Shown here one piece after another: positions 1 to 64,000 of a stretch of DNA of 64,000 nt. Each line of letters starts with the position of its first letter. The first letter of the stretch is position 1. A program made the position numbers and the translations under genes. This DNA comes from Bradyrhizobium sp. Ec3.3 (GTDB lineage: Bacteria; Pseudomonadota; Alphaproteobacteria; Rhizobiales; Xanthobacteraceae): assembly GCF_000472925.1 (NCBI RefSeq), contig NZ_AXAS01000018.1, positions 1-64,000 of the forward strand, given 5' to 3'. Under the pieces are notes generated by a model, which was given only the letters and a program-made list of their open reading frames with translations, searched no databases and had not been told where the DNA came from.

Positions 1-276
1 CTGTCCCTTGCTATACGGCCGCACGTATTTGGCTGGCATCAGCCGGGCATTGTGGCCGAGTCCCTGTAGCTTGCGGCTGAGATGATGCGCGCCGACGCAA
101 GCCTCCATCCCGATCAGGCACGGCGCCAGGTTGGCAAGTCGCGCCTCGACCTGGCCACGCGACCATTTTTGCCGGAGTACGATCGCACCACGCCGATCGT
201 GCCCTACGACGTGAAACGAGTTCTTGCCGATATCGATACCAACCACGGCAATTGCGCTGCTAGATTTCTGAGACAT
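1..276 (-). mobile_element. IS110-family transposase, N-terminal part, cut by window edge
   Basis: The minus strand is open from an ATG at 276 to the first base of the window, giving 92 residues with no stop. The translation begins MSQKSSSAIAVVGIDIGKNS and continues with a FHVVGHD stretch. The G-I-D-I-G-K segment matches the first acidic motif of the DEDD (RuvC-like) transposases of IS110/IS1111 elements, which move by a site-specific, RuvC-like mechanism. The rest of the gene lies outside the window, so intactness cannot be judged. Placing an IS here fits the decayed genes that follow to its right. No terminal repeat is expected for most IS110 elements and none was seen. Confidence 0.82.
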
Positions 277-526
277 GGCGCGCTCCTTTTCGGTGCCCCG
301 AACCAGCTTCGATCACTGGCGGGGCTGGAGCACGGCCGGACCATGCCATTAGCGGTCACTGACAGGTCTAGCGGACAGTATCAATTTCCAGCGTCTAGTC
401 TTCTTCACGCATGCCGGCTCACTATCGGAAATACTCTGGGGAAACCGTCGCCGCCGCACACGGGTGGGCCGCCGCACACGAATATCCGCAACAAGTCGCG
501 CCTGACCGTCCTGCAGGAAACCCGAG

Positions 527-1627
527 CTAAGCCGACATGTGCTTCTCCAGAGCTACCGCGATCTTCTCCAGGGCGGCATTCCTGTGCTTCATGTCGACGG
601 TCTGTTGTTCGCACATCTCGATCATCGTCCGGCCGGACCAGCGTCTGCGCGCATGCAAACCTAATCGGGAACAAAGCCAGCCCGCCACCGCGAAGAGGCC
701 TATCGTGGCGAGCCAGGATAGCGCCTGCCCCTGACCGAAGTCCGCGATGGCGCGGCGGAAATCGCCCCTGGTCAGGTACGCGCTGGCGCGACCGCTATGG
801 GCGTCGCTATCTTTCGGATCGAGCGCGATCATCTGATCGTAGTCGGCGATGGCGCGGTCAATATCGCCCTTGGCTTGATAAGCGTAGCCGCGGTTGTAGT
901 AGGCGTCCCTGTATCTCGGATAGAGCGCGATCGCCTGACTGCAGTCGGCGATGACGCGATCGAGGTCACCCTTTGCCCTGTATGCGAGGGAACGGTTGTA
1001 ATATGCGACCGCATATTTCGGGTCGCGCGCGATCACCTGGTCGTAGTCGGCGATTGCGCGATCAAGGTCGCCTTTGCCATAGTAGGCGTTGCCGCGGGCG
1101 GTGAGGGCGACATTGTTGTTCGCATCGAGTTCGAGGCTGTCGGTATAGTCGGCAATGGCACGGTCGTTGTCGCCCTTGGCCTGATAGGCGTCGCCGCGCT
1201 CGCCGTATCCGACGCGCTTTCCATAGTCCGACAGACCGCTTTCGAACGCCCGGTTCACGTCCGCTATCGCCCGATCGTAGTCGTGCCGCTGGTTGTAGAT
1301 ACGCGACCTGTTGAGCAGTGAGCCGGCGGCTTTCGGTTCGAGCCGGATCGCCTCGTTGTAGTCGTTCAAAGCGCGGTCGACGCGATCGGCGAGACTTGTC
1401 CACGACCAGGAATAGCCACGCGCATGATACAAGTTGGACAGGCCTTGGTCATCGTAGTCGCCGCTTTCGATCGCACGGGTACAGGCGGCGATGGTCGCGG
1501 CAGCGGTTTCCTTCGATCCGTTCAAACAGTCCTGTCGATCGCCGGCTGCCGCGGGCCGGCTGACGGCGGCTGCCATTGCGATTACCAAGGCAGCCAGCCA
1601 GGCATACGCAGAAATCCTAGAGCGCAT
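527..1627 (-). CDS. Secreted tetratricopeptide-repeat protein with C-terminal membrane segment
   Basis: The protein has 366 residues when started at the ATG at 1627, which follows a GGAGAAGAGG ribosome site directly; the frame is open further upstream but that part overlaps the neighbouring gene. Residues 1-30 form a signal peptide (MRSRISAYAWLAALVIAMAA, then PAAAGDRQDC). From about residue 70 there are some six or seven TPR units with the recurring pattern GDxDRAIADYxQxIALDP. Near the C-terminus is one hydrophobic stretch (LSWLATIGLFAVAGWLCSRL), followed by a short helical tail EQQTVDMKHRNAALEKIAVA. TPR arrays are protein-binding scaffolds; the partner is unknown. It sits 32 bp downstream of a small membrane protein that ends in a similar tail, so the two probably form an operon and act together. 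Confidence 0.8.
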   Translation of the reverse strand: MRSRISAYAWLAALVIAMAAAVSRPAAAGDRQDCLNGSKETAAATIAACTRAIESGDYDDQGLSNLYHARGYSWSWTSLADRVDRALNDYNEAIRLEPKAAGSLLNRSRIYNQRHDYDRAIADVNRAFESGLSDYGKRVGYGERGDAYQAKGDNDRAIADYTDSLELDANNNVALTARGNAYYGKGDLDRAIADYDQVIARDPKYAVAYYNRSLAYRAKGDLDRVIADCSQAIALYPRYRDAYYNRGYAYQAKGDIDRAIADYDQMIALDPKDSDAHSGRASAYLTRGDFRRAIADFGQGQALSWLATIGLFAVAGWLCSRLGLHARRRWSGRTMIEMCEQQTVDMKHRNAALEKIAVALEKHMSA

Positions 1628-1659
1628 CCTCTTCTCTCCGCGACGCACCGATGTTCGGG

Positions 1660-1965
1660 CTAACCGGCAGACGGCTTTTCCAGAGCCGCCGCGATCCTCT
1701 CCAACAATGCGTTCGTGCGTTGGGTTTCCACAACCTGCTGCTCGAAGAGATCGACCCAACTCGCTCCGGATGCTGCGCGCCCATTCCTGCGCGAAAACCA
1801 CAGCCAAACGCCGATCAGCGCCAGGAACGGCAACCAGGACATGATCAGACTCACCAACCAGTACGGCGCACCACCGCGTGCTGTGAGCGTAAACCAGGCG
1901 AAGAAAGCTCCGACGAGAACGATCCACACAGCGGCGGGCAGAAACCAAGAGCGAAGCTTGGTCAT
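1660..1965 (-). CDS. Small membrane protein, function unknown
   Basis: With the ATG at 1965 the product has 101 residues. It begins MTKLRSWFLPAAVWIVLVGA and contains two hydrophobic segments (about residues 7-28 and 38-60), then a basic stretch and a C-terminal amphipathic tail FEQQVVETQRTNALLERIAA. That tail resembles the tail of the TPR protein encoded just downstream (EQQ, then R/N-x-A-x-LE-x-IA-x-ALEK), suggesting a shared interaction module. The open frame extends to 2127, but the extra residues are basic and look non-coding. The ribosome site for the chosen start is weak, so the start is uncertain. I do not recognise a named family. Confidence 0.6.
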   Translation of the reverse strand: MTKLRSWFLPAAVWIVLVGAFFAWFTLTARGGAPYWLVSLIMSWLPFLALIGVWLWFSRRNGRAASGASWVDLFEQQVVETQRTNALLERIAAALEKPSAG

Positions 1966-2140
1966 TCCATGCACGACAGTTCCCCTTGGTTGATCTTGGG
2001 ATACAGACGCTATCATTGGTTGATTGGTCTTTCCATGCAGTCCCCTCTGCAGCCGTCGCAACGTGGTTAGCCGTTTCTTTGCGAGATGCCTCAGCCACCA
2101 TGAAAAGCTTGGCGCAAGCTGGCGCATTGCCGCATGTCAC

Positions 2141-2603
2141 GACTGCGCCCCTTGCTGCAACGCCTCTACACCTGCAAGAAGTGCGGCACGGTCGAGGTAA
2201 ACAGAGAGCTTGCGGACTCCACGCGCCGCTCCCGGTTCGGGGCCTGTCGCTACTCTGCTATTGATTACGGTTCGCGGCCGTCATGACGAAAGTGGCAGCG
2301 CCGTTGAGCTTGTTGCAATTGTCTGGATTTGGCCCATCGGCGAAGTGGCCGCGCGCCTCGTCGAGATCCGGACACGGTTGCTGGAGCGACACGGGTTCGA
2401 ATCGCCGAAATAGGGCACGACCGGATATATGAAGATAGGAAATCTACTCGAGCCGGGCGTCGACCTGTTATGCTTCAATTGGAGACCGAATTGCCTGTCC
2501 CGCACGGGGCGCCGGAGGTAGGTGATGACGACTCGGCGCCCATAGTTCTATTCGCCGCAATCTTTCACAGCATCCATTCCAAGTTCAACTGAGCGAGGTT
2601 CTC
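2141..2603. other. Intergenic stretch without a supported gene
   Basis: These 460 bases separate the TPR/membrane-protein pair from the SGNH pseudogene. Short open frames occur on both strands, but none has a good start, a ribosome site and a recognisable product. The stretch probably contains decayed coding DNA. Confidence 0.5.
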
Positions 2604-3315
2604 GTGGCCAGGCGAATCCTGTGTTTTGGCGACTTTCTGACGTGGGGGTAGATTGCCGTTCGCGAGGGCGCACCAACGACAAGATTCCCTTATCCAGAGC
2701 GGTGGACGGGGATCATGGCCTCCAGACTTGGATCCGACTACGAGATCGTGGAGGAAGGTCTGAGTGCACGAACGACGGCGATCGATGATCCCGTTGATCC
2801 GCGTCTGAACGGATCCGTCTATCTGCCCTCCGCGCTGGCAAGTCACCTTCCGCTGGACCTCGTCATCATCATGCTCGGAACGAACGATGCGAAGAGTTAC
2901 TATCATCGCACGTCATATGAAATTGCAGTCGGCATGTCGAAACTGGTCGGCCAGGTGCTCACGTCGACGGGTGGCGTAGGCACGGTTTACGGAGCCCCTC
3001 AGGTGCGCGTCGTGGTGCCGCCTCCACTTGCGCCGGTAGCCGATCCCTGGCTCCAGGGAATGTTCGAGGGCGGGCGCGAGAAGACGGTGGAGCTTGCGAC
3101 GCAGTACAGGTCTCTGGCCAACTTCATGAAGGTCGACTTCTTCGACGCAGGACGCGTGATCCCAACAGGCGGTCTGGATGGGAATCCATTTCTCCGCGCA
3201 AAACAATGCGGATCTCGGCAACGCCCTGGCTGACAAGGTCTTGGAGATATTTTCGCGCAAGCACGGTGAATGTCGGCAGGTGAAGCTTGCGCGCCTCTGC
3301 CCATTGCTCGTGTGA
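2604..3315 (+). pseudogene. SGNH/GDSL arylesterase-like hydrolase, inactivated
   Basis: Read from a GTG at 2604 (with GAGG upstream) the translation starts VARRILCFGDFLTWG and then meets TAG at 2649-2651. The family consensus here is GDSLTWGW, so the catalytic serine codon has become TTT (Phe) and the following Trp codon TAG; both are C:G to T:A changes. The same frame continues with the downstream family blocks, including LGTND. At about 3183 one extra base shifts the frame: after GGLDG the next frame reads IHFSAQNNADLGNALADKVL, which carries the catalytic His region, and ends at TGA 3313-3315. An ATG at 2715 keeps a 172-residue frame open, but it lacks the nucleophile block. Three independent lesions indicate a true pseudogene rather than a sequencing slip. 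Confidence 0.85.
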
Positions 3316-3342
3316 ATATACGGCTTGGTCACAACTCGCGCC

Positions 3343-3822
3343 TCACCGCCTGAAATCAAGTCGCCCGTTCGGAAAGCATCCGTCGATGCGCGCCGCGTCG
3401 ACCACGCGCCCGACCCATGGCCGCGTGATGCCGGGGTCCGTCAGGTTGATGTATTTTCCGACCAGGCGATCTGCACCGTCGCGCACGGCATCGATGAGCC
3501 CGTGCCTTCGGCCATCGTCCCAATCGAAGCGCAGATAGATCCGGTTCCCCGCGACGCGGAGCTCGGCGCGGCCCTGTTTCCACTTGTCCGGCGCATCGCC
3601 CAAAATGGTCGGATCGGCGCCGCCGCTCCACCGGCTCGCCCAGGCGCCGTCCAGAGGATCGGATGCTGCAGGCATCGAGGCCCATTGTGCCGCGTTGCCG
3701 TCGTCCTCGCCGCCGCCGAGTGTCGCCGTCGCGGCATAGGTGATCACGTCATGGTCGTTGGGTTCCGGCACGTCCATTGTGCCGAACGGGTTGCGGATGA
3801 CGCGGCGCATGGTGTCTTGCAT
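3343..3822 (-). CDS. Conserved hypothetical protein, 159 aa
   Basis: The product starts MQDTMRRVIRNPFGTMDVPE and is rich in Asp, Gly and Trp, with no signal peptide or membrane segment. It contains the stretch AELRVAGNRIYLRFDWDDGR, which looks like an edge of a beta-sandwich, and a short C-terminal NGRLDFRR. A GGGA lies upstream of the start. I do not recognise a family. It converges on the SGNH pseudogene and is separated from the next minus-strand gene by a palindromic repeat, so it is probably transcribed alone. No lesion is visible. Confidence 0.6.
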   Translation of the reverse strand: MQDTMRRVIRNPFGTMDVPEPNDHDVITYAATATLGGGEDDGNAAQWASMPAASDPLDGAWASRWSGGADPTILGDAPDKWKQGRAELRVAGNRIYLRFDWDDGRRHGLIDAVRDGADRLVGKYINLTDPGITRPWVGRVVDAARIDGCFPNGRLDFRR

Positions 3823-3922
3823 GACGATGTCCCGAGATGAGTTGGCTTTGAAACAGCTCTATCGCCAGGACCAGTCATCGCCCACCCGATTTCCGCAAAG
3901 GCAAACGCGATCCTCCCCCTCC

Positions 3923-4049
3923 GTCATTCCGGGGCGCGACGAAGTCGCGAGCCCGGAATCCATTTCGTTACGATCTCTGAGGCGCGATGGATTCCGGGCC
4001 TGCGCCTGTCCGCGCATCCCCATTGCGCAAGTGCGCAATGTGGAATGAC
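3923..4049. repeat. Palindromic intergenic repeat (GTCATTCC...GGAATGAC type)
   Basis: The element begins GTCATTCCGGGGCGCGACGA and ends with GGAATGAC, the complement of its start. Inside are further arms, including CCGGAATC facing GATTCCGG. The same outer words recur at 10692, 56549 and 58385, so this is one copy of a dispersed family. Confidence 0.75.
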
Positions 4050-4069
4050 GACGGTGAGAGAGTCGCGCT

Positions 4070-4741
4070 CTACTTCAAATGCTTCGCAAAGAACGCCATG
4101 CTGCGCGGCCAGGCGATGTCGGCGCTGGTCTTGTCGTAGCTCGCGCGCTCGTCGCAGTGGAAGCCATGTTGAGCGCCGGGATAGATGAAGACCTCGACGT
4201 CCGCCCGCTTGCCCTTGATGGTCTCGACGTCAGTCAGGGGAATGCCGGCGTCTTTCTCTCCGAAATGCAGCTGCGTCGGCACCTTCGGCTTCTCGTCGGC
4301 AAAGCGCACGACGGCGCCGCCATAATAGCCGATCGCGGCCGAGAGGCCGGACAGCCGTGCCGCCGCGACATAGGCGATGCTGCCCCCCAAGCAGAAGCCG
4401 ATGATGCCGACCGGGCCGACACTCTTCACCGCGTCGATCGCGGCCTGCGTATCGTGCAGCATCGCTGACCAGTCGGGGTTGACGACGAACTTGCGTGCCT
4501 CGGCGATCTCGTCGGGCGAATAGCCCGACTGGAAATTGGGCGAGGTGCGATCGAAGATCGACGGCGCGACCGCGACATAGCCTTCCTTGGCGAGCCGGTC
4601 GCACACCGAGCGGATGTGATGATTGACCCCAAAAATCTCCTGGATCACCACCACCGCGCCTTTCGGCGCGCCGGTGGGGTCGGCGCGATAGGCGCCAAGC
4701 TGAAAATTGTCGGAGGCCGTCAGTTGGATGTCCTGTCCCAC
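4070..4741 (-). CDS. Dienelactone hydrolase family protein
   Basis: Alpha/beta-hydrolase of about 223 residues. The nucleophile elbow reads GFCLGG, with Cys as nucleophile as in carboxymethylenebutenolidase, which opens dienelactones in chloroaromatic breakdown. The general scaffold is clear: an early VVIQEIFGV strand-loop, a later FGEKDAGIP segment carrying the acid, and PGAQHGFHC carrying the His. I chose the GTG at 4741 because AAGGA stands about eight bases upstream. An in-frame ATG at 4795 would add 18 residues, but that ATG lies inside a palindromic repeat. Members of this family act on varied substrates, so the true substrate is unknown. It stands apart from other degradation genes. 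Confidence 0.85.
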   Translation of the reverse strand: MGQDIQLTASDNFQLGAYRADPTGAPKGAVVVIQEIFGVNHHIRSVCDRLAKEGYVAVAPSIFDRTSPNFQSGYSPDEIAEARKFVVNPDWSAMLHDTQAAIDAVKSVGPVGIIGFCLGGSIAYVAAARLSGLSAAIGYYGGAVVRFADEKPKVPTQLHFGEKDAGIPLTDVETIKGKRADVEVFIYPGAQHGFHCDERASYDKTSADIAWPRSMAFFAKHLK

Positions 4742-4790
4742 GAGGTTGTCCTTCGTTGTTGGTTGTTGATCCAGAATACCGCTCCGACTC

Positions 4791-4905
4791 GTCATCCTCA
4801 GGAGCGTGCTCTTGCGCGCGTCTCGAAGGATGAAGGCCCTGTTGCTTCAGCGGAGGCTGCATGGTTCGAGAGGCGCCTTCGGCGCTCCTCACCATGAGGA
4901 GTGAG
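4791..4905. repeat. Palindromic intergenic repeat (GTCATCCTCAGG type)
   Basis: It begins GTCATCCTCAGGAGCG and has nested hairpins, including GAGGCGCCTTCGGCGCTC and an end reading CCATGAGGAGTG. The related copy at 59010-59112 begins GTCATCCTGAGG. It overlaps the possible upstream ATG of the dienelactone hydrolase gene. Confidence 0.65.
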
Positions 4906-4915
4906 AGTCGCGGTT

Positions 4916-5254
4916 CTACTCCCACATCCAGTTCTCGCCGTAGTCTTCTTTCCAGCCTGCGAGGCGACCATGGCGGAATTGCAGGAACAGGCGGTGGCGG
5001 TGGGGGATGAGCCGGCTGCCGCCGAGATTGCGCAAGGCGAGGTAGATCTCGTTGCCGGGGCGTCCGCGAACATATTGCAGCGGCTGGCCCAGCGCCTGCG
5101 CCGCCTGGGTGGCATCCATCCCGAAGGCCAGCGGCGTGGTGTTCGACAATGTCATGACGAAGGGTAGGCGCGGCGGCGTCCATTGCTCGGCTTGCGCCGC
5201 GGCCGTCATCATGCCCAGCACTATCGCGACAGTTGCCATCATCGTCGGCTTCAT
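4916..5254 (-). CDS. Small secreted hypothetical protein
   Basis: The product has 112 residues. Residues 1-22 form a signal peptide (MKPTMMATVAIVLGMMTAAA, cut near QAEQW), so the mature protein should be periplasmic. The rest contains GMDATQAAQALGQPLQYVRG, reminiscent of small SmpA/OmlA-like folds that start with a helix followed by strands, and it ends ENWMWE. I do not assign a function. It follows the broken alpha/beta hydrolase on the same strand with only a few bases between, so it may have been co-transcribed with it. Confidence 0.65.
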   Translation of the reverse strand: MKPTMMATVAIVLGMMTAAAQAEQWTPPRLPFVMTLSNTTPLAFGMDATQAAQALGQPLQYVRGRPGNEIYLALRNLGGSRLIPHRHRLFLQFRHGRLAGWKEDYGENWMWE

Positions 5255-5257
5255 CGT

Positions 5258-6042
5258 TCAGGTCCCTTCGCGGCCCGCCTCGTGCGGCAGATTTTTCAGG
5301 AAGGGGACCACTGCGTCAACAAAAGCCTGCGGCTGATCGATGTTGACGGCATGCCCGGCTGCGGGAATCACGACCTTGTGTGCGCCGGGGATTTTTGCCG
5401 CCATGTAGTCGGACGCGGCGAGGAACGGGGTGTCGTCGGCGCCGACCACGATTAGCGACGGCACCTCGATGTCCGGCAGCAGCTCCATCACCTTCGCGTC
5501 GCGCTGGGTCAGCATGCGCGCGCGGCGAGCGCAAGCCCCCTGGCGTTGCGGTGGCTGGCGGTCGCGCGCTCGCGGGTCGCCGATGTCAGCACCTCGAGAC
5601 CTTCGCGGTCGAGCTTGTCGGCCGTGGCGCGTGCGCGCGCGTTCCAGGCCTCGCGCGCATGGTCCTTTTTGAAGCCCGGACCGGTGTCGACGATCAGGAG
5701 CGCACGCACGCGCTTCTGATGCGCGCGATAGAAGGCGAGCGACATGTAACCGCCGAGCGACAGCCCGCCGATGATGGCGCGCTGCGCGCCGACCGCATCG
5801 AGGACCCCGGCCATGTCGCCGACGGTCAGCGCTTCGCTATAGGCATTGGGGTCGTCGGGATAATCCGACTGGCCGTGACCGCGCATGTCCCACAGCACGA
5901 GCGTGGTGTGCCTGGCGAGCGCATCGATATGCCCATGCCACATCGCCGAGGTCGATGAATAGCCGTGGGTCAGAAGCAGCGGCGGCCCGCTGCCGTGGAC
6001 TTCGTAGTGGATGGCAACTCCGTCCCGATCGATCCGTGGCAT
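5258..6042 (-). pseudogene. Alpha/beta hydrolase split by a one-base frameshift
   Basis: Two overlapping frames on the minus strand together encode one normal hydrolase of about 260 residues. The first starts at the ATG at 6042 (AGGTGGG upstream) as MPRIDRDGVAIHYEVHGSGP and carries the oxyanion HGYSS motif and the nucleophile elbow GGLSLGG. It ends at 5509. The second frame, 5258-5515, supplies the acid (VGADDTPF) and the catalytic His (PAAGHAVNI). The join falls in a CGCGCGC run near 5509-5520, where one base appears to be missing. All catalytic residues are still encoded, so this could be a recent lesion or a read error in a GC run. Resequencing the run would decide. Confidence 0.75.
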
Positions 6043-6170
6043 CGCGCCCACCTGTGTTGATGTCGAACATCCTAGCGTGATGAGTTACTTCGAGGAAACT
6101 GCCTCAGCGTGACGGCATGCATGCGTCATGCGAATTTTACGCTTATTCCGTCAGGCGGTTGCGTCAGATC

Positions 6171-6188
6171 GTTGTGGCAACGCACAAC
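6171..6188. promoter_or_regulatory. 18-bp inverted repeat upstream of the molybdenum hydroxylase genes
   Basis: GTTGTG and CACAAC stand six bases apart, perfectly complementary, in the gap between the divergent hydrolase and hydroxylase genes. It may be an operator. No regulator gene lies beside it, so this is tentative. Confidence 0.35.
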
Positions 6189-6350
6189 GGTGATGCCAGC
6201 ATCATGTTTGTTTCGATCGTTTCCAAATTGCATTTGCCTCGGCAAACGAACGCGATCATTCTCGCGCCCAAGGCCGACGCCAGCCCGGTGGGTTTCGGTC
6301 AGACAAGTTGCCGCCGTAAGCGGCTTCATGCACCGGCAGGGGAAGAAACC

Positions 6351-6842
6351 ATGCCTACTCTCACCATCAACGGGCGGAGTATGTCCGTGGATGCGGCGCA
6401 CGATACGCCGCTCCTTTGGGCGATCCGCGAGCAATTGCAGATGACCGGCACGAAATTCGGCTGCGGGGCCGGTCTGTGCGGTGCCTGCACCGTGCACGTC
6501 AACGGCGAAGCCGTCCGCTCGTGCCAGACCATGGTCGGTGACGTCGCCGGCAAGAAGATCACCACCATCGAAGGCCTCTCCGCCAAGGGCGATCACCCCT
6601 TGCAGAAGGCGTGGATCGCCGAGCAGGTCCCGCAATGCGGCTACTGCCAGTCCGGTCAGATCATGCAGGCCGCAGCGCTGCTGTCGAAGAACTCGAACCC
6701 GACCAAGGAAGAGGTCGTCGCGCATATGGACGGCAATCTCTGCCGTTGCATGACCTATTCGCGGATTCAGAAGGCGATCATGCGTGCCGCATCCGAGATG
6801 CGCACCGCGTCCGCCTCCGGCAATGAGCGGAGGCCCACATGA
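6351..6842 (+). CDS. (2Fe-2S)-binding small subunit of a molybdenum hydroxylase (IorA-like)
   Basis: The product has 163 residues, beginning [20 protein letters not shown]. It carries the plant-type ferredoxin cluster C-x4-C-x2-C ([14 protein letters not shown], Cys38/43/46, then Cys58). A C-terminal four-Cys domain follows, with QCGYCQSGQ and NLCRCMTY. Such proteins pass electrons from a molybdopterin subunit in xanthine-oxidase-type enzymes; the two-subunit form without an FAD protein is typical of isoquinoline 1-oxidoreductase and aldehyde oxidases that feed a cytochrome. The frame is open back to 6117, but the ATG at 6351 follows AGGGGAAG and matches the family's usual start. The stop overlaps the start of the large-subunit gene (ATGA). 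Confidence 0.9.
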
Positions 6843-9130
6843 ATCAGCACGTAAAGAACGTCACCGCCGAGACGACTGATCTCAGCCGCCGCTCGTTCCT
6901 GGTCGGCACTGCGGCCACCGGCCTCGTGCTTGGCTATGCCGGCGTCCCCGGCGTCAGTGAGGCGCTTGCCGCGCCTTCGAATTTCGAGCCGAGCGTCTGG
7001 TACTCGATCTCGCCCGAAGGTCTCGTCACCGTGACCTGCGGCAAGGCCGACATGGGCCAGCACATCGCCTCCACCATGGCGCAGATCGTCTGCGAAGAGC
7101 TGGGCGCAAAGTGGAGCGACATGCGCGTGCAACTCGCCTCCAACGATCCGAAGTTCAACGACCCCGTGCTGGGTGCGCAGATCACCGGCGGCAGCTGGTC
7201 GACCATGATGAACTTCGACGCGATGAGCCGTGCGGGTGCCGCGGGCCGCATTGCGCTCACGGAAGCTGCGGCCGCCGCGATGGGCCTGCCGCCCTTCTAC
7301 AAGGACGAGCTGGTCGTGCGCGACTCCGTGATCTCGCATCCGAAGTCGAAGAAGCAGATGACCTTTGCCGATATCGTCAAGAGCGGCAAGGCGACCAAGA
7401 CCTTCACGGCCGACGATCTCAAGGCCATCAAGCTGAAGACGCCGGACCAGTACACCATGATCGGCGTGTCGGTGCCGCAGCTCGACATCCCCTCCAAGAC
7501 CAACGGCACGGCCAAGTATGGCATCGACGTCATGCTGCCGGGCATGGCCTACGGCAAGGTCGTCACTCCGCCGGTGCGCTTCGGCGCCACGGTGAAATCG
7601 GTCGACGACAGCGATGCCAAGAAAGTGCCGGGCTTCATCAAGGCGGTCATCGTCGACGACAAGACGCAGACCACCTCGGGCTGGGTCGTGGCGGTGGCCA
7701 ACACCTACGCGCAGGCCCGCAAGGCGGCGGACGCGCTGAAGATCGCCTATGACGGCGGTCCGAACGCAAAGCTGTCGAGCCAGTCGTTGCTGGACGAGGC
7801 GAAGCGGCTCCAGGGCCTCGACGATTCCGGACAGTATTTCGTCAAGGACGGCGATCCGAACGCGGCGTTCGGCTCGGCGGCCAAGGTGCTGGAGGCGGAA
7901 TACACCACCAACATCAACATCCACGCGCCGATGGAGCCGATGAACGCCACCGCGGAGTTCAAGGGCGACATCCTGCACATCTATTCCGGCAACCAGTTCG
8001 CAACGCGCTCCGGCGCGATCGCCGCCGGTGCCGCCGGGATCGATCCGAAGTTCGTGGTCATGCACCAGATGTGGCTCGGCGGCGGCTTCGGCCGGCGGCT
8101 CGATGCCGACATGATGGTGCCGGCGGTGCAGGCGGCCAAGGCCGTGGGCAAGCCGGTCAAGGTGATCTACTCGCGCGAGAACGACATGACGATGGATTTC
8201 TCGCGTCCGCTCACCTACCAGAAGGTCAAGGCCGGCGTGGACGGCGACGGCAAGATCGCCGCGATCAGCCACGACGTAGTCTCGGCCTGGCCGACCGCGC
8301 GCTGGGGAATCCCCGATTTCCTGACACCCTCGGTCGACCAGAAGGGCCCGCTCGATAGCTTCACGGTGAACGGGTCGGACTTCTTCTACACCGTGCCCAA
8401 CCACTATGTGCGGGCGATCAAGAACGAGATGGCGCACAACGCCACTCCGTCCGGTCAGCTCCGCTCGGTGGCGCCAGGTTGGACCTTCTGGGCCGTCGAA
8501 AGCATGATCGACGAGATCGCGGCTGCGACGGGCAAGGATCCGGCCCAGCTCCGCATCTCGCTGCTCGACGGCGCAGGCAAGAACGACGGCGGCGCTCAGC
8601 GGCTGCGCAACACGCTGCTCGCCGCGATGGGCCTTGCCGGCTACGGCACCAAGAAGCTCCCCAAGGGAGAAGGCATGGGCGTGGCCTGCGTGTCGTCGCA
8701 GGAGCGCGCCACCGCAAGCTGGACGGCATGCGTCGCGCATGTCGCCGTCGCGCCGTCGGGGGCCGTGACCGTGAAGAAGCTCACGGTGGCGACCGACGTC
8801 GGCACGCAGGTGCATCCCGACAACATCCGCGCCCAGGTCGAGGGCGCAGCGCTGTGGGGCCTGTCGCTTGCGCTGTACGAAAAGGCGACGCTGAAGGACG
8901 GTGGCATCGAGCAGACCAACTTCGACAGCTACACGCCCTTGCGCATGAGCCAGATGCCGGAAGTCGCGGTCGCCGTGATCGCCAATGGCGAGAAGGCGAC
9001 TGGCGTCGGCGAGCCCGCGGTGACGGTGGTCGCCCCGGCCATCGGCAACGCCATCTTCAACGCCTCGGGCGCGCGCGTCCGCGCGCTGCCGATCACGGCG
9101 GAAGCCGTGAAGGCGAACATGAAGGCGTAA
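6839..9130 (+). CDS. Molybdopterin-binding large subunit of a molybdenum hydroxylase (IorB-like)
   Basis: The product has 763 residues, the usual length for IorB-like aldehyde/isoquinoline oxidoreductase large subunits. A twin-arginine signal ([20 protein letters not shown]) covers about residues 15-45, so the folded holoenzyme should be exported to the periplasm, the small subunit probably going along. Molybdopterin-binding features are visible: [12 protein letters not shown] in the middle and [20 protein letters not shown] near the end, whose Glu is the expected catalytic base. It overlaps the small-subunit stop by four bases, so the two are translationally coupled. No XdhC-type maturation factor is nearby. 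Substrate unknown; aldehydes or N-heterocycles are likely. Confidence 0.9.
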
Positions 9131-9157
9131 GGCCGGCCGCAAATTGCATCGAGACGA

Positions 9158-9192
9158 TCCGCCGGAGGCAACCTCCGGCGGATTTGTTTTTG
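9158..9192 (+). terminator. Intrinsic terminator after the molybdenum hydroxylase operon
   Basis: TCCGCCGGAGG and CCTCCGGCGGA form a perfect 11-bp stem with a CAA loop, followed by TTTGTTTTTG. It lies 28 bases past the large-subunit stop. Confidence 0.88.
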
Positions 9193-9217
9193 CGCTCGGC
9201 CTTGCCACAAACTCAAC

Positions 9218-9317
9218 GTCATGCCCCGCGAAAGCGGGGCATCCAGTACGCCGCGGCCTCTCCGTATCCTCGCGCTGTCGCTGGAATACTGGATCACCCG
9301 CTTTCGGGGGTGATGAC
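9218..9317. repeat. Palindromic intergenic repeat (GTCATGCCCC type)
   Basis: GTCATGCCCCGCGAAAGCGG starts the element and a related inverted end (CCCGCTTTCGGGGGTGATGAC shortened here to its core CGCTTTCGGGGG) closes it. ATCCAGTA and TACTGGAT form an inner pair. It lies between the terminator and the HD-GYP gene. Confidence 0.65.
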
Positions 9318-9585
9318 GGCCGAGAGTGGGGTTGGCATCCAGCACGGTCTCTTTGGCCGACCTGTCAAATGGCTTCGGCGACTGCCGCGTTACTTTGCAT
9401 GGGGTTGTTTTCGACATTTTTGGCCGAGCCGTCGGCACCTCGGCAAAATCCCTCAAACTTTAACAAACCCCGCAGGTTCCCGTTCAGCACGCGCATTAAG
9501 GGCCGGAGAACCTGATGCCGCTAGGGTGGTGCAGTCGAGCGCAGTGCTCTTTTCAGTTTCCTGTTCAGTTGCTTTTGGGGAAGCC

Positions 9586-10680
9586 ATGACCGCCTCAGCC
9601 AAACCCGCCGCCAAACGCAGGCTCCTCCTGGCCTCCGACCGCAGCGACCAGAGCAGCGAGCTCGCCCACATCCTGCAGTCCGTCGGCGACGTCGCAACGG
9701 TCTCGACTGAGGAGATCCCCGAGCAGCCGGCGCTCGATCTCTCCGGCATCGTCGTCGACATCAACCTGCGCTCGCCCGAGAGCGTGCAGCGGGTGCGCAA
9801 CAAGCTGCGCGGCGATGCCTATCGTTCGATGCCGCGTCTGTTCGTGCTGGCGGATGCGCTTCACCACGGCACCATGCAGGCGTGGGCGCTGGGCGCCACC
9901 GACACGATCTCGCGGCCACTGCAACCCGAGGCCATTTTGCAGCGCATCCGCGCCGCGTTTCCGGACACCACCACTTACGACGCCAGCGATCGCGGCAAGA
10001 CGCTGAACCGTGGCGTCGAGGCGGCGCATGGCGTGCTGGCGAAAATGTTCGAGAAGCTGCCGCTCGGCGTGCCCCTGACCTTCGACGACGTCATCGCCGC
10101 CGAGAGCAAGATCCTCAAGGCGATCAAGCATTCCTCGCTGCGCGAGTGGCTCACCACCGTCGGCTGCCATCATGTCGGCAGCTACCGGCACTGTCTGTTC
10201 GTCACCGGCTTTGCGGTTGCCTTCGCGCAGCATCTCGGCATGCGCGAGGACGACCAGCGCCGCCTGACCCGCGCCGCTCTGCTGCACGATGTCGGCAAGG
10301 CCTTCGTGCCGTCACAGCTTCTGGACAAGCCCGGCAAGCTCACCGACGAGGAGATGGACGAGGTTCGCCAGCATCCGCGCCGCGGTTACGAGGCGCTCGC
10401 GGCGCAAGGCGGCTTTCCGCCGGAAATGCTCGATGTGGTGCTGCACCACCACGAGTTCCTCGACGGCAGCGGCTATCCGAACAAGCTCTCGTCGAACCAG
10501 ATCAGCGACATCGTCCGCCTGACGACCATCGTCGACATCTACGCGGCGCTGGTCGAGAAGCGCGCCTACCGCATGCCCTTCACCCATTCCCGCGCCTTCG
10601 CGATGCTGGAGGGCATGGCCGGCAAGCTGGACCAGCAGCTCGTGCAGGCCTTCCGCCCGGTGGCGCTGGGATCGTTCTGA
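9586..10680 (+). CDS. HD-GYP domain protein with degenerate receiver (putative c-di-GMP phosphodiesterase)
   Basis: The product has 364 residues from the ATG at 9586, preceded by GGGGAAG. The open frame actually runs in from inside the upstream gene, so this start rests on the ribosome site and on where similarity to a fold begins. Residues 1-125 resemble a response-regulator receiver, but the usual Lys near the end is replaced (ISRPLQPEA), so phosphorylation is doubtful. The C-terminal part is an HD-GYP domain: HD motif in LLHDVGKAF, the HHHEF metal ligands and the GYP loop in DGSGYPNKL. HD-GYP domains hydrolyse cyclic di-GMP, linking this gene to the GGDEF/EAL proteins further right. It is monocistronic. 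Confidence 0.88.
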   Translation: MTASAKPAAKRRLLLASDRSDQSSELAHILQSVGDVATVSTEEIPEQPALDLSGIVVDINLRSPESVQRVRNKLRGDAYRSMPRLFVLADALHHGTMQAWALGATDTISRPLQPEAILQRIRAAFPDTTTYDASDRGKTLNRGVEAAHGVLAKMFEKLPLGVPLTFDDVIAAESKILKAIKHSSLREWLTTVGCHHVGSYRHCLFVTGFAVAFAQHLGMREDDQRRLTRAALLHDVGKAFVPSQLLDKPGKLTDEEMDEVRQHPRRGYEALAAQGGFPPEMLDVVLHHHEFLDGSGYPNKLSSNQISDIVRLTTIVDIYAALVEKRAYRMPFTHSRAFAMLEGMAGKLDQQLVQAFRPVALGSF

Positions 10681-10691
10681 CTTCCCACTTT

Positions 10692-10771
10692 CTCATTCCG
10701 GGGGCGCGCGAAGCACGAACCCGGAATCTCGAGATTCCGGGTTCGGTGCTGACGCACCGCCCCGGAATGAC
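10692..10771. repeat. Palindromic intergenic repeat (CTCATTCCGGGG type)
   Basis: CATTCCGG at the left faces CCGGAATGA at the right, with an inner perfect palindrome CCGGAATCTCGAGATTCCGG. It separates convergent genes and may end transcription from both sides. Confidence 0.75.
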
Positions 10772-10798
10772 GATCTACCTCATGAACGCCAGCCCGCT

Positions 10799-11209
10799 TC
10801 AATTCTCATACGACGAAATCTCGATCAGGCTCCCGTCCGGATCGCGGCAATAGACCGAGCGCAGCGTGCCGCGGGCGCCTTGCTTCTCCACCGGGCCTTC
10901 CTCGATCGCGACGCCATGCGCCGTCAGATGCGCCACCACCTCATCGGGCGTGGCCGTGGTGAGGAAGCACAGATCCTCGCTGCCGGCAGTCGCGTGGTTC
11001 GCGGTGAACCACTCCACCCTGTCGGCATCGCGCGGCCGGACGTTGATCTTCTGGTTGCCGAACTGAAGCGAGGTCCGCGGCGCTTTGCCGCCGCCCGGAT
11101 CGAACACCCTCACTTCCATGCCGAGGATTTTGCGGTACCACTCGGCGGTAGTTGCGACATCTGCGACGTTGATGACGAGGTGATCGAGGGCCTGGACCTT
11201 GACGGACAT
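10799..11209 (-). CDS. VOC-family (glyoxalase/dioxygenase-like) protein
   Basis: The product has 136 residues beginning MSVKVQALDHLVINVADVAT. The pattern of a beta-alpha-beta-beta-beta unit repeated twice is clear: LDHLVINVAD supplies the first metal-ligand His, and YCRDPDGSLIEISSYE supplies the last Glu with the typical DPDG turn. Such single-domain proteins bind a divalent metal and act on glutathione adducts, ring-cleavage substrates or antibiotics; the substrate cannot be told from sequence. Its start lies just upstream of the divergent Bug-type receptor gene, so the two share a promoter region of about 100 bp. Confidence 0.85.
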   Translation of the reverse strand: MSVKVQALDHLVINVADVATTAEWYRKILGMEVRVFDPGGGKAPRTSLQFGNQKINVRPRDADRVEWFTANHATAGSEDLCFLTTATPDEVVAHLTAHGVAIEEGPVEKQGARGTLRSVYCRDPDGSLIEISSYEN

Positions 11210-11312
11210 GCCTTATCCTTTCGTCGCGATGCAGCTAGCGCACTTCTCGTCGCTGGCGCGCTTTGTTACAACGCGCTGCCTTCAAGAACAACAAACCGGG
11301 AGACGACTTCAG

Positions 11313-12287
11313 ATGATCACACGCCGCACCGCGCTGCGCCTGCTCGCCGCCAGTCCGCTTGCAACCGCGCCGTTCTCAAGGGCCTTTGCGGCGGAGTATC
11401 CGGCGCGGCCGGTGAAATGGGTCGTCGGCTATCCGCCGGGAGGCGCCACCGACATCCTGGCGCGGCTGATCGGCCAGCGGCTGTCCGAAAAGTTCGGCCA
11501 GCAGTTCGTGATCGAGAACAAGCCCGGCGCCGGCAACAACATCGGCACCGAGTCCGTCGTCAATGCCGAGCCCGACGGCTACACGCTGCTGCTGGTCAAC
11601 CCGGCCAACTACATCAACGCCTCGCTCTACGCCAATCTCAAGTTCAACTTCGTGCGCGACATCGCGCCGGTCGCCTCGTTCCAGCGCGTGCCGAACGTGA
11701 TGACCGTGAACAAGGACGTGCCGGCGAAGAACGTCGCCGAGTTCATCGAGTATGTGAAGGCCAATCCCGGCAAGGTGAACATGGCCTCCTCCGGCAACGG
11801 CACCTCGGTGCATCTGTCCGGCGAGATGTTCATGGCGATGACCGGCTGCAAGATGCAGCACGTGCCCTATCGCGGCGCAGCGCCCGCGATCACCGACATG
11901 CTGGGCGGTCAGGTGCAGGTGATCTTCGACAACATGCCCTCGATCATCCAGCACATCCGCTCCGGCTCGCTTCGCGCGCTCGGCGTCACCACCGCCGACA
12001 GATCCTCGCAATTGCCCGACGTGCAGGCGATCGCGGAAACCGTTCCGAACTACGAGGCGAGCGCGCTGTTCGGCATGGGCGCGCCGAAAAACACGCCGAA
12101 GGAGATCATCGCGAAGCTCAACGGCGAGATCAACGCCATCATGAAGGAGCCCGACATGACCAAGCGCCTGGTTGAGCTCGGCGGCGAGCCGCTCGTGCAG
12201 ACGCCGGACGGGTTCGGCGACATGATCAAGGCCGAGACCGAAAAGTGGAAGAAGGTCGTTGAGTTCGCCGGCCTGAAGGTCGACTAG
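11313..12287 (+). CDS. Bug/TTT-family periplasmic solute-binding protein
   Basis: The product has 324 residues. The N-terminus MITRRTALRLLAASPLATAP then FSRAFAAEYPARPVKW is a signal peptide with a twin-arginine-like R-R. The mature part has the hallmarks of the Bug receptors of tripartite tricarboxylate transporters: YPARPVKWVVGYPPGGATD near the start, a middle PGKVNMASSGNGTSVHL and a later HVPYRGAAPAITDMLGGQVQ. These proteins bind small carboxylates. No tctA or tctB membrane gene is adjacent, which is common for the many orphan Bug receptors of Bradyrhizobium and Bordetella relatives. GGGAG stands about 11 bases before the ATG. A strong terminator follows. Confidence 0.9.
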   Translation: MITRRTALRLLAASPLATAPFSRAFAAEYPARPVKWVVGYPPGGATDILARLIGQRLSEKFGQQFVIENKPGAGNNIGTESVVNAEPDGYTLLLVNPANYINASLYANLKFNFVRDIAPVASFQRVPNVMTVNKDVPAKNVAEFIEYVKANPGKVNMASSGNGTSVHLSGEMFMAMTGCKMQHVPYRGAAPAITDMLGGQVQVIFDNMPSIIQHIRSGSLRALGVTTADRSSQLPDVQAIAETVPNYEASALFGMGAPKNTPKEIIAKLNGEINAIMKEPDMTKRLVELGGEPLVQTPDGFGDMIKAETEKWKKVVEFAGLKVD

Positions 12288-12319
12288 CGATCTCGGCTAG
12301 CGCATCACGACGCTGACGA

Positions 12320-12345
12320 AGCCCCGCCGCGAGGCGGGGCTTTTT
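12320..12345 (+). terminator. Intrinsic terminator after the Bug receptor gene
   Basis: AGCCCCGCC and GGCGGGGCT pair across a GCGA loop, followed by TTTTT. It lies about 35 bases after the stop. Confidence 0.88.
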
Positions 12346-12422
12346 AATGTGCGGTCCGGAACAGGTTCCCGAGCCTGCGCGCGATCACGCACTCGTGCGG
12401 AGGAGTGTGCGCGCGGTCCGGC

Positions 12423-12450
12423 TTGACGTCCTCGCGCTTTCGCTTATACT
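12423..12450 (+). promoter_or_regulatory. Sigma-70-type promoter of the arsR operon
   Basis: TTGACG at 12423-12428 and TATACT at 12445-12450 are separated by 16 bases, a near-consensus housekeeping promoter. The predicted start of transcription falls at about the A of the arsR ATG at 12458, implying a leaderless mRNA. Confidence 0.7.
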
Positions 12451-12469
12451 AAACCATATGGTTAAGTAT
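12446..12469. promoter_or_regulatory. Probable ArsR operator over the -10 box and start codon
   Basis: A 24-bp inverted repeat with arms ATACTAAACCAT and ATGGTTAAGTAT, one mismatch pair. It covers the -10 hexamer and the start codon of the ArsR gene, so a bound repressor would block its own promoter. Confidence 0.65.
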
Positions 12470-12904
12470 CAAAACGAGACGCTGGACCGAACCTTTGCGG
12501 CGCTGTCCGATCCGACGCGGCGTGCGCTGCTGGCGCGGCTCGGCGAGGAGGACAGCCTGTCGGTGAGCGAGCTGGCCGCGCCGTTTTCGATCTCGCTGCC
12601 CGCGATCATGAAGCATCTCGAGGTGTTGTCGGATGCAGGCCTGATCGTGCGGGAGAAGACCGGGCGCACGGTCGCCTGCCGGCTCACCGCCAAGCCGATG
12701 GAGCAGGCGATGGACTGGCTCAATCGCTACGCACGCTTCTGGTCCGACAATTTCGATCGCCTTGCAGCTTTTGTGGAGGACGACCCATGGCCATCAACCA
12801 AGCAGCCGCCCGCGCCGATGAGCGCCCAAGCCTCACCCTCACGCGCCGCTTCCGCGCGAGGCCGGAAAGGGTCTACGCCGCGTGGACGCAGGCCGAGCAG
12901 CTAG
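12458..12904 (+). CDS. ArsR-family winged-helix transcriptional regulator
   Basis: The product has 148 residues beginning MVKYQNETLDRTFAALSDPT. The helix-turn-helix is plain: LSDPTRRALLARLGEEDSLS, then SELAAPFSISLPAIMKHLEV as the recognition helix, then the wing REKTGRTVACRL. Metal-sensing Cys motifs are absent, as in the ArsR subgroup paired with SRPBCC proteins. The usual domain ends near residue 108 (FVEDD); the remaining 38 residues are Pro/Ser/Arg-rich and overlap the next gene out of frame by 118 bases. It likely represses the operon arsR-SRPBCC-DUF899 through the palindrome at its start codon. Because transcription should begin at the ATG, the message is probably leaderless. Confidence 0.88.
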   Translation: MVKYQNETLDRTFAALSDPTRRALLARLGEEDSLSVSELAAPFSISLPAIMKHLEVLSDAGLIVREKTGRTVACRLTAKPMEQAMDWLNRYARFWSDNFDRLAAFVEDDPWPSTKQPPAPMSAQASPSRAASARGRKGSTPRGRRPSS

Positions 12905-13248
12905 CGCAGTGGTTCGGCCCGCCGAACATGAAGCCCGCGACGGCGCAGGCCGACCTCGACGTCCGCACCGGCGGCCGCTACCGGATCAGCTTCACCCGCG
13001 ACGATGGCGAATATTTCGAGGCCGGCGGCATCTACCGCGAGGTCGTGCCGAACGAGCGGCTGGTGTTCTCCTGGGCCTGGCACTCGACGCCGGAACGCGA
13101 GTCGCTCGTCACCATCTCGTTCAAGCCCGACAACGGCGGCACGCTGATGATCTTCCACCATGCCCAGTTCTTCGACGAAACCGCACGCGACAACCATCAG
13201 CGCGGCTGGAGCTCGTTCTTCGACAAGCTCGATGCCTTCGTCGCCTGA
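12787..13248 (+). CDS. SRPBCC (AHSA1/START-like) domain protein
   Basis: The product has 153 residues beginning MAINQAAARADERPSLTLTR. The AHSA1 pattern is visible: LTLTRRFRARPERVYAAWTQ, then EQLAQWFGPPNM, and the closing QRGWSSFFDKLDAFVA. These proteins form a helix-grip cavity for a hydrophobic ligand; those beside ArsR regulators are often detoxification or stress proteins of unknown ligand. The ATG follows GGAGG by eight bases. The gene starts inside the 3' end of arsR in another frame, so translation is probably coupled, and the DUF899 gene follows 15 bases later. Confidence 0.88.
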   Translation: MAINQAAARADERPSLTLTRRFRARPERVYAAWTQAEQLAQWFGPPNMKPATAQADLDVRTGGRYRISFTRDDGEYFEAGGIYREVVPNERLVFSWAWHSTPERESLVTISFKPDNGGTLMIFHHAQFFDETARDNHQRGWSSFFDKLDAFVA

Positions 13249-13263
13249 TCAGCGGAGTTCATC

Positions 13264-14001
13264 ATGCAGCAACATCAGATCGTTTCCCGCCAAGAGTGGA
13301 TCACGGCGCGCAAGGCCCATCTGGCGCGTGAGAAGGAGCTTTCGCAGGCGCGCGAGCGCCTCGCTGAGGAGCGTCGCCGGCTTCCCTGGGTCAAGATCGA
13401 CAAGGAGTACGTATTCGACGGCCTGAACGGCAAGGTGACGCTCGCCGACCTGTTCACGGGACGTCCGCAGCTCGTCGTGCAGCATGTGATGTTCGCACCC
13501 GACTGGGAGGCGGCCTGCAAGAGCTGCTCGTTCTGGGCCGATGGTTTTGAGCGCATGGTGCCGCATCTTGCCGCGCGCGACACCACCATGGTCGCGATCT
13601 CGCTCGCGCCGGTCGCCAAGCTCGAGGCGTTCAAGCAGCGCATGGGCTGGACCTTCGACTGGGTGTCCTCGGGCGGCAACGACTTCAACCATGACTTTGG
13701 CGTGACGTTCACGCGCGAAGAGATCGAGAAAGGCGAGCCGAAATACAATTTCGGTACCACGCCGTTCTACGGTCCCGAGCTGCCCGGCATCAGCGTGTTC
13801 TTCCGCGACGAATCAGGTGCCGTCTTCCACACCTACTCGTGCTTTGCCCGCGGTCTCGACATGATGAACGCGGCCTACCAGTACCTCGATCTCACCCCGC
13901 TCGGCCGTCACGAGGAAGGCCTGCCCTATCCGATGGACTGGGTGCGCCTGCGCGACCAGTATCAGCCAGAAGCGGCGAAGGCGGGGTGCTGCCATAGCTA
14001 G
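13264..14001 (+). CDS. DUF899 thioredoxin-like protein
   Basis: The product has 245 residues beginning MQQHQIVSRQEWITARKAHL. The family signature is a thioredoxin-like fold with VVQHVMFAPDWEAACKSCSF, giving a C-x2-C pair (CKSC), then FWADGF, and later PGISVFFRDESGAVFHTYSC. The N-terminal region has a charged helix (HLAREKELSQARERLAEERR). DUF899 proteins commonly occur with ArsR-SRPBCC pairs; a redox or detoxification role is inferred, not proven. It is the last gene of the operon, ending before a palindromic repeat. Confidence 0.88.
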   Translation: MQQHQIVSRQEWITARKAHLAREKELSQARERLAEERRRLPWVKIDKEYVFDGLNGKVTLADLFTGRPQLVVQHVMFAPDWEAACKSCSFWADGFERMVPHLAARDTTMVAISLAPVAKLEAFKQRMGWTFDWVSSGGNDFNHDFGVTFTREEIEKGEPKYNFGTTPFYGPELPGISVFFRDESGAVFHTYSCFARGLDMMNAAYQYLDLTPLGRHEEGLPYPMDWVRLRDQYQPEAAKAGCCHS

Positions 14002-14019
14002 ATCCCGGACGGCGCTGCC

Positions 14020-14109
14020 GTAGGGTGGGTAATGGCGCGAAGCGCCGTCCCCCCATCTCTCCGAGATTGCGAGAAAGGAGGTGGGCACGCTTCGCTTTGC
14101 CCACCCTGC
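14020..14109. repeat. Palindromic intergenic repeat (GGTGGGC...GCCCACC type)
   Basis: GTAGGGTGGGTAATGGCGCG at the left and TTTGCCCACCCTGC at the right are complementary ends, with inner arms. A related copy stands at 47241-47326. It lies between convergent genes and may stop transcription from either side. Confidence 0.7.
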
Positions 14110-14148
14110 GGCTCCTGAGTTGAGCGGGTCGTCCTGAATACGCACAAG

Positions 14149-15390
14149 CTACCGCTTCGCGTCGGCCTGCTCCGTGCCCGTGCACGAGATCAGCATCGTG
14201 TAGGCGCGGGCGTTGCCGGCGATGTCGGTGGTCTTAAGTTCGCCTTTCGGCTCTGCGGTCTGGTAGGGCACGACGGAATTGTCGAGGAAGTCGCGCACTG
14301 CGCCGGTCTTGATCGCGAAGTTGATGTTTTCGGGGATCGTCCCGGTCGCCTTGATCACTGTCCTGGCATCGAGCTTCGCCACGACGACGCCGACCAGCTG
14401 GCCGGACGTGTCGAACAGTGGGCCGCCGCTGTTGCCCGGCTGGACGGCCGCGCTGATCTGGAGGTGACGGGTGTCGTTGAGAATGCCGCTGAGCGAGCTC
14501 ACGATTCCCGTCGTGACCGTGAAGTCGGAGGTCAGGAGGCCATGGTAGGGAAAGCCGATCGCCACGACGGAATCGCCGGAACGGATTGAACGATCGCGGA
14601 TCCTGGCAAAGTCCTTGAACGTGGCTGTCGCGGGCGCCTGGAGCAGCGCCAGATCGTTGATCGCATCGCGCGACACGACGCGCAGCACCATCGTCGCTTC
14701 GCCGGTGAGATTACCCTTGATGTCCCCGACGCAGCCGTCGATGACATGATTGTTGGTGACAATGTGCCCGCTGGCGCTGACCACAAAGCCCGTGCCGCTG
14801 TAGGTTCCGGTCTTGCCCGGCTTGGCGGCGGGCGGCGCGGCTGGTTTCTCTCCCGTCGCCGGCTTCGCCGCGACCTTGGTGAAATCGCCGGCCTTGCTGA
14901 GTCCGTCGGCCTTTACCTTGGTGACGCAATTGGCCAGCGCCGCGATCACGGGCCCGCTCGACGTCAACTGGAATTGCAGGACGGTGCGGCCGGCCGTCGC
15001 GACCATAAGGCTCGCCTTCTGGAACGACCGCACGACATTCGACGGCATGATCGCGGTGAGCATGTCGGATCGATTGGCTGTGGCAAACACGCGCGCTTGC
15101 TCCTGGCCGTCGAAGATCACGTCGATCGCTGCGTTCTCGCCCTTGTTGAATTTGTAGCCGGGACTGGCGAAGCTCAGCAGCCACGAGCCCGCTGCATTCT
15201 GGGCGACGACGAGAATGACGCCGTTGGCATAGGGCGCCGTTGCTGCGCAATGCGAGAACGCGCCGGACTCATCATTGCTGAACGCGCCGCCGACCCAATT
15301 GCCGATATTGACGGACCCGAACGGCCCCGCGGCATTGGCAAACCCGACAAGAAGAACGTGCAACACGCACGCAACAGCCCACTTCAGCAT
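14149..15390 (-). CDS. Exported trypsin-like serine protease (S1C/HtrA-like, no PDZ)
   Basis: The product has 413 residues with a signal peptide (MLKWAVACVLHVLLVGFANA, then A). An N-terminal domain of about 150 residues with IGNWVGGAFSNDESGAFSHC is of unknown role. A Pro/Ala/Lys-rich linker leads to a trypsin domain whose triad is intact: TNNHVIDGC (His), NDLALLQA (Asp) and QPGNSGGPLFD (Ser). No PDZ domain follows, so it differs from DegP/DegS. It probably works in the periplasm on damaged or regulatory proteins. It is divergent from the membrane-protein/uppS operon, and its promoter region may overlap that operon's operators. Confidence 0.88.
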   Translation of the reverse strand: MLKWAVACVLHVLLVGFANAAGPFGSVNIGNWVGGAFSNDESGAFSHCAATAPYANGVILVVAQNAAGSWLLSFASPGYKFNKGENAAIDVIFDGQEQARVFATANRSDMLTAIMPSNVVRSFQKASLMVATAGRTVLQFQLTSSGPVIAALANCVTKVKADGLSKAGDFTKVAAKPATGEKPAAPPAAKPGKTGTYSGTGFVVSASGHIVTNNHVIDGCVGDIKGNLTGEATMVLRVVSRDAINDLALLQAPATATFKDFARIRDRSIRSGDSVVAIGFPYHGLLTSDFTVTTGIVSSLSGILNDTRHLQISAAVQPGNSGGPLFDTSGQLVGVVVAKLDARTVIKATGTIPENINFAIKTGAVRDFLDNSVVPYQTAEPKGELKTTDIAGNARAYTMLISCTGTEQADAKR

Positions 15391-15498
15391 CGCAAAGCCC
15401 CCGGAACGCCCTTGGGCCGCATCTTACCTGTCCGATCCGGCCAGGCGCAACCGGCAGTTGTCCGGCGCCGGCCGTCGCCCGGCCGGACGGCGGCGCCC

Positions 15499-15526
15499 TT
15501 GCATTTACTTTGCGACGCGGTATACT
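15499..15526 (+). promoter_or_regulatory. Promoter of the membrane protein-regulator-uppS operon
   Basis: TTGCAT at 15499-15504 and TATACT at 15521-15526 are 16 bases apart. The -10 box overlaps the operator palindrome that starts at 15524. Confidence 0.6.
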
Positions 15527-15540
15527 TTGCATCACAAAGT
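15524..15540. promoter_or_regulatory. Operator copy 1 (ACTTTG-N5-CAAAGT)
   Basis: ACTTTG-CATCA-CAAAGT, a perfect 6-bp inverted repeat. The same 17-bp pattern recurs at 16591. A further half-site ACTTTG stands at 15507-15512. The winged-helix regulator encoded downstream is the likely ligand. Confidence 0.65.
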
Positions 15541-15589
15541 AAGGCTTGCACCCGTGGGTGCGAGGGTGGAACGAGGCTCGACGTTGCAG

Positions 15590-16207
15590 ATGCGCGATCT
15601 CGACAAGGCGCTGGCGGATATCGTGGCGATCCGCAGCCAGATCGCAGCCGGCACCGCCTTTCGCGGCTACGGTCCCGCGACGATGGTCGCAACCGGAGCG
15701 CTCGCACTGATCACCGCCATCCTGCAATATCTCTTCATCGACGACCCGACCACCGAGCCGCTCGCGTTCTTCCTCGGCTGGGGTCTTGCGGCGGCGCTCT
15801 CCGGCGCCATCATCTGGATCGAGATGCGCGCGCGCTCGCGCCGTCATCACTCCGGTCTTGCCGATGTCATGATCTACCAGGCGATCGAGCAGTTCCTGCC
15901 GGCCGGTGTCGCCGGCGTGCTGCTTGCGGTGGTGTTGTGGAAGTTCTCGGCCGAGACGCTCTGGTTGTTGCCGGGCTTGTGGCAGATCCTGGTGTCGCTC
16001 GGCATTTTCGCTTCCGTCCGCTCGCTGCCACGCAGCGTGGCGCTGGCGGGCGCCTGGTATTTCGTGTCGGGATTCGCGGTCGTTGTGCTGGCGAGCCAGA
16101 CCCACACGCTTTCGCCCTGGACCATGGGGCTACCCTTCGTGATCGGGCAGTCCGTGATGGCCGGGATTCTCTATGTTGCGTCTGGAGACAATGATGTCGA
16201 AGACTGA
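15590..16207 (+). CDS. Multi-pass membrane protein, function unknown
   Basis: The product has 205 residues beginning MRDLDKALADIVAIRSQIAA. It has about five hydrophobic segments: near residues 34-48, 57-75, 100-120, 126-142 and 155-200 (the last region probably two). The soluble N-terminus is a short amphipathic helix. An in-frame GTG at 15554 is a possible earlier start, and the ribosome site is weak for either. No family is recognised with confidence. The gene is first in an operon with a winged-helix regulator (overlapping by 14 bases) and a cis-prenyltransferase, so it may sense or act on the cell envelope or on polyprenyl lipids. Confidence 0.7.
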   Translation: MRDLDKALADIVAIRSQIAAGTAFRGYGPATMVATGALALITAILQYLFIDDPTTEPLAFFLGWGLAAALSGAIIWIEMRARSRRHHSGLADVMIYQAIEQFLPAGVAGVLLAVVLWKFSAETLWLLPGLWQILVSLGIFASVRSLPRSVALAGAWYFVSGFAVVVLASQTHTLSPWTMGLPFVIGQSVMAGILYVASGDNDVED

Positions 16208-16568
16208 AAGCGCGCCCTTCTCCTACGAAGGCCTCGACCGCGTCATCCACGAGAAGGCGAGGCTTGGCCTTTTGACCTCGCTGATGGCGCATCCGAAGGG
16301 TCTTGCCTTCGCCGATCTCAAACAGCTTTGCGGCCTGACCGACGGCAATCTCAGCCGGCATCTCGCCGTGTTGCAGGAGGCCGGCCTCGTCGACGTGACC
16401 AAGGGCTACGAAGGCAACCGCCCCCACACCACCTGCCGGCTGACAAAAGCCGGTCGCCGCCGCTTCCTGGACTATCTCAGCGTGCTCGAACGCCTGGTGC
16501 GCGATGCCGCCAAGGCCGCCGGCCGCGAGGCGCCGCCGCTCGGCCGCCTCGGCATCATCTCGACCTGA
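16194..16568 (+). CDS. Winged-helix (MarR/ArsR-like) transcriptional regulator
   Basis: The product has 124 residues beginning MSKTESAPFSYEGLDRVIHE. The helix-turn-helix is clear: LGLLTSLMAHPKGLAFADLK, then GLTDGNLSRHLAVLQEAGLV as recognition helix, then the wing VTKGYEGNRPHTTCRLT, and a C-terminal dimer helix (GRRRFLDYLSVLERLVRDAA). GGAGACA precedes ATGATG at 16191-16196; I use the second ATG for spacing. It overlaps the membrane-protein stop. The two identical-pattern palindromes, one on the operon promoter and one on the uppS start codon, are probably its targets, giving autoregulation and direct control of uppS. Confidence 0.85.
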   Translation: MSKTESAPFSYEGLDRVIHEKARLGLLTSLMAHPKGLAFADLKQLCGLTDGNLSRHLAVLQEAGLVDVTKGYEGNRPHTTCRLTKAGRRRFLDYLSVLERLVRDAAKAAGREAPPLGRLGIIST

Positions 16569-16590
16569 TCACCCCATTTCTTGACCGGAG

Positions 16591-16607
16591 ACTTTGCGAT
16601 GCAAAGT
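16591..16607. promoter_or_regulatory. Operator copy 2 over the uppS start codon
   Basis: ACTTTG-CGATG-CAAAGT; the ATG at its centre (16599-16601) is the uppS start. The extended arms ACTTTGC and GCAAAGT pair perfectly around GAT. The pattern is the same as at 15524-15540. Confidence 0.65.
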
Positions 16608-17330
16608 GACGTCACGCAGGCAAACGAAAAGCTTCACGTCGGCATCATCATGGACGGCAACGGAAGATGGGCGACACGGCGCGGCCTGTCGCGCGTCCGC
16701 GGCCACGAGGCCGGCGTTGAGACGATCAGGCGCATCGTCGAAGCGGCACCGAAGCAAGGCATCGGCACGTTGACGCTCTATGCGTTCTCGACCGACAACT
16801 GGCGCCGGCCCAAGGCCGAGGTCGCAGCGCTGATGACGCTGCTCCGCTTCTATCTCGCCAACGAGGTACAGAGCCTGGTCAAGAACGGCGTGCGGCTCTC
16901 CGTTATCGGCCGCCGCGACCGCCTGCCCGAGGGCATCGCCGCGGCGATTGCAGGTGCGGAGCGCGCGACCGCCCGCGGCAAGACTCTGCATTTGCGCATC
17001 GCCGTCGACTATTCGGCGCGCGACGCCATCCTCAACGCCGCCGCGAAGGCGGCCGCGCTGACGAGCCTGACCCGCGAGGCCTTCTCGCAGCTCGTCACCG
17101 GCGAAGCATCCTTGCGCGACGTCGATCTCATCATCCGCACGTCTGGCGAAAAGCGGCTGTCGGACTTCCTGTTGTGGGAGGGCGCCTATGCCGAGCTGCA
17201 TTTCACCGAGCGGATGTGGCCCGAATTCGATGCCGGCGATCTCGCCGAGGCGCTTGCCTCCTTCCATCGCAGGGAACGCCGCTTCGGCGGCTTGCAGTCC
17301 CTGCCGCTGGAGCCCGCGCCGAGCATTTGA
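16599..17330 (+). CDS. uppS: Cis-prenyltransferase (undecaprenyl diphosphate synthase-like)
   Basis: The product has 243 residues. The N-terminal motif [13 protein letters not shown] (Asp19 is the catalytic diphosphate-binding Asp), then [14 protein letters not shown], and the C-terminal [20 protein letters not shown] followed by WPEF are the five conserved regions of cis-isoprenyl transferases. The enzyme adds isopentenyl units to farnesyl diphosphate to make the lipid carrier for peptidoglycan and O-antigen. GGAG stands eight bases before the ATG. The housekeeping uppS usually sits in the dxr-lpxD cluster, which is not here, so this is probably a second, regulated copy. It is the last gene of the operon and its start codon lies inside an operator. 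Confidence 0.92.
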
Positions 17331-17439
17331 CGCGATGCGGCATGGCGGCCGATGCCGAAAAGTTGAGCAGCTTCGCCGCTTTTATCCCTTCGACGCCGGA
17401 CGTGCCGGTGCCTAGTCTCCCGGAGATGGGGATATCGAT

Positions 17440-17925
17440 ATGCGCGCAGTCCTTGACTATTGCACTGGCGGAACGCAGCGGCAGGTGCCAGCCGGAACCT
17501 TGATCCTCACCGAGGGCGGCGCCTCCGGGCACCTCTACGTGCTGATGGAAGGCAAGCTCGAGGTGATCAAGGGCGGCACCGTGGTTGCGACCATCGCCGA
17601 GCCCGGCGCCGTGTTCGGCGAGATGTCGGTGCTGCTCCAGCAACCCCATACCGCGACGGTACGTGCTTGCGTCGATTCCGTCATCTACGAGTTCGACGAT
17701 GCCGCCTCGTTCCTGATCCAGAAGCCGGAGGTCGCGCTTCTGCTTGCGCGCCTGCTGGCGCAGCGGCTCAATGTCGCCAACACCTATCTTGCCGATCTCA
17801 AGCGGCAATATGCCGGCCAGGGCAACCATCTGGCGATGGTCGGCGACGTCCTGCAAAGCATGATCAATCTGCCGCCGCAGGAGGTTTCGCCAGGCTCGGA
17901 TCGGCAATCCGATCCAAGAATGTGA
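17440..17925 (+). CDS. Cyclic nucleotide-binding domain protein without HTH
   Basis: The product has 161 residues beginning MRAVLDYCTGGTQRQVPAGT. It carries the cNMP-binding beta-barrel: LILTEGGASGHLYVLMEGKL, then VVATIAEPGAVFGEMSVLLQ followed by PHTATVRA, which is the phosphate-binding cassette (FGEM, then TATV). The C-terminal helices end without the DNA-binding domain of Crp/Fnr proteins, so it is a stand-alone sensor domain of unknown partner. Its last 62 bases overlap the convergent metallophosphoesterase gene. Confidence 0.85.
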   Translation: MRAVLDYCTGGTQRQVPAGTLILTEGGASGHLYVLMEGKLEVIKGGTVVATIAEPGAVFGEMSVLLQQPHTATVRACVDSVIYEFDDAASFLIQKPEVALLLARLLAQRLNVANTYLADLKRQYAGQGNHLAMVGDVLQSMINLPPQEVSPGSDRQSDPRM

Positions 17926-18691
17926 GCCAGTCGGGCGGCCGCGTGATTGCTGCCGCAGGCCGCCGCAAAGGCGCATCGAGATCGATCCATTGGGCTTCGC
18001 CCGCCGCGAGCCAAAAGGCCTTGCCCGCGTCGAGATCGAGTACGATGTGGGTCGGCGGCCGGCCGTGCTGGAGGCCTGCATTGAATACCCAGGTGGTGCC
18101 GAGCCGGTCGTACCACGAGCCTTCGGTGATGAAGGGCGATTGGTGCACATGGCCCGAGATCACCATCGCCGGCTGGTACTGCGCGATCCATTGCACGAGA
18201 TCGACGTCACCGAAGAAGCGCTTGCCGCCCCAGCTCGTCGGCGAATTCGCCGGCGGCGCGTGATGCGCCCAGATCCAGCGCCGCGGTCGTCTTGCGGCGG
18301 CCTCGCGCAGTTGCTCGGCGATGCGTGCCTTGGCCAGCGGCCCGTCCCACCACGGGCAGACCGTGAACAGCGTGTCGCCGATCCTCAAGTCGTCGCCGTC
18401 GCAGGCAATGCCGAGCTCGCGCACGTCAGCGATCCAGCGCGAGATTTTCTCGCCCTCGGCGCTGCGCTCGTCGAGGTCATGATTGCCCGAGCACAGGATG
18501 ACGCGCGTCTGGCGCACCAGCGTCGCGAGGTATTTTTTCACCACCACGATCTGCGCGCGAAAATCCACCTGTGAGGAGATGTCCAGCGCATCGCCTGCGA
18601 AGATCACGAGGTCGAACTGCGGCGCCGCGCTGACGAGCCAGTCGAGCTGCGGCAGCGAGTAATGCAGGTCGGCGACGACCAGGCAGCGCAT
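17864..18691 (-). CDS. Calcineurin-like metallophosphoesterase
   Basis: The product has 275 residues beginning MRCLVVADLHYSLPQLDWLV. The motif order of the family is complete: DLHYS (D-x-H), FAGDALD (GD), CSGNHDLDE (GNHD), AHHAPP and VISGHVHQ (GHxH). It should bind two divalent metals and split phosphate esters; substrates range from nucleotides to proteins and none can be named. No signal peptide. Convergent and overlapping with the cyclic nucleotide-binding gene, so the last 20 codons of each are shared on opposite strands. Confidence 0.88.
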   Translation of the reverse strand: MRCLVVADLHYSLPQLDWLVSAAPQFDLVIFAGDALDISSQVDFRAQIVVVKKYLATLVRQTRVILCSGNHDLDERSAEGEKISRWIADVRELGIACDGDDLRIGDTLFTVCPWWDGPLAKARIAEQLREAAARRPRRWIWAHHAPPANSPTSWGGKRFFGDVDLVQWIAQYQPAMVISGHVHQSPFITEGSWYDRLGTTWVFNAGLQHGRPPTHIVLDLDAGKAFWLAAGEAQWIDLDAPLRRPAAAITRPPDWLTFLDRIADPSLAKPPAAAD

Positions 18692-18850
18692 CGAAAATCC
18701 GTCAGGTCAGGAAATAAGGCGCGGGAATTCCGTATCGGAAAAGCAAGAAGCAGACCAGCGCGGCCAGCCCGCGGCCGCGGCAAATTGGCAAGGGCTGGAC
18801 CTTCCCGGCGAAGTCTGATGTCGTAGCGCGGCCTCATCGCAGGTGATCGC

Positions 18851-19537
18851 ATGACCTCGTTCAAAACCATTCGCGCCCGCGCCGAGAAGCGCAAGGGCGG
18901 GCCCAAACAGCTCGAGAAGCTGCTGCCGGCAAAGCCCGATGCAAAGGCGCTCGCCAAACTATCTGACGATCGCATCCTCGCGGAGATGACGAAGCGGGTG
19001 TTTTGCGCGGGCTTTGCCTGGAGCGTGATCGACCAGAAATGGGACGGCTTTGAGCAGGCCTTCCTGCGCTTCCAGCCGGCCAAGCTGAGTTTCCAGCCCG
19101 AGGACTACTGGGAAGGCCTGATGCGCGACGCCCGCATCGTGCGCAACGGCGCAAAGATTATGTCGGTGCGCGAGAATGCCGCCTTCGTGCAGGAGATTGC
19201 AAAAGAGCACGGCAGCTTCGGCAAGTTCCTGGCGAAATGGCCGACCTCGGATGAGATCGGCCTGCTCGATCTGCTCGCCAAGCGTGGCAGCAGGCTGGGG
19301 GGCAATACCGGCCAGATGTTGCTGCGCTTCGTCGGCTGGGACGGCTTCGTCACCTCCCGGGACGTCGTCGCGTGCCTGCGCGATGCCGGCCTCGATATTG
19401 CCGAGGAGGTGAAATCGAAGGGCGATCTCGCCAAAGTGCAGGCGCAGTTCAACGCCTGGGCCAAGGAGACGGGCTTGCCCTATGCGCACCTCTCGCGCAT
19501 CTGCGCGTTGTCGGTGGGAGAAAACCGCGGGGAGTGA
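18851..19537 (+). CDS. DNA-3-methyladenine glycosylase I (Tag-like)
   Basis: The product has 228 residues beginning MTSFKTIRARAEKRKGGPKQ. The core EMTKRVFCAGFAWSVIDQKW resembles the Tag pattern in which the enzyme grips the alkylated base, followed by ARIVRNGAKIMSVRENAAFV and a GGNTGQMLLRFVGWDGFVTS helix-hairpin region. The enzyme removes 3-methyladenine from DNA. The classical zinc-site residues are not obvious, so it belongs to a divergent branch. AGGTGA precedes the start. The SDR gene follows on the same strand 55 bp later. Confidence 0.8.
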   Translation: MTSFKTIRARAEKRKGGPKQLEKLLPAKPDAKALAKLSDDRILAEMTKRVFCAGFAWSVIDQKWDGFEQAFLRFQPAKLSFQPEDYWEGLMRDARIVRNGAKIMSVRENAAFVQEIAKEHGSFGKFLAKWPTSDEIGLLDLLAKRGSRLGGNTGQMLLRFVGWDGFVTSRDVVACLRDAGLDIAEEVKSKGDLAKVQAQFNAWAKETGLPYAHLSRICALSVGENRGE

Positions 19538-19592
19538 CGGCCGCCGCGCCACGGCAGGCGCCGGACGAAGCGCCCAACAGGGAGAAGCGTCC

Positions 19593-20321
19593 ATGGCAAA
19601 AGATCTGGAAGGCAAGGTTGCCGTCGTGACCGGGGCTGCGTCGGGCATTGGCCTTGCGAGCTCCGAGGCGATGCTGGCTGCGGGCGCGCGCGTGGTGCTG
19701 GTCGACCGCGACGACGCAGGCCTGAAGGCCGTTTGCAACAGGCACGGCGACGCCGCGATCCCGCTCGTCATCGACCTGCTCAACCCGAAGGACTGCGCCA
19801 CACTGCTGCCGCGCGTTCTGGAGAAGGCTGGTCAGCTCGATATCCTGCACGCCAATGCGGGCACGTATATTGGCGGCGACCTCGTCGATGCCGACAGCGG
19901 CGCGATCGACCGGATGCTGAACCTGAACGTCAACGTCGTGATGAAGAATGTCCACGACGTGCTGCCTCACATGATCGAACGCCGGACCGGCGACATCATC
20001 ATCACGAGCTCGCTGGCGGCCCATTTTCCGACGCCGTGGGAGCCGGTTTATGCGTCGTCCAAATGGGCGATCAACTGCTTCGTGCAGACGGTGCGGCGCC
20101 AGGTGTTCAAGCACGGCATCCGCGTCGGATCGATTTCGCCCGGTCCCGTCATCACCGCGCTGCTCGCGGACTGGCCGCCGGACAAGCTGAAGGAAGCGAG
20201 GGACTCCGGAAGCCTGCTCGAGGCCGGTGAAGTCGCGGATGTGGTGATGTTCATGCTGACGCGGCCGCGTGGCATGACCATTCGCGACGTGGTCATGCTG
20301 CCGACCAATTTCGATCTCTAG
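19593..20321 (+). CDS. Short-chain dehydrogenase/reductase
   Basis: The product has 242 residues, normal for classical SDRs. NAD(P) binding: VVTGAASGIGLASSE (TGxxxGxG) and, at the end of beta-2, LVDRDD, where the Asp suggests NAD(H) preference. Also HANAG for the structural NAG motif, then ITSSLAAHF carrying the catalytic Ser and YASSKWAI carrying Tyr-x3-Lys. AGGGAGAAG stands before the ATG at 19593. The substrate is unknown; the alcohol/ketone could be a sugar or a polyol given the RIGSISPG-type ending (VGSISPGPVIT). It ends at the first base of a large palindromic repeat. Confidence 0.9.
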   Translation: MAKDLEGKVAVVTGAASGIGLASSEAMLAAGARVVLVDRDDAGLKAVCNRHGDAAIPLVIDLLNPKDCATLLPRVLEKAGQLDILHANAGTYIGGDLVDADSGAIDRMLNLNVNVVMKNVHDVLPHMIERRTGDIIITSSLAAHFPTPWEPVYASSKWAINCFVQTVRRQVFKHGIRVGSISPGPVITALLADWPPDKLKEARDSGSLLEAGEVADVVMFMLTRPRGMTIRDVVMLPTNFDL

Positions 20322-20470
20322 AGCATGATCCGGACCCGAAGGGCCGCGTTAGCGCAAAGTGCGAAGCGGTTTTCCCTCGCGACAAACGCGGAACGCGTTT
20401 GCGCGGAGATCATGCTCAAACAACAACCTAAAGCGCGATGACGATTCTCCCTAATCTCATCGCGCTTTAG
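20321..20470. repeat. Compound palindromic repeat (GAGCATGATC type)
   Basis: GAGCATGATC at the left pairs with GATCATGCTC about 85 bases on; then TAAAGCGCGATGA pairs with TCATCGCGCTTTA. GTGCGAAGCGGTTTTCC lies inside. These words are common in rhizobial intergenic repeats. It starts at the SDR stop codon. Confidence 0.75.
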
Positions 20471-20723
20471 ACGCGTCCTGATCTCCAGACGCGTCCTGCG
20501 GGCAACCGCCGCAGCGTGTCGACTACGTTGAGCCGCCATCTCGATGTCGCCCCAATCATGCCACGAGCACGGCACACGCAACCGATCGCCTCGGACATGG
20601 TGGCGCGGGGGAACAATTGCGCGCGCGATCTGTTCGGAAGTCTAGGCCGGGGCGGCCAGTGCTGGAACAAAGTCCGCCACGGTTACGCCGGGGACAACAG
20701 ACAAGCGCGAAATGGAGCGGCTC

Positions 20724-21017
20724 ATGAAGCTGAATCCCATCCAGGTCAAAGAGACCATGAGACAGTTGGACGCCCAGGTGCTTCCCGACGGACACCCGGC
20801 CGTGCCTCAGCTCAACAGCCTGTTCGGAGACCATACGTTTTTCGTCGACGAGAGCGGACTGAAAGTGCTGGAGCCCACCGATTCCTCCGAGATGGAGAGC
20901 CGGACCGGCGAAGTCGTCAGTCTTGCCGACTGGAGCGATCCGGAGCTGACCAGCCTCCGGGCGCACGAGCCGGAGCCGACCGGCGTGATCGTGGTGTTCG
21001 AGCCGAGCAAGCATTGA
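20724..21017 (+). CDS. Conserved hypothetical protein, 97 aa, ending in a repeated tail
   Basis: The product begins MKLNPIQVKETMRQLDAQVL from the ATG at 20724, chosen because GGAG lies ten bases upstream; an ATG at 20712 would add four residues. It has no signal or membrane segment. The middle reads FGDHTFFVDESGLKVLEP. The last 21 residues (LRAHEPEPTGVIVVFEPSKH) are found again as a remnant at 23912-23977, so the 3' end belongs to a dispersed repeat. Function unknown. Confidence 0.65.
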   Translation: MKLNPIQVKETMRQLDAQVLPDGHPAVPQLNSLFGDHTFFVDESGLKVLEPTDSSEMESRTGEVVSLADWSDPELTSLRAHEPEPTGVIVVFEPSKH

Positions 21018-21485
21018 AGGATTTCGCGCAAGCGCGACGGCCGTCGGCGCGCTGATGGGCGCGCCGCGGCCGATGACGATCGGATGACGACTGGACCCCA
21101 GATTTGCCATTGATGCCGCTCGCTAACCGGCGACCGAGCCGTCGCTCGCCCACGACAACGCGCTACTCGACGCCAGCAGCGTCGGACATTGCATGCGGAA
21201 GCTTGCCAGGGAGCGCCGCAGCCAATGAAGATGGGCACTGCTCGTTCTCCGTGGCGCCATGATGCAGCAGCCTGCTGCGCGATCCGCCGGGTGGTCGGGT
21301 TACCCCTGTAGTTGCTTCACCGATCACCACCATCGGCGGCTTGCTCTTGACGTGTAGTCGAGCACATGAAACCGTTCGCGCCCTGCGGCCATCGGATTTC
21401 AAGCTTGGTCGTTTCGTCATGTCTCCTTTTTAGGCACGTCTCGTTGTGAGACGAGGGCCAAATTGAAATAGTTAAAGGACTACGC
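21018..21485. other. Intergenic repeat-bearing stretch
   Basis: No gene is supported. It holds one weak copy (near 21055-21105) and one good copy (21225-21274) of the ATGAAGATGGGCACTG repeat described separately. The last 60 bases are AT-richer and probably carry the promoter of the OmpA-like gene. Confidence 0.5.
21225..21274. repeat. ATGAAGATGGGCACTG repeat, copy 1
   Basis: The core ATGAAGATGGGCACTG is followed by CCGTGGCGCCATGATGCAGC. Copies stand at 22789 and 24034. Confidence 0.65.
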
Positions 21486-22724
21486 GTGAAATCCCCGCTG
21501 CATTTGACAATCGCCATTCTTGCTCTCGTTGCTTCGACACCGGCCTGGGCGCTCAAGGGCCTTCCCGCGTCCGTTCAGTTGCCGCCAGGTGTGGCCTTCA
21601 AGAATACCGATCGCAATGTGGACGTCGAGGATTTTGGCCAGGCGGAGTTTCTGATCGAAAAGAATGCGGAAGGCTTCGATCAACGGATCGTGCAGCAGGG
21701 CAAGCACTATCAGAGCATTTTGCACATGATTCCTCGACCGAAGCCCGATGACAGCAACAAGACGTGGCAGGAGATCAAGCCCTATTGGCTCAAGGCCGGC
21801 TGGCAGATCGTGCGCGAGTGGGAAACTGGCGCGACGCTCAAGAGTTCTCAGGGCGGAGCGGAAGTTTGGGCGACGGTGGGTGTTGCCAATGATTTCGACG
21901 AGATACAGATCGATATCGTCGAGGTGGGCGGCTCGAAGGTCGCTCTGACCCTGCGCCCTCCGGGCGCCACGCCGGAAAAGGCCGGCGACAAGGATGACTT
22001 TCCTTATCTTGCGCACTTCCCCGGGACGACGCTTGGAGGCACCAGCCAGGATCCTTCGCCGCTTGATGTCACCGTGCCGCAGAAGGACCAGGAGAGAGTG
22101 CTGGCGGGAACCGGACAGGTCATCAAGAGCTATCGCTATCCTGCGAGCGTGTCGGTGCTGCAATTCATTACGGTCTACCGTGAAGCGCTAACCAAAGCCG
22201 GCTGGCAGATTCCATTTGAAAGCCAGGGCCTCTCCCAGTCAGACGGAATTCTGCTTGCGCACTACGCACAGGGAGGCCGAGACATCTGGGTCTCCATGCA
22301 TATCGGCGCCGGTGAAATCAGCGTGGCTGTGGCTGATGCCGGCGCGGACGACCTCGCCGCGCGTCTGGACAAGGACTGTCATGTGCCGCTTTACGGCGTG
22401 CATTTCGATTTCAACAAGGCGACTCTGCGCGAGGAGTCCGAGCCGGTGCTCAGCCAGGTGCTGGGCACGCTCAAGGGCCAGCCAAAGCTGATGATCGAGC
22501 TGCAGGGACATACCGACAATGTCGGCAGTGACGATTACAATTTGAAGCTGTCGGGGGCCCGGGCGCAGGCCGTCATGCAATGGCTGGTCGCGCACGGCAC
22601 TGAAACGTCCCGGGTGAGCGCGCAGGGCTATGGCAAGAGCCGGCCGGTCGCTTCCAACGACAGCGACGAGGGACGCGCGAAGAATCGGCGCGTCGAGCTC
22701 GCGCGCAAGGGGTGCCAGCGTTGA
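21486..22724 (+). CDS. OmpA-family outer-membrane/peptidoglycan-binding protein
   Basis: The product has 412 residues from a GTG at 21486 preceded by AAAGGA. A signal peptide covers about residues 1-22 (MKSPLHLTIAILALVASTPA, then WA). Residues 30-290 are a region of unknown fold with two similar-looking blocks (KPYWLKAGWQIVREW and YREALTKAGWQIPF). The C-terminal 120 residues are an OmpA domain: VHFDFNKATLREESEPVLSQ, then LQGHTDNVGSDDYNLKLSGA and YGKSRPVASNDSDEGRAKNR. That domain binds meso-diaminopimelate in peptidoglycan. It is likely periplasmic and envelope-linked. It stands alone between repeats. Confidence 0.88.
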   Translation: MKSPLHLTIAILALVASTPAWALKGLPASVQLPPGVAFKNTDRNVDVEDFGQAEFLIEKNAEGFDQRIVQQGKHYQSILHMIPRPKPDDSNKTWQEIKPYWLKAGWQIVREWETGATLKSSQGGAEVWATVGVANDFDEIQIDIVEVGGSKVALTLRPPGATPEKAGDKDDFPYLAHFPGTTLGGTSQDPSPLDVTVPQKDQERVLAGTGQVIKSYRYPASVSVLQFITVYREALTKAGWQIPFESQGLSQSDGILLAHYAQGGRDIWVSMHIGAGEISVAVADAGADDLAARLDKDCHVPLYGVHFDFNKATLREESEPVLSQVLGTLKGQPKLMIELQGHTDNVGSDDYNLKLSGARAQAVMQWLVAHGTETSRVSAQGYGKSRPVASNDSDEGRAKNRRVELARKGCQR

Positions 22725-22788
22725 CGGGATCCAAATTGCGACTGATCCAGGAGGTCGCGCGAATATTCTGATTGGCACGCCGCTGCGG

Positions 22789-22838
22789 ATGAAGATGGGC
22801 ACTGTTTCGCCGTGGCGCGATGATACGGCAGCCCGCCA
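22789..22838. repeat. ATGAAGATGGGCACTG repeat, copy 2
   Basis: Core ATGAAGATGGGCACTG followed by TTTCGCCGTGGCGCGATGAT and GCAGCCCGCC. It lies between the OmpA-like gene and the VOC gene. Confidence 0.65.
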
Positions 22839-22913
22839 CGCGCTGCTGTTGGTAAGGTTGCGACACCCTCGCGACGTGACGGCCAGCTTGTCGCATTTGG
22901 TTTGGTATGAGCG

Positions 22914-23330
22914 ATGAATCGGCATCTTTCCCTCGTCAGCCTCATAGTCGCGGACTATGACGAAGCGATCGCCTTCTTCACCGGTGCCCTTGATTTCGAG
23001 CTCTGCGAGGACACGCCGCTCGGCGGCGGCAAGCGTTGGGTGGTCGTCCGCCCACCGGGCGGCGCCGGCTCCGGCCTGCTATTGGCGCGGGCAAACGGTC
23101 CGGCCCAGGTCGCGCGCATTGGTGACCAGACCGGGGGCCGAGTCTTCCTGTTCCTGGAGACGGATGATTTCGATCGCGATCATGCGCGCATGATCACAGC
23201 CGGTGTGCGGTTCGTTGAGAAGCCGCGGCATGAGGCGTATGGCGTCGTCGCGGTTTTCGAGGATCTCTGTGGCAACCGCTGGGACCTGATCCAGCGCAAC
23301 TCGATGCACGGCTGCGAGACCAGCCCTTAG
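22914..23330 (+). CDS. VOC-family (glyoxalase-like) protein
   Basis: The product has 138 residues beginning MNRHLSLVSLIVADYDEAIA. It keeps the paired beta-alpha-beta-beta-beta plan: LVSLIVADYDEAIAFFTGAL, then FLFLETDDFDRDHARMITAG, and closes with VVAVFEDLCGNRWDLIQ, where the E, D, and the GN turn match the family. The first metal-ligand position is not His here (SLVSLIV), so the metal site may be altered. Common in this family as antibiotic- or glutathione-related proteins of unknown substrate. Confidence 0.82.
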   Translation: MNRHLSLVSLIVADYDEAIAFFTGALDFELCEDTPLGGGKRWVVVRPPGGAGSGLLLARANGPAQVARIGDQTGGRVFLFLETDDFDRDHARMITAGVRFVEKPRHEAYGVVAVFEDLCGNRWDLIQRNSMHGCETSP

Positions 23331-23513
23331 CCGCCGCCGCCAAGAGGCGGTTTGCTGCAGCGCGTTGTGAATGCCCCGCCGGTGAGCGGCTAGTTGTTTG
23401 GGACTAGTCATTTATCTCTAACTCTCATGTCCGGCTTGGCGTTGGGGATGCGCACTGGGATTCTTGCCTGGCACGATCGTATTGGCCGTGCGTCTAAGCA
23501 GGAGCCGACGACA

Positions 23514-23786
23514 ATGAATTTCCGCACGTTTTGTCTTTCATTCCTTGTTGTGAGCGCGTTGGTCGGCGTCGCGCATGCCGACACTGACGCCGCGAACCCC
23601 GCTTTGCCGATCATCATCGGTCCGCTACCCCCCGTGCACGTCGGGCCTCCTCCGATGCCGTGGTGGCCGCCACATATCCCTGTCGATCCGGTGCCGGTCC
23701 ATCCGTGGCCGCCGCTTCCAGCGCCACATCCGATTGTTCCTGGTCAGGGGTGCGTGCCGGCGCCGGGCACAGCTTGCCCGCTCTGA
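23514..23786 (+). CDS. Small secreted proline-rich protein
   Basis: The product has 90 residues from the ATG at 23514 with AGGAG eleven bases upstream. A signal peptide (MNFRTFCLSFLVVSALVGVA, then HAD) is followed by a mature part made mainly of Pro, His, Trp and Val, with PLPPVHVGPPPMPWWPPHIP and further P-x-P repeats, then two Cys near the C-terminus. Pro-rich low-complexity secreted proteins of this kind are frequent in Bradyrhizobium; the role is unknown. Confidence 0.65.
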   Translation: MNFRTFCLSFLVVSALVGVAHADTDAANPALPIIIGPLPPVHVGPPPMPWWPPHIPVDPVPVHPWPPLPAPHPIVPGQGCVPAPGTACPL

Positions 23787-23911
23787 GGCAGACACCGTCT
23801 GCTCGCGTCAGCCATAGCGCGACATATGCGCAAAGTACCGGCACGGCCTTGATAAAGGGCTGCAGCTAGTCGGATGACCCCGTAGCCGTGTGGTCCGCAC
23901 CCGGTAGGGGA

Positions 23912-23977
23912 AACCTCAGGGCGCAAGAGTCGGAGTCGGCCGGCGTGATCGTGGTGTTCGAGCCGAGGAAGCATTGA
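23912..23977 (+). pseudogene. Remnant of the 3' end of the 20724-21017 gene
   Basis: The frame reads NLRAQESESAGVIVVFEPRK then H and stop; 15 of 21 residues equal the end of the upstream protein. No start or N-terminal part is present. Confidence 0.6.
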
Positions 23978-24033
23978 GCGAAGCTTTGCGCTGCCCGATG
24001 GAGGTGGGCCAGCTTGCTGGCGCGCCACGGCCG

Positions 24034-24074
24034 ATGAAGATGGGCACTACTGCTTCGCCGTGGCGCTATGATGA
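24034..24074. repeat. ATGAAGATGGGCACTG repeat, copy 3
   Basis: The core reads ATGAAGATGGGCACTACTGC, followed by TTCGCCGTGGCGCTATGATG. It lies just after the 3'-end remnant, as one composite unit. Confidence 0.6.
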
Positions 24075-24154
24075 ACCATCCCGATTTGCCAAAAGCCATC
24101 CTGACTTCGCCGTTGCCGCGAGGTCATCCTCATGTAAACGCCTTAGAGGAAGCG

Positions 24155-24430
24155 ATGTTTGCAAGCCGTATGCGCGTCGGCGCCGGCGCTCTTGTCGTCT
24201 CCGGGGTCCTGTTCGTGATCTACCCGGCACTTCGCCCGTTCTCCGACGAGAGTTCGTTGCTGGGCGCGCCGCGGCCTTTGGGTCTGGGGCATGGCTGGTT
24301 TCGCACATGCTTGCCATTGTGGCGTTTGCCTTGTCGCCGCTGGGTTTGCTGGGGCTGCAATACTCTCTACTCGGGACATCGGCCGAACCGCTGCTCTTTC
24401 TCGCCGTCCGTGCGCTCGACGGTGGCACGG
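24155..24430 (+). pseudogene. Truncated, frameshifted membrane protein gene
   Basis: From the ATG at 24155 (AGAGGA upstream) the frame reads MFASRMRVGAGALVVSGVLF, then VIYPALRPFSDESSLLGA. Near 24265-24280, in a GGGCGCGCCGCGG run, the sense continues in another frame as AAAFGSGAWLVSHMLAIVAF, then ALSPLGLLGLQYSLLGTSAE. Two membrane segments and the consistent reading on either side show one gene with a one-base lesion. The homologous part stops about residue 90 and runs into the promoter of the TetR gene, so the 3' end is also lost. The original function is unknown. Confidence 0.6.
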
Positions 24431-24433
24431 CTG

Positions 24434-24460
24434 TTGATTTTACAAGACGAACGGTCTAAT
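24434..24460 (+). promoter_or_regulatory. Candidate promoter of the acuR-like operon
   Basis: TTGATT at 24434-24439 with TCTAAT at 24455-24460 (15-base spacer), or TAATAA at 24457 with a 17-base spacer. Either places the start of transcription within a few bases of the GTG at 24469. Confidence 0.4.
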
Positions 24461-24462
24461 AA
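24440..24462. promoter_or_regulatory. Probable TetR/AcuR operator
   Basis: A 23-bp inverted repeat TTA-N2-AGAC-N5-GTCT-N2-TAA centred on 24451, seven bases before the GTG of the TetR gene. The AGAC/GTCT arms resemble those known for the related NemR box. Confidence 0.6.
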
Positions 24463-24468
24463 ATTGCT

Positions 24469-25125
24469 GTGAAAGCGATTTTGCCATCAACAGGGCCCCG
24501 TCGTCGTGGTCGCCCGCCCAAGGACCAATCGCGGCCGGACGCGCCGCGCGCACGGCTGCTACGCACCGGCGTCGCGATCCTGACCGAGAAGGGCTTCAGC
24601 GCCGTTGGAGTTGAGGAGATCCTGGAAGCTGCCGACGTGCCAAAAGGGTCATTTTACCACTACTTCGACAGTAAGGACGCCTTCGGTCTCGAACTGATCG
24701 ACGCCTATGCAGACTATTTCGCGCGCAAGCTGGACCGATGGTTCGACAACATGGAGCGGGCTCCCCTCGACCGTTTCCGCGATTTCATTGCGGACGCACG
24801 GTCGGGGATGGCGCGGTACCGCTACCGGCGCGGCTGTCTCGTCGGTAATCTCGGACAAGAGATGGGTGTCCTGCCGGAGCCGTTCCGAAAACGCCTGGCC
24901 GCCGTCTTCCGTGACTGGGAAGCGCGGACGTCCCGTTGTCTGCGCTCGGCGCAAGAGGCGGGCGAGATACCCAGTGGCATCGATTGCGAAGGCCTAGCGC
25001 AGTTTTTTTGGACAGGCTGGGAGGGCGCGGTGCTGCGCGCCAAGCTTGAACGGCGCCCCGACGCGCTCGACTTATTCGCCGAAGGCTTTTTTGCGATCAT
25101 CCGGGCAAAGTGTAAGGAGAGTTGA
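24469..25125 (+). CDS. TetR-family regulator, AcuR-like
   Basis: The product has 218 residues from a GTG at 24469. After a basic lead ([18 protein letters not shown]) comes the TetR helix-turn-helix: [20 protein letters not shown], then [20 protein letters not shown]. The ligand domain includes [20 protein letters not shown], a pattern of the AcuR/NemR group that senses reactive acrylate or electrophiles. Position directly before an acuI-like gene supports AcuR. The GTG has no ribosome site and sits near the predicted start of transcription, so a leaderless message or a later start are both possible. The stop overlaps the region of the next ribosome site. Confidence 0.82.
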
Positions 25126-25127
25126 TA

Positions 25128-26126
25128 GTGGGTTCGAATTTCAAAGCCATCCTGATCGAGCATGATGGCAACCGGCAGTCGGTAAGACTGGCCGAGCTTC
25201 CACGGGAACGATTGCCCGAGGGGGATGTGACGGTGCGCGTTGCCTGCTCGACGTTGAATTATAAGGATGCGCTGGCCATCACGGGAAAGAGCCCGGTTGT
25301 TCGTAACTTTCCCATGATCCCTGGCATCGATTTCGCGGGGACCGTCGAAGAATCTTCGAACGCGAACTTCAAGCCAGGCGACCGGGTGGTGCTGAACGGC
25401 TGGGGCGTGGGCGAGCGGCACTGGGGCGGATTGGCCGAAGTCGCCCGGGTGAAGGGCGATTGGCTGATCCCTTTGGAGCCGGCCCTTTCCCTGGCTCAAG
25501 CGATGAGTATCGGGACGGCCGGTTACACCGCTGCGCTCTGTGTGATGGCGCTTGAGCGCCACGGCGTTACGCCGGGAAGTGGCGAGGTGCTCGTGACCGG
25601 CGCGGCAGGCGGTGTGGGCAGCGTCGCAACGGCGCTGCTCGCCAAGCTCGGTTATGAGGTGGCCGCAGTTACAGGGCGTCCAGAAGAATCGGACTATCTC
25701 ACGAAGCTTGGTGCCAAGCGCATCGTGCCGCGATCGCAGTTCCGCGAACCGGGGAAGCCGCTCGCGAAGGAAGAATGGGCCGGCGCGGTCGATGTGGCCG
25801 GCGGGCAGGTGTTGGCCAACGTCTGTGCATCGATGAAGTATCGCGGGGTGGTCGCGGCTTGCGGACTTGCCGCCGGCATGGGCTTGCCGGCGACCGTCGC
25901 CCCCTTCATCCTGCGAGGCGTCACGCTCGCCGGCATCGACAGCGTCATGTGTCCTCGCGAGGAACGCCGCGAGGCGTGGCGGCGACTTACCCGCGACCTC
26001 GATCCTTCTCTCCTTGATGCGATGACCGAGCGCGTGCCGCTCGAAGCCTGCATCAGCGTTGCAGATCGTCTCATTGCGGGCACGGTGCGCGGCCGCGTAA
26101 TCGTGCCAATCTCCAACGAGCAATAA
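25128..26126 (+). CDS. acuI: Acrylyl-CoA reductase (NADPH), AcuI/YhdH-like
   Basis: The product has 332 residues. It starts at the GTG at 25128, eight bases after AAGGAGA and just past the TetR stop. The medium-chain reductase plan is visible: [36 protein letters not shown], then the nucleotide-binding [20 protein letters not shown] and [14 protein letters not shown], which is the NADPH 2'-phosphate region of this family (YhdH/AcuI). The enzyme reduces toxic acryloyl-CoA to propionyl-CoA in acrylate and DMSP-type catabolism. The pairing with an acuR-like gene supports the name. The catalytic zinc residues of other MDR enzymes are absent, as expected. Confidence 0.88.
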
Positions 26127-26143
26127 TTTAGGGATCCAAAGTC

Positions 26144-26719
26144 ATGACCCAAGCCCTTGCAGTCAGCCGCTTCCCTGTCCCCGATCTCGCCGACATGCCG
26201 GATGACATCCGAAACCGCATCCTTGCCGTTCAGGAGAAGTCGGGCTTCATTCCGAATGTCTTCCTCGTGCTCGCGCACCGACCGGACGAGTTCCGCGCGT
26301 TTTTCGCCTATCACGACGCGCTGATGGACAAACCCGGCAATCTCACCAAAGCCGAGCGCGAGATGATCGTGGTCGCGACAAGCAACCTCAACCAGTGCCA
26401 GTATTGTGTGGTGGCGCATGGGGCGATCCTGCGGATCCGTGCCAAGGATCCCCTTATCGCTGATCAGGTCGCCGTCAACTACCGCAAGGCGGACATCACT
26501 GATCGCCAGAAAGCGATGCTGGATTTCGCCGTCCGGGTCTCTACCGAGGCTCAGAAGGTCTCCGAGAGCGACTTCGCCACGCTGAAGTCGCACGGATTCA
26601 CGGAAGAGGACATGTGGGACATCGCTGCGATCTCGGCCTTCTTCGGCTTGTCGAACCGGCTCGCCAACGTGACAAGCATGCGTCCGAACGCCGAATTCTA
26701 CTCCATGGGTCGTGGCTGA
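26144..26719 (+). CDS. Carboxymuconolactone decarboxylase-family (AhpD-like) peroxidase-related protein
   Basis: The product has 191 residues beginning MTQALAVSRFPVPDLADMPD. The active site reads NQCQYCVVAHG, a C-x2-C followed by the conserved His, as in AhpD and the uncharacterised peroxidase-related enzymes. The helical core around it (NLTKAEREMIVVATSNLNQC) is typical. It could reduce peroxides or disulfides, or protect the acyl-CoA enzymes. It stands 17 bases after acuI and overlaps the ribosome site region of the next gene, so the operon is acuR-acuI-ahpD-like-ACAD. Confidence 0.85.
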   Translation: MTQALAVSRFPVPDLADMPDDIRNRILAVQEKSGFIPNVFLVLAHRPDEFRAFFAYHDALMDKPGNLTKAEREMIVVATSNLNQCQYCVVAHGAILRIRAKDPLIADQVAVNYRKADITDRQKAMLDFAVRVSTEAQKVSESDFATLKSHGFTEEDMWDIAAISAFFGLSNRLANVTSMRPNAEFYSMGRG

Positions 26720-26735
26720 GAGGAGAGAGGACGCT

Positions 26736-27962
26736 ATGGAGTATTCGTCCCAGCAATTGGCCCTGAAGGAACGAGCCGCCGCGCTCTCAAACGGGCTGCT
26801 CCGCAAACGCGGCGTCGAGATCGATCAATCGCGTGAGTACCCCTGGGATGTTGTCGAAGCGTTGAAAGCCGAGCGCTTCATGGGAATGACCATTCCGAAG
26901 GAATACGGCGGCCAAGGCCGGAGTTTCCTTGATACTGCATTGGTCATTGAGGAGATGGCACGCTCCTGCACAGTCTCGGCACGCATCGTCGTTGAAGCCA
27001 ACATGGGTGCCATCTCGACCGTCATGGCGTACGGCACCGATGCGCAGCGCCGGCGCGCCGCCGATCTTGTATTGGCAGGCGACAAGCCCGCCATCTGCAT
27101 CACAGAGCCAGAGGCAGGCAGCGACGCGAGCGGAATGAAGACCCGGGCTGACAAACGCGGCAATCGCTACGTGCTTAACGGCAGGAAGCATTGGATCACC
27201 GGTGCTGGCGTGTCGCGTCTGCACCTGATTTTCGCCCGGGTTTTCGATGAGGGCGGCGAGGAACTCGGCGTTGGCGGCTTCCTGGCGGTGCGCGGGGAAG
27301 TCGAAGGACTGCGGATGAGCAAGCGCGAAACGACCATGGGGCTCTGCGGCATGCCCGAGGGCGAGCTCATATTCGAAGATCTCGAGATTACGCCAGAGAT
27401 GGTGCTGCTGCCCCCGTCGGGCTTCAAGCGCGGCTTTGCCGATCTCATCAACGCCTATAACAGCCAGCGCGTCGGCGCGGGCACCGTCGCCATGGGGATC
27501 GCCGCCGGCGCGCTGGAGCACGCGGTCGAATGGGTCAGGACGCGCGAACAGTTCGGGCGGCCGATCGGCGAGTTCCAGGGCCTGCAATGGATGCTAGCTG
27601 ACATGCAGACCCAGCTCACGGCGTCCCGCCTGATGCTGCATGCGGCAGCATCCTCGCGCGGTCCGGGCAGCGCGTTTCCCGACCCGATGCTCGCAGCCCA
27701 GGCAAAAATCTTCGCGTCGGAAGCCGCGATCAAGATCGTCAACGACGCGCTGCAAATGTTCGGGGCACGCGGTTATTCGCGTGACTTTCCGCTTGAGCGC
27801 ATGGCGCGCGACGTGCGCATGTTCACGATCGGCGGCGGCACCGCACAGGTTCTGCGCACCCTCGTCGCCAGCAAGGTTCTGGGCTGGAAGCTGCCGCAGA
27901 CCCGCGATGGCTACACGATACTCGAAAACCAACTAGATCGAGATCTAGGATCAAAGCCATGA
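26736..27962 (+). CDS. Acyl-CoA dehydrogenase family protein
   Basis: The product has 408 residues from the ATG at 26736, seven bases after AGGAGAGAGG. A possible GTG at 26712 would add eight residues. Family signatures: PAICITEPEAGSDASGMKTR for FAD and substrate binding, YVLNGRKHWITGA, the helical domain with REQFGRPIGEFQGLQWMLAD, and the final DALQMFGARGYSRDFPLERM, then GGGTAQVLRTLVA. The catalytic base cannot be placed without alignment. As the last gene of the acrylate cluster it may oxidise short-chain acyl-CoAs, for example propionyl- or isobutyryl-CoA, or act on the crotonobetaine-like intermediates of CaiA. The role is inferred. Confidence 0.88.
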   Translation: MEYSSQQLALKERAAALSNGLLRKRGVEIDQSREYPWDVVEALKAERFMGMTIPKEYGGQGRSFLDTALVIEEMARSCTVSARIVVEANMGAISTVMAYGTDAQRRRAADLVLAGDKPAICITEPEAGSDASGMKTRADKRGNRYVLNGRKHWITGAGVSRLHLIFARVFDEGGEELGVGGFLAVRGEVEGLRMSKRETTMGLCGMPEGELIFEDLEITPEMVLLPPSGFKRGFADLINAYNSQRVGAGTVAMGIAAGALEHAVEWVRTREQFGRPIGEFQGLQWMLADMQTQLTASRLMLHAAASSRGPGSAFPDPMLAAQAKIFASEAAIKIVNDALQMFGARGYSRDFPLERMARDVRMFTIGGGTAQVLRTLVASKVLGWKLPQTRDGYTILENQLDRDLGSKP

Positions 27963-27986
27963 CCTTGAGATCGTTGGCGTCACCAT

Positions 27987-28919
27987 TCAGGGTTTCTTCG
28001 CGCCTTGGCTCTTCCTCAGATCAGCAAACTCTTGCCTGAGCAGGTCCACGACCGTTCTGACCTTGGGTAGATCCGCCATGCGCTTGTGGCAGATGATCGT
28101 GAGTTCTGCGCGGAGCGAGGTTGGAAGTTCGAGCTTGAGCTCCACGAGTTCGCCCGGTCGTTTGAGCCGATGGGAAGTCTTCAGAAGGATCATCGCGCCG
28201 ACGCCGGCCTGGCAGGCCGCGACCTGTACGCTGTAATCGTCAGATGTGAAAGCAGGACGAAAGTCCGGGATCCTGGCCGCGAGCTCCGGATTCGGGCTCG
28301 TCATCTCGCGCTCTCCCGCCCATGCGATCCAATCGAGGTCGCGGAAACCGTATTTCGCGGGCAGTCTCCGCGCGTAGTCCCTGCTCGCGTAGGCGCCGAT
28401 CGGAACGACAACTTCATCGACTGTGATCAGATCAGGATCATCGGACGGGTATCTCCTGAGCGCGATGTCCGCCTCGCCGAGCGAGAGGTTCAGGCGTTGC
28501 GTGCTGGCCAGAACCTCGAGAGTGATCTGTGGATGCTTTCTCTTGAGCTTTTCCGCGATCGGAGCCAGGAAATCGAAGGCGAATGAAGGTACCGCCGCGA
28601 TGCGTACGCGGCCGCTCACGGGTGAGTTCTTCGCATCGAGTGAGCGGGCAGCTTCCGTCGCCCATTGCGCCATACCTTGAGCCGCGGGAAGTAGCCTCGC
28701 TGCGGTTTTCGTCAAGGTGATGCCCAGGTTCTTGCGGACGAAAAGCGGCTCGCCGAGCCCGTACTCCATCTCTGCAATCCTCCGGCTCAAAGTGGGTTGG
28801 CTCACCTTGAGGCGCCGTGCGGCGCCGCTCAGACTCCCCGCGTCGCAAACGGCGAGAAAGATCCGCAGGTCATCCCATTGTAGTTCCACCTTCTCACTCC
28901 CCAGTCCGCGGTCATCCAT
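27987..28919 (-). CDS. LysR-family transcriptional regulator
   Basis: The product has up to 310 residues. The helix-turn-helix reads LRIFLAVCDAGSLSGAARRL, then KVSQPTLSRRIAEMEYGLGE, the classical LysR N-terminus, followed by PLFVRKNLGITLT. The effector domain starts RVRIAAVPSFAFDFLAPIAE. The ATG at 28919 has no ribosome site; a GTG at 28889 is preceded by GGGGAG at a good distance and is the likelier start. It is divergent from the MBL lipoprotein gene, and a TATGT-N6-ACATA palindrome lies in between, so it probably controls that gene. Confidence 0.85.
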   Translation of the reverse strand: MDDRGLGSEKVELQWDDLRIFLAVCDAGSLSGAARRLKVSQPTLSRRIAEMEYGLGEPLFVRKNLGITLTKTAARLLPAAQGMAQWATEAARSLDAKNSPVSGRVRIAAVPSFAFDFLAPIAEKLKRKHPQITLEVLASTQRLNLSLGEADIALRRYPSDDPDLITVDEVVVPIGAYASRDYARRLPAKYGFRDLDWIAWAGEREMTSPNPELAARIPDFRPAFTSDDYSVQVAACQAGVGAMILLKTSHRLKRPGELVELKLELPTSLRAELTIICHKRMADLPKVRTVVDLLRQEFADLRKSQGAKKP

Positions 28920-28920
28920 T

Positions 28921-28936
28921 TATGTATGGTGACATA
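28921..28936. promoter_or_regulatory. LysR-type palindrome between divergent genes
   Basis: TATGT-N6-ACATA fits the T-N11-A layout of LysR targets. It overlaps a possible -35 (GTGACA at 28929) of the MBL gene, with TATTCT at 28953-28958 as -10. Confidence 0.5.
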
Positions 28937-29004
28937 GGAAGTTAGGCGATTGCTATTCTGCCTGTCGAGGGCAAAAGGAGCGCCAGAAATGAGGAAAAAC
29001 AATC

Positions 29005-29949
29005 ATGCTCCGCAAGCCAGGTCTCTTTTTCATTGGCGCCTTTGCCATCGCCGTACTTCCCGCGTGCACGCAAACCTCGCATCCGGGGAAGCCCGCCGAT
29101 CTCGGCAAGCCTATTAGCTCGGCGGCAATGGAAGCCTTGATCGATCAGCCGGGACCGATTGAGCTCAAGACGGTCATCGGCGCGGATTGGATCGCCGATC
29201 TTTCGGGCCTGCTCAATCTGAGCGATCCGAAAGCCGTCCAGGCCGGGCTCAAGGATCACGAGGAGCCGATCAAGGTCTATACACACGTCGTGCGGCATCC
29301 GACGCAGGGATTTTTCCTGGTCGACACCGGGGTTTCAAAGCGGCTGGTGGAGGATCCGGCGAGCTTGGGGGTCGGATGGGTTCTGAGAAAATTCGCCAAG
29401 ATTCAAAGGATGCAGGTTCGGGAAGACACGTCGTCGGTCATCAAATCGGAAGGCGTTCCTCTCAAGGGTGTGTTCATGACCCATCTCCATCTCGATCATA
29501 TCTCCGGCATGCCTGATGTTCCGAAGGACATTCCGATCTACACAGGCCGCGGTGAGCCCGAATATTCGAGCCTTGTGCATATGGTCGTTCAGGGGACGGA
29601 GGACAGCCTGCTTGAAGGAAGGCCCCCACTTCGGGAATTCCAGTTCTCGAAAGATCAGGATGGGAAATTCGAAGGGGTGATCGATGTCTTCGGTGATGGT
29701 TCATTCTTCGCGATACAGACCCCGGGACATACTCCGGGCCATGTCTCCTATCTCGCCCGCACACCAACAGGTCCGGTGCTCCTGACGGGCGACACAGCCC
29801 ATACGCGTTGGGGGTGGGAGAACGACGTCGAGCCTGGGACTTACACGGACAACCGAGAAAGCGAACGGAAGAGTTTGCTCGCGTTGAAGGCCCTGAGCGA
29901 ACGTCACCCGAAGATGATTGTGAAGCTGGGTCATCAGCCTCTGGACTAA
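29005..29949 (+). CDS. MBL-fold metallo-hydrolase lipoprotein
   Basis: The product has 314 residues. A lipoprotein signal (MLRKPGLFFIGAFAIAVLPA then C) with lipobox LPAC at residues 17-20 predicts a membrane-anchored periplasmic enzyme. The metallo-beta-lactamase fold shows FFLVDTGVSK, the zinc motif MTHLHLDHISGMPD (HxHxDH), then QTPGHTPGHVSYLA and VLLTGDTAH. The sequence around FFLVDTG and HLHLDH resembles AHL-lactonase-type members, so a lactonase is possible but unproven. GAGGA precedes the ATG. It is divergent from the LysR gene. Confidence 0.82.
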   Translation: MLRKPGLFFIGAFAIAVLPACTQTSHPGKPADLGKPISSAAMEALIDQPGPIELKTVIGADWIADLSGLLNLSDPKAVQAGLKDHEEPIKVYTHVVRHPTQGFFLVDTGVSKRLVEDPASLGVGWVLRKFAKIQRMQVREDTSSVIKSEGVPLKGVFMTHLHLDHISGMPDVPKDIPIYTGRGEPEYSSLVHMVVQGTEDSLLEGRPPLREFQFSKDQDGKFEGVIDVFGDGSFFAIQTPGHTPGHVSYLARTPTGPVLLTGDTAHTRWGWENDVEPGTYTDNRESERKSLLALKALSERHPKMIVKLGHQPLD

Positions 29950-30160
29950 AGGGCAGCTAGTAACTGGTCCACAAGCTCAAGGCGCGGCTCGAGCATGGTG
30001 AGGCAGCAATTAGGCCTCGCCTCAAGCCGCCGCCCGTCACTTGCCGCTGAGGCATTCGTGGACCTGCTGGTGGTCGAGGTCCCCCCTGCGTGACGCCGCT
30101 TGCCTGCTCTGACAGGGCGAGCACATTCAGCAGACAATCGTGATTGCGCATCGATGATGT

Positions 30161-30237
30161 TGGCGCACCCGACACGATTCGAACGTGTGACCTTTGCCTT
30201 CGGAGGGCAACGCTCTATCCAGCTGAGCTACGGGTGC
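30161..30237 (-). tRNA. tRNA-Arg (anticodon CCG)
   Basis: Read on the minus strand, GCACCCG pairs with CGGGTGC in the acceptor stem; GCTCAGCTGGATAGAGC forms the D arm; TTGCC-CTCCGAA-GGCAA forms the anticodon arm with CCG; the T arm is ACACG-TTCGAAT-CGTGT, and the discriminator base and CCA are encoded (TGG at 30161-30163). Seventy-seven bases with the 3' CCA. Its 3' end points left, toward the accessory-looking 20-30 kb region. Confidence 0.95.
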
Positions 30238-30392
30238 AGCGAGCCTCATTTAGCTGATTGGCGCGGGGTCGGCAACCTCTGGCCGGCGTCCTTCTCAGCC
30301 CCCGGGCGGACCTGCGCCGCCGGGGCCGGAACCTCCCGAATCCCGCGATCGAGGCCGGCGATTTCGGTCTTGGGGAGGCGGGAAACGCCGCT

Positions 30393-33300
30393 TCAGGCCA
30401 CCGCCGCCACTTGGGCGCTGCGCGGGCCGAACAGCTTTCGCACGTCGCTTGCGGCCTTCGGTGCGCTGAACAGATAGCCCTGCATCTCGGTGCAGCCGAG
30501 GGCGCGCAGCATCTCGCGCTGCGCCTCGGTCTCGACGCCTTCGGCCACGGTGGTCATGTTGCTGGCGCTGGCGATGTTGACCACCGCCTGGACGATGACG
30601 GGCGCGCCGCTGGTTTCCGCGATGTCCGCGATGAAGCAGCGGTCGATCTTGATCTTGTCGAACGGGAAGCGCTTCAAATAGCTCAGCGAGGAATAGCCGG
30701 TGCCGAAATCGTCGAGCGCAATGCGCACGCCGATCGAGCGAAGCTGATGCAGGATCGAGAGCGCGGCCTCGTCGTCGCGGATCAGCACGGCCTCGGTGAT
30801 CTCGAGTTCGAGGCGGCACGGATCGAGACCGGACGCGGCGAGCGCGCCGGCAATCTTCAGAGCCAGCGTCTCGCATTTGAGCTGCACCGGTGAGACGTTG
30901 ACGGCGAGCCGCACATGGCGGGGCCAGCTTGCGGCCTCGGCACAGGCCGTGCGCAGCACCCAATCACCGAGCTCGTTGATCAGGCCGGTGTCCTCAGCCA
31001 CGGGAATGAACTGGGCCGGCGAGACCATGCCGCGCTCGGGGTGATGCCAGCGCAGCAACGCCTCGCAGCCGGAGACCTCGCCGGAGCGCAAATTGACCAG
31101 CGGCTGGTAGTGGAGCTCGAAGCCGCCCTCGACCATTGCCTGACGCAGGTCCTGCTCCATGGCAAGGCGCGCCTTGGCACAGGCATCCATCGCCGGCACG
31201 AAGAAGCGATAGGTGCGGCGGCCTTCCGCCTTGGCGCCGTACATAGCGAGGTCGGCATTCTTGATGAGCTGGTCGAGATCGGTACCGTCCTGCGGCGCCA
31301 GCGCGATGCCGATCGAGGCATCGGTCGAGAGCTGATGGCCGAGACAATGGTAGGGCTGCCGAATCGCCTCGTGGATCCCTGTCACGAAGGCCAGCACGTC
31401 GGCGGATGTCTCGATCCCGGTCTGGATCACCGCGAACTCGTCGCCGCCGAGCCGCGCGATCAGGTCGCCCGGCTTGAGGCAGGTGCGGATGCGGGCCGCG
31501 ACCGCCTTCAACAGCTCGTCGCCGACGTGATGGCCGAGCGAATCGTTGATGCCCTTGAATTCGTCGACGTCGATATAAAGCAGCGCGAACCGCCCGCCAC
31601 CCGCGACCTTCTCGAGCTCGCGCTCGATCTGCTCGCGGAACAGCAGGCGGTTCGGCAGATCGGTCAGCGCGTCGTAATGCGCCATATGCGCGATCTTCTC
31701 GTCGGCGCGGCGCCGCTCCGTCACGTCCTCGATGACGTTGATGATGTAGCGCGGCTCGCCACCGTTGTCGCGGATGCCGATACGCTTGGAGATGACGTAG
31801 CGATGGCCACCGGTCCTGGTTTCCCAGGCCTGCTCACCCAGGACCAGGCCCTCGGGCGACTGCAGCAGGCTGTCGTCCTCGCAGGTAACGGTCTCGGCGT
31901 CTGCCGGTGGAAGAATGTCGAAGGCCGTCTTGCCGACAATCGTCTTGCCCGATTCCCCGAACACCTCCTCGGCAATCCGGTTGACCAGCAGATATTGCCG
32001 CGTGCGGGCGTCCTTCACCGTGATCTGCGAGGGGATATGGTCGATGATCTCGCGCAGGAAGGTGTAGTTGCGGTCACGCTCCTGCTCGAGATTGCGCCGT
32101 TCGGTAATCTCCTCGATCGTGGCAACCCATCCGCCCTGTGCAAGCGGGGTGTTGATGACCTGGAAGGCGCGGCCGTTCGAGAATTCATGGATCCTCGTCG
32201 AGACCTTGCCCTCGGCGACGATCTTCATGACGCCGGCGCAAAACTCCTCGACGTTGCCGTCGAACGTCCCGCGCTCCTTGCGATGATGCATCGCCTCGTG
32301 GATGTGGCAGCCGGGCTTGATGACGTCCGGGGACAGGCCGAACATGTCGGCATAGCGCCGGTTGCAGGTGACGATGTATCCGTTGGCATCGTAGAGGATC
32401 AGGCCCTGCGACATGTTGTTCAGGGCGGTATCGAGCCGCAGTCGTTCCGCCTCGATCCGCGCTTGCGTCTCGCGGTTCTGGCGGCTGATCTGGCGAATGA
32501 TGAGATAGAGGATGAACGCGATGATCGTCGCCACCAGCGTGGCCGCTGTTATCATGAAGCGGGTTTGCTCGCGCCAATCCGCAAGCGCCGATTCCGTCGT
32601 GTTGGTGGCGATGACGATGATCGGGAAATGCACGAGCGACGCACCGGCGCCCAGCCGCCCCACGCCGTCGACCGGACTCTTCTCGATCCGCACCGTCTGC
32701 CGACCGCCCTTGGCCGCGATCTTCCGCAACAGCGGTGCGTCGGCGTAACTCTTGCCGATCAGCGTTTCGATGTGCGGGTACCGTGCCAGCATCGTGCCGG
32801 CGCTGTCGAACAGCGATATGGCGGCGCCACTTCCGAGCGCAACGGAGGAAAAATATTTCTGATAGCTCGCCGGATCGATCCGGCGCACCATGATGCCGAG
32901 GAGCCCGCCCTGCGGGCTGGTCAGCCGACGTGCCACCACCGTGGTCCATTTGTCGATGATGAGACTGCGCACCGTCTCCAGCAATACAGGCTGTGACTGG
33001 GGATTGGACTTGAAGGTCTGGAAATAGGCTCGCGACGAGATGTTGATTTTCGGCAGCGGCTCGTTTCGCGACCAGTTGATGATGTCTCCGTTGATGTCAT
33101 AGATCGCGATGTCGCCGAGATAGTTCACGGCGCTGATCTTGTTCGTGAGCATGCGATGGGCTTCATCGCTCGACATCCGCTCGCGGAACACCTCAGGCGA
33201 AGAGATCTCGGCGAGCTTCATCTGCGCCACCAGATCGGCGGCGACGGTCTCGGAATCCTCGAACTGCTGATCGAAATGGCGGGTCAGCAACACGACGGTG

Positions 33301-33503
33301 TTCTTGAGCTCGCGTTCGTTGTTGACGAGGGCGCGCTCGCGGAAATCGTCGATCACCATGGTGGTGACGACGAAGATGCCGGCCACCAGCAGCGCGCCGC
33401 ACAGCGTCAGCCACAGCACGGGTCCGCGCCGTACGGCAGCGTCCCAGCCGCCCCTTGTGGCGGTGGCTATTCTGCTCGTGATCGTGGACGACATCAGGCG
33501 CAT
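30393..33503 (-). CDS. Membrane-anchored Cache/PAS-GGDEF-EAL protein
   Basis: The product has 1036 residues from the ATG at 33503, preceded directly by GGGAGGGGGA; an ATG at 33494 is also possible. Two membrane segments ([20 protein letters not shown] and [20 protein letters not shown]) bracket a periplasmic sensor of about 260 residues. Two PAS domains follow, then a GGDEF domain with RLGGDEFAV, and an EAL domain with [14 protein letters not shown] and DDFGTGYSS. Both cyclic di-GMP active-site motifs look intact, so it could make or break the messenger; in such hybrids one domain often dominates. It is monocistronic, between the tRNA and the liv operon. Confidence 0.9.
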
Positions 33504-33687
33504 TCCCCCTCCCAGGGGGAACATGCATACTATGCACAAATGGCCTAACCCTTAGGAAAGCCGGTTATTTAAGGCTTAACCGGGCGGCGCCACTGTCCGG
33601 GTCGATGGCGACAGCGGACTATCCTGCTTCGCCTTCAGCTTGCGCGTTACACGCGTGAAACGGAGCAACCGCGGTGTTAACGCCGAC

Positions 33688-34773
33688 TTAATGCGATGCG
33701 TCTTTGGCGGGCTTGGCGCCGGCATTGCGCAGACGCCCGACCACGCCGGTCGGAAAGAAGTAGACGCTGGCAATGAAGAGCAGCCCGAGCCACAGCAGCC
33801 AGCGGTCCGGGTGCAGCAGGCCCGGCAGCAGCGGCAGACCGGCATCGGCCACCGCCTTCGAGGCAACGCCCATCAGGGACTGAAGATAGTTTTGCGCGAG
33901 GATGAAGATGGTCGCGCCGATGATCGCGCCGTAGATCGTGCCCATGCCTCCGATCACGACCATCAGGAGAATATCGAGCATGATCGAGAAGCTGAGCGAG
34001 GTGTCGGGCCCGGCGTAGCGTAGCCACAGAGCGTTGAGAATGCCGGCGCTGGCGGCGACCAGCGCCGCGAGGCAGTTGGCATAGGTGAGGTGGAACACGG
34101 TGCGGAAGCCGAGCGCCTCGGCGCGAAAACGGTTCTCGCGGATCGCCTGGAGCACGCGGCCGAACGGCGAGTTCACCACGCGCAGCAGCGCGAGGATCAT
34201 CAGGGCTGATGCCGCGAAGACGAGGTAGAAGGTCAGGGTGCGGCCGTTCAACTCGAAGCCTGCAAAGCTCTTCGGGATCAGTACGGTGCCTGGCCGCAGC
34301 AATTCCGGCAGCTGAAAGCTCCGCCCGTCCTCGCCTCCGGTGAGCCAGGAGAGCTGCGAGGCCAGCACCTGGAACGCGGAGGCGACCGCGAGCGTGATCA
34401 TGGCGAAGAAGATCGCCGCCACCCGCAGCGAGAACAGTCCGATCGCGAGCGCCAGCAGCGCCGCGAGCGGCAGGCCGATGACGATGCCGGTTGCGACTGC
34501 GCCCCAGTTCGGTCCCATCGAATAGAGCGCGATCGCGATCGCGTAGCTGCCGATGCCGTAGAACATGGTGTGGGCGAACGACACCGAGCCGGTATAGCCG
34601 AGCAAGAGATCATAGGAGGCAACGAGCGCCGCAAAGATGCAGATCTTGGCCGCGACGTTCATCGCCTTGGCGCCCGGAAACAGATAGGGCGTCGCCGCCA
34701 GCGCCAGGATAATGACGACGAGAATGAGGGTGAGGACGCGGCTGCGCGGCGGGTCGCCTGACAGGATCATCAT
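33688..34773 (-). CDS. livM: Branched-chain amino-acid ABC transporter permease (LivM-like)
   Basis: The product has 361 residues and about ten hydrophobic segments. LivM features include YDLLLGYTGSVSFAHTMFYG, the FFAMITLAVASAFQVLASQL stretch, IRENRFRAEALGFRTVFHLT (the ATPase-contact EAA-like loop) and VIGGMGTIYGAIIGATIFIL. Its ATG overlaps the livH stop (ATGA), so it is the last gene of the operon. With LivH it forms the inner-membrane channel fed by the periplasmic receptor at 37331-38527. Liv-type systems import leucine, isoleucine and valine or related amides; the exact cargo depends on the receptor. Confidence 0.9.
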   Translation of the reverse strand: MMILSGDPPRSRVLTLILVVIILALAATPYLFPGAKAMNVAAKICIFAALVASYDLLLGYTGSVSFAHTMFYGIGSYAIAIALYSMGPNWGAVATGIVIGLPLAALLALAIGLFSLRVAAIFFAMITLAVASAFQVLASQLSWLTGGEDGRSFQLPELLRPGTVLIPKSFAGFELNGRTLTFYLVFAASALMILALLRVVNSPFGRVLQAIRENRFRAEALGFRTVFHLTYANCLAALVAASAGILNALWLRYAGPDTSLSFSIMLDILLMVVIGGMGTIYGAIIGATIFILAQNYLQSLMGVASKAVADAGLPLLPGLLHPDRWLLWLGLLFIASVYFFPTGVVGRLRNAGAKPAKDASH

Positions 34774-35780
34774 CGGCTGGTCACCGCATAGAGGCCGCGC
34801 GGCCGCCACATCAAAACGGCGACCATCAGCAGGATGTTGGACACGAGGGCGAGCTTCGGCACCAGGAAGCCGCCGTAATTGGCGACCATCGCGACCAGAA
34901 GCGCGCCGATGAAGCAGCCGCCGATCGAGCCGAGCCCGCCGATGATCACGACGATGAAGATCAGCACGGTGAGATCGTCGCTCATGGAGGCGTGGACCTG
35001 CTCGCGATAGAGCGCCCACATCACGCCACCGAGGCCTGCAAGCGCCGATCCCGTCATGAACACGCCGAGGAACAGGCGGCGGATGCGATAGCCGAGCGCC
35101 TCCACCATTTCGCGGTTCTCGACGCCGGCGCGGATCAGGAGCCCGAGCTTGCTGCGGTTGAGCACGAGCTGGATCGCGATGAAGACGACGAGGCCGACCA
35201 GCATCGCGAGCAGGCGATATTTTGCGATCGCGACGTCGCCAAAGATGAACGAGCCGCGCAGCGAGGTCGGCAGCGGCAGCGGGATGATCTGCGGGCCCCA
35301 CACGGCATAAAGCGTCTGCTCGGCGACGATCAGGCCACCGGTCGTCATCAGGATCTGCTTCAGGTGCTGGCCGTAGACCGGGAGAATCAAGATGCGCTCG
35401 ACGACGAGGCCGAGCGCACCGGACACCGCCATCGAGAGCAACGCGGCCGGCGCCAGCACGGCAAGGTTCATCAGAAGCGAATCCGCCTGCATCGCGGCGG
35501 CAAACGGTAGCAGGATCAGAGTTGCCACATAGGCGCCGACGGCGATGAAGGCGCCGTGGCCGAAATTGAGCACGTCCATCAGGCCGAACACCAGCGTCAG
35601 GCCTGAAGCCATGATGAAGATCATCATGCCCATGGCAAGGCTCGCGGCGGTCAGCGTCAGCCAGGAGCTGGTCGAGCCGACGAAGGGAATCATGGCGAGT
35701 GCGAGCGCGATCGGCAGTACGATCGGCGCAATGTCGCGCTTGGGCTTCGGCAGCGGATCGGTTGCGGCAAGGTCGGTCAT
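34770..35780 (-). CDS. livH: Branched-chain amino-acid ABC transporter permease (LivH-like)
   Basis: The product has 336 residues with about eight hydrophobic segments. Signature stretches are SGLTLVFGLMDVLNFGHGAF, then LLVVERILILPVYGQ-like text (GLVVERILILPVYGQHLKQI), the cytoplasmic loop IRAGVENREMVEALGYRIRR and IIGGLGSIGGCFIGALLVAM. The start at 35780 overlaps the livF stop, and its end overlaps the livM start, so livF-livH-livM are coupled. The N-terminus has an extra cytoplasmic lead of about 17 residues. Confidence 0.9.
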   Translation of the reverse strand: MTDLAATDPLPKPKRDIAPIVLPIALALAMIPFVGSTSSWLTLTAASLAMGMMIFIMASGLTLVFGLMDVLNFGHGAFIAVGAYVATLILLPFAAAMQADSLLMNLAVLAPAALLSMAVSGALGLVVERILILPVYGQHLKQILMTTGGLIVAEQTLYAVWGPQIIPLPLPTSLRGSFIFGDVAIAKYRLLAMLVGLVVFIAIQLVLNRSKLGLLIRAGVENREMVEALGYRIRRLFLGVFMTGSALAGLGGVMWALYREQVHASMSDDLTVLIFIVVIIGGLGSIGGCFIGALLVAMVANYGGFLVPKLALVSNILLMVAVLMWRPRGLYAVTSR

Positions 35781-36499
35781 TGATGCGCCTCCAGGCTCAG
35801 GCCGAGCAACCGCTCCTGGAGCGGCACGTCGGCGGCGAGCGCCGCCATCTCGCCGCGATGGACGATGGTGCCATTGTCCATCACCAGCACGCTGTCGCCG
35901 AGCTCGCGGGCGGCAAAGAAATTCTGTTCGACCAGGAGAATCGTCGCGCCCTTGCGCTTGATCTCCTTCAGGCACTCGATCAGCGCCATGACGATGGCGG
36001 GCGCCAGGCCTTTGGTCGGTTCGTCGATCAGCAAGAGCTTGCGCGGCTCGATGATCGCGCGGGCAATCGACAGCATCTGCTTCTGTCCGCCTGAGAGAGA
36101 GCCGGCGCGCGACAGCCAGAACCGACGCAGCGCGGGGAAGAAGCCAAAAATCCAGTCGAGTTGGGCGTCGTCGAGCGGACCGTCGCGCGCTGCGAGCACC
36201 AGGTTCTCCTTCACCGTGAGGTCGGAGAACACCGCCATGCTCTCCGGCACGTAGCCGACGCCCAGCCGGGCGATGTCGGGCGTGGCGCGGCCTTCGATGC
36301 GCTCGCCGGCGAGACTGATCTCGCCGCTGGAGGCCTGCCACAGCCCCATGATGGTGCGCAGCGTCGTGGTCTTGCCTGCGCCGTTGCGGCCGAGCAGCAT
36401 GGTGGTCTGCCCCTGGGCGACCGCGAGGTCGATGCCCTGGAGGATGTGATAGCGGCCGATATGGGTGTGCACGCCGGAGAGTTTGAGCAGATCGGTCAT
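35777..36499 (-). CDS. livF: Branched-chain amino-acid ABC transporter ATPase (LivF-like)
   Basis: The product has 240 residues. Walker A GRNGAGKTTT, signature LSGGQKQMLSIARAII, Walker B KLLLIDEP and the H-loop equivalent ILLVEQNFF identify an ABC ATPase; the LVEQN ending and the short length match LivF rather than LivG. Start and stop each overlap the neighbouring liv genes by four bases. With LivG it powers import of the receptor-bound ligand. Confidence 0.92.
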   Translation of the reverse strand: MTDLLKLSGVHTHIGRYHILQGIDLAVAQGQTTMLLGRNGAGKTTTLRTIMGLWQASSGEISLAGERIEGRATPDIARLGVGYVPESMAVFSDLTVKENLVLAARDGPLDDAQLDWIFGFFPALRRFWLSRAGSLSGGQKQMLSIARAIIEPRKLLLIDEPTKGLAPAIVMALIECLKEIKRKGATILLVEQNFFAARELGDSVLVMDNGTIVHRGEMAALAADVPLQERLLGLSLEAHQ

Positions 36500-37260
36500 G
36501 CGGCGCTCTTCGGGGCAACGCCGAGATAGGCTTCCTGCACGATCGGCGAGGCGATCACCTCGGCCGGCGGGCCGTCGGCGACGAGCTGGCCGTTATGCAG
36601 CACGATGATGCGGTCGGCGAGCGAGCGCACCACATCCATCTTGTGCTCGACCAGGAGGATGATCTTGCTCCTGTCCTGCTTGAGTTGCGCAATGAGGTTG
36701 AGCACTACCGGAACCTCGTCGATGCTCATGCCTGCGGTCGGCTCGTCGAACATGAAGACCTTCGGCTCCAGCGCGATCATCAGCGCGACCTCGAGCTTGC
36801 GCTGGTCGCCATGCGAGAGCGCGGTCGCGGTGACGCCGCGGCGGTTGCCGAGCGCGACCTGGTCGAGGATGCCGTCTGCGCGCGCGATCATGTCGCGCCG
36901 CACCATCCAGGGCCGTAGCATGTCATAGTGCGTGCCGTTCGCCGCCTGCACCGCGAGGCGGACGTTCTCTTCCACCGTCAGGGTCGGAAACAGGTTGGTG
37001 AGCTGGAACGCGCGGCCGAGACCAGCGCGCGTGCGCAGCGGCGCCGAGTGCTCGGTGATGTCGGTGCCGTCGAACAAAATGCTGCCGCTCGACGCGCGCA
37101 ACTGGCCCGAGATCAGGTTGAAATAGGTGGTCTTGCCGGCGCCGTTCGGTCCGACGATGGCGGTGAGCTCGCCCGGGCGGAAGCTGCAGCTCACATTGTT
37201 GACCGCGACATGGCCGCCAAAGCGGATGGTCAGGTCGCGCGTCTCTAACGTCAGGGCCAT
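36496..37260 (-). CDS. livG: Branched-chain amino-acid ABC transporter ATPase (LivG-like)
   Basis: The product has 254 residues beginning MALTLETRDLTIRFGGHVAV. Walker A is GPNGAGKTTYFNLISG, the signature ALSHGDQRKLEVALMIAL is the variant LSHGxxR seen in LivG proteins, Walker B is KVFMFDEPTAGMS and the H-loop is LLVEHKMDVV. RAGLGRAFQLTNLFPTLTV is another LivG mark. I use the ATG at 37260; the frame is open to 37323. A stem-loop between this gene and the receptor gene may set their ratio. Confidence 0.92.
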   Translation of the reverse strand: MALTLETRDLTIRFGGHVAVNNVSCSFRPGELTAIVGPNGAGKTTYFNLISGQLRASSGSILFDGTDITEHSAPLRTRAGLGRAFQLTNLFPTLTVEENVRLAVQAANGTHYDMLRPWMVRRDMIARADGILDQVALGNRRGVTATALSHGDQRKLEVALMIALEPKVFMFDEPTAGMSIDEVPVVLNLIAQLKQDRSKIILLVEHKMDVVRSLADRIIVLHNGQLVADGPPAEVIASPIVQEAYLGVAPKSAA

Positions 37261-37292
37261 CGGGAGAACTCTCGGATCATTCACGGAAAGTC

Positions 37293-37320
37293 CTCTCCCC
37301 GCGAGAGATCGCGGGGAGAG
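37293..37320 (-). terminator. Intercistronic stem-loop between receptor and livG
   Basis: CTCTCCCCGCGA and TCGCGGGGAGAG pair perfectly across a GAGA loop, 11 bases after the receptor stop. No strong T run follows, so it probably attenuates or protects the receptor message rather than fully ending it. Confidence 0.65.
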
Positions 37321-37330
37321 CAAGACAGCA

Positions 37331-38527
37331 TCACCGCTTGTTGCGGATCGGAACGTCCATGTCCTCGATCTTCAGCTCGCGCACCGGCTCGAGGATGGCC
37401 CAGGCGACGTTCGGATCGACCTTGACCTTGAAGTGATACATGCTCTGGAGCGCCTGATGGTCTTCTTTCCGGAACACCATCTTGCCCTTCGGCGTGTCGA
37501 ACTCCATGCCTTCCATCGCCGTGATCAGCTTCTCGGTGTCGGTCGACTTCGCCTTGGTGACGGCGGCAACGACGGACATCGCCGCGGCAAAGCCGCCCGC
37601 GGTGAAGAAGTCCGGCGGCGCGTTGAAGCGCTTCTGGTGCTCGGCAACCAGCCAGTCGTTCACCGGGTTCTTCGGGATGTCGTAGTAGTAATAGGTCGCG
37701 CCTTCCATGCCCGGCAGCGCCTTGTAGGCGGCGAGCGCCGGCAGGATGTTGCCGCCGGTCGAGAGTTCGATGCCGTAACGCTTCGGATCCATGTCCTGTA
37801 GCTTGGCCAGCGGATTGCCGGCGCCGGCCCAGATCACCCAGATCACCTTGCGGCCCGGCTTGTCCTTCAGCGCGTCGAACAGGCGCTGGCCGACGGCGGT
37901 GAAGTCGGTGGTCGAGGTCGGGGCATATTCTTCGGCAGCTAAGGTCGCGCCGGTCTTGGCCAGCGCTTCCTTGAAGGCGGCGACGCCGTCACGGCCGAAG
38001 GCGTAGTCCTGCGCCAGCGTTGCAACGGTCACGCCCTGCTTGCCGATCGCGACCGCGTTGGAGATCGCGTCCTGCGAGGAGTTGCGCGCGGTACGGAAGA
38101 TGTAGCGATTCCACTTCTCGCCGGTAATCTGATCCGCGACGGCGGGCTCGACGATCAAAATCTTCTTGTTCTCTTCGGCGACGGGCAGGATCGCGAGGGC
38201 CGCGGCCGACGACGTCGTGCCGATCGCGATGTCGACCTTGTCGTCCTGATAGGCTTCGGCGAGCGCAGCTTTCGCTAGGTCCGGCTTGCCCTGGTCGTCC
38301 TTGGTGATGATGACGATCTTGCGACCGTCGAGCATCATCGTGCCCTTGGTGGCGTATTCAAAACCCATTTGCAGTCCGGTCTCGGTCTGCTTGGCATAAG
38401 CCTCCAGCGGGCCGGTCTTGCCGTAGATCAGCGCGACCTTGAGATCATCTGCGCACGCTGTGGTGGCCGCGGCGAGGCCAAGAATCGTTGTTGCTATGGT
38501 TGTTGTTATGATGACTGGTAAACGCAA
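37331..38527 (-). CDS. Branched-chain amino-acid ABC transporter substrate-binding protein
   Basis: The product has 398 residues. No suitable ATG exists; the TTG at 38527 stands seven bases after AGGAGG and begins a clean signal peptide (RLPVIITTTIATTILGLAAA, then TTACA). The frame is open to 38671, but that extra part has no signal-like shape. The mature protein has the periplasmic-binding type I fold of LivK relatives: VALIYGKTGPLEAYAKQTET, then IAIGTTSSAAALAILPVAEE and GVTVATLAQDYAFGRDGVAA. It is first in the liv operon. In this fold the ligand may be an amino acid, amide or aromatic acid. Confidence 0.88.
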   Translation of the reverse strand: MRLPVIITTTIATTILGLAAATTACADDLKVALIYGKTGPLEAYAKQTETGLQMGFEYATKGTMMLDGRKIVIITKDDQGKPDLAKAALAEAYQDDKVDIAIGTTSSAAALAILPVAEENKKILIVEPAVADQITGEKWNRYIFRTARNSSQDAISNAVAIGKQGVTVATLAQDYAFGRDGVAAFKEALAKTGATLAAEEYAPTSTTDFTAVGQRLFDALKDKPGRKVIWVIWAGAGNPLAKLQDMDPKRYGIELSTGGNILPALAAYKALPGMEGATYYYYDIPKNPVNDWLVAEHQKRFNAPPDFFTAGGFAAAMSVVAAVTKAKSTDTEKLITAMEGMEFDTPKGKMVFRKEDHQALQSMYHFKVKVDPNVAWAILEPVRELKIEDMDVPIRNKR

Positions 38528-38630
38528 GATGATCCCTCCTGATCCATTTTGTTGGGCAATAGCGATTTGCACAGCGCGGCGGACATTGCAATTCAACCTT
38601 CCGCCCGGGCCTGCGCATGCAAGGTCTGCA

Positions 38631-40682
38631 TCATTTTTGAGCCTTCCGCGCGCCGCGTGACGCGCCGTCATCGCGTGCGTCAGTCCCTTCGACCTGCCGC
38701 ATATCCGACTGCGCCTCGGCGGCGCTCTCGAAGATGTGCGGCGCTACGCCGCGTTTTTCCAGCGCCTCGCCGAGCTTGATGCGCAGGAACCCTGATGTCG
38801 TGTAGCGCGAGACGCCGGAATAGAAGCGGTCGACGAGGCCGCGGACCATGGCCGAATAATCGTCCATCAGCTCGGGCAGGATCGAAAAGTTGTCGTAGTT
38901 GACGATGGCGTAGACCCTATGGCCGAGCGGGGCGAGCCTGGCCTCGACGATGCGCGCGATGGCGTCGATATCGGCCTTGCTGCGCAGGGGATAGCGTTCC
39001 AGATTGACGAAGAACATGTTCTGCTGCTCGTCCAGCGTGAAGCGCTGGTCGAGCGGGATGGTCAGAAGCCGTTCGCGCAGCTCCATCAGATCGTCACGGA
39101 AGATGCGCGCGTCCATCAGGGCGGGGTCGCGCGGGACCAGCGGCTTGAAGTCCATCAGGCGCAGGATGTCGCGCTCGATATCGATGCCGGGCGCGACCTC
39201 GATGAGCTCGAGGCCGTCGGGGCGTAAGCTGAAGACGCAGCGCTCGGTGACATAGAGCACGCGCTGCCCGCGCGCCGCCGAGACGGCTCCGCTGAAGGTG
39301 ACGTGCTCGACATGGTCGACGAACTTGCGTGACTTCGCTTCTTCGACGATCGACAGCTTGCCGTCGCTGACCGCGATGTTCTGCTTGCCCGCGCCGAAGG
39401 TGCCGACGAACACCACCTCCTTGGCGTTCTGGCTGATATTGATGAAGCCGCCGGCGCCCGCAAGCTTCGGCCCGAACTTGCTGACGTTGAGGTTGCCGGC
39501 ACGATCGACCTGCGCGAGGCCGAGGAAGGCCGCATCGAGTCCGCCGCCGTCGTAGAAGTCGAACTGATACGGCTGGTCGATCACGGCCTGCGTATTGATG
39601 GCCGCGCCAAAGTCGATGCCGCTCGCGGGGATGCCGCCGATCACGCCGGGTTCCGCCGTCAGCGTGATGAGGTCGATGATGCGCTCCTCATTGGCGACCG
39701 ATGCGATTCCCTCGGGCATGCCGATGCCGAGATTGACGACGCTGTTGGCCTTGAGTTCGAACGCGGCGCGGCGGGCGATGATCTTGCGCTCGCTCATCGG
39801 CATCACGGGCAGGGATGCTGCACGCACCCTGATCTCGCTCGAAAAAGCGGGGTTATACTGCGTGCCAAACGTCTGCCAGTGATGCTCGGGCTTCGCCACC
39901 ACGACGCAGTCGACGAGGATTCCGGGAATCTTGACCTGGCGCGGATTGAGGCTGCCGCTCTCGGCGACGCGCTCGACCTGGGCGATGACGATGCCGCCGG
40001 AATTATGCGCGGCCATGGCAATGGTGAGCGCTTCCAGCGTCAGCGCTTCCTTCTCCATGGTGAGGTTGCCGTCGGGATCGCCGGTGGTGGCGCGGATGAT
40101 CCCGACATTGATCGGGAACGTCCGGTAGAGCAGGCATTCTTCGCCGCCGATCTTGATCAGCTCCACCATGTCCTCGGTGGTGCGTGCGTTCAGCTTGCCG
40201 CCACCGTTGCGGGGGTCGACGAAGGTGCCCATGCCGACGCGGGTGATGTGGCCGGGCCGGTGCGCGGCGATGTCGCGGAAAAGATGCGTGATCACGCCCT
40301 GCGGCAGATTATAGGCCTCGATCTGGTTGGCGATCGCGAGCTGCTGCAATTTCGGTGCAAGGCCCCAATGCCCGCCGATCACGCGCCGGACCAGGCCCTC
40401 ATGCGCGAAATGGTTGAGACCGCGGTGCTTGCCGTCGCCCTGGCCCGCCGCATAGACCAGCGTCAGATTGTGCGGCTTGCCTTGCGTATAGGGCGCATCG
40501 CCCTCGTTGGAGAGGTAGAGCTCCTCGAGCGCCATCGCGATCTCCTCGGCAAAGCCGATGCCGACGAAGCCGCCGGTGGCGACCGTGTCGCCGTCGCGGA
40601 TCAGCATGACGGCTTCCGCCGCCGTGACGATCTTGCCCTTCTCGGAATTGCGCAGGTAAGGCAGAGCTGGGTGCTGGCTCAC
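38631..40682 (-). CDS. Acyl CoA:acetate/3-ketoacid CoA-transferase (family I, PCT/YdiF-like) with C-terminal extension
   Basis: The product has 683 residues. Residues 1-270 are an alpha-type half (AEAVMLIRDGDTVATGGFVG) and 290-520 a beta-type half with VNLGIGMPEGIASVANEERI, whose Glu forms the covalent CoA thioester, so the two halves are fused as in propionate CoA-transferase. The last 150 residues exceed the family norm of about 530 and form an extra domain (RFTLDEQQNMFFVNLERYPL). It swaps CoA between short-chain acids. It stands 116 bp downstream of the MHS transporter, under a probable sigma-54 promoter, with a stem-loop between. Confidence 0.88.
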   Translation of the reverse strand: MSQHPALPYLRNSEKGKIVTAAEAVMLIRDGDTVATGGFVGIGFAEEIAMALEELYLSNEGDAPYTQGKPHNLTLVYAAGQGDGKHRGLNHFAHEGLVRRVIGGHWGLAPKLQQLAIANQIEAYNLPQGVITHLFRDIAAHRPGHITRVGMGTFVDPRNGGGKLNARTTEDMVELIKIGGEECLLYRTFPINVGIIRATTGDPDGNLTMEKEALTLEALTIAMAAHNSGGIVIAQVERVAESGSLNPRQVKIPGILVDCVVVAKPEHHWQTFGTQYNPAFSSEIRVRAASLPVMPMSERKIIARRAAFELKANSVVNLGIGMPEGIASVANEERIIDLITLTAEPGVIGGIPASGIDFGAAINTQAVIDQPYQFDFYDGGGLDAAFLGLAQVDRAGNLNVSKFGPKLAGAGGFINISQNAKEVVFVGTFGAGKQNIAVSDGKLSIVEEAKSRKFVDHVEHVTFSGAVSAARGQRVLYVTERCVFSLRPDGLELIEVAPGIDIERDILRLMDFKPLVPRDPALMDARIFRDDLMELRERLLTIPLDQRFTLDEQQNMFFVNLERYPLRSKADIDAIARIVEARLAPLGHRVYAIVNYDNFSILPELMDDYSAMVRGLVDRFYSGVSRYTTSGFLRIKLGEALEKRGVAPHIFESAAEAQSDMRQVEGTDARDDGASRGARKAQK

Positions 40683-40740
40683 GGCGTTCCTCCCGATTCC
40701 TGGACCGCATGCCGTTGTTGTTCTATTGCGTCGATCTTAG

Positions 40741-40776
40741 CGCGAGGAGCGGTCCTGGAACAGGCCGCTCCTCGCG
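40741..40776 (-). terminator. Stem-loop between the transporter and CoA-transferase genes
   Basis: CGCGAGGAGCGG and CCGCTCCTCGCG are perfect 12-bp arms around a 12-base loop. No T run follows on the minus strand, so it may be a partial terminator or an RNA-stability element. Confidence 0.55.
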
Positions 40777-40798
40777 GCGCGAGACGTGGTCGGGCCGG

Positions 40799-42109
40799 TC
40801 AGGCCTGAACTATCTTGCGTGTTTCGGTGGCGAAGTAGACCGACACGATGGTGATGATCGCCAGCGCGATCATGTACAGTGAGATCGGCCAGGTTGCCGG
40901 CGCATAGGCCGTCATCAGGCCGGTCGCGATCAGCGGCGACAGCGCGCCGGCGAAGATCGAGGCGAGGTTGTAGCCGAGCGAGACGCCGCTATAGCGCACC
41001 TTGGTGCCGAACAGCTCGGACAGGAAGCTCGCCTGCGGGCCATACATCGCAGCATGTCCGACGGCGAGGCCCAGCACGATCGCGATCCAGGCCAGGTGCG
41101 GTTCCTTGGTCGACAGCAGCATGAACAGCGGGAACGACATCAGTGCGGAAAAGACCGCGCCGAAGATGTAGATCGGCCGCCGCCCGACGCGGTCGGAGAG
41201 CGCGCCGAACGCAGGGATCGTGAAGGTCTCGATCGCGGCCGCGATCAAAACGCCGTTCAGCATGTCCTGCTTGTTCATGCCGAGCGATTGTGTCGCATAG
41301 GCGAGCACGAAGGTGGCATAGATGTAGAAGAATCCGTTCTCGGCGAAGCGCGCGCCCATCGCGAGCAGGATGTTCTTTGGATACATCCGGATCGCCTCGA
41401 GGATCGGCATCTTCACTTCCTGCTTGGTGTCCTTGACCTTCTGGAACTCCGGCGATTCCGCGATGGTGAAGCGGATCCACAGGCCGACCAGCACCAGCGC
41501 GATCGAGAACAGGAACGGGATGCGCCAGCCCCAGGCATAGAGCTGCGCGTCGGTCAGCATCGAGGAGACGACCGAGAACACCAGCGTGCCGAGCACGAGG
41601 CCGAGTGGAGCGCCAAGCTGCGGCCAGCTCCCGTAAAAGCCCTTCTTGTCCTCGGGGGCATGCTCGACTGCCATCAGCACGGCGCCGCCCCATTCACCGC
41701 CCAAGCCGAAGCCCTGGATCAGGCGGCAGGCGACGAGCAGGATCGCGGCCCAGATGCCGGCGGTCTCATAGGTCGGCAGGAAGCCGATCGCCGCGGTCGC
41801 AGCACCCATGATCAAGAGCGTCAGATACAGCATCGTCTTGCGGCCGATCTTGTCGCCATAGTGGCCGAACACGACGCCACCGAGCGGGCGTGCGATGAAG
41901 CCGAGCGCATAGGTCGCAAACGCCAGCAGCGTGCCCATCATGGGGTCGAAGGTCGGAAAGAACAGCTTGTTGAAGATCAGCGCGGCGGCGGTGCCGTAGA
42001 GGAAGAAGTCGTACCACTCGATCGCCGTGCCGATCAGGCTCGCGGTGGCGACGGTGACGTGCGATGGCTGCTTTGCCTGAAGCTGATTGACTGTGATCGC
42101 TCCACTCAT
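40799..42109 (-). CDS. MFS transporter, metabolite:H+ symporter (MHS) family
   Basis: The product has 436 residues and 12 likely membrane segments. IEWYDFFLYGTAAALIFNKL is the typical first segment of the MHS group (ProP, KgtP, ShiA), and FGHYGDKIGRKTMLYLTLLI is the MFS motif A loop; RLIQGFGLGGEWGGAVLMAV is the motif at segment 5. The cargo is probably a short organic acid, given the CoA-transferase beside it. The ATG at 42109 follows GGGAGAACCCAAG. A -24/-12 promoter lies 64 bases upstream. Confidence 0.9.
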   Translation of the reverse strand: MSGAITVNQLQAKQPSHVTVATASLIGTAIEWYDFFLYGTAAALIFNKLFFPTFDPMMGTLLAFATYALGFIARPLGGVVFGHYGDKIGRKTMLYLTLLIMGAATAAIGFLPTYETAGIWAAILLVACRLIQGFGLGGEWGGAVLMAVEHAPEDKKGFYGSWPQLGAPLGLVLGTLVFSVVSSMLTDAQLYAWGWRIPFLFSIALVLVGLWIRFTIAESPEFQKVKDTKQEVKMPILEAIRMYPKNILLAMGARFAENGFFYIYATFVLAYATQSLGMNKQDMLNGVLIAAAIETFTIPAFGALSDRVGRRPIYIFGAVFSALMSFPLFMLLSTKEPHLAWIAIVLGLAVGHAAMYGPQASFLSELFGTKVRYSGVSLGYNLASIFAGALSPLIATGLMTAYAPATWPISLYMIALAIITIVSVYFATETRKIVQA

Positions 42110-42172
42110 CTTGGGTTCTCCCTGTTTTTGCCAAGCGCGCATTTGCAGCATGCGTCTTTGTGCAGAGCGAAA

Positions 42173-42188
42173 AGCAAGCTCCGCGCCA
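42173..42188 (-). promoter_or_regulatory. Sigma-54 (-24/-12) promoter of the MHS transporter gene
   Basis: On the minus strand TGGCGC-N5-TTGCT, with GG and GC exactly 12 bases apart, one base off the TGGCAC-N5-TTGCW consensus. It predicts transcription starting near 42162. Confidence 0.75.
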
Positions 42189-42267
42189 GATGCGGCGGAT
42201 GTGGGCAAAGTGGCTGAAAACGCGGCAATTCGCGCATCTGCGCCAGGAAGAACGCGCAGCGAGTCGT

Positions 42268-42290
42268 GTCCGGAGTCTGAGACTCCGGAC
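42268..42290. promoter_or_regulatory. Candidate upstream activating site for the sigma-54 regulator
   Basis: GTCCGGAGTC-TGA-GACTCCGGAC, perfect 10-bp arms, centred about 117 bases upstream of the predicted start. It lies between the transporter gene and the end of the regulator gene. Confidence 0.65.
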
Positions 42291-42307
42291 AATCTCAGTC
42301 TCGAAAC

Positions 42308-43750
<1,443 letters not shown>

Positions 43751-43869
43751 GGCGTACCTCGGTGGCTGCCAAGCGAGGCAAGCCCGGACGTTCGCCTGCT
43801 TCTTAGCAAAAGGCCAGCAATTTCAAAGGGAGAATTCGCTGCTTGTAAGGATGGTCGATCCCCAGCACG

Positions 43870-43999
43870 TCGTCCTGGACAAGCGCAGCGCAGATCCAGG
43901 ACCCATTACCCCAGGGAGTAGTTTGGCGAAGACTCGTGGTCACCGACTTCGCGCCACAACCACTCCCTGGGGTAATGGGTCCTGGCTTTCGCCAGGACG
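43870..43999. repeat. Large palindromic intergenic repeat
   Basis: Outer CGTCCTGG and CCAGGACG, and inner CCAGGACCCATTACCCCAGG facing CCTGGGGTAATGGGTCCTGG, form a long imperfect hairpin of about 130 bases. It lies between the sigma-54 regulator and the GGDEF-EAL gene. Confidence 0.8.
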
Positions 44000-44028
44000 A
44001 CCTCGAGGTGGTTGGGCCGCTTCAGGGC

Positions 44029-45774
44029 CTACCGCCGGTATCCACCCGCCCGTGAATAGCCCTGCCGGTTCTGCTGCATCGGGCGGCTGGCGATGCTGAC
44101 GCGCGCTTCGCTGGCCGCGGGGGTTGCGAGCTTCAGCTCTTCCAGGAAGACCGGCCGGGCGAAATAATAGCCCTGCGCATAGCGGATCTTGGTCGCGGCC
44201 TGGAGATAGGCCAGCTCCTCATAGGATTCGAGGCCTTCGGCGATGACCGTCATGCCCAGCGCTTCGCTCAAGGATTCGATCGCGCGCAAGATGCCCTGGC
44301 TGCGCGGGCGCTTATGGATGTCGGTGATGAAGGAACGGTCGATCTTGATTTCGTCGGCCGTGATGTCGGCGAGCGCCGAGAGCGAGGAAAAGCCGATGCC
44401 GAAATCGTCGATGGAGATACCGACGCCGAGCTTGCGGAACATCGGCAGGATTTCGGACTGAAAAAGATTCGTGGCGACGAAGGCATCTTCCGTCACTTCG
44501 ATCATGAAGCGTTTCGGGAAGCCGGTCTCGTCGAGCGCTTGCGCAAAAGAGCGCATGAACTCGGGATTGCCGGCCTGCTTGGCGGCGACGTTGATGCTGA
44601 TGCTCGCTTCGGCGCCAAAGGTGTCGTTGATCAGGTCGATCGACCTCACGATCTCGGCCAGCACGAGATGGGTGAGCTCGTCGATGAGCCCGAGCTCGAC
44701 CGCGAGGTTGATGAACGAGCCCGGTGCCTGGATCACGCCCTCATCGTCGCGCAGGCGCACCAAGGCCTCGATGCCCTTCACGGCCTGGGTCCTGATGTCG
44801 ACCTTGGACTGGAACGCGCAGCAGAAACGCTTCTCGAGGATGGCGAGCCGCAGCGACTGCTCGATCTTCATGCGCGCGAGCGCCTCGCGCTCCATGCCGG
44901 AGTCGAAGAACGCAGCAGAACCCTTGCCCTGGTTCTTGATGCGGTACATCGCGATGTCGGCGTTCTGGCGCAGCACCTCGAAGGAGCGGCCGTGATCGGG
45001 ATAGAGGCTGACGCCGACCGAGGTGGAAGCGAAGATCTCGGAGGAGTCGATGAAGAAGGGCGCGGTCAGGCGCTTCAGCGTCGCCTGGATGAATTCGGCG
45101 ACCTCCTCTTCGCTCTTGATCGGCGAGAGCAGCAGCAGGAATTCGTCGCCCGAGATCCGCGACAGCATGTCGGTCTCGCGCAGGTCGCGGCCGAGCCGCT
45201 TCGATAGCTCGACCAGCAGCGCATCGCCGACCGAATGGCCGTAATAATCGTTGATGTGCTTGAAATTGTCGACGTCGAGAAAGGCGAGTGCAAAACGCTC
45301 GCCGTTGCGCTCGCGCCCCAAAATGCTGTTGACGCTATGCTCGATCACGCGCCGGGAGGGCAGGCCGGTGAGCTCGTCGAAATAGGCCGAGCGAAACAGC
45401 TGGTCCTCGAAATTCTTCTGCTCGGTGATGTCGGAGGAGGCGGAGATGAGGAGATCGCGGCCGGCAAGGCGGATCGGGCGATGGGTGGTGAGCAGGACCT
45501 GGCGCGCAGTGCCGTCGTGGAGGGATTCCTCGGCCACCACGGGCTGGCCTGCCCGCATCGCCTGTTGGCAGGCTTCGTGGCGCTGCGCCAGGTCCGGCGC
45601 CGGCCGGCTGCCATCCATGCCGAGATGGCGGGCAGCGGCATCGTTAACCAGAATGAGGTCGCCGCGCGCATCCTGCACGGTCACGCCGGCAGGCAGCATT
45701 CTAACGATTTCCTTGAGAAATCCGAGCTCGGCATCAGTCGCGCCGGAGTATTTGCTGTCGTTCATAGAATTCAT
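44029..45774 (-). CDS. PAS-GGDEF-EAL protein with SGDEF motif
   Basis: The product has 581 residues, without a membrane segment. A PAS domain covers about residues 20-115 (GVTVQDARGDLILVNDAAAR). The GGDEF domain reads RISGDEFLLL, so the first Gly of GGDEF is Ser, which may lower cyclase activity. The EAL domain keeps GIEALVRLRDDEG and DDFGIGFSSLSALADI, so phosphodiesterase activity is likely. Starts at 45774 and 45765 are both possible; neither has a strong ribosome site. It is probably a soluble cyclic di-GMP regulator, transcribed alone. Confidence 0.88.
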   Translation of the reverse strand: MNSMNDSKYSGATDAELGFLKEIVRMLPAGVTVQDARGDLILVNDAAARHLGMDGSRPAPDLAQRHEACQQAMRAGQPVVAEESLHDGTARQVLLTTHRPIRLAGRDLLISASSDITEQKNFEDQLFRSAYFDELTGLPSRRVIEHSVNSILGRERNGERFALAFLDVDNFKHINDYYGHSVGDALLVELSKRLGRDLRETDMLSRISGDEFLLLLSPIKSEEEVAEFIQATLKRLTAPFFIDSSEIFASTSVGVSLYPDHGRSFEVLRQNADIAMYRIKNQGKGSAAFFDSGMEREALARMKIEQSLRLAILEKRFCCAFQSKVDIRTQAVKGIEALVRLRDDEGVIQAPGSFINLAVELGLIDELTHLVLAEIVRSIDLINDTFGAEASISINVAAKQAGNPEFMRSFAQALDETGFPKRFMIEVTEDAFVATNLFQSEILPMFRKLGVGISIDDFGIGFSSLSALADITADEIKIDRSFITDIHKRPRSQGILRAIESLSEALGMTVIAEGLESYEELAYLQAATKIRYAQGYYFARPVFLEELKLATPAASEARVSIASRPMQQNRQGYSRAGGYRR

Positions 45775-45986
45775 GAATCTTGTTGTTCAGGCGCGCCTTT
45801 GTAATGGTGCGATCTTGCCGAAGTCCCTCTTAGGTTTGGTTAAGGGATACACAGAAATTCGGGAATGGTTCGCCGCAACTTGTCGCGCCGGCGCGAGCGG
45901 CGCCGATCGTCATTAACAGAGCGTCAACGCCACTTGCGAAACTGCGGGGGATGCGCGCAGCTCGCTTTCGCTCTGCCGTCAAAGTG

Positions 45987-46949
45987 TCAGGATTTGGGAA
46001 TGCGACATTGCATGATGCAATGAACGCCGCTCTTCAGGTATGAGATCTCGGTCTTGCCGTCGAAGGCGACGAGCGCCGATTTCAACAATTTGGTGCCGAA
46101 GCCAGGCGCCGAGACCTTGTCGACGCTGGGTCCTTCGGTTTCGTCCCAGGTGATGGTGAGGCGGTCGTCGGAGACGGTCCACGACACCATCAGCAGGCCG
46201 CGCAAGGCGGAGAAGGCGCCGTATTTGCTCGCGTTGGTGGCGAGCTCGTGAAACATCAGTGACAGCGTGACCGCGAGCTTCGCCGGCAGGAAGAGCCGCT
46301 CGCCGTTCAGCGTGAAGCGGACATGGCCGTAAGGACCGAGCTCGGAGATCAGGAGGTCGCGGATGTCGCAGCCGGAATTGTCGACCCGCGCGATCAGATC
46401 GTCGGTTGCCGCCAGCGACCGCAGCCGCGGATCGATGCGGGCCCAGACCTGCGGCTGGTCATGCAGCACCTGATGCAGCACCGCATGTACGGTCGAGAGC
46501 TTGTTCTTGAGCCGGTGCTGCAATTCATCGACCAGGAGCTTGCGATACTCCTCTTCCTCGATCAGGCGCTTGGAGATCCGCCGCTGCTCGATCAGGAGCG
46601 AGCGGTAGTGCTCGACGCCCCAGATCGTGAGCGCGGTGACGGCCCAGTACAGCACGAGCAGGACGAAGCGCGCGGTGTCGGCATGGGCGTCGCCGAAATT
46701 CAGGCTGACGCCGAGCACGCCGCCGATCAGTGCCGTGATGACGCCGATGCGCAGGCCGCCGAATGCAGCGGCAAAGAACACGGCCGGAAAATACGGTGTG
46801 AAGAAGATGTCCGGCCGTACCTGGGCGAGGCCCCAGCGCACCAGCGTCGCGAGCACGAGACAGATCGTCGCAAAGCCGACGCTGAGCGCCAGCGAAGGCG
46901 GCGAGATGCCGAGCCAGCCCTTCCGGAATTCGTCGACCAGTTTCACCAT
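45987..46949 (-). CDS. Membrane sensor histidine kinase, HWE/HisKA_2 type
   Basis: The product has 320 residues from the ATG at 46949, MVKLVDEFRKGWLGISPPSL; the frame is open to 47021. Four hydrophobic stretches in residues 20-125 form a DUF4118-like sensor region (DIFFTPYFPAVFFAAAFGGL). The kinase core has the H-box DELQHRLKNKLSTVHAVLHQ and an ATP-binding part with SLMFHELATNASKYGAFSAL and PGFGTKLLKSAL, the order typical of HisKA_2/HWE kinases. In alphaproteobacteria such kinases often feed the general stress response (PhyR). No response regulator is adjacent, so the partner is unknown. Confidence 0.85.
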   Translation of the reverse strand: MVKLVDEFRKGWLGISPPSLALSVGFATICLVLATLVRWGLAQVRPDIFFTPYFPAVFFAAAFGGLRIGVITALIGGVLGVSLNFGDAHADTARFVLLVLYWAVTALTIWGVEHYRSLLIEQRRISKRLIEEEEYRKLLVDELQHRLKNKLSTVHAVLHQVLHDQPQVWARIDPRLRSLAATDDLIARVDNSGCDIRDLLISELGPYGHVRFTLNGERLFLPAKLAVTLSLMFHELATNASKYGAFSALRGLLMVSWTVSDDRLTITWDETEGPSVDKVSAPGFGTKLLKSALVAFDGKTEISYLKSGVHCIMQCRIPKS

Positions 46950-47240
46950 CTGCCGTTTAACCGCGAAGCGAGCTCGATAGGCGGGCTGCAAATGAAGGCG
47001 ATGCACAGGCCGTCTGCGCAAGCATAGCTTGCCTCGGCATTGGCGGGCGCGGATATTGACCGTTGGAACGACAGCGCCGCACGGTGCCGGTCTATTGGCC
47101 TCAAATCATTCGAAAACAGGAACATCCCACGGGCAGGCTGGAGCGACCAGTGGGAGTCTTTATCGTCGAAGATGCCAAAATTGTGATCGATGGATGGCTA
47201 TACCGGAAGGCGAGGTGGCCAGACCACAGCGAAGAATCCG
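46950..47240. other. Intergenic stretch upstream of the kinase gene
   Basis: No supported gene. An open frame crossing the region includes VGVFIVEDAKIVIDGWLYRK but lacks a good start and runs into the repeat and the P450 gene on the other strand. A small unannotated RNA or gene cannot be excluded. Confidence 0.4.
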
Positions 47241-47326
47241 TGAGGTGGGCAAAGCGAAGCGTGCCCACCAATTCTCCATCCGCGAAAAGTGGTGGGCACG
47301 GCGCTCCGCGCCTTTGCCCACCCTGC
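47241..47326. repeat. Palindromic intergenic repeat (GGTGGGC...GCCCACC type)
   Basis: GAGGTGGGCAAAGCGAAGCG at the left and GCCTTTGCCCACC at the right are complementary, with a second hairpin between. Related copy at 14020-14109. It lies just downstream of the P450 stop. Confidence 0.7.
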
Positions 47327-47330
47327 GATC

Positions 47331-48707
47331 TCACACCGCCTTCACGTTCACCCGCAATCCGTCGCGCGGCTTGGGGATCGGCCACATCTGCCAGTCCGGC
47401 TTGTAGCCGGGCTCCAGCGATACCTCGAGATTCTGCAAGAAGTGCCGCGCAAAGCATTTCGCCTGCATGTAGGCGAAGTGCAGGCCGAGGCACATATGCG
47501 CGCCGCCGCCAAACGGGATCCAGGCGAAGCGGTGGCGGTTGCGCTGCGCCTCCTCGGTGAAGCGCTTGGGATCGAAACGGTCCGGCTCCGGCCAGATGTC
47601 CTTCATGTGATGGGTGTAGAGCGGATTGACGCCGACCGCCGTGCCGGCCGGAATCGTAAACCCCTTGAATGTGAAGTCGCGCATCGCACGGCGCGGCATC
47701 GACGGCACCGGCGGCTTGATCCGCAGCGCCTCCTTGAATGCCATCTCCGACAGCGGCATCTTTTCGAGATCGTCAAAGCTCGTCGGCGAATCGGCCGAAA
47801 GTTTTAGCGCCGCAACCTCGTCGCGCAGCCTGCCTTGCCAGTCCGGATGGGCCGCGAGCTCGCCGATGAACGACGTCAGCGACGAGGTCAGCGTGTCGTG
47901 CGCGGCCATCATCAAGAAGCTCATATGGTCGATGATGTCCTGCTCGGAGAGCAGCGCGCCGTCCTCATGGGTGGCGTGGCAGAGTTGCGAGAACAGGTCC
48001 TCGCCGCCTTGCTTAGCGCGGCGCAGCGGAATCTGCTCCCTGAAATAGGCGACGATGCGCTTGCGGCCGTTGACGCCGCGCGCCATCTGCGTGCCCGGGA
48101 GCGGACGACGGATCGGGGTGACGGCGGCCGCCACCATGTCGACGAAGGCGCGATTGATCTCGGCGACCTCCGGCCCGATATCGGCGCCGAGGAAAGACGT
48201 CGCGGCGAGATCGAGCGTAAGTTGCTTCATCGCCGGATAAAGCTGCATCACGCCCGGTTTTGCCTTCCACTGTGCGACGCGCGCCGCGATGCCCTTGTCG
48301 AGATCGGCGAGATAGGACTTCATCGGCCCGGACTTGAAGGCGACCGACAGCGCCTTGCGGTGCAGGCGGTGCTCGTCGAAATCGAGAAGCATCAGGCCGC
48401 GCGGAAACAACAGGCCGAGCACCTTGTTCCAGCCATGGGTCGAGGAGAACAGCTTTTGCTGGTCGAACAGCACAAGCTCGTTCGCTTCGGGCCCGAGCAG
48501 CACGACGTTGGTCTCGCCGAAAATGTGGGTGCGATAGACCGGGCCGTATTTTGCGCCGGCCGCCTCGATGTGGCCCTTGGGATCGGCCAACACCTGGAAC
48601 GTCTTGCCGATGATCGGCCAGCCCTCGTCGCCCGGAATGTGCGTGAGCTCGTTGCGCTTCGGTGCGGTCCAGCTGATCGCAGGCGAGGCCACACTCTGCA
48701 TCGACAT
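47331..48707 (-). CDS. Cytochrome P450
   Basis: The product has 458 residues from the ATG at 48707 with GGGAG eight bases upstream. The heme loop WIPFGGGAHMCLGLHFA carries the axial Cys; the I-helix reads MMAAHDTLTSSLT (A-x-H-D-T form of A/G-G-x-D-T); the K-helix E-x2-R is in MAFKEALRIKPP, and PERFDP-like text is PDRFDPKRF. No N-terminal membrane anchor, so a soluble bacterial P450, close to the CYP120/CYP26-like length class. Its substrate is unknown. It follows the flavin-dependent monooxygenase gene by 127 bp on the same strand, suggesting a joint oxidative role. Confidence 0.92.
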   Translation of the reverse strand: MSMQSVASPAISWTAPKRNELTHIPGDEGWPIIGKTFQVLADPKGHIEAAGAKYGPVYRTHIFGETNVVLLGPEANELVLFDQQKLFSSTHGWNKVLGLLFPRGLMLLDFDEHRLHRKALSVAFKSGPMKSYLADLDKGIAARVAQWKAKPGVMQLYPAMKQLTLDLAATSFLGADIGPEVAEINRAFVDMVAAAVTPIRRPLPGTQMARGVNGRKRIVAYFREQIPLRRAKQGGEDLFSQLCHATHEDGALLSEQDIIDHMSFLMMAAHDTLTSSLTSFIGELAAHPDWQGRLRDEVAALKLSADSPTSFDDLEKMPLSEMAFKEALRIKPPVPSMPRRAMRDFTFKGFTIPAGTAVGVNPLYTHHMKDIWPEPDRFDPKRFTEEAQRNRHRFAWIPFGGGAHMCLGLHFAYMQAKCFARHFLQNLEVSLEPGYKPDWQMWPIPKPRDGLRVNVKAV

Positions 48708-48834
48708 GGCGTTGGCTCCCGGTTGTTGACCGAACCGGATCGCGCGACCACGACCCGGCTGACGTCGACAGCATAGCACAGTTGGCGCGGAAATGATGTG
48801 ACGGCATTCCCAGGCGAATGTCGCGATGCAGACC

Positions 48835-50076
48835 CTAGGCCTGCCGTTTCGCAGCTTCCTTCTGTAAATCCGGTGCGTTGACGGCGGGTATCGCGACGCG
48901 GCCGGGGCCGGTCTGCTTCAAGGCCTCGGCGGCCTTCTCGTTCTCCATGATCTTGGCCATCACCGCCTGTCCCGCCCGCTCGAAGATCGCGCGGTTCTCG
49001 ATCACGAATTTTTGCGACCTGCGAAGCCCGTCGATATAGCCGTTGATCTCGGGCACCACATAGCACGCGACCATGTCCCAGCTCCGGCGCGTGGCTTCCG
49101 GATTGGCCCAGTCGTGCACGAAGCCGATGATGGCGCCGACACCGCCGGATACCTCCATCACGTTCTTGATGGTTTTGACGAGATCATCGGGCGTGCCGAT
49201 GGTGGAGGCCGCGCCATCGACGAAGGCGGTCTTGTCCACGGCCTCGTCGGGCGAGGAGAACGCTGTGAGGCCCGGCCGCTGCAGCGTGCCGACATTATAT
49301 TCGTTGTGCCAGCGCATCAGCCCGGCGCCGGCCTCGCGGCGCGCCTGCTCGCGGGTCTCGGCGATGTGCCAGGTGAGCAGCACACGCCAGTCGGCGCGGT
49401 TGACCGTGGTGCCGTGCTTCCTGGCTGCATCCTCGGCAAATTCCCATTGTTGCCGCAGCGACATCAGGCCCTGCGTCGTCATCGAGCCCAGCGAGATGAT
49501 GCCGATGCCGTATTTTCCGGCGAGCGTCATGCCCGACGGCGAGATCTGCGAGGCCACCACGAACGGCATCTCCTCCTGCAGGGGCAGCAGCTGAAGCGCG
49601 GCGTCGTTCATGGTGAACCAGTCGCTCTTGGCGGTGACGCGCTCGCCGTTGAAGAGGCGGCGGATGATCGCGATCGCCTCGTCCTGGCGGTCGCGCTGCG
49701 TCATCGGGTCGATGCCGAGCGTATGCGCGTCGGAGGCGAGCGCGCCCGGACCGGAGCCGAAGATCGCGCGTCCGCCGGTCATGTGGTCGAGCTGCACCAT
49801 GCGCTGGGCGACGTTGAACGGATGGTGATAGGGCAGTGACACGACGCCGGTGCCGAGCTTGATGCGCTTGGTGCGCTCGCCGGCCGCGGCCAAGAACATC
49901 TCGGGCGAAGCGATCATCTCCCAGCCGGAGGAATGATGCTCGCCGCACCAGAACTCGTCATAGCCGAGGCTATCCAGCTGCTCGACCAGGTCGAGATCGC
50001 GCCGGAACTGGAGCATCGGATGCTCCCCGATCGGGTGATGCGGGGCAAGAAAGGCTCCGAATTTCAGGCGCGCCAT
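48835..50076 (-). CDS. LLM-class flavin-dependent monooxygenase (limonene monooxygenase-like)
   Basis: The product has 413 residues from the ATG at 50076 with GGAGAGAAACCC upstream; the frame is open to 50142. The luciferase-like start ARLKFGAFLAPHHPIGEHPM, then EFWCGEHHSSGWEMIASPEM and GSGPGALASDAHTLGIDPMT match the group containing limonene 1,2-monooxygenase and alkanal monooxygenases. It uses FMNH2 from a separate reductase, not seen nearby. The P450 gene lies downstream, so both may act on a hydrophobic substrate such as a terpene. That is inference. Confidence 0.88.
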   Translation of the reverse strand: MARLKFGAFLAPHHPIGEHPMLQFRRDLDLVEQLDSLGYDEFWCGEHHSSGWEMIASPEMFLAAAGERTKRIKLGTGVVSLPYHHPFNVAQRMVQLDHMTGGRAIFGSGPGALASDAHTLGIDPMTQRDRQDEAIAIIRRLFNGERVTAKSDWFTMNDAALQLLPLQEEMPFVVASQISPSGMTLAGKYGIGIISLGSMTTQGLMSLRQQWEFAEDAARKHGTTVNRADWRVLLTWHIAETREQARREAGAGLMRWHNEYNVGTLQRPGLTAFSSPDEAVDKTAFVDGAASTIGTPDDLVKTIKNVMEVSGGVGAIIGFVHDWANPEATRRSWDMVACYVVPEINGYIDGLRRSQKFVIENRAIFERAGQAVMAKIMENEKAAEALKQTGPGRVAIPAVNAPDLQKEAAKRQA

Positions 50077-50622
50077 GGGTTTCTCTCCGGCTTGTTGTTG
50101 CAGGCTTTCGGTCAACCTACGGCTCGGCCCGAGCCGACGCAATCCTTCGAGGCCGCGCAGACGTCATGGTTGTCGCGCAAATGAGCGCTGCTTGCCGGCA
50201 GCCGGAATTTTGCGCCAGCCGTCGCTCCGATCTCACGGCGTGTTCAGCGTGCGTATCACGCGAAAGCTGTGGCATCGCCTTCGAGCCACGGCGCGCCGTC
50301 GGTCGGGGTGCTTGGTCGCGCGCCGAAAAGATCGCGTTCATGTTGCGATCGGCGCAGTCTTCTTCGCGAGCGAATCGTTGCAATCGGCGCGCGCAGCATT
50401 TCTCGTCGCACTCGCCTCGTTTGCGACGTTAATCGTGATCTGCGTCGCATTTCTGACATGGATGCGCCGCGTGTCCGCATGAACTCTAGGCAACATTGTC
50501 GATTGCGCTGTCGAATTGCCCGTTAATTCACGGGGATTGACGACACACAGACTTTTTATTTTGCGACGCAGCAACTATCTGTTTTGGGGTGACGTTGGAA
50601 GTCGCCCCATCAGGAGCTGTCG
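50077..50622. other. Promoter region and possible small gene
   Basis: This gap between the divergent monooxygenase and esterase genes is unusually long. It contains one possible small frame (50249-50482) listed separately. The last 100 bases are AT-richer and probably carry the esterase promoter. Confidence 0.45.
50249..50482 (+). CDS. Possible small membrane protein
   Basis: A GTG at 50249 opens 77 residues: VRITRKLWHRLRATARRRSG, then a Ser/Ala-rich part and one membrane helix (FLVALASFATLIVICVAFLT) ending WMRRVSA. The basic N-terminus and single C-terminal helix are plausible for a small membrane protein. The ribosome site is weak and no family is recognised, so this could be a chance frame. 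Confidence 0.3.
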   Translation: MRITRKLWHRLRATARRRSGCLVARRKDRVHVAIGAVFFASESLQSARAAFLVALASFATLIVICVAFLTWMRRVSA

Positions 50623-51819
50623 GTGTCGTTAACCAGGAATGTCGATCTGTTAAGACGTCTGCCAAAGCTGGACGGTCTGCGCTTTGCCGAAAACTTGCGC
50701 GGCGCGGGCCAGCACAGTCCGCTGACGGAGATCACCGGATTCGGCTCTAATCCCGGAAACCTGCGCATGTTCGCGTACGTGCCGGCGCAATTGCAGCAGG
50801 TGCGCGCGCTCGTCGTCGTGCTGCATGGTTGCGGCCAGTCCGCGGCTGGCTACGATCTCGGCGCGGGATGGTCGACGCTTGCAAAGCATTACGGCTTCGC
50901 GCTGCTGATGCCGGAGCAGCAGCTCGTCAACAACGCCAACGCCTGCTTCAACTGGTTCAATCCGGAAGACACCACGCGCGACAGCGGCGAGGCCTGCTCG
51001 ATCCGCGAGATGATCGCGCACATGGTCACGACGCACGGCATCGATGCGCGCCGCATCTTCATCACCGGCCTATCGGCCGGCGGCGGCATGACCTCGGTGA
51101 TGCTCGCAACCTATCCGGAGGTTTTCGCAGCCGGCGCGGTCATCGCGGGGCTGCCTTATGGCGTGGCGTCGAACCTGCGCCAGGCACTCGATGGCATGTT
51201 TCATTCGCCCGAGCGTCCCGCGCGCGAGCTCGGCGATCTCGTGCGCAAGGCGTCCGACCATCGCGGTCCCTGGCCGAAAATCTCGGTGTGGCACGGCAGT
51301 GCCGATCGCACCGTCAATCCCGGCAATGCCGATGAGATCGTCAAGCAGTGGCTCGACCTGCACGACCTGCCGCTGGCGCCGATGGCGGAGACCGTCGTCG
51401 ACGGCTATCCGCGCCAGGCCTGGTGGAATGCGGACGGCGAGACCATCGTCGAATCCTTCGCCATCACCGATATGGCGCACGGCACCCCGCTCGGCGTCGC
51501 CGACAACGATCATCGCTACGGCGTGGAAGGCGCCTTCCTGATCGAAGCGGGCATCTCCTCGTCGTACCACATCGCAAAATTCTTCGCCCTGACCGACTGG
51601 ATCCGCAGCCCCGCGCCGGAGCAGAAGCCGACCGCGGCGGCAAAGCCGGTGCCGGCCCTGTCGCCCGCGCCGCATCTTGCGAGGTCGATCCGCACCGCCG
51701 TCGCCGAGCCGCATGGAAATGCCAAGCTCAAGGCCAAGCCCAGCAAGAAGGCCAGGCGCGGCCTCGACATCAGCGCCGTCATCACGCGCGCGCTGACGGC
51801 CGCGGGGCTGATGAAGTAG
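50623..51819 (+). CDS. PHB depolymerase-family esterase
   Basis: The product has 398 residues from a GTG at 50623 with AGGAG upstream. The alpha/beta-hydrolase triad is readable: nucleophile ITGLSAGGGMTS, acid in WHGSADRTVNPGNADEIVK, and His in FAITDMAHGTPLG. VVLHGCGQSAAGYDLGAGWS carries the oxyanion region typical of the esterase_phb group (feruloyl esterase, polyhydroxybutyrate depolymerase). A Pro/Ala/Lys-rich tail follows from about residue 330, with a basic stretch LKAKPSKKARRG. No signal peptide is obvious, so the enzyme may be cytoplasmic or use another export path. Confidence 0.88.
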   Translation: MSLTRNVDLLRRLPKLDGLRFAENLRGAGQHSPLTEITGFGSNPGNLRMFAYVPAQLQQVRALVVVLHGCGQSAAGYDLGAGWSTLAKHYGFALLMPEQQLVNNANACFNWFNPEDTTRDSGEACSIREMIAHMVTTHGIDARRIFITGLSAGGGMTSVMLATYPEVFAAGAVIAGLPYGVASNLRQALDGMFHSPERPARELGDLVRKASDHRGPWPKISVWHGSADRTVNPGNADEIVKQWLDLHDLPLAPMAETVVDGYPRQAWWNADGETIVESFAITDMAHGTPLGVADNDHRYGVEGAFLIEAGISSSYHIAKFFALTDWIRSPAPEQKPTAAAKPVPALSPAPHLARSIRTAVAEPHGNAKLKAKPSKKARRGLDISAVITRALTAAGLMK

Positions 51820-51820
51820 A

Positions 51821-52126
51821 TCAGGCTGCGGTGGCGTCGATCACCTCGATCGGCGTCACCGTCACCTCGCCGCCGGCGACCTGTCGCGTCATCTCGGTAT
51901 AGTGCTTGAAGAAGTCGCGCGATTGCAGCGTCTTCTGCGCGGCCTCGTCGGTGACGCTGGCGAGGTGGAAATAGCTGTTGTCGTCGCGGTTCTTCATGCA
52001 GCGATAGCCGATCCGGCCCTTGAGCTCCGGATCCGCGTTGATCGCCTTGATGAAGCGGCCGATCTCCTGGTGCCAGGCTTCCGTCGTGCCGTTCCTGAAC
52101 TGGTACTTGATCATGAAGTGCTTCAT
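51821..52126 (-). CDS. Small monooxygenase-like (ferredoxin-fold) protein
   Basis: The product has 101 residues beginning MKHFMIKYQFRNGTTEAWHQ. It looks like a dimeric alpha/beta barrel protein with strand-helix-strand order: MIKYQFRNG, a helix WHQEIGRFIKAINADPELKG, then SYFHLASVTDEAAQKTLQSR. Similar proteins include antibiotic-biosynthesis monooxygenases and muconolactone isomerase-like folds. It is divergent from the HxlR gene, with a direct repeat between, so it is the likely target of that regulator. Confidence 0.72.
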   Translation of the reverse strand: MKHFMIKYQFRNGTTEAWHQEIGRFIKAINADPELKGRIGYRCMKNRDDNSYFHLASVTDEAAQKTLQSRDFFKHYTEMTRQVAGGEVTVTPIEVIDATAA

Positions 52127-52181
52127 GTGACGCTCCCTTCGTCATGTGCGCCATCATCTGCGCCTTGGGAGCAGTTCTGCA

Positions 52182-52208
52182 AGTATGGACAAAATTGATA
52201 GTATGGAC
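52182..52208. promoter_or_regulatory. Direct repeats, probable HxlR binding sites
   Basis: AGTATGGAC occurs at 52182-52190 and 52200-52208, 18 bases apart. On the minus strand CATACT in each copy resembles a -10 box of the divergent monooxygenase gene. Confidence 0.55.
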
Positions 52209-52261
52209 TTTTTCCGCATCCCTCCTATCCTCAATCCCCGCGATGCGATGGAGGTGACGAG

Positions 52262-52633
52262 ATGGCGAAAGCGAGATCGGCCTTAAGGAGCTGCCCGGTC
52301 GCAGCCTTCCAGAAGATGATCGCAGGCAAGTACAAGCTCAGGATCGTCTGGGACCTGAAGGACGGCCCGCGCCGCTATGGCGAGATCAGGAGCGGCCTGC
52401 TGCGAGGTGCCGTGGGCAGCGCCGAGATCACCCCGCGCGTGCTCAGCCGCGAATTGAAGGCGCTCACCGAGAGCGGGCTGATCGACCGCCGGGATTTCGG
52501 CGTGGTGCCGCCGAAGGTCGAATACCGCCTGACCCGCAAGGGCAAGAGCTTCGTGCCCGTGATTGCCGCAATCCGCGACTGGGGCGAGCGGAATTTGAGC
52601 GAGCCGGCGGCGCTCGCGGATGCAGCCGAATAA
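52262..52633 (+). CDS. HxlR-family winged-helix regulator
   Basis: The product has 123 residues beginning MAKARSALRSCPVAAFQKMI. The HxlR plan is clear: GKYKLRIVWDLKDGPRRYGE, then EITPRVLSRELKALTESGLI as recognition helix and RDFGVVPPKVEYRLTRKGKS as wing. HxlR proteins sense aldehydes, quinones or redox state, often through an N-terminal Cys; here Cys11 stands at the usual place (SCPVAAF). It is divergent from the small monooxygenase gene and probably controls it through the direct repeats in the gap. Confidence 0.9.
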   Translation: MAKARSALRSCPVAAFQKMIAGKYKLRIVWDLKDGPRRYGEIRSGLLRGAVGSAEITPRVLSRELKALTESGLIDRRDFGVVPPKVEYRLTRKGKSFVPVIAAIRDWGERNLSEPAALADAAE

Positions 52634-52682
52634 AGCTTGGAGCGTGATGGATTTGGTCGAATCGGTGCGAGCCGCGGATTCG

Positions 52683-52713
52683 GTTCACCTCTCCCCGCTG
52701 GGGAGAGGTGAAC
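52683..52713. terminator. Bidirectional hairpin between convergent genes
   Basis: GTTCACCTCTCCCC and GGGGAGAGGTGAAC form perfect 14-bp arms with a GCT loop, between the HxlR gene and the convergent MBL gene. It could also be a copy of a repeat. Confidence 0.6.
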
Positions 52714-52742
52714 GACCGCTTCGTAGTTTAGCTCATCATGCT

Positions 52743-53417
52743 CTACATCTCGCCGGTGATGAACGGATTGGTCATCCGCTCATGGCCGATGCGCGAGCCC
52801 GCGCCATGGCCGCAGATGAAGCCGACGTCGTCGCCGAGCGGCAGGAGCTTCGTCTTGATCGAGTTGATCAGCGTCGCGTGATTGCCGCCGGGCAGGTCCG
52901 TGCGGCCGACTGAACCCGCGAACAGCACGTCGCCGACATGGGCAAAGCGCAGCTCCTTGTTGAAGAAGACGACGCTGCCGGGCGAGTGGCCGGGGCAGTG
53001 CAGGATGTCGAAGGAGAGGTCGCCGATCGAGACGGTGTCGCCTTCCTCCAGCCAGCGGTCCGGCGCGAAATTGCGCACGCCGGTCATGCCGAAGCGCGCG
53101 CCGCTCTCGACCACATTGTCGAGCAGGAACTTGTCGGCGGCGTGCGGCCCTTCGATCGGCACCTTCAGCGCGTCGCGCAGGTCGGCGGCGCCGCCGACGT
53201 GATCGATATGGCCGTGCGTCAGCCAGATCTTCTCCACGGTCACGCCGGTCTGCTTGATTGCGTCCAGGATCTTCGGAACGTCCCCGCCGGGATCGATCAC
53301 CACGGCCTTCTTGCTGGGCTCGTCCCAGATGATGGTGCAGTTCTGCTCGAACAGCGTCACGGGAACGATGATTGCGCCCGCTTTCGCCGCCTCGGATTGT
53401 TCGGTTTGCTCGGTCAT
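52743..53417 (-). CDS. MBL-fold hydrolase, glyoxalase II-like (YcbL/GloB group)
   Basis: The product has 224 residues. The zinc motif is WLTHGHIDHVGG (HxHxDH), followed by LHCPGHSPGSVVFF (third His) and FAHVGDVLFAGSVGRTD, the GDxLF and GRxD signatures of the small glyoxalase II-like hydrolases. VIDPGGDVPKI is the conserved first strand turn. The enzyme splits glutathione thioesters or related substrates. No partner gene is adjacent. It is alone between convergent repeats. Confidence 0.88.
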   Translation of the reverse strand: MTEQTEQSEAAKAGAIIVPVTLFEQNCTIIWDEPSKKAVVIDPGGDVPKILDAIKQTGVTVEKIWLTHGHIDHVGGAADLRDALKVPIEGPHAADKFLLDNVVESGARFGMTGVRNFAPDRWLEEGDTVSIGDLSFDILHCPGHSPGSVVFFNKELRFAHVGDVLFAGSVGRTDLPGGNHATLINSIKTKLLPLGDDVGFICGHGAGSRIGHERMTNPFITGEM

Positions 53418-53591
53418 GGCCTCACATTGCCGATTTTTGGCAGCCCGCCAAGCAAAAGATTCGTGCGGGATCTCGCGGAACGGTTGTCCTGAAGTCTTGA
53501 GGGATCTTGAGGGAGGCCGGATCCCTGGACGATGACCGCAGCGGCGAGGATCTGATTGCAGTTTGTCCCCGCCGCCGGCGCCGGAGTGGTC

Positions 53592-54710
53592 CTACCGCTT
53601 GATCTGTGCCTTCAGCGTATCCTCAACGACCCCGTCGAAAGAGGATGTTCTCGGCGCCTTCGCAAGCTGGTCGCCGACATACTTGTCGCGCTTGGCGACC
53701 AGCGTTGCGAGTTGCTCGTTGAGCGCCTTGCGTCGGTCGATCTGTTTGGCGACCTCGGCCGAGCGCTCCTCGGGTTTCATCGCGCGCAGCCTCACCGGCA
53801 GGTCTTCTTCCTTGACGGAGGATACGCTGGTGCCTCCGGCAGCGGCGTCGGCGACGAGATCGCCGCCGCTGGTGATGGCCTGCGAGGTCACTTTGGACCG
53901 CTTGTTGATGAAGCTCGCCATGTCGGAGGCGCTTGCCGGCGCCGCGTTTGCCATGCGCCCAGCTTTTTCCACCTGGATTTCGGTGCGCTTCTGGAGCTCC
54001 GGCGACCCATAGGGAATCACGGTTTCGTTGATCTGCCGCTGCAGGATGATGATGTCCTGGTCGTAGGGCGTTTCGATCACCACGACCTGCCCTCCGTCCT
54101 GCGGTATCGCGATGAAACGGCCGTTGCCAATCTGTGCGATGTCGCGCCACACACGCTCGGTATCGCGTGCATCGCCGGCGAGCACGGTGTTGACGATGAT
54201 GTCCTTCTGCCTGGCGACTGCCAGGGTCAACGGATATTTGGTGTCCTGCGCATAGTCCATGTGCGGCGGTGCGTCGCCAACCAGGAATACGATGCGTCGC
54301 GACTCCGCGCCTGGTGTCCACTGCAGCTTGTTGATGGCGACATCCAGCGCCTCATTGACGCTTTCCGGCCAGTCGCCGCCACCGCGCGCCTTGAACTCGA
54401 GCAGGTTGGCGTAGAGATCCTGGATGTCGCGCGTGAGCTCGATCTTGGTCGTGACGTACTCATCCCCGATATCGCGGTAGGCCACGAGGCCCATGCGGAT
54501 ATCGGCGTCCGGATTGGAATCGACGATGGCCGTGGCGATCGACCAGATCTTGCGCTTGGCGCCCTCGATCAACCGGCTCATCGAGCCGGTTGTATCGAGC
54601 ACGAAGGCGACCTCGACGGTCGGTCGTGCCATGGCCGAGGACAGGCCTGCGGGCAACGGAAGTACGGCGAGAGCGAAGGCGAGCGAGTAACGGGTGATGC
54701 GTGACCTCAT
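53592..54710 (-). CDS. Exported von Willebrand factor A domain protein
   Basis: The product has 372 residues from the ATG at 54710, preceded by GGAGGAGACCT. A signal peptide (MRSRITRYSLAFALAVLPLP, then AGLSSAMA) leads into the vWA domain at about residues 30-220. The metal site MIDAS reads VAFVLDTTGSMSRL (D-x-T/S-x-S), then MGLVAYRDIGDEYV and VFLVGDAPPHMDY. The C-terminal 130 residues are helical and charged (EEDLPVRLRAMKPEERSAEV). vWA proteins bind partners in a metal-dependent way; in bacteria they often work with AAA+ or serine kinases, none of which is here. Role unknown. Confidence 0.82.
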   Translation of the reverse strand: MRSRITRYSLAFALAVLPLPAGLSSAMARPTVEVAFVLDTTGSMSRLIEGAKRKIWSIATAIVDSNPDADIRMGLVAYRDIGDEYVTTKIELTRDIQDLYANLLEFKARGGGDWPESVNEALDVAINKLQWTPGAESRRIVFLVGDAPPHMDYAQDTKYPLTLAVARQKDIIVNTVLAGDARDTERVWRDIAQIGNGRFIAIPQDGGQVVVIETPYDQDIIILQRQINETVIPYGSPELQKRTEIQVEKAGRMANAAPASASDMASFINKRSKVTSQAITSGGDLVADAAAGGTSVSSVKEEDLPVRLRAMKPEERSAEVAKQIDRRKALNEQLATLVAKRDKYVGDQLAKAPRTSSFDGVVEDTLKAQIKR

Positions 54711-54941
54711 AGGTCTCCTCCAGGGTTTCGTCCCCGGAACCAAGGTTCCATCCGCATCGCGGTGGGCTGAAGGCGGGATCGGCGCGAAATTGCGGTACGA
54801 GTCCGCATCACGCGCCGTCCTCGCGGCATGACGCGAACTCGCGGTCATACGGACGTCCCATTACCCTGTTCCTCTGAACGCGCGCGCCAGTCCCGCGTTG
54901 CTTCGTCTGAAGCGCATATTTTCGGGGGAAATCACAAGAAT

Positions 54942-56543
54942 ATGGCCCAGGACGACGAATACTGGTGGCGCGACGGCATCTTCTATCAGATCTACCCGCG
55001 CTCGTTTCAGGACACCGACGGCGACGGGGTCGGCGATCTCGCCGGCATCCTCAAGCGCCTGGCTTACGTGAAATCGCTCGGCGTCGATGCCATCTGGCTG
55101 TCGCCGGTCTTCCGCTCGCCGATGGCCGATTTCGGCTACGACATCTCCGAGTACACCGGCATCGATCCCCTGTTCGGCACCATGGAGGATTTCGATGCGC
55201 TGCTTGAGGCCGCGCATGAAAGCGGGCTGAAGCTGATCCTCGATCTCGTGCCGAACCACACCTCCGACCAGCATCCCTGGTTCATCGCGAGCCGCTCCTC
55301 GCGCGACAACCCGAAGCGCGACTGGTTCATCTGGCGCGATGGCGGGCCCGACAGCGGTCCGCCGAACAACTGGCTGTCCGAGTTCGGCGGCAGTGCGTGG
55401 CAATATGACGAGGCAACGGGACAATATTACTACCACGCCTTCCTCGCCCGGCAGCCGGACCTCAACTGGCGCAATCCTGATGTCCGCGAGGCGATGTATG
55501 ACGTGATGCGGTTCTGGCTGGAGAAAGGCGTCGACGGCTTTCGCGTCGACGTCATCTGGCACCTGATCAAGGACGCGGAATTCCGCGACAATCCGCTGAA
55601 CCCGCATTATGTCGAGGGACGTCCGCCGCACGAAAAAATCCTCACGCAGTACTCGACCGACCAGCCGGAGGTGCATGACGTCATCGCTGAGATGCGCCGC
55701 GTCACCGATGCCTATCGCGCACGCGTGCTGATCGGCGAGATCTATCTGCCGCTGCATCGCCTGATGGCCTATTACGGCAACGATCTCGCCGGCGCGCAAA
55801 TGCCGTTCAATTTCGCGCTGCTCTCGACCTTCTGGAGCGCGCGCTCGATCGAGAAGATCATCGAGGACTACGAGAAGGCGTTGCCGAAGGGCGCCTGGCC
55901 AAACTGGGTGCTCGGCAATCACGACCGGCCGCGCGTCGCAAGCCGCGTCGGGCCGGAGCAGGCGCGGGTCGCCGCCATGCTGCTGCTGACGCTGCGCGGT
56001 ACGCCGACGCTCTACTATGGTGACGAGATCGGGATGAACCAGGTCGCGATCGCGCCCGAGGACGTCCGCGATCCCTTCGAGAAGAACGTGCCCGGCATCG
56101 GCGTCGGCCGCGACGGCTGCCGTACCCCGATGCAATGGGATTCTTCGAATTTTGGTGGCTTCTCGGAAGTCACGCCGTGGCTGCCGCTGCCGGAGATCTA
56201 CGTCCATGCGAACGTGGTCAATCTCGAGGCCGACAAATTCTCGATCCTGAATCTCTACAAGCGCCTGGTCGCCTTGCGGAAGGCGCATCGGCCGCTGGTC
56301 GCCGGCGACTATCATCCGATCGCCGCGCAAGGCGACCTCCTGATCTATCGCCGGCAGGCCGGCGACGACGCGCTGGTGGTGGTGCTCAATCTCGGCCCGG
56401 ACCCCGTCGCCGTCACCACCAGCGCCATCCGCTTCGGAAGCGAGATCCTGCTCTCGACCTTCCTCGACCGCGAAGGCGAAGAGCTCGAAGGCGTGCTCGA
56501 CCTGCGCGGCAATGAAGGCGTGGTGATCGGACCGACGCGATGA
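54942..56543 (+). CDS. Alpha-glucosidase, GH13 (subfamily 23-like)
   Basis: The product has 533 residues beginning MAQDDEYWWRDGIFYQIYPR. The GH13 barrel regions are all present: region I LDLVPNHTSDQHPW, region II GFRVDVIWHLI (nucleophile Asp), region III VLIGEIYLP (acid/base Glu) and region IV VLGNHDRPR (third Asp). QIYPRSFQDTDGDGVGDLAG is the family start. The enzyme should hydrolyse alpha-1,4 or alpha-1,6 glucosides such as maltose or isomaltose; in Bradyrhizobium such enzymes sit with trehalose genes. It faces the next GH13 gene, with one 38-bp repeat between. Confidence 0.9.
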   Translation: MAQDDEYWWRDGIFYQIYPRSFQDTDGDGVGDLAGILKRLAYVKSLGVDAIWLSPVFRSPMADFGYDISEYTGIDPLFGTMEDFDALLEAAHESGLKLILDLVPNHTSDQHPWFIASRSSRDNPKRDWFIWRDGGPDSGPPNNWLSEFGGSAWQYDEATGQYYYHAFLARQPDLNWRNPDVREAMYDVMRFWLEKGVDGFRVDVIWHLIKDAEFRDNPLNPHYVEGRPPHEKILTQYSTDQPEVHDVIAEMRRVTDAYRARVLIGEIYLPLHRLMAYYGNDLAGAQMPFNFALLSTFWSARSIEKIIEDYEKALPKGAWPNWVLGNHDRPRVASRVGPEQARVAAMLLLTLRGTPTLYYGDEIGMNQVAIAPEDVRDPFEKNVPGIGVGRDGCRTPMQWDSSNFGGFSEVTPWLPLPEIYVHANVVNLEADKFSILNLYKRLVALRKAHRPLVAGDYHPIAAQGDLLIYRRQAGDDALVVVLNLGPDPVAVTTSAIRFGSEILLSTFLDREGEELEGVLDLRGNEGVVIGPTR

Positions 56544-56548
56544 TCGCT

Positions 56549-56586
56549 GTCGTCCCGGGCTCGCGCTTCGCGCGCCCCGGAATGAC
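56549..56586. repeat. 38-bp palindromic repeat, copy A
   Basis: GTCGTCCCGGGCTCGCGCTT followed by CGCGCGCCCCGGAATGAC. The same 38 bases recur at 58385-58422. It lies between the two convergent GH13 genes. Confidence 0.8.
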
Positions 56587-56594
56587 GGGAGACG

Positions 56595-58295
56595 TCACTT
56601 CCCACGCGCATTCTTCCGCATCGCCTTGGCGTCGATATCGCTGCGCTTCAGGAGATAGTCGAGCCCGCCGACGCGGTACCAGCGATAGCCGTAGGGCTCG
56701 AGCACGACGCGGTGCCGGCCGCGTTTGTCGGCGCGGCTGTGATCTTCCGCCAGGAGATTGATCAGCAGCCCGCCATGGCCTTCAGGCAGCTTCGTCGAGA
56801 ACGCGACCTCGCGCGGCTTCTCGTCGAGATTGTGCACGAACAGCACCGAATTGTTGCGCCAGTCATAGCGGATGATGAAGATCGCCGGGTCCTGCACGGC
56901 GATGACCTCGAAGTCGCCCCAGCCGACCTCCGGCACTTCTTTTCGCATGCGGATGATGCGCTCGGTCCAGTTCAGCATCGAGTTCGGATCGCGCCGCTGC
57001 TTGGCGACGTTGACGTGCCCGAAGCCATATGGTCCTTCGTCGATGACCGGCGAGACCGGCTTGTTGCTGTCGGTGAAGCCTCCGTGCGGTTCGGTCGACC
57101 ATTGCATCGGCGTGCGCGCGCAATTGCGCTCGGGCAGCGACAGGTCGTCGCCCATCGCGATCTCGTCGCCGTAGCGGATCACCGGTGTCCCCGGCAGCGT
57201 GCACATCAGGCTGTAGGCAAGCTCGAGCCGGCGCCGGTCGCCGCCGAGCATCGGCGCGAGCCGCCGGCGGATGCCGCGGTCATAGAGCTGCATGTCCTTG
57301 TCCGGGCCGAAGCATTTGAAGACGCGATCGCGCTGGGCCTTGGTCAGGCGTCCGAGATCGAGCTCGTCATGGTTGCGCAGGAACAGGCCCCATTGGGCGG
57401 ACGCCGGCCGCGGCCTGGTCGCCTTCACTGCCTTGGCGAGCGCGCGCGAGTCGGCCGAGGCCAGCGCATAGAACAAATGCTGGTTGACGTGGAAGTTGAA
57501 CATCATGTGCATGCGGTCGCCGTCGCGGCCGAAGTACTCCATGTCGGTCCTGGGCAGCACATTGGCTTCCGCAAGGATGATCGCGTCGCCCTCGCGCCAT
57601 TGCAGAAATTCGCGGAACGAGCGCAGCATATCGTACTGCTCCGTCGGCGTCTTGACCTTCGCTCCCTTGGTGGCGATCACGAACGGCACGGCATCCATCC
57701 GGAAGCCGGAGACGCCGAGCTGGATCCAGAAGCCCATGATCTTCAGGAGCTCGGCCTGCACGCGCGGGTTCGAGGTGTTGAGGTCGGGCTGGAAATCGTA
57801 GAAGCGGTGGAAGTACCAGGCGCCTGCTTCCCTGTCGCGCGTCCAGGTCGATTTCTGCACGCCTGGAAACACGACGCCCTTGGCTGCGTTCGCAGGCTTC
57901 TTGTCGGACCACACATACCAGTCGCGGTGGGGCGAGTCCTTCGAGCTGCGCGCAGCCCTGAACCAGGGATGCTGGTCCGAAGTGTGGTTGACGACGAGAT
58001 CGATGATGATGCGGATGCCGCGCTGCTTGCAGCCATGAGCGAATTCGACGAAGTCGCCGAGCGTGCCGTAGCGTGGATCGACGCCGTAATAGTCTGATAT
58101 GTCGTAGCCGCCGTCGCGCCCGGGCGACGGCTGAAACGGCATCAGCCAGATCGCAGTGATGCCGAGGCCGTGCAGATAGTCGAGCCGCCGCAACAGCCCC
58201 TTGAAGTCGCCGACGCCGTCGCCATTGGCATCCATGTAGGTGGCAACAGAGAGGCAGTAGATGACGCCGTTCTTGTACCAGAGGTCGTCGATCAT
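56595..58295 (-). CDS. Trehalose synthase-like GH13 protein
   Basis: The product has 566 residues from the ATG at 58295, with GAGG upstream. It begins MIDDLWYKNGVIYCLSVATY, the style of maltose alpha-D-glucosyltransferase (trehalose synthase). Region I is DLVVNHTSDQHPW, region II FRMDAVPFVI with the nucleophile Asp, region III ILAEANVLP with the Glu, and region IV FLRNHDELDL. Thus the triad is intact. It would interconvert maltose and trehalose, an osmoprotectant and storage sugar, though hydrolytic relatives exist. It is flanked on both sides by the identical 38-bp repeat. Confidence 0.88.
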   Translation of the reverse strand: MIDDLWYKNGVIYCLSVATYMDANGDGVGDFKGLLRRLDYLHGLGITAIWLMPFQPSPGRDGGYDISDYYGVDPRYGTLGDFVEFAHGCKQRGIRIIIDLVVNHTSDQHPWFRAARSSKDSPHRDWYVWSDKKPANAAKGVVFPGVQKSTWTRDREAGAWYFHRFYDFQPDLNTSNPRVQAELLKIMGFWIQLGVSGFRMDAVPFVIATKGAKVKTPTEQYDMLRSFREFLQWREGDAIILAEANVLPRTDMEYFGRDGDRMHMMFNFHVNQHLFYALASADSRALAKAVKATRPRPASAQWGLFLRNHDELDLGRLTKAQRDRVFKCFGPDKDMQLYDRGIRRRLAPMLGGDRRRLELAYSLMCTLPGTPVIRYGDEIAMGDDLSLPERNCARTPMQWSTEPHGGFTDSNKPVSPVIDEGPYGFGHVNVAKQRRDPNSMLNWTERIIRMRKEVPEVGWGDFEVIAVQDPAIFIIRYDWRNNSVLFVHNLDEKPREVAFSTKLPEGHGGLLINLLAEDHSRADKRGRHRVVLEPYGYRWYRVGGLDYLLKRSDIDAKAMRKNARGK

Positions 58296-58384
58296 GTCGG
58301 GGCAGCCTCGTGGGTCCGCGCGGCGGTTGGTGGCTGCGTGATTAAGTGTCGGCGAGAGGCGAGGTTCCACACCTCGCACTCAGT

Positions 58385-58422
58385 GTCGTCCCGGGCTCGC
58401 GCTTCGCGCGCCCCGGAATGAC
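58385..58422. repeat. 38-bp palindromic repeat, copy B
   Basis: Identical to copy A at 56549-56586 and in the same orientation. It lies between the divergent GH13 and MmcB genes. Confidence 0.8.
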
Positions 58423-58496
58423 GACGGAGAATGGGCACCAGCTGCGTCTCCATCCAACTGTGGGCGCACCCAGTGGAATCGGCTAAGCTCACGTCC

Positions 58497-58988
58497 ATGG
58501 ACAACACCGCCCGCCACATCGCACTCGTTCCGCCGACTGACGGCCGTCAGTCGGAAACCGCGCTCGCGGTCGCGCGCGGTACGGCGCGGCTGTTGCGCTC
58601 GCTCGGCTTCTCCTGCATCAGCGAATTGCCGCTGCCGTCGGGCCGCCGTGCCGATCTCGTCGCGCTGAACGAGCGCGGCGAGATCTGGATCGTCGAGATC
58701 AAGTCGTCGGTCGAGGATCTTCGCAGCGACCAGAAATGGCACGAATACCGCGCCCATTGCGACCGGCTGTTCTTCGCCTTCACGCAGGATCTTCCTTGCG
58801 AGATCTTTCCGGAAGGCACCGGCCTGATCATCGCAGATGCCTATGGCGCGCATCTCCACTGCGAGGCGCCCGAGCACAAGCTGCCGGCCCCGACGCGCAA
58901 GCAGATGACGGTACGCTTCGCGATGGCCGCCGCGCTCCGGATCAACCGCCTGGTCGATCCGCAGGGCCATGCCGAGTTTTGGGAGTAA
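58497..58988 (+). CDS. mmcB: MmcB-family DNA repair-associated protein
   Basis: The product has 163 residues beginning MDNTARHIALVPPTDGRQSE. It resembles the DUF1052/MmcB group with a PD-(D/E)XK-like core: ELPLPSGRRADLVALNERGE then IWIVEIKSSVEDLRSDQKWH, where the Asp and E-x-K can be the metal-binding residues. MmcB is linked with mismatch repair and the SOS-induced imuA-imuB system in Caulobacter. Here it stands alone, divergent from the trehalose synthase-like gene. No obvious LexA box was found upstream. Confidence 0.85.
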   Translation: MDNTARHIALVPPTDGRQSETALAVARGTARLLRSLGFSCISELPLPSGRRADLVALNERGEIWIVEIKSSVEDLRSDQKWHEYRAHCDRLFFAFTQDLPCEIFPEGTGLIIADAYGAHLHCEAPEHKLPAPTRKQMTVRFAMAAALRINRLVDPQGHAEFWE

Positions 58989-59009
58989 GGCAAAGAGCGA
59001 CGCCGACCC

Positions 59010-59112
59010 GTCATCCTGAGGTGCGAGCGTAGCGAGCCTCGAAGGATGAACGGCCGGGATGCGGCCGGGCCGTCGCCCTTCGAGGGCCGCTTCGCGGCCA
59101 CCTCAGGGTGAC
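59010..59112. repeat. Palindromic intergenic repeat (GTCATCCTGAGG type)
   Basis: GTCATCCTGAGGTGCGAGCG at the left and CCACCTCAGGGTGAC at the right are complementary. Inner arms TCGAAGGATGAACGGCCGGG and GCCGTCGCCCTTCGA also pair. It lies between the convergent MmcB and RegR genes. Confidence 0.75.
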
Positions 59113-59135
59113 GGTGCCAGAGTACGATCCTGAAA

Positions 59136-59690
59136 CTACCGCGGCGCGCGCTTGGCCAGAATTCGCTGCAGGGTGCGGCGGTGCATGTTGAGGCGGCGCG
59201 CGGTTTCCGAGACGTTGCGGTTGCACATCTCGTAGATGCGCTGGATGTGCTCCCAGCGCACACGGTCGGCCGACATCGGGTTCGCCGGCAGCTCGGACTT
59301 TTCGGTGCCGGTCGAAAGCAGCGCGGCGACGACGTCGTCGGCGTCGGCCGGCTTGGAGAGATAATCGATCGCGCCCATCTTCACCGCGGTCACGGCGGTG
59401 GCGATGTTGCCATAGCCGGTGAGCACGATGGCCCGTGCCTCCGGGCGCTTCTTCTTCAGCGCCGAGACCACGTCGAGGCCGTTGCCGTCGCCGAGCCGCA
59501 AGTCGACCACCGCAAACGCCGGCGCGGCCTTGCCGATCTCAGCCAATCCATCCGAGACGCTATCGCAGGAGGTCACCGTGAAGCCGCGCGTCTCCATGGC
59601 GCGTGACAGCCGCTCCAGAAACGGCTTGTCGTCCTCGACGATCAAGAGCGAGCGGTCGGCCTGTTCATTCAGTTCGGCGATGGCGTTCAA
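59136..59690 (-). CDS. regR: Redox response regulator RegR (ActR/PrrA/RegA family)
   Basis: The product has 184 residues when started at the TTG at 59690, which follows GAGAGGA by seven bases and matches the length of RegA/PrrA proteins; ATGs upstream at 59720 and 59732 lie in a stretch without family character. The receiver has VDLRLGDG with the phospho-accepting Asp, LTGYGNIATAVTAVKMGA and the closing YLSKPADAD. A short Pro linker leads to a Fis-type HTH: NVSETARRLNMHRRTLQRIL. It acts with RegS encoded just upstream, controlling redox-dependent genes such as nitrogen-fixation, hydrogenase and respiration genes in Bradyrhizobium. Confidence 0.92.
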   Translation of the reverse strand: MNAIAELNEQADRSLLIVEDDKPFLERLSRAMETRGFTVTSCDSVSDGLAEIGKAAPAFAVVDLRLGDGNGLDVVSALKKKRPEARAIVLTGYGNIATAVTAVKMGAIDYLSKPADADDVVAALLSTGTEKSELPANPMSADRVRWEHIQRIYEMCNRNVSETARRLNMHRRTLQRILAKRAPR

Positions 59691-59793
59691 GGTTTTGTCC
59701 TCTCTCCAACGCTGAAACATATGGCGTTGCAATCGGGCGCTGCCAAGGTCGCCGAAAGTCGATCGTACTTGCAGTGCGACCCAACGTCGCGGC

Positions 59794-61116
59794 CTATCCT
59801 ATTGTTTCTTCGGCTGTCTCGGTAGCCTCAAAACGCTCGCGCGGCCATGCGATCTGCACCACGGCGCCATGCTCGGGGAAGGTCCGATTGGTAAACGAGA
59901 CTTTCGCGCCCGTGCGCTCCAGGAGCGTGCGTGCGATGAACACCCCGAGCCCCAGGCCGCGACGCTCGCCTCCACCGTCGTCCTGCAAGCGCCGCCGCGA
60001 TAGATAGGGTTCGCCGATCCGGTTCAAGAGATCGGGTGGAATGCCGGGGCCGTCGTCGGAGATCAGGATCTCGAGACTGTCATTGTTCCACCACGCGTTC
60101 ACCTCGACGGTGGTGTGGGCAAAATCGACGGCATTTTCGACGATATTGCCGACGCCATAGAGGATCGCTGGATTGCGCGAGCCGACCGGTTCCATGGTCG
60201 CCGCCACCGCGATCCGCACCTTGATGGCGACACCGAAATCACGGTGTGGCGCTACGACCTCCTCGATCAGCTCGGACAGCTTCATGCGGTCGAATGGCGC
60301 GCCGGTGGACGAGAGCTGGGTGATCTTGCTCAGGATGTCGCGGCAACGCTGCGTCTGCTCGCGCAGGGTTTTCAGATCGGCGGCGAAGCTCGCGTCCTTC
60401 ACCGTCTTCTCCAGTTCGCGCGAGATCAGGAAGATGGTTGCCAGCGGCGTGCCGAGCTCATGCGCGGCCGCGGCCGCAAGCCCGTCGAGCTGGGTCAGGT
60501 GCTGCTCGCGCGTCAGCACCAGCTCGGTTGCGGCGAGCGCGTCCGCGAGCTTCCGCGCCTCTTCGGTCACCTGGAAGGAGTAGAGGCTCGTGACGCCGAT
60601 CGCGAGCACGATCGAAAGCCAGACGCCGACCAGATAGATCGGCGGCAGCACCAGGGGATCGTCGGTGTCCCAGGGCAGCGGCAGATGAGAGAAGACCAGA
60701 ATCGAGGCGCAGGCGACCGCGAGCAGGCCGAGGCCGAAGGTAAGCCGGGCCGGCAGCGCGGTCGCGGAGATCAGGACCGGGGCCAGGAACAGGAATGAGA
60801 ACGGGTTCTGCAATCCGCCGGTGAAGAACAAGAGACCGGCCAGTTCCACGATGTTCAGCGCCAGCAGTGCGGCCGCATGGACCGGCTTCAGCCGCTGCAT
60901 CGGATTGGCCGCCGTTTGCAGGGTGAGGTTGAGCGCCGCCGACAGCCCGATGATGGTGACGCAGGGGATGATCGGAACGTTGAATTCCAGCCCCTGCGCC
61001 ACGATGAAGATGGCGGCGAGCTGGCCGAGCACCGCAAGCCAGCGCAGCCGCAGAATCGTATCCAGGCGGATATGTCGCTGCGAATGGCGAAACTCGGAAG
61101 CGGCAATTTCAGTCAT
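59794..61116 (-). CDS. regS: Redox sensor histidine kinase RegS (ActS/PrrB/RegB family)
   Basis: The product has 440 residues from the ATG at 61116; a TTG at 61125 is an alternative. Six hydrophobic segments occupy about residues 25-200. The quinone-sensing loop FFTGGLQNPFSFLFL is the family signature, the H-box is AAAAHELGTPLATIFLIS, and the redox-active Cys is in QTQRCRDILSKI. The ATP-binding part shows DDGPGIPPDLL and GLGLGVFIARTLL. It passes phosphate to RegR from quinone and thiol state. The two genes are 103 bp apart on one strand. It is divergent from the ABC exporter. Confidence 0.92.
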   Translation of the reverse strand: MTEIAASEFRHSQRHIRLDTILRLRWLAVLGQLAAIFIVAQGLEFNVPIIPCVTIIGLSAALNLTLQTAANPMQRLKPVHAAALLALNIVELAGLLFFTGGLQNPFSFLFLAPVLISATALPARLTFGLGLLAVACASILVFSHLPLPWDTDDPLVLPPIYLVGVWLSIVLAIGVTSLYSFQVTEEARKLADALAATELVLTREQHLTQLDGLAAAAAHELGTPLATIFLISRELEKTVKDASFAADLKTLREQTQRCRDILSKITQLSSTGAPFDRMKLSELIEEVVAPHRDFGVAIKVRIAVAATMEPVGSRNPAILYGVGNIVENAVDFAHTTVEVNAWWNNDSLEILISDDGPGIPPDLLNRIGEPYLSRRRLQDDGGGERRGLGLGVFIARTLLERTGAKVSFTNRTFPEHGAVVQIAWPRERFEATETAEETIG

Positions 61117-61224
61117 ATCGGCCAATTGGGCACTGCCTTCTCAGGTCACAAACACCGTGGCTCACACAATCCGACTGGTTACAAGTCTTGCGCTTGCCGC
61201 CGCAATAGCAGAAGAACGCCCAGC

Positions 61225-62031
61225 ATGACCGAGAATGACAAGGCTTCAAGTCGGCTGACTGTCGCGGACGGCGCCCTGTCCGCGGCGATCGAGGTCGACC
61301 ATCTCGTCAAGGTCTACAAGCAGACCCGCGCGGTCGACGACATTTCCTTTTCGCTTGCCCGCGGCACCATCACGGGCCTGCTCGGCGGCAACGGCGCCGG
61401 CAAGACCACGACGATCGCGATGATCATGGGCCTCGTGCTGCCGACCTCGGGCCGCGTGCGGGTGCTCGGGCATCGGATGCCCGAGGAGAGCGCCGATGTG
61501 CTCGGGCGGATGAATTTCGAGAGCCCCTATGTCGACATGCCGATGCGGCTCACGGTGCGGCAGAATCTGACGATTTTCGGCAAGCTCTATGCGGTGAAGG
61601 ATCTGTCCGGTCGCATCGCGCAGCTTGCCGACGATCTCGATCTCAATGAATTCCTCGACCGGTCGAACGGCAAGCTCTCGGCCGGGCAGAAGACCCGCGT
61701 TGCGCTTGCGAAGGCGCTGATCAACCAGCCCGAGCTGCTGCTGCTGGACGAGCCGACGGCCTCGCTCGACCCTGACACGGCAGACTGGGTGCGGGCGCAT
61801 CTCGAGGCCTACCGGAAAGCGCACAATGCCACCATCCTGCTCGCCTCGCACAACATGCTCGAGGTCGAGCGGCTGTGCGACCGCGTCATCATCATGAAGC
61901 GCGGCCGCATCGAGGACGACGACACGCCCGACGCCATCATGGCCCGCTACAACCGCGACACGCTGGAAGAGGTGTTTCTGGACGTCGCGCGCGGCCGGAG
62001 CAATGGAGCGCCGCGGGAGGCGGTGCGATGA
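61225..62031 (+). CDS. ABC-2 type transporter ATPase
   Basis: The product has 268 residues. Walker A GGNGAGKTTTIAMIMG, then signature KLSAGQKTRVALAKALINQP, Walker B LLLLDEPTASLDPDTADWVR and H-loop LASHNMLEVERLC are intact. The first 20 residues are a flexible lead, giving a start at 61225 (ATG). The exporter class is of the NodI/DrrA-like type that drives ABC-2 permeases. It overlaps the permease gene by four bases (ATGA). It may export a lipid or a small molecule. No nod box was seen. Confidence 0.9.
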   Translation: MTENDKASSRLTVADGALSAAIEVDHLVKVYKQTRAVDDISFSLARGTITGLLGGNGAGKTTTIAMIMGLVLPTSGRVRVLGHRMPEESADVLGRMNFESPYVDMPMRLTVRQNLTIFGKLYAVKDLSGRIAQLADDLDLNEFLDRSNGKLSAGQKTRVALAKALINQPELLLLDEPTASLDPDTADWVRAHLEAYRKAHNATILLASHNMLEVERLCDRVIIMKRGRIEDDDTPDAIMARYNRDTLEEVFLDVARGRSNGAPREAVR

Positions 62032-62846
62032 GCGAGCTTGCGCTTCATCGTGGCCTCGCCATGCATCGCATCAACGCGATGATCCTGCGCTACTGGTACC
62101 TGTTGATGTCGTCCTGGCCGCGGCTTCTGGAGCTGCTCTACTGGCCGGCGCTCCAGGTCATCACCTGGGGCTTCATCCAGCTCTATATCGCGGAAAATGC
62201 CAATTTCTTCGCGCGGGCAGGCGGCACGCTGATCGGCGCCGTCATCCTCTGGGACATCCTCTTTCGGGGCCAGCTCGGCTTCTCCATCTCGTTCCTGGAG
62301 GAGATGTGGGCGCGCAACATCGGCAATCTCATGATGAGCCCGCTCAAGCCGATCGAGTTCCTGCTCGCGCTCATGGTCATGAGCCTGATCCGGCTCGCGA
62401 TCGGCGTCATCCCGATGACGCTGCTCGCGCTGTTTCTGTTTCACTTCAATTTCTACAGCCTCGGCCTGCCGCTGATCGCTTTTTTCTGCAATCTGATCTT
62501 CACGAGCTGGGCGGTCGGCATCTTCGTCTCCGGCCTGGTGTTGCGGAACGGGCTTGGGGCCGAAAGCATCGTCTGGACCTTGATGTTCGCGATCATGCCG
62601 CTCGCCTGCATCTACTATCCCGTCAGCGTGCTGCCCGGCTGGCTGCAAGTGGTCGCCTGGATGCTGCCGCCGACCTATGTTTTCGAGGGGATGCGGGCGC
62701 TGCTGATCGAGCACAGCTTCCGGGCCGACCTGATGCTCGCCGCCCTCGTCATCAATGCGGGCCTTCTGGCTGCATCTTTCGGGGCATTCCTTGCCCTTTT
62801 GCGCAGCGCCAAGAAACACGGCTCGCTGCTGTCCAGCGGCGAATAG
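62028..62846 (+). CDS. ABC-2 type transporter permease
   Basis: The product has 272 residues with six likely membrane segments. ILRYWYLLMSSWPRLLELLY, then GFSISFLEEMWARNIGNLMM followed by SPLKPIEFLLALMVMS is the ABC-2 membrane pattern, and IMPLACIYYPVSVLPGWLQV followed by the MLPPTYVFEGMRAL stretch is the final conserved loop. GGGAGG precedes the ATG at 62028. It forms one exporter with the ATPase upstream. The cargo is unknown. Confidence 0.9.
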   Translation: MSELALHRGLAMHRINAMILRYWYLLMSSWPRLLELLYWPALQVITWGFIQLYIAENANFFARAGGTLIGAVILWDILFRGQLGFSISFLEEMWARNIGNLMMSPLKPIEFLLALMVMSLIRLAIGVIPMTLLALFLFHFNFYSLGLPLIAFFCNLIFTSWAVGIFVSGLVLRNGLGAESIVWTLMFAIMPLACIYYPVSVLPGWLQVVAWMLPPTYVFEGMRALLIEHSFRADLMLAALVINAGLLAASFGAFLALLRSAKKHGSLLSSGE

Positions 62847-62890
62847 TTTCACTTTCCCGTGGATTCAGGCTCGTTTTTGCTACTTCAAGC

Positions 62891-62904
62891 CCGTACATGT
62901 ACGG
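62891..62904. promoter_or_regulatory. 14-bp perfect palindrome upstream of phaZ
   Basis: CCGTACATGTACGG lies between the exporter genes and phaZ. A TTGACG follows at 62914. It may be an operator. Confidence 0.35.
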
Positions 62905-62967
62905 AACCATGCATTGACGCAATATTACGCATTCGGCAGTATGCTGCGATGCGAGAGGATATACGAT

Positions 62968-64000
62968 ATGCCTATTGGTGAGTTTGGCGGCGCACCGCCC
63001 CTGGTGGCCGAAGGCAGTCCGGTCTTAACGACGCCGATGTACTGGATGTACGAGATGGCGCACGCCTCTCTCAATCCAGCGCGCGCAGTCACCGACGCCA
63101 CCAAGATCCTGTTTCAGAATCCCCTGAATCCGTGGTCGCACACCGATGTCGGCAAATCGCTGGCCGCGGCTTGCGAATTGTTCGAGCGCACGACGCGCCG
63201 CTACGGCAAGCCGGAATGGGGGCTCGACGACACCGAGGTCAACGGCATCCGCGTCCCCGTCGAGGTCCGCCCGGTCTGGGAAAAGCCGTTTTGCCGGCTG
63301 CTCTATTTCGATCGCAAGTTTACCCGCCCCTTGCGCAGCCCGCAGCCGCGCGTGCTGATCGTGGCGCCGATGTCCGGCCACTACGCGACGCTGCTTCGCG
63401 GCACGGTCGAGGCCCTGCTGCCCGCGCATGAGGTTTACATCACCGATTGGGCCGACGCTCGCATGGTCCCCTTGAGCGAAGGCCGCTTCGATCTCGACGA
63501 CTACATCGACTACGTCATCGAGATGCTGCATGTGCTCGGCGGCAACACCCATGTGATGGCGGTGTGCCAGCCTTCCGTCCCCGTCGTCGCGGCCGTTTCG
63601 ATCATGGAAGCGCGGCGCGACCCCTTCGTGCCGACCTCGATGACGCTGATGGGCGGCCCGATCGACACCCGCCGCAATCCGACCGCGGTGAACAAGGTTG
63701 CCGAACAGCGCGGCATCGACTGGTTCCGCAACCACGTCATCACCAAGGTGCCGTTCCCGCATCCCGGCATGATGCGTGACGTTTATCCGGGCTTTTTGCA
63801 GCTCAACGGCTTCATCAGCATGAATCTCGACCGGCACATGGATGCGCACAAGCAGCTGTTTGCCAACCTGGTGAAGGGCGACGGCGATCTCGTCGACAAG
63901 CATCGCGACTTCTATGACGAATATCTCGCGGTGATGGACCTGACCGCGGAGTATTACCTGCAGACGGTCGACACCGTGTTCGTCAAGCACGCGCTGCCGA
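62968..64000 (+). CDS. phaZ: Intracellular polyhydroxyalkanoate depolymerase, N-terminal 344 residues, cut by window edge
   Basis: The frame is open from the ATG at 62968 (GAGAGGATATACGAT upstream) to the end of the window. MPIGEFGGAPPLVAEGSPVL is followed by FCRLLYFDRKFTRPLRSPQP and the nucleophile region NTHVMAVCQPSVPVVAAVSI, in which Cys is the nucleophile as in PhaZ of Ralstonia. TLMGGPIDTRRNPTAVNKVA is another family mark. The enzyme releases hydroxybutyrate from intracellular PHB granules. The His and acid of the triad may lie beyond the edge. An in-frame ATG at 62941 is possible. Confidence 0.9.
   Translation, partial: MPIGEFGGAPPLVAEGSPVLTTPMYWMYEMAHASLNPARAVTDATKILFQNPLNPWSHTDVGKSLAAACELFERTTRRYGKPEWGLDDTEVNGIRVPVEVRPVWEKPFCRLLYFDRKFTRPLRSPQPRVLIVAPMSGHYATLLRGTVEALLPAHEVYITDWADARMVPLSEGRFDLDDYIDYVIEMLHVLGGNTHVMAVCQPSVPVVAAVSIMEARRDPFVPTSMTLMGGPIDTRRNPTAVNKVAEQRGIDWFRNHVITKVPFPHPGMMRDVYPGFLQLNGFISMNLDRHMDAHKQLFANLVKGDGDLVDKHRDFYDEYLAVMDLTAEYYLQTVDTVFVKHALP

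Follow-up and report, generated by a model that had tools for sequence, protein, structure and literature searches.

Gene layout and a repeated palindrome

Three genes follow one another on the forward strand of the window, by which we mean the whole 64-kb stretch of Bradyrhizobium sp. Ec3.3 DNA analysed here, and encode a membrane protein, a winged-helix regulator, and a second cis-prenyltransferase. The gap between the regulator stop and the uppS2 ATG is 30 bp, and the gene layout supports the view, put forward in the initial annotation, that the three genes form one operon. The features of the locus are as follows:

15498..15503 (+): putative -35 element, CTTGCA; CTTGC, CTTGA, or GTTGC precedes site 1 in 99 of the 107 distinct loci that were scored
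15507..15512 (+): additional ACTTTG half-site, with a presumed function, lying between the -35 and -10 elements; a CTTTG half-site occurs in 52 of 107 loci scored
15521..15526 (+): putative -10 element, TATACT; in 71 of the 107 distinct loci that were scored, site 1 is immediately preceded by TAT
15524..15540 (no strand): site 1, putative operator ACTTTGCATCACAAAGT, an exact match over the -10/start region
15590..16207 (+): partner membrane protein; tblastn match in 114 of 114 distinct loci, partial at contig ends
16191..16568 (+): winged-helix regulator, HTH_34 (PF13601, 4.6e-21)
16591..16607 (no strand): site 2, putative operator ACTTTGCGATGCAAAGT, an exact match over the uppS2 start codon
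16599..17330 (+): second cis-prenyltransferase gene, uppS2 (NF011412/PRK14839)

The regulator ATG was set at 16191 (alternative starts, 16173 and 16194). The putative -10 and site 1 have the bases ACT in common, and the -35-like element lies 25–26 bp before site 1 in 93 of the 99 loci in which it was seen. A consensus promoter scan of positions 15380–17480 returned no promoter, site 1 included, and a consensus scan for intrinsic terminators found none between the regulator and uppS2, its sole match being inside the membrane gene. Upstream of the operon, a divergent ORF (14149–15390, minus strand) resembles, by eye, a trypsin-like serine protease, and an ORF related to it occupies the same place in two other enlarged loci compared.

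Sites 1 and 2 are both exact copies of the 17-bp pattern ACTTTG-N5-CAAAGT, as the initial annotation had reported, and its placement of the uppS ATG at the centre of the second copy is equally accurate (ATG at 16599–16601, with its A as the central base). Allowing up to two mismatches, the 64-kb window holds three matches, two of which are sites 1 and 2; at least three matches arise in 3 of 100 shuffles, so the match count in the window is by itself weak evidence. Across the genome (10,034,502 bases), there are three exact palindromes, compared with none for a backward control pattern. The third, which was the one further copy returned by the genome-wide search that had been recommended, falls within an ORF of contig C153 that is unrelated to the operon and, judged by eye, encodes an NRPS thioesterase. 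This 16-kb contig (L014) carries NRPS-like and transposase-like ORFs, again by eye, and its palindrome is probably there by chance. With up to one mismatch, eight further sites were found genome-wide versus six for the control, which amounts to background, and a larger regulon in this genome was dropped on that ground.

The regulator passes the PF13601 (HTH_34) gathering score comfortably (75.2 versus 27 bits). Its structural model is a confident winged helix with PDB neighbours among MarR- and PadR-like regulators, and its best PDB sequence match is PH1061 (1ub9). Regulators of several named Bradyrhizobium species are 92%–97% identical to it. Within this subfamily, Cys51 is invariant (35 of 35 aligned relatives) and Cys86 is present in at least 90%, with numbering from the translation that starts at 16179; these residue statements rest on alignments A3 (32 loci) and A4 (34 loci), for which 37 of 80 loci, picked for diversity, were the input. 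An HTH_34 paralogue encoded in the same genome differs in having, by eye, Thr at the Cys51 position.

The partner membrane protein had no Pfam family over cut-off (E up to 1 for the window protein and up to 0.1 for 33 aligned members), nor did a sequence search of the PDB return a match. Its AlphaFold2 model (mean pLDDT 90.2) has seven helices, namely an N-terminal helix and six long ones. A Foldseek search with this model returned nothing at E 0.001 or better, and the best VIA-align match (Z 8.8, to a designed helical barrel) may reflect a common helical arrangement only; we therefore claim no named fold for the protein.

UppS2 scores above the NF011412/PRK14839 cut-off (423.9 versus 334 bits), aligns with solved UPP synthases over residues 9–233, and contains both MDGNGRWA and RTxGExRxS, which we take to be conserved cis-prenyltransferase (UPP synthase fold) motifs. 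By family, motifs, and alignment, it is assigned as a second cis-prenyltransferase. NF011412 was over cut-off in 36 of 296 family genomes, in every case at 356.9 bits or more, and the next match had 270.8 bits; by score, the UppS2 family is clearly separate from housekeeping UppS. The initial annotation had made its proposal depend on the genome having another uppS and had suggested searching near dxr, and a housekeeping copy is indeed located there (C58:85760–86422), in the order tsf-pyrH-frr-uppS-cdsA-dxr-rseP-bamA, with neighbours named by eye.

Conservation of the module and exchange of its cargo

Related loci were pooled to a total of 122, of which 114 are distinct after dropping identical regulator DNA. 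The pool includes the best 80 of 568 related stretches from a scan of 84,980 species genomes, so the true spread of the module exceeds the spread seen here. Counting a site as kept at two mismatches or fewer, site 1 is kept in 107 of 113 distinct loci (0.27% in shuffled DNA; the cut locus L159 was excluded from site 1 counts) and site 2 in 105 of 114 (0.26% in shuffled DNA), where the loci are related by descent and the counts are not independent events. Loss of both palindromes from close relatives that retain the genes had been named as an outcome that would speak against the initial annotation; instead, the palindromes are kept where the three genes stay together.

In the family sample, all 36 uppS2 loci over cut-off also match the membrane protein and the regulator. 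Site 1, at up to two mismatches, is present in 35 of them, the remaining locus being cut by a contig end. Site 2 is present at the same threshold in 32 of 36 and degenerate or absent in L043, L077, L079, and L081, and is thus not indispensable. Among the 27 genus genomes, the 21 with uppS2 have at least two exact sites in 18 cases, one in two cases, and none in one case (G242, in which the sites have one and two mismatches), while the six genomes without uppS2 have no exact site in four cases and one in two cases, each within another ORF. A class sample of 385 genomes yielded four further strong regulator orthologues outside the family, and all four loci have the cassette and both sites at two mismatches or fewer.

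Judging by record titles, many of which belong to metagenome bins, the module occurs in Alpha- and Gammaproteobacteria, Acidobacteria, Binatota, and Planctomycetota, and one carrier, Singulisphaera acidiphila DSM 18658, is represented by a complete genome. Site 1 has three mismatches in five of the six planctomycetotal loci, and so misses the threshold of two mismatches there. A regulator match at E 1e-20 was found in one of 72,556 plasmid records (Aureimonas). Two loci assigned to Acidobacteria by title (L213 and L230) have site 2 in two tandem copies, 36 bp apart, near the uppS2 start.

The genes behind the module are exchanged between lineages. Across the 114 distinct loci, the cargo is uppS2 in 101, ispH in 6, a DUF4153 gene in 5, hpnI-hpnK-hpnL in 1, and unassigned in 1. 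Some of the 101 uppS2 loci also hold, by tblastn, a BchE-like B12 radical SAM gene (30 loci, one of these genes being a lower-score fragment counted on identity), another B12 radical SAM gene (3 loci), or a DUF4153 gene (2 loci). In all six planctomycetotal loci, the module is followed by IspH, identified by NCBIfam in two and by eye in four. One gammaproteobacterial bin has hpnI, hpnK, and hpnL as cargo, all over cut-off and on a single contig, and in an acidobacterial bin CreD is encoded between the regulator and uppS2. Judging from these gene assignments, the common thread of the cargo is usually isoprenoid supply or isoprenoid lipids; DUF4153 and CreD are exceptions, and so leave room for a wider envelope role. 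A repressor dedicated to a lipid-carrier synthase, as first proposed, is too narrow a description, since 13 of the 114 distinct loci have no uppS2 and carry other cargo.

In DUF4153 loci without uppS2, a short ORF begins within site 2 in L156 (the same stretch as L085), L086, and L165. These ORFs (L085:2242–2487, L086:2008–2196, and L165:5409–5612) start with MQS..., precede the DUF4153 genes, and have "xDGWWL" in common by eye; none of the three had a Pfam match. A hopanoid link by co-occurrence was considered separately and rejected: squalene-hopene cyclase is found in 35 of 36 uppS2 genomes versus 151 of 260 others (186 of 296 in total), a comparison confounded by phylogeny because all 27 genus genomes have the cyclase, with or without uppS2.

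A predicted two-operator switch

Codon choice in uppS2 indicates that site 2 is conserved as a DNA sequence and not merely as a peptide. Where codon 2 encodes Gln, it is CAA in 81 of 84 cases, and where codon 3 encodes Ser, it is AGT in 71 of 88 cases; in the remainder of these genes, CAA accounts for 19% of Gln codons and AGT for 2.5% of Ser codons. These counts omit nine of the 101 uppS2 loci (L158, L161, L164, L168, L187, L190, L201, L209, and L081), in which there was no site 2, no start codon at its centre, or no required motif in frame. The position on a start codon is itself not essential, since ispH, where it is the cargo, starts downstream of site 2 instead of within it, 45–71 bp past the first base of the site in five of six loci. 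In L080, the predicted uppS2 start is upstream of site 2, and the palindrome persists with one mismatch. No helical phase is apparent in the distances between sites 1 and 2 (1021–1160 bp; R 0.07, n = 98), which gives no support for DNA looping.

That the HTH_34 regulator is the factor binding the palindrome is supported indirectly, through distant members of its family. An exact ACTTT-N7-AAAGT lies approximately 0.6–0.7 kb upstream of the regulator match in 6 of 20 distant HTH_34 loci; in the control, a match free of mismatches arose in none of 2,000 shuffles, and one with a single mismatch in 0.25%. Six more of the 20 have an ACTCT-N7-AGAG form, which was spotted post hoc and has no control of its own, so that a related palindrome occurs at this distance in 12 of 20 distant PF13601 members. 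A further likeness is that a membrane-type ORF precedes the regulator in the loci listed. The ACTCT-N7-AGAG form is found at the same place in L101, L103, L104, L110, L111, and L117, and might represent a switch in specificity. We found no characterised PF13601/HTH_34 regulator in our searches of the open-access PMC literature.

We consider it probable that the module is an autorepressor–membrane protein pair that locks both its own promoter and a cargo consisting mostly of isoprenoid genes. Most likely, a dimer of the HTH_34 regulator would bind ACTTTG-N5-CAAAGT. When bound to site 1, it would cover the -10/start region and block transcription of the operon, resulting in autoregulation; at site 2, approximately 1.06 kb downstream, it would cover the start of the cargo and block RNA polymerase again. 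With two such locks, the sensor pair would be made at a low level and the cargo kept tightly off. The six-helix membrane protein would most likely relay the state of the membrane or envelope to the regulator, as SdpI does to SdpR. Release would be expected to raise the polyprenyl diphosphate supply beyond that provided by housekeeping UppS, because the cargo here is a second cis-prenyltransferase. The dual control suggested in the initial annotation, in which the operon is repressed and uppS is blocked a second time, is upheld as a layout, with the same operator present twice.

What the pair might sense is a separate matter. A general envelope-stress module, in which the pair would sense membrane or envelope damage and isoprenoid genes would be one of several envelope cargos, is a serious possibility, if one to which we give less than an even chance; it fits the two-operator mechanism and departs from the preferred reading on signal and purpose. 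The DUF4153 membrane cargo (5 of 114 loci without uppS2, and 2 more beside uppS2) and the CreD gene of the acidobacterial MAG both favour it, and UppS itself serves the cell wall. However, IspH in six of six planctomycetotal loci and the three hopanoid genes of a gammaproteobacterial MAG have no direct wall role. The polyprenyl-lipid sensor named in the initial annotation is a guess, for which the identity of the cargo supports an isoprenoid or hopanoid theme. More specifically, and tentatively, the pair could be a portable sensor-repressor of isoprenoid status, with a membrane protein that reads a lipid, a repressor that switches the isoprenoid enzyme of each lineage, and two operators that set separate thresholds. 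The lipid would then perhaps be a polyprenyl or hopanoid lipid of the inner membrane, and the enzymes, just as tentatively, UppS2, IspH, HpnI-K-L, and a BchE/HpnR-related B12 radical SAM enzyme. As an alternative input, the regulator might itself sense redox state or metals, because of its invariant Cys51 and its widely conserved Cys86.

Returning to the two-lock arrangement, the action at each site can also be read differently. Instead of acting as a roadblock, site 2 could mark an internal promoter from which uppS2 has a regulated transcript of its own, which we think unlikely. Operators sit most often at promoters, and a run of at least five T is found in the 30 bases preceding site 2 in 80 of 105 loci versus 0.9% of places picked at random in those loci, but no promoter-like hexamers were found near site 2 by the consensus scan (which also missed site 1), and the CTTGC/TATACT pair of site 1 is absent at site 2 in the listed loci. 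At positions 16570–16590 of the window, the T-run upstream of site 2 is broken (ATTTCTTG).

More doubtful still is an activating, or dual-acting, regulator at site 1. The extra half-site between -35 and -10, seen in about half of the loci scored, would suit activation, yet an operator that overlaps the -10 and the presumed start, as site 1 does, is typically repressive, and two like sites would need opposite actions. Least probable of all, and rejected here, is an RNA hairpin by which site 2 would fold in the mRNA over the start codon and control translation, with site 1 as the sole operator: the site 2 of the window could form a stem of 7 + 7 bases with a 3-base loop, and site 2 contains the start ATG in 88 of 99 uppS2 loci scored (GTG in four more), but at each of the seven positions pairing stays within about 1.5 points of the shuffled value and so gains nothing over shuffles, A-C mismatches occur at two positions (in 20 and 16 of 111 loci), the promoter carries the same sequence, beyond the same shape, and the palindrome stays both where the start has moved (L080) and where ispH starts beyond the site.

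Known systems and a distant BchE-like gene

The winged-helix protein SdpR of Bacillus subtilis provides a point of comparison for the predicted autorepressor and its partner. According to the available text of PMC1626106, this autorepressor shares one operon with the polytopic membrane protein SdpI, which relays a signal by holding SdpR at the membrane. The module likewise pairs a predicted autorepressor with a polytopic membrane protein in one operon. Nonetheless, the regulator of the window scores 15.2 bits against an NF033789 cut-off of 100, below membership, neither the window membrane protein (E up to 1) nor 33 aligned members (E up to 0.1) had an SdpI Pfam match, and the available text of the same source describes neither a metabolic cargo nor a second operator over a cargo start. 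The resemblance would be one of working principle and not of family membership.

Two other systems share single elements with the module. Clostridioides difficile has a redundant, diverged second cis-prenyltransferase beside the housekeeping one; its uppS2, however, belongs to the PSII surface-polymer locus, and the part of PMC4973711 that deals with it mentions no repressor, membrane partner, or operator. In Lactococcus lactis, uppS is one of many cell-wall genes whose transcription rises when the small MarR-family regulator RmaH is overexpressed (PMC13277315). RmaH differs in altering many genes, and the available portion of that paper describes no local operon with a second uppS.

No description of this regulator–membrane protein–cargo module was found in our searches of the open-access PMC literature. 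The logic of an autorepressor with a membrane partner is known; what is new lies in its targets and in the additional putative operator at the start of the cargo. The two-site module is real, strongly conserved, wider than the initial annotation held, and apparently undescribed in the open-access literature searched. Undecaprenyl phosphate is the carrier of most bacterial surface polymers, and, to our knowledge, little is known of how its supply is adjusted at the level of transcription in bacteria. A module that extends from Bradyrhizobium to Singulisphaera, with uppS2, IspH, or hopanoid genes placed behind one putative repressor and its membrane partner, offers a concrete and testable entry to this subject. 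Its layout suggests, as a prediction from sequence, a dedicated switch for isoprenoid lipids; it is a compact two-operator switch offered for study, in which the sequence of an operator shapes the first codons of an enzyme.

The gene after uppS2 reads as BchE in seven enlarged loci, and reaction-centre genes were tested for this reason. They occur in 16 of 61 genomes tested and not in the window's own genome, which also gave no BchE-like match at E 1e-60. PF00124, used as a reaction-centre proxy, is absent from 6 of 11 genomes with a BchE-like gene (G037, G056, G078, G080, G185, and G212) and present in five. With reaction-centre genes missing from these six genomes and from the window's own, photosynthesis was ruled out as the common function. 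The two BchE-like genes tested exceed the TIGR02026 cut-off of 481.35 bits, with 517.5 and 548.4 bits. Since genes of this kind (L124:4858–6381, L131:2802–4340, and relatives) include relatives in the six genomes without reaction-centre genes, the name BchE may be over-assigned.

A regulon in trans appears in only one of three genomes where it would be possible. The BchE-like genes of G080 and G185 are likewise remote from the cassette, and their 1.5-kb flanks contain no site at two mismatches or fewer. In G056, the BchE-like gene lies approximately 1.9 Mb from the uppS2 locus and carries CTTGC...TATACTTTGCATCGCAAAGT together with a palindrome, at one mismatch, near its start. Its putative promoter, half-site, and operator are thus those of the cassette, which argues further against a repressor dedicated to a lipid-carrier synthase.
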